Shown here: in pieces, positions 1 through 6,629 of the stretch
Position numbering within the stretch: position 1 is the stretch's first letter
Layout of the letters: each line of letters starts with the position of its first letter
NCBI GenBank assembly: GCA_021789095.1
Contig: JAJYJX010000129.1
Coordinates: forward strand, 1 to 6,629
DNA length: 6,629 bases
From: a bacterium
GTDB taxonomy: Bacteria > JAMCPX01
Direction of reading: 5' to 3'
Position numbers and translations under genes: made by a program
Notes under the pieces: model-generated
Databases searched by the model: none
Seen by the model: only the letters and a program-made list of their open reading frames with translations
Told to the model about the DNA's origin: nothing

Positions 1-199
1 TGTGCAGGGACAAAGCCGTGTAGTATAGTCTTGTTTCTTGCCCGATATCTGCCATACAGAAAGGTTTGTAACACCCCTTGAAATAGCGGTTACCATAAGC
101 TGGTGGTTATTTATTACTTTTACACTTGCTATTGTCGCATCGCCAATAGCAACTTTCGATATATCGCGTAATTCCACTACACGGCTTTGTCCCTGCACA
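1..199. repeat. 24-bp perfect inverted repeat: window start versus inside cpaC
   Basis: Bases 1-24 are the exact reverse complement of bases 176-199, with the next pair (25 and 175) mismatched. The inner copy encodes the conserved VQGQSRVV part of the secretin N-domain. The outer copy ends exactly at the window boundary and gives residues that do not suit the domain. This fits a fold-back at a contig end better than a biological repeat, although a real inverted repeat cannot be excluded. Confidence 0.85.
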
Positions 200-420
200 A
201 GAGAGATGATGGTTTGGTCTGCATGTGCGGAGGATATTATCAATAAAAAAGGCACTACGCTCAAAAAGTTTATTAAGCTGGTTGGCTTTGGAATACTCCT
301 TATCCTTTTCTTTTTTTTGTCATTCTGAACTTGTTTCAGAATCTGATTCTTCATCAATAGATATAGATGCTGAAATAAATTCGGCATGACATGTTTTGAC
401 TTTTGATTCAGATTTTTCAT
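1..420 (-). CDS. cpaC: CpaC/RcpA-type secretin of the Tad pilus, 3' end cut by window edge
   Basis: This is the N-terminal part (140 codons) of the outer-membrane secretin through which the Flp pilus leaves the cell. The chosen ATG overlaps the cpaB stop (ATGA) and follows a GGTGGAG ribosome-binding sequence; in-frame ATGs at codons 12 and 23 have none. Residues 11-34 are encoded by a palindromic repeat, followed by a Lys/Arg-rich stretch (35-41), a hydrophobic signal-peptide core (about 47-64) and a likely signal peptidase site after SSAHA (residue 67). Residues 70-132 match the pilus-formation N-terminal domain of CpaC/RcpA secretins, including the LVQGQSRVVEL motif and a GVTNLSVW motif. 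The secretin barrel itself lies beyond the edge. The last 8 codons (bases 1-24) are an exact reverse copy of bases 176-199 and give an unlikely CPC ending, so they may be an assembly artefact. Family assignment is strong. Confidence 0.88.
   Translation of the reverse strand, partial: MKNLNQKSKHVMPNLFQHLYLLMKNQILKQVQNDKKKKRIRSIPKPTSLINFLSVVPFLLIISSAHADQTIISLVQGQSRVVELRDISKVAIGDATIASVKVINNHQLMVTAISRGVTNLSVWQISGKKQDYTTRLCPCT
319..390. repeat. 72-bp palindromic dispersed repeat, in frame in the cpaC leader
   Basis: The two 26-base ends (319-344 and 365-390) are imperfect inverted repeats, starting GTCATTCTGAACTTG and ending ATTCGGCATGAC, around a 20-base centre. The sequence resembles a widespread family of short dispersed palindromes whose translation typically contains LFQHL and ILKQVQ, as it does here. 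The length is 24 codons. On the cpaC strand the frame used is free of stops, while the other two same-strand frames both contain a stop. The element encodes cpaC residues 11-34, ahead of the signal-peptide core. Confidence 0.82.
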
Positions 421-1205
421 TCTCCACCCTTGCCTTTTATTACCCTGATATTTCGTTCGTGCTGGATTTGTTTGAGATTGCCGATTTTCATAATATCCTC
501 CCATCCAACAAGCGGCAGGTTTTCTTCTGTTTGTATATTATCTGCATTTCTCAAGACAAAATTTAACCTTGCCCTTTCCGATGCAAAAGTAAGCAGTTCT
601 GATTCTACAGGCGATACGGCAAGCGTAAGACTATTGTAGCTATATGGCTCCGATTCCTGTAGTCCTCTGCCCCATATACCGCCTGTTGCGAGTACGGTAA
701 CATTTTGAAGGAGCGTAATGGTGGCAAGCTTTGTTGCACCTGAAGTCGATGGAAATGAGAATGTTCCGAGCATGTCAACATGGTCACCCGGCCTTATCAA
801 GCCTGACACGCTGCTCTGGTTATCAACTGCAATGGATATTGCCCTTTCGCTTTCTTTTATCAGGGATGTAAATCCGGAACCTTTTGCAGCGCCGAGCATT
901 GTCCATTGAAGCGGCTCCCCTTTATCTATCTGCATAACAGCTCTGTGCCCTATGACAGCATCTCGATCCTGTTGCTGGATTGTGTTGTGTGAAAGGTATC
1001 TTTTGGGTTGCGGTATTGATGTCAGACTATCTTTTATAATAATTGAACCAGGCTTTATATTTGTTTTTGCTACAAGTACATCCACTGTCTCAAGCTCACT
1101 GTAAACAGAGTGTCTGAATGCGGCAAGATAAAGCTGGAGCAGTATGATTGCAATCACACCACTCCCTATGCCTATGATCAACTTCCTATTTCTATCAAGT
1201 TTCAT
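417..1205 (-). CDS. cpaB: Flp pilus assembly protein CpaB/RcpC
   Basis: This is a 262-residue CpaB/RcpC homologue, a periplasmic protein of Tad pilus systems thought to act with the secretin. A single membrane anchor spans about residues 9-29. An SAF-type domain follows at about 40-105, with VDVLVAKTNIKPGSII and a VIGHRAVMQIDKGEPL stretch. The C-terminal RcpC/CpaB domain covers about 118-225, with ERAISIAVD, the typical GLIRPGDHVDML motif and a SLTLAVSPVESELLTFASE segment. Length is normal for the family. The start is fixed by a GGAGG that overlaps the stop codon of the upstream small gene. The stop overlaps the cpaC ATG, so the two are probably translationally coupled. I see no defects. Confidence 0.95.
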   Translation of the reverse strand: MKLDRNRKLIIGIGSGVIAIILLQLYLAAFRHSVYSELETVDVLVAKTNIKPGSIIIKDSLTSIPQPKRYLSHNTIQQQDRDAVIGHRAVMQIDKGEPLQWTMLGAAKGSGFTSLIKESERAISIAVDNQSSVSGLIRPGDHVDMLGTFSFPSTSGATKLATITLLQNVTVLATGGIWGRGLQESEPYSYNSLTLAVSPVESELLTFASERARLNFVLRNADNIQTEENLPLVGWEDIMKIGNLKQIQHERNIRVIKGKGGE

Positions 1206-1209
1206 AATG

Positions 1210-1214
1210 CCTCC
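1210..1214 (-). promoter_or_regulatory. Ribosome-binding site of cpaB, overlapping the upstream stop codon
   Basis: On the minus strand GGAGG lies four bases before the cpaB ATG. Its first G is the last base of the TAG stop of the 52-residue gene, so ribosomes ending there sit directly on the cpaB start region. Confidence 0.8.
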
Positions 1215-1372
1215 TATGGGATCGGCAGGGATATAAACGCGATAAGGAATCCAAAATAATTGCTCATTGCATATCCGAGCATCTTCACTGCGATGCCGAT
1301 GCTGAGGGCAAGTACCATTGTCACAATGAGATATTCGACCATGGTCTGGCCTTTATTACTGTTTGACTGCAT
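1214..1372 (-). CDS. Small Flp-type pilin or pseudopilin, 52 residues
   Basis: This short gene encodes 52 residues. A hydrophilic 8-residue leader (MQSNSNKG) precedes QTMVEYLIV, giving a class of prepilin peptidase site in which G8 is followed by Glu at +5 and Tyr at +6, as in Flp pilins. One hydrophobic helix fills about residues 12-35, and the peptide ends in SLPIP. Mature length would be 44. Its start overlaps the end of the upstream gene by 17 bases and it has no convincing ribosome-binding sequence, so translation is probably coupled. Its stop feeds the cpaB ribosome-binding site. It could be a second or minor pilin, or a pseudopilin used for initiation; the sequence does not decide. The leader motif, helix and operon position make it very likely to be a real gene. 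Confidence 0.85.
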   Translation of the reverse strand: MQSNSNKGQTMVEYLIVTMVLALSIGIAVKMLGYAMSNYFGFLIAFISLPIP

Positions 1373-2057
1373 AAGTAATAATCGAGACATACCCTGCCTC
1401 TTTTTCCTCTACATCCAATAAAAACAGCCGTGCTCCTGACTGATATAATGTTAAACCGTGCTCTCCATGCACCTTTTTATAGTTTTCTGACTGGAGCCTT
1501 GAATCATAATAAAGCCTTACTGCATCCGGAGTTGCCTCTGCCTTATAATGACCTATTGAGAATTTCGTCGTCTGGATGGTATTAATTTTTACAGCGGCTG
1601 GATAAACGGGAAGGTCTTCTGAGTCATATACGCTTTCATCCAAAAACTTGTTTATATCAAACCCCTTATCAAGCTTTAAACCTACATATTTGACAGAGTG
1701 GCTATTATTAGCAAAACTCATTAAAGGCTCTATCATTGACATCAATGTTACCGGCGATGTTGCCTTTTGCCTGTCGATACTCCCATTGAAGTGAACCGCA
1801 AGCCCGCCATTTTTATCACGGTAAAACGGCAGGGATTTATTATTGCGCGCCATTGAAAGCAAGGCGCCGTCATCTTCCTGATTTCCGATAAGCATATCCA
1901 TACTCTGCCCATTTACTTTAAAATGCAGCGTTTTGTGGGGTATATTGTCCAGTATGCCTTCCGAAGAAAACAGGTCGTATACGGTACTTTTACTTTTGGA
2001 TATGAAAAATAAAAGAAGCATCAGAGAGATTAAAATAGCTAATGTGATATGTTTCAT
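1356..2057 (-). CDS. Unrecognised membrane-anchored protein in the Tad operon
   Basis: I do not recognise this 233-residue protein. It begins with a hydrophobic segment (about residues 4-20, ITLAILISLMLLLFFIS) followed by Lys/Ser, consistent with an inner-membrane anchor or uncleaved signal and a periplasmic body. The C-terminal third has PVYPAAV (150-156), then a YKAEATPDAVRLYYDSRL stretch (171-188) and a final hydrophobic-strand ending. This resembles small alpha/beta domains with a YP..A start and a TPD..R.YY helix found in various exported proteins, but I cannot name a family. The ATG at 2057, 17 bases after the tadE stop, is preferred to an in-frame TTG at 2108 that would overlap tadE and put an odd extension before the anchor. 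The ribosome-binding sequence is weak. Its place between pseudopilin genes and cpaB suggests a role in pilus assembly (inference). Confidence 0.75.
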   Translation of the reverse strand: MKHITLAILISLMLLLFFISKSKSTVYDLFSSEGILDNIPHKTLHFKVNGQSMDMLIGNQEDDGALLSMARNNKSLPFYRDKNGGLAVHFNGSIDRQKATSPVTLMSMIEPLMSFANNSHSVKYVGLKLDKGFDINKFLDESVYDSEDLPVYPAAVKINTIQTTKFSIGHYKAEATPDAVRLYYDSRLQSENYKKVHGEHGLTLYQSGARLFLLDVEEKEAGYVSIITYAVKQ

Positions 2058-2073
2058 ATGACTTTTACCCACT

Positions 2074-2742
2074 TTAATTACCAGTAATAGATGGGTTTTC
2101 GAGATCAATGCTTGTGCTGCTTCCTTTGAATGCTTTGGCTACTGCAATAGCCCAGAGTCCATACTTGAGCGCCTGTCCGATACTGCTGCTTCCCTTCCAT
2201 GTAGCCATAAATACAAAGTGCTGTGCGCCTGTATGAGCTGTTTTAGATGAAAAAGGATAGTTATAGCAGGATACATCAATAGCAGTGCCCTTTATACCTG
2301 CCGCTTCTCCCAATACAGCTCCAATATCTTCTAGTGAATAGCCTGCAAATCCAACCTTTGGTTCAGGATGGCTTATGCTTATATGAGAGGTTTGATTGAA
2401 GAACAAACTTTTTAATATATCTGCTGATGGTTCATTTTCTTCGTGTCTGCCTGCATACCATGCAACATATCTTACTGCTGTAACTGTACGCTGTTTCAAA
2501 ACGAGTAGTCTTGCAAAAAAGATTACACTGCTAAGCATTAGCAACAATACAGGGAATATAATTATAAATTCTGTGGCGGACTGACCTATTACTGCCAACC
2601 CCTTTGTGTCATTCCCGTGTATACGGGAATCCAGTAAAGCTATTTGTGAATAAGTCTGGATTCCCACTTTCGTGGGAATGACAGAGGAAGACTGCCCATC
2701 TTTTGTTTTTTTCTTTTTTTCAATGCAATATAAGTTTATCAT
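2074..2742 (-). CDS. TadE-like pseudopilin (second copy) with a repeat-derived leader
   Basis: This 222-residue TadE-like protein has G53 followed by QSATEF, a prepilin-peptidase-type site with Glu at +5, and a hydrophobic helix at about 59-80 (IIIFPVLLLMLSSVIFFARL). The VLKQRTVTAVRYVAWYAGR stretch after it is typical of TadE proteins. The rest is a periplasmic domain with one Cys (159). The leader is unusually long (53 residues). Residues 21-45 are encoded by a 75-bp palindromic repeat, preceded by a Lys-rich run from an A-rich tract. The ATG overlaps the tadG end by 23 bases and has only a weak ribosome-binding sequence. An in-frame TTG just after the repeat is the only nearby alternative and has poor spacing, so the exact start is less certain than the gene. 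After cleavage the mature protein would be about 169 residues, normal for TadE. Confidence 0.83.
   Translation of the reverse strand: MINLYCIEKKKKTKDGQSSSVIPTKVGIQTYSQIALLDSRIHGNDTKGLAVIGQSATEFIIIFPVLLLMLSSVIFFARLLVLKQRTVTAVRYVAWYAGRHEENEPSADILKSLFFNQTSHISISHPEPKVGFAGYSLEDIGAVLGEAAGIKGTAIDVSCYNYPFSSKTAHTGAQHFVFMATWKGSSSIGQALKYGLWAIAVAKAFKGSSTSIDLENPSITGN
2608..2682. repeat. 75-bp double-hairpin palindromic dispersed repeat inside tadE
   Basis: The arms at 2608-2634 (GTCATTCCCGTG to GGAATCCAG) and 2656-2682 (CTGGATTCCCAC to GGGAATGAC) are inverted copies, and each arm has its own internal palindrome (ATTCCCG with CGGGAAT; ATTCCCAC with GTGGGAAT). This is a REP/BIME-like family found in many bacteria, recognisable by translations such as VIPTKVGIQ and LDSRIHGND, both present here. 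It is 25 codons long. On the gene strand only the frame used by tadE is free of stops. It encodes residues 21-45, upstream of the predicted peptidase cut. Confidence 0.9.
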
Positions 2743-4177
2743 CTATCCATTTGATTACGCTATTGGTCGATTTCAGTCCGAGTTGTTCTGCAATGGCCTT
2801 CAAAGCTGTGAACTTTATAAGATGTGCGTCCCAGTCCATTTCAAATAGTATGTCTCCCGGTTTTGTACTCGGGCTTTGCGGCTTTGCCTGAGAAAGTGCA
2901 AGAAAACCCCAAGGGTTTTGATCTTCGGAAAGTAAATTTCTATTGTTTATAAACACCGGGGATCTTTTTTTGCCGAGATCCGTTGCTGCAACCGCCATGT
3001 AAAGAAATTCATCCGATCTTGGATGAAGCTTCATCGGAACAGGCAGTTCTGAAGGCGGGCTTGTTTTGGTAGTTGTTTCTACTGACAGATCGAGTTTACA
3101 GAATACCTCTTCTTTAAGAGGAACGGATATAACACCTCCTGCGTTAGCCCCTGATCCTCCTGTGCAGTCTTTCGGGATACAATCAACAAAACCAGATTTT
3201 TTATCTTCCGGCGGTTCTGTACTGCGTGACCATGGTATCTTATTGCAAAGACTCTGACTTTTAATGCTTGTTGAGCAATTATTGCATGGATCCGGGACAC
3301 TGTAGATCGTTGTAGTATAAAACCATCCCGCATCGACCTTTTTTGTACTCGTAATATCTGTAGCTGACCCAGCAGGTTTGTTTGCTTTGTTATTGGCATC
3401 TACGGCCTGGGTATAATTATCGTAGCTGTGGCTATCTTTAAATGTTGTTGATATAGCCCCGCTTGATGAAAGCGAATTGAGATCTATTGATTTGCCAAGC
3501 AAACCCAAAGCCTCCGATAAGAGAGGGAAGATCTTATCAAGTGTTTTGCTAAGATCCTCCATAATAGCCTTAATCAGGTCTTGGAACCCACCTTTATCAA
3601 CATTCAATGAAATTGTCTGCGGTGTAAGCGGAGGAGGTACACTACCGGAAGGTTGATACGGGTATGGAATGGATACAGGGCTATGTGTGTTTGCTCCGCT
3701 TGCAAGCTCTACAGCGACAGGGATCATATAAGGGAAGATCTTTGCTATTTTTTTCTCAAGATTCGACATCTCTACAGCGGTATTCCATAAGCGTCGTATC
3801 GCATTATTCGCAAAATTCAGAACAACAGGGAGTGCAGTAGCACATGCTTCGCCAATGCCAGCCCACCATAAAGTGCCTGCACATACACCTAATATAGCAA
3901 TGGCTGCTACTACGATCACAATTAATTCAACAGAGAGGACAATGCCTTGATTCAATCCGGCGATAAGGTTTAGTCCCCGAGCCTCCCATACAGCGCCTGC
4001 CATGGATGCACTGTCAGCAGTGTTCTGCATCTCCATCTTGTATGAAAGTTCCCTGCCAACATTAATAACCGAAGCAACAAATATGATCAATGTGATAAGC
4101 GTGATCACAACAAAAACTATTGCCTGCCCCTGCTCCTTATTATTCCTATACCGTAGTGCCTTTATACTCACGGGCAT
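2720..4177 (-). CDS. TadG-like Flp pilus assembly protein
   Basis: This 485-residue protein matches the TadE/G-like N-terminal domain. A GQAIVFVVITLITLIIFVAS membrane segment (about 17-36) is followed by NVGRELSYKMEMQNTADSAS and the MAGAVWEARGLN motif, typical of TadG proteins. Unlike its neighbours it lacks Glu at +5 after the Gly, so prepilin-peptidase cleavage is doubtful. A second hydrophobic stretch spans about 79-100. The large C-terminal part looks periplasmic, with a Pro-rich linker (about 164-190) and six Cys at 298, 301, 311, 333, 338 and 360 (CNNC, then C..C pairs), suggesting disulphides. I see no von Willebrand A metal-binding DxSxS motif, which many TadG proteins carry. The ATG overlaps the end of the upstream tadE by 10 bases with an AGGA close before it. 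It belongs to the pilus operon. Confidence 0.85.
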   Translation of the reverse strand: MPVSIKALRYRNNKEQGQAIVFVVITLITLIIFVASVINVGRELSYKMEMQNTADSASMAGAVWEARGLNLIAGLNQGIVLSVELIVIVVAAIAILGVCAGTLWWAGIGEACATALPVVLNFANNAIRRLWNTAVEMSNLEKKIAKIFPYMIPVAVELASGANTHSPVSIPYPYQPSGSVPPPLTPQTISLNVDKGGFQDLIKAIMEDLSKTLDKIFPLLSEALGLLGKSIDLNSLSSSGAISTTFKDSHSYDNYTQAVDANNKANKPAGSATDITSTKKVDAGWFYTTTIYSVPDPCNNCSTSIKSQSLCNKIPWSRSTEPPEDKKSGFVDCIPKDCTGGSGANAGGVISVPLKEEVFCKLDLSVETTTKTSPPSELPVPMKLHPRSDEFLYMAVAATDLGKKRSPVFINNRNLLSEDQNPWGFLALSQAKPQSPSTKPGDILFEMDWDAHLIKFTALKAIAEQLGLKSTNSVIKWIDDKLILH

Positions 4178-5016
4178 TCCTGCCGGACAATTCTGCTTAT
4201 GCCAGTTTGGTTTTTATCAGTATGATATTGTGGTTTGCTATTTTTGTATGTGCCGGATTGATATACTTCATCATTTGTATATGTATGCTTTACACCATTA
4301 TTATCGATGTAGGTGTAAACACATTTAGACGGATCTGCCGGGGGCGGTTCATTAAGTGCCTCTACAGTAAGCGTTTCTTCAGAAGATAATGGATAGAAAT
4401 AGTCAGTGCCCATAATTGACGAAATGGTGCTTATCCATCCATTATCAGCACCCGTGTAATTGGAAAGTATGCTTAAAATGCCGGAACTCCCTGTGCCTAT
4501 TATTTTGTTAATAATGGGGATTGTAAGCAGGGCAAGATAATCAATATGCACTGTAATATCATCGTTAGATTGTGATGGATTTGTTACAACCTTTACATCT
4601 GTAAATTGCTTTGCATAGACATATCGCAGTAGTAATGTGCTTGCATCTCCAAACATGTTGGCAATATTATTCACAGCACCCGAAACAATGGATATTCCTG
4701 ACATCGCATCTATACGCGGGGAGATTGGGGTCATTGATAATTTTGCAGATTCAGAAATATCATCAGGATTATCAGGTTGGACAATTGCCACACGAGCCGC
4801 ATTGAATGCTGCGTATTCAACAAAGAGTTTTGTTTGTGCGAGTAGCGACAATTGTACGATTGCAAGTACAGTGATCAGCACAAGAGGGAACGCAATCAAA
4901 AACTCCACCATTGCCTGACCCGAAGAAACGCATTTCTTGTCCGTTCCATTTTGCGGGGTTACAAGGGCAGGGGCGAGCCCTGCCCCTACAGGATTTTTTC
5001 GGCTGAACCTGTTCAT
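4168..5016 (-). CDS. Large TadE-like pseudopilin with a repeat-derived leader
   Basis: This 282-residue protein has a leader ending in SSG (G33) followed by QAMVEF, a prepilin-peptidase site with Glu at +5. A hydrophobic helix follows (about 39-60, LIAFPLVLITVLAIVQLSLL), then KLFVEYAAFNAARVAIVQ, the hallmark of TadE family proteins. The C-terminal domain is longer than in typical TadE proteins, which are usually under 200 residues. It contains two late Cys (232 and 281) that could pair. The start is fixed by an ATGA overlap with the flp stop. Residues 10-20 (VGAGLAPALVT) come from a short GC-rich palindromic repeat in the leader, so they should be lost on processing. It is the first pseudopilin gene after the major pilin and ends inside the tadG start. 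Confidence 0.88.
   Translation of the reverse strand: MNRFSRKNPVGAGLAPALVTPQNGTDKKCVSSGQAMVEFLIAFPLVLITVLAIVQLSLLAQTKLFVEYAAFNAARVAIVQPDNPDDISESAKLSMTPISPRIDAMSGISIVSGAVNNIANMFGDASTLLLRYVYAKQFTDVKVVTNPSQSNDDITVHIDYLALLTIPIINKIIGTGSSGILSILSNYTGADNGWISTISSIMGTDYFYPLSSEETLTVEALNEPPPADPSKCVYTYIDNNGVKHTYTNDEVYQSGTYKNSKPQYHTDKNQTGISRIVRQECP
4957..4989. repeat. 33-bp GC-rich palindromic dispersed repeat at the 5' end of tadE
   Basis: GGGCAGGG (4965-4972) pairs perfectly with CCCTGCCC (4978-4985) around a 5-base loop. The sequence and its translation VGAGLAPAL are familiar from a dispersed repeat family in many bacterial genomes. It is 11 codons long, in frame, and encodes residues 10-20 of the large TadE, before the predicted cleavage site. 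It lies 24-56 bases past the flp stop, so on the mRNA it forms a strong hairpin between the pilin and the rest of the operon. Confidence 0.8.
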
Positions 5017-5246
5017 TCTCCCGAGCTTTCTTTGTCTGGTGCGCCCTCATTGCTCTGGTTTGTCACGCTCTCGATCTGCTGGCCCGCGGTCTTTACGCCC
5101 TTGATGAGCTTGTTGCGGAATACGCCGAACACGGCGATGAGGGCGATGGCCACGAGCAGAACGATCAGGATGTACTCTGTCATGCCCTGGCCCTTCTCCT
5201 TTTTATCCGGTCTCTTCGCCCAGCGCTCAAGATTGAAATAAACCAT
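5013..5246 (-). CDS. flp: Major Flp-type pilin
   Basis: This 77-residue gene is first in the operon and encodes a class IVb Flp prepilin. A basic hydrophilic leader (1-19, ending KKEKG) precedes QGMTEY, the Flp motif with Glu +5 and Tyr +6. Then comes a hydrophobic helix (about 26-43, ILIVLLVAIALIAVFGVF). The mature protein would be 58 residues, with a hydrophilic tail rich in Gln, Asn, Ser and Glu. A GGAGG lies four bases before the ATG and a promoter lies upstream. Its codons end mostly in G or C (ATC, CTC, GCC, GGC, AAG, CAG), clearly unlike the AT-rich neighbours. That suits a very highly expressed subunit, though recent transfer is possible. Its stop overlaps the next ATG. Confidence 0.93.
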   Translation of the reverse strand: MVYFNLERWAKRPDKKEKGQGMTEYILIVLLVAIALIAVFGVFRNKLIKGVKTAGQQIESVTNQSNEGAPDKESSGE

Positions 5247-5250
5247 ATTA

Positions 5251-5255
5251 CCTCC
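5251..5255 (-). promoter_or_regulatory. Strong ribosome-binding site of flp
   Basis: On the minus strand GGAGG precedes the flp ATG by four bases. It is among the strongest ribosome-binding sequences in the window, fitting abundant pilin synthesis. Confidence 0.85.
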
Positions 5256-5274
5256 ATTTTGACGATTTTTTATC

Positions 5275-5304
5275 GTTAAACACTAAGGGCGTTTGGTTTG
5301 TCAA
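5275..5304 (-). promoter_or_regulatory. Sigma-70-like promoter of the pilus operon
   Basis: On the minus strand a perfect TTGACA (5304-5299) and a TTTAAC -10 candidate (5280-5275, 4 of 6 consensus) are separated by 18 bases. Transcription would start near 5268, about 20 bases before the flp ATG. A small palindrome, ACGAT-5 bases-ATCGT (5262-5276), overlaps the downstream edge of the -10. It is the only promoter I can support for the operon. Confidence 0.6.
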
Positions 5305-5350
5305 GAGAAACGTGTATGAGAGGATTTACTGCTTCAGCAGCGACAAAACA

Positions 5351-5379
5351 TTGACGATTTATGGTTATTCGTTTATAAA
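5351..5379 (+). promoter_or_regulatory. Sigma-70-like promoter of the outer-membrane protein gene
   Basis: TTGACG (5351-5356) and TATAAA (5374-5379) are separated by 17 bases, each matching consensus at 5 of 6 positions. Transcription would start near 5386, giving a leader of about 30 bases before the ATG at 5417. This placement also argues against the longer reading frame starting at 5312. Confidence 0.72.
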
Positions 5380-5398
5380 AGTTTTTATTAGAAAAACT
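5380..5398 (+). other. Hairpin at the predicted 5' end of the outer-membrane protein mRNA
   Basis: AGTTTTT (5380-5386) and AAAAACT (5392-5398) form a 7-bp inverted repeat with a 5-base loop, right at the predicted transcription start and just before the ribosome-binding site. It is AT-rich and weak. If transcription begins as late as 5386, most of the left arm is not in the RNA, so a role in DNA rather than RNA, or chance, remains possible. Confidence 0.35.
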
Positions 5399-5401
5399 GA
5401 A

Positions 5402-5407
5402 AAGGAG
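5402..5407 (+). promoter_or_regulatory. Ribosome-binding site deciding the start of the outer-membrane protein
   Basis: AAGGAG lies 9 bases before the ATG at 5417. The upstream in-frame ATG at 5312 lies before the promoter and has no such sequence. Confidence 0.82.
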
Positions 5408-5416
5408 AGCTTTAAA

Positions 5417-6079
5417 ATGGCAAAGCTGTTGAAGAGGGTTTCTCTTATTTTTATTCTTTCTTTCATTACAATGTCCGCCATGCTTGTTTCCGGCGCTTCG
5501 GCCAGCTACAGGGGGTATCGGGTCACAGCAATAAACGAGGATCACACAGGTTTTTATCTCGGCACTGCACTCGGTGCTGACTTGCCGACAGGACCGGATG
5601 AGGACGGATTCTCAGCAGGGTTCGGATGGACAATAAGGCTTGGGTATCAATTCATAAGGAACCTTGCAATCGAGCTCGGGTACCACCAGTCAGTGGGCGT
5701 CTTCAGTTCACAGGGAATCAAAGGGACATGGAGTTTTATCCAGCTGCCGTTCATTGATTTAAAGCCCATTATACCGTTAAGCCCTGTAAGCGATCTCTAT
5801 TTTATCTTAGGGATTGCTAACACCGGTTTTGCAAGAGCAACGTCAAACTTATCTTCCAACGGCACCTCTTCATCTTTTGCTACCGGCTTTGATCTCGGTA
5901 TAGGGTATGAGGGCTATGTAACGAACCACATCTCCCTCGGCGGCGAACTTATATACCACAACCTTACGAACAATAAGTTCAGCGTAGGCGGCGGCGGTCT
6001 GAGCGGAACCATTACAACTCCGTATAACCTGAACATGAGCTTCACATCCCTCATCTTTTCCTTCCTGTATCATTTTTGA
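5417..6079 (+). CDS. Outer-membrane beta-barrel protein
   Basis: This 220-residue exported protein has a signal peptide at 1-29 (MAKLLKRVSL start, hydrophobic core, ASA before S30). The rest has alternating hydrophobic strands with turns rich in Gly, Ser, Asn and Asp: GFYLGTALGADL, FGWTIRLGYQFIRNLAIELGYH, SDLYFILGIANTGFA, FDLGIGYEGYVTNHISLGGELIYH, and a last strand SFTSLIFSFLYHF. The terminal Phe and aromatic pattern are the signal used by the BAM machinery. The layout suits a small barrel of the OmpA-like or opacity-protein fold, probably eight strands, without a periplasmic OmpA domain. The specific function is unknown. The start is chosen for its ribosome-binding site and signal peptide. 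It is divergent from the pilus operon and ends before a strong terminator. Confidence 0.87.
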   Translation: MAKLLKRVSLIFILSFITMSAMLVSGASASYRGYRVTAINEDHTGFYLGTALGADLPTGPDEDGFSAGFGWTIRLGYQFIRNLAIELGYHQSVGVFSSQGIKGTWSFIQLPFIDLKPIIPLSPVSDLYFILGIANTGFARATSNLSSNGTSSSFATGFDLGIGYEGYVTNHISLGGELIYHNLTNNKFSVGGGGLSGTITTPYNLNMSFTSLIFSFLYHF

Positions 6080-6107
6080 TCGGATCCCTTTGTTCTATCT
6101 GAAACAC

Positions 6108-6137
6108 AAAGGGACACGCTGCAAGCGTGCCCCTTTT
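6108..6137 (+). terminator. Strong hairpin terminator, possibly bidirectional
   Basis: AAAGGG plus CACGCT (6108-6120) pair with AGCGTG plus CCCTTT (6124-6136) around a GCA loop with one A-C mismatch, followed by TTTT (6134-6137, partly in the stem). It starts 28 bases after the outer-membrane protein stop and lies between two convergent genes, so it may stop transcription from both sides. Its near-perfect symmetry means it could itself be another dispersed palindrome (inference). Confidence 0.8.
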
Positions 6138-6160
6138 CATTCTTCATGCTTTCTTTGAAA

Positions 6161-6629
6161 CTATCTATCTTGTGACCTCCCCCTGGATCTCTCTTCGTGC
6201 TTCTGCTGTCCCTGAGGTTGTCTTTGCGGCTGACGCTGATACCTCTGCCCCTGCGGTCGTTTTTGCTGTTCACGTATTTGTTGCTGATGTCTTATGACCT
6301 CAGGCCTCCTTTGGTATTCCTGTTGCCTTTGGTATCTTACGCCCTGTCTCTGCTGTATGGTTCGGGGGTGGTAGTCCCGGACGCCCCATGCCCTTTGCCT
6401 TTCCCAATACCTGTCATTATGCCAGCCCCTCCAGTTGCGCTGAAGGTCTCTGTCAGGGATGCGTTGATAGTTCCACGGGTGTCCCTGCCAATTATGGTCC
6501 CTGTAGTATCCTCTCCAATGCGGGTCTACGTCATAATAGAACCTCGGCACACGGTTATAATAAATCCAGCCACGGTTATAATAGCGTGATCGATACCAGC
6601 CGCCTTCCCATGGACGCCACCACCACCCG
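6161..6629 (-). CDS. Arg/Gln/Trp/Tyr-rich protein of unknown function, 5' end missing
   Basis: The frame is open from the right edge to the TAG at 6161-6163, giving 155 visible residues; the true start lies outside the window. A GTG at 6550 falls within an unbroken pattern and is unlikely to be the start. The visible N-terminal part is packed with Trp, Tyr, Arg and Gly (GWWWRPWEGGWYRSRYYNRG, later FYYDVDPHWRGYYRDHNW). From about visible residue 95 it changes to an almost purely Arg/Gln/Pro low-complexity tail (QRYQRQPQRQPQGQQ). It is strongly basic with no membrane segment in view. Aromatic, basic proteins of this kind are often exported hypothetical proteins in Gram-negatives, but no signal peptide can be seen here. 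I do not recognise a family. It converges on the outer-membrane protein gene. Confidence 0.68.
   Translation of the reverse strand, partial: GWWWRPWEGGWYRSRYYNRGWIYYNRVPRFYYDVDPHWRGYYRDHNWQGHPWNYQRIPDRDLQRNWRGWHNDRYWERQRAWGVRDYHPRTIQQRQGVRYQRQQEYQRRPEVIRHQQQIREQQKRPQGQRYQRQPQRQPQGQQKHEERSRGRSQDR

Follow-up and report, generated by a model that had tools for sequence, protein, structure and literature searches.

Palindromic repeats of unrelated families recur in frame in the predicted cleaved leaders of Tad pilus and other exported proteins

How can palindromic repeats sit inside three protein-coding genes of a single pilus operon, and why near the 5' end of each? The window (the whole stretch of DNA analysed, a 6629-bp contig, C64, of a 2.15-Mb draft genome from a little-known bacterial group) carries on its minus strand a Tad/Flp pilus operon made of flp, a large tadE, a tadG-like gene, a small tadE, one further gene, a small Flp-like gene, cpaB and the 5' part of cpaC. 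The original prediction placed three different palindromes in frame in the leaders of cpaC, the small tadE and the large tadE, and this is what we find: the elements E1, E2 and E3 (Table 1) all lie in frame within minus-strand open reading frames, each after the start codon and ahead of the mature part. They lie 23-37 nt past the upstream stop codon and their RNA folds are stabler than mononucleotide shuffles (z in Table 1). In all three proteins the recognised domain starts after the repeat, and the pilus-formation N domain of CpaC lies well past the signal peptide.

Table 1. Genes, leaders and elements of the window, and in-frame mid-protein repeats at other loci (locus given with the position); z compares the RNA fold with mononucleotide shuffles
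Feature	Position	Strand	Remarks
cpaC, secretin-type pilus protein, N part (contig end cuts gene)	1..420	-	Pfam T2SS-T3SS_pil_N
cpaC leader, 67 aa, ...IISSAHA^DQ	220-420	-	cleavage predicted
E1, 72-bp head-to-head palindrome with TGTC-tagged half-units, n-region of CpaC signal peptide	319..390	-	open in 1/6 frames; z -3.7
cpaB/rcpC, upstream neighbour of cpaC, without insert	417..1205	-	Pfam RcpC, SAF
small tadE	2074..2742	-	Pfam TadE from residue 53 (of 222), directly after leader
small tadE leader, 53 aa, ...AVIG^QSATEF	2584-2742	-	start position common with G003
E2, 75-bp head-to-head REP dimer, CGTC-1 type, small TadE leader	2608..2682	-	open in 1/6 frames; z -6.4
TadG-like protein, short leader, without insert	2720..4177	-	Pfam Tad
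large tadE	4168..5016	-	Pfam TadE from residue 33 (of 282), directly after leader
large tadE leader, 33 aa, ...VSSG^QAMVEF	4918-5016	-	ATGA overlap with flp
E3, 33-bp GC-rich hairpin (GTAGGGGCAGGG...CCCTGCCC), large TadE leader	~4957..4989, hairpin core 4964-4989	-	z -3.6; same-site homologue in G004
flp pilin, leader without insert	5013..5246	-	weak Flp_Fap match
in-frame repeat, ABC ATPase	L103 (G000:C59) 7297-8409
in-frame repeat, ArnT-like transferase	L122 792-2423
in-frame repeat, IspE	L144 3312-4229
in-frame repeat, CobB-like enzyme	L145 3364-4740
in-frame repeat, restriction enzyme	L178 2926-5937

As predicted, cpaC and the large tadE start upstream of their elements: the cpaC ATG combines an ATGA overlap with cpaB and a GGTGGAG ribosome site, and the ATG of the large tadE likewise overlaps the upstream stop and follows a GGAG-type site. 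The ATG of the small tadE, which the prediction had left open, coincides with the G003 start, both falling within the end of tadG, and one similar context surrounds the starts of G001, G002, G004 and G008. For E1 and E2 the sole open frame of the six is the gene's own, again as foreseen for that strand; E3 is open in 5/6 frames and its open frame therefore says little. The exact insert boundaries are not defined because the flanking leaders at empty sites are too diverged. The last cpaC codons are a reverse repeat of part of the gene and are missing in relatives, and thus the contig end, where positions 1-24 and 176-199 form a perfect 24-bp inverted repeat, is probably an assembly fold-back; the end of cpaC sits at this doubtful contig end.

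The elements had also been described as dispersed. In the window's own genome the E2 half-unit pattern gives 83 matches compared to 0 for a reversed control, E1 is found at a few other places, and the E3 class (GTAGGGGC...GCCCC) gives 21 matches at about 14 places compared to 4 control matches. Dispersal holds for E1, E2 and the E3 class, but by BLAST the window's E3 sequence has no second copy. The multi-copy pattern counts against reversed controls, together with the fold z-scores, rule out chance palindromes.

CGTC-type REPs are defined by a tag, an AT-starting stem of 8-9 bp, a 4-5 nt loop and a CCA-like tail, and they form the families CGTC-1 to -4, of which CGTC-1 corresponds to Neisseria dRS3 and R. 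conorii RPE-6 (PMC3733652). Judged by its sequence, E2 fits this definition: both arms read TGTC-ATTCCC, the CGTC/TGTC tag standing at the head and not belonging to the stem, and the units (TGTC-ATTCCCAC-GAAA-GTGGGAAT-CCAG, and ATTCCCGT-GTAT-ACGGGAAT-CCAG for the other stem, loop and tail) have an 8-bp stem and a 4-nt loop. E2 is also multi-copy, mostly in head-to-head dimers (29 distinct dimers in the DNA sampled), and 83/93 of its places are intergenic; it thus resembles the published CGTC-tagged REPs in dimer form and in being mostly intergenic with some intragenic copies (PMC3733652). E1 is a TGTC-tagged dimer related to E2, with the tag and an 8-bp stem (ATTCTGAA/TTCAGAAT), CTA/CTG tails instead of CCA and a mismatch in the other arm. 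Like GTAG-tagged REPs, E3 starts with GTAG beside a GC-rich hairpin; unlike them (PMC3733652), E3-class copies elsewhere in the genome are symmetric around self-complementary centres that vary (GTAGGGGC...GCCCCTAC), and the tag, unpaired in the window copy, is paired in many of them. Four GTAGGGGC palindromes (G000:C28:8745, C60:192, C148:7119 and C187:13464) share the same ends and have wholly different self-complementary centres, as if these changed by compensatory replacement. Overall the repeats are REP/RPE-like, and the sequences have the RPE-like character of in-frame, stop-free insertions into otherwise conserved genes.

We then compared the leaders with those of eight genomes of the same family, aligning at the leaders those that carry the operon. 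For the large tadE, an E3-like element occupies the same site in G004, a different in-frame GTAGGGGC hairpin is present in G001, and the leader comparison reveals no repeat in G002 (MNHPDLERG^QAMTEF), G003 and G006. For the small tadE, the G001 leader holds a decayed E2-like element (72 vs 75 bp) at the same 21-nt distance to the cleavage-site glycine codon as E2 in the window, G004 and G008 hold an unrelated element (GTCACCCTGAGC...GAATGAC, 60 and 84 bp), and G002 (MNLCNREG^QAFTEF) and G003 have a short plain leader with no repeat. For cpaC, a GGCGATTC hairpin is found in G003 and a GGTCnTATAGGACC-type repeat in G004 and G002, with no repeat in the G001 and G006 leaders compared. Orthologous leaders contain at least six element types, in frame, or none, and are then short and normal; homologues lacking the inserts have short, ordinary leaders, and relatives keep the starts that precede the elements, both in favour of the original prediction. 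The alignments indicate that the same leaders are hit by different in-frame repeats.

These results suggest that selfish-looking repeats land in frame in cleaved leaders and that such leaders are the safest place for them within a gene, in support of the safe landing sites first proposed. We hypothesize, with good confidence, that dispersed palindromes survive in genes mainly where extra residues are harmless, cleaved leaders being one example. Several unrelated palindromic repeat families, mostly REP-like head-to-head dimers, would have spread as mobile elements in these genomes, most copies persisting between genes. A copy inside a gene would persist mainly if the frame is kept, no stop is introduced and the 10-50 added residues are harmless. 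The harmless zone would extend from the start codon to the putative cleavage site. In Sec and lipoprotein signal peptides it would be the n-region, in type IV and Tad prepilins the leader, and it would tolerate changes in length and sequence before being removed from the mature protein. In tight operons such as Tad, the leader would be among the few unconstrained stretches. The repeats would be translated, presumably neutral passengers whose palindrome decays later while the reading frame is kept, and leaders could gather several repeats one after another.

An alternative is that the elements are RNA hairpins kept at gene junctions for tuning translation or mRNA stability of the neighbours, their translation being incidental. 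The short distance of E1, E2 and E3 from the upstream stop and their stable hairpins agree with this, and REPs have been proposed as mRNA-stability elements (PMC3733652). However, the presence and type of element vary among close relatives, several leaders of these genes lack any hairpin element, and two orthologous or same-site copies are without the fold: z is -6.4 for E2 in the window compared to -0.6 for its G001 counterpart (length difference 3 nt), and -3.5 in G004 compared to -0.8 in G008 for the GTCACCCTGAGC element (length difference 24 nt), with the frame still open in both cases and both length differences being multiples of three. Since the hairpin is lost but the frame kept, these two leader copies point to a tolerated translated passenger and not to an RNA switch, and we consider a junction function improbable. 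The same distances could reflect a preference of the repeats to insert just past stop codons, or into a sequence found there, in which case tight operons would turn such sites into the leader of the next gene whether exported or not. REPs do lie near the 3' ends of upstream genes in other genomes (PMC3733652) and operon junctions alone could place some copies. Yet all verifiable N-terminal copies (PilX, porin, beta-propeller, subtilase, RND adaptor and Tad genes) are in exported proteins, while just 32-40 % of the called genes encode a hydrophobic segment at the N-terminus, and the many families sit at differing distances with no obvious common target; at least six element types at different positions argue against a single target sequence. 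A tendency to insert on the 3' side of the preceding gene, known for REPs, may contribute, but is rather unlikely to be the explanation.

Misplaced gene starts, with the elements being 5' untranslated and the true starts downstream, seem highly unlikely for these leaders. Many N-terminal REPs of P. putida and S. maltophilia were judged untranslated and ascribed to likely start errors (PMC3733652), and some copies in the present genomes are 5' untranslated, for example before hslV. Here, however, insert-free relatives share the starts and ribosome sites that precede the elements, the in-frame start codons past E1 lie only inside the hydrophobic core, and E1 and E2 are open in the gene frame only. 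Elsewhere, 60 elements are followed by a called start at a distance of 0-150 nt; only 5 of them (about 8 %) are open and also have a start upstream, and among these five L100, L153 and L182 are leaders of exported proteins. E2 dimers in general have a random length modulo 3 (10/29 divisible) and on average 2.5 of six frames open.

Returning to tolerated passengers in cleaved leaders, we found further cases outside the operon. An element-driven search revealed leader copies in a porin-like protein (G001) and a subtilase (G003). Their orthologues have clean signal peptides of 20-35 aa in part of the genomes and carry different repeats in the rest; among the latter, the porin leader of the window's own genome holds a decayed E2-like element. 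Scanning a 1.2-Mb sample of G001 for long n-regions identified a PilX-like prepilin, a beta-propeller protein with two E3-class hairpins, a lipoprotein and an RND-adaptor lipoprotein. The PilX-like prepilin of G001 has a 76-aa leader containing two elements of about 80 bp and a clear AAGGAG site upstream, and the leader is 8-14 aa in G002, G004 and G005 (G007 was dropped, its upstream sequence being unrelated). The clearest series is provided by the RND-adaptor lipoprotein. Its start context, GAGGTGA..TATG directly after the upstream gene, is kept in 8/9 genomes. G003 has a repeat-free leader of about 30 aa, whereas the leader reaches about 90 aa in G000, where it holds two element types, and about 130 aa in G007, where it holds three.

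To what extent genic copies prefer leaders was estimated from counts in sampled genome regions. About 80-86 % of copies are intergenic overall: gene calling in sampled regions of several genomes gives 118/137, a slightly too high figure as E1 of the window was counted intergenic with the truncated cpaC uncalled, and a profile and pattern scan of half of G001 gives 73/92. In that half, the genuine genic copies read by eye are three in leaders, one in a protein body and two C-terminal (3/6 leader). With n-regions making up 1.8 % of coding DNA, or 4.2 % with the hydrophobic core, the leader excess has a P of about 0.0001 to about 0.001 respectively, and the pooled non-operon genic copies of G000 and G001 (4/11 leader) give P of about 0.0008 at 4.2 %. 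These statistics are supportive only, as the numbers are small, the in-gene cases were partly found by looking at leaders, and gene starts and leaders were called by a home-made model and a hydrophobicity rule instead of SignalP. The 16 'BODY' labels of the G001 scan were read singly. Most are chance matches of only 15-24 nt within conserved proteins, LeuRS and an aminotransferase among them. C71 92659 belongs with the leaders and received the wrong label since its hydrophobic core is placed a few residues later, and C71 95000 sits in a C-terminal tail. A family-free 13-mer repeat scan of G001 was set aside, being dominated by tandem and A/T-rich repeats and missing single leader elements such as E3.

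In-frame copies also survive in the middle of proteins, namely an ABC ATPase, an ArnT-like transferase, IspE, a CobB-like enzyme, a restriction enzyme and an RND pump; genic copies thus occur within cytosolic or membrane enzymes and at C-termini as well. The predicted leader preference is supported: leaders are over-represented among the few genic copies relative to a 2-4 % coding share, and repeats in leaders recur in other exported proteins. Nevertheless, the majority of copies lie between genes, and leaders are the favoured refuge within genes, not the sole one.

Earlier papers describe in-frame palindromes (RPEs), REPs that lie within genes and often near the N-terminus, and a signal peptide formed in part by a MITE (PMC10969869, PMC3733652, PMC2229807). 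Rickettsia palindromic elements (RPE-1 etc.) are in-frame, apparently translated repeats in protein genes of obligate intracellular bacteria, in varied and often metabolic proteins (PMC10969869, PMC2229807), unlike the unrelated families recurring here in exported-protein leaders. The Yersinia palindromic sequence and ERIC are intragenic MITEs, and in the Yersinia fusion YPO1552 a MITE forms part of the predicted signal peptide (PMC2229807), as the repeats do here. In YPO1552 the MITE gives a signal sequence to a putative new protein, whereas the present repeats lengthen the n-region or prepilin leader of conserved proteins which otherwise have normal short leaders. What differs from the CGTC-REPs of PMC3733652 is the recurrent placement in cleaved leaders of orthologues, with upstream starts backed by empty relatives. 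In the openly accessible papers searched, we found no account of unrelated repeats inserting time and again into the cleaved leaders of orthologous exported proteins and no match to the E2-encoded peptides; the recurrent link of repeats to cleaved leaders appears new in the searchable literature.

This link offers a simple testable rule for where translated repeats persist in bacterial genes, each relative with an empty leader serving as a natural control. It would account for the odd, hypervariable and over-long leaders of pilins, lipoproteins and porins, often trimmed by gene callers, and warns against writing off N-terminal REPs as start errors by default. We give roughly even chances to the wider proposal that cleaved leaders are a lineage-wide refuge for translated selfish palindromes, where unrelated families converge, leaders grow stepwise to more than 100 residues and repeats erode into ordinary-looking leader. 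If so, it would be a route for the evolution of leader length and sequence.

Several loci deserve mention in their own right. Y1_Tnp genes are present, and one in G008 (L186, G008:C198, 2484-2558) has two E3-class hairpins inside it, not flanking it, in frame and just past the HLHG motif. In G000 a Y1 (RAYT-like) transposase gene with GGGGTCAGCCCTTGAC inverted ends (L117, G000:C143, 130-1181) is followed a few tens of bases later by an E2-type dimer, and G000:C59 2806-21030 has about 11 E2 places in 18 kb, far denser than the rest of the genome. A prepilin in G001 (G001:C33, 27667-28479) has a 48-aa leader with two GFIPLE/SLIPLE segments, and a CCCGTTAGAAA-type word underlying them ranks with the most frequent repeats in that genome.
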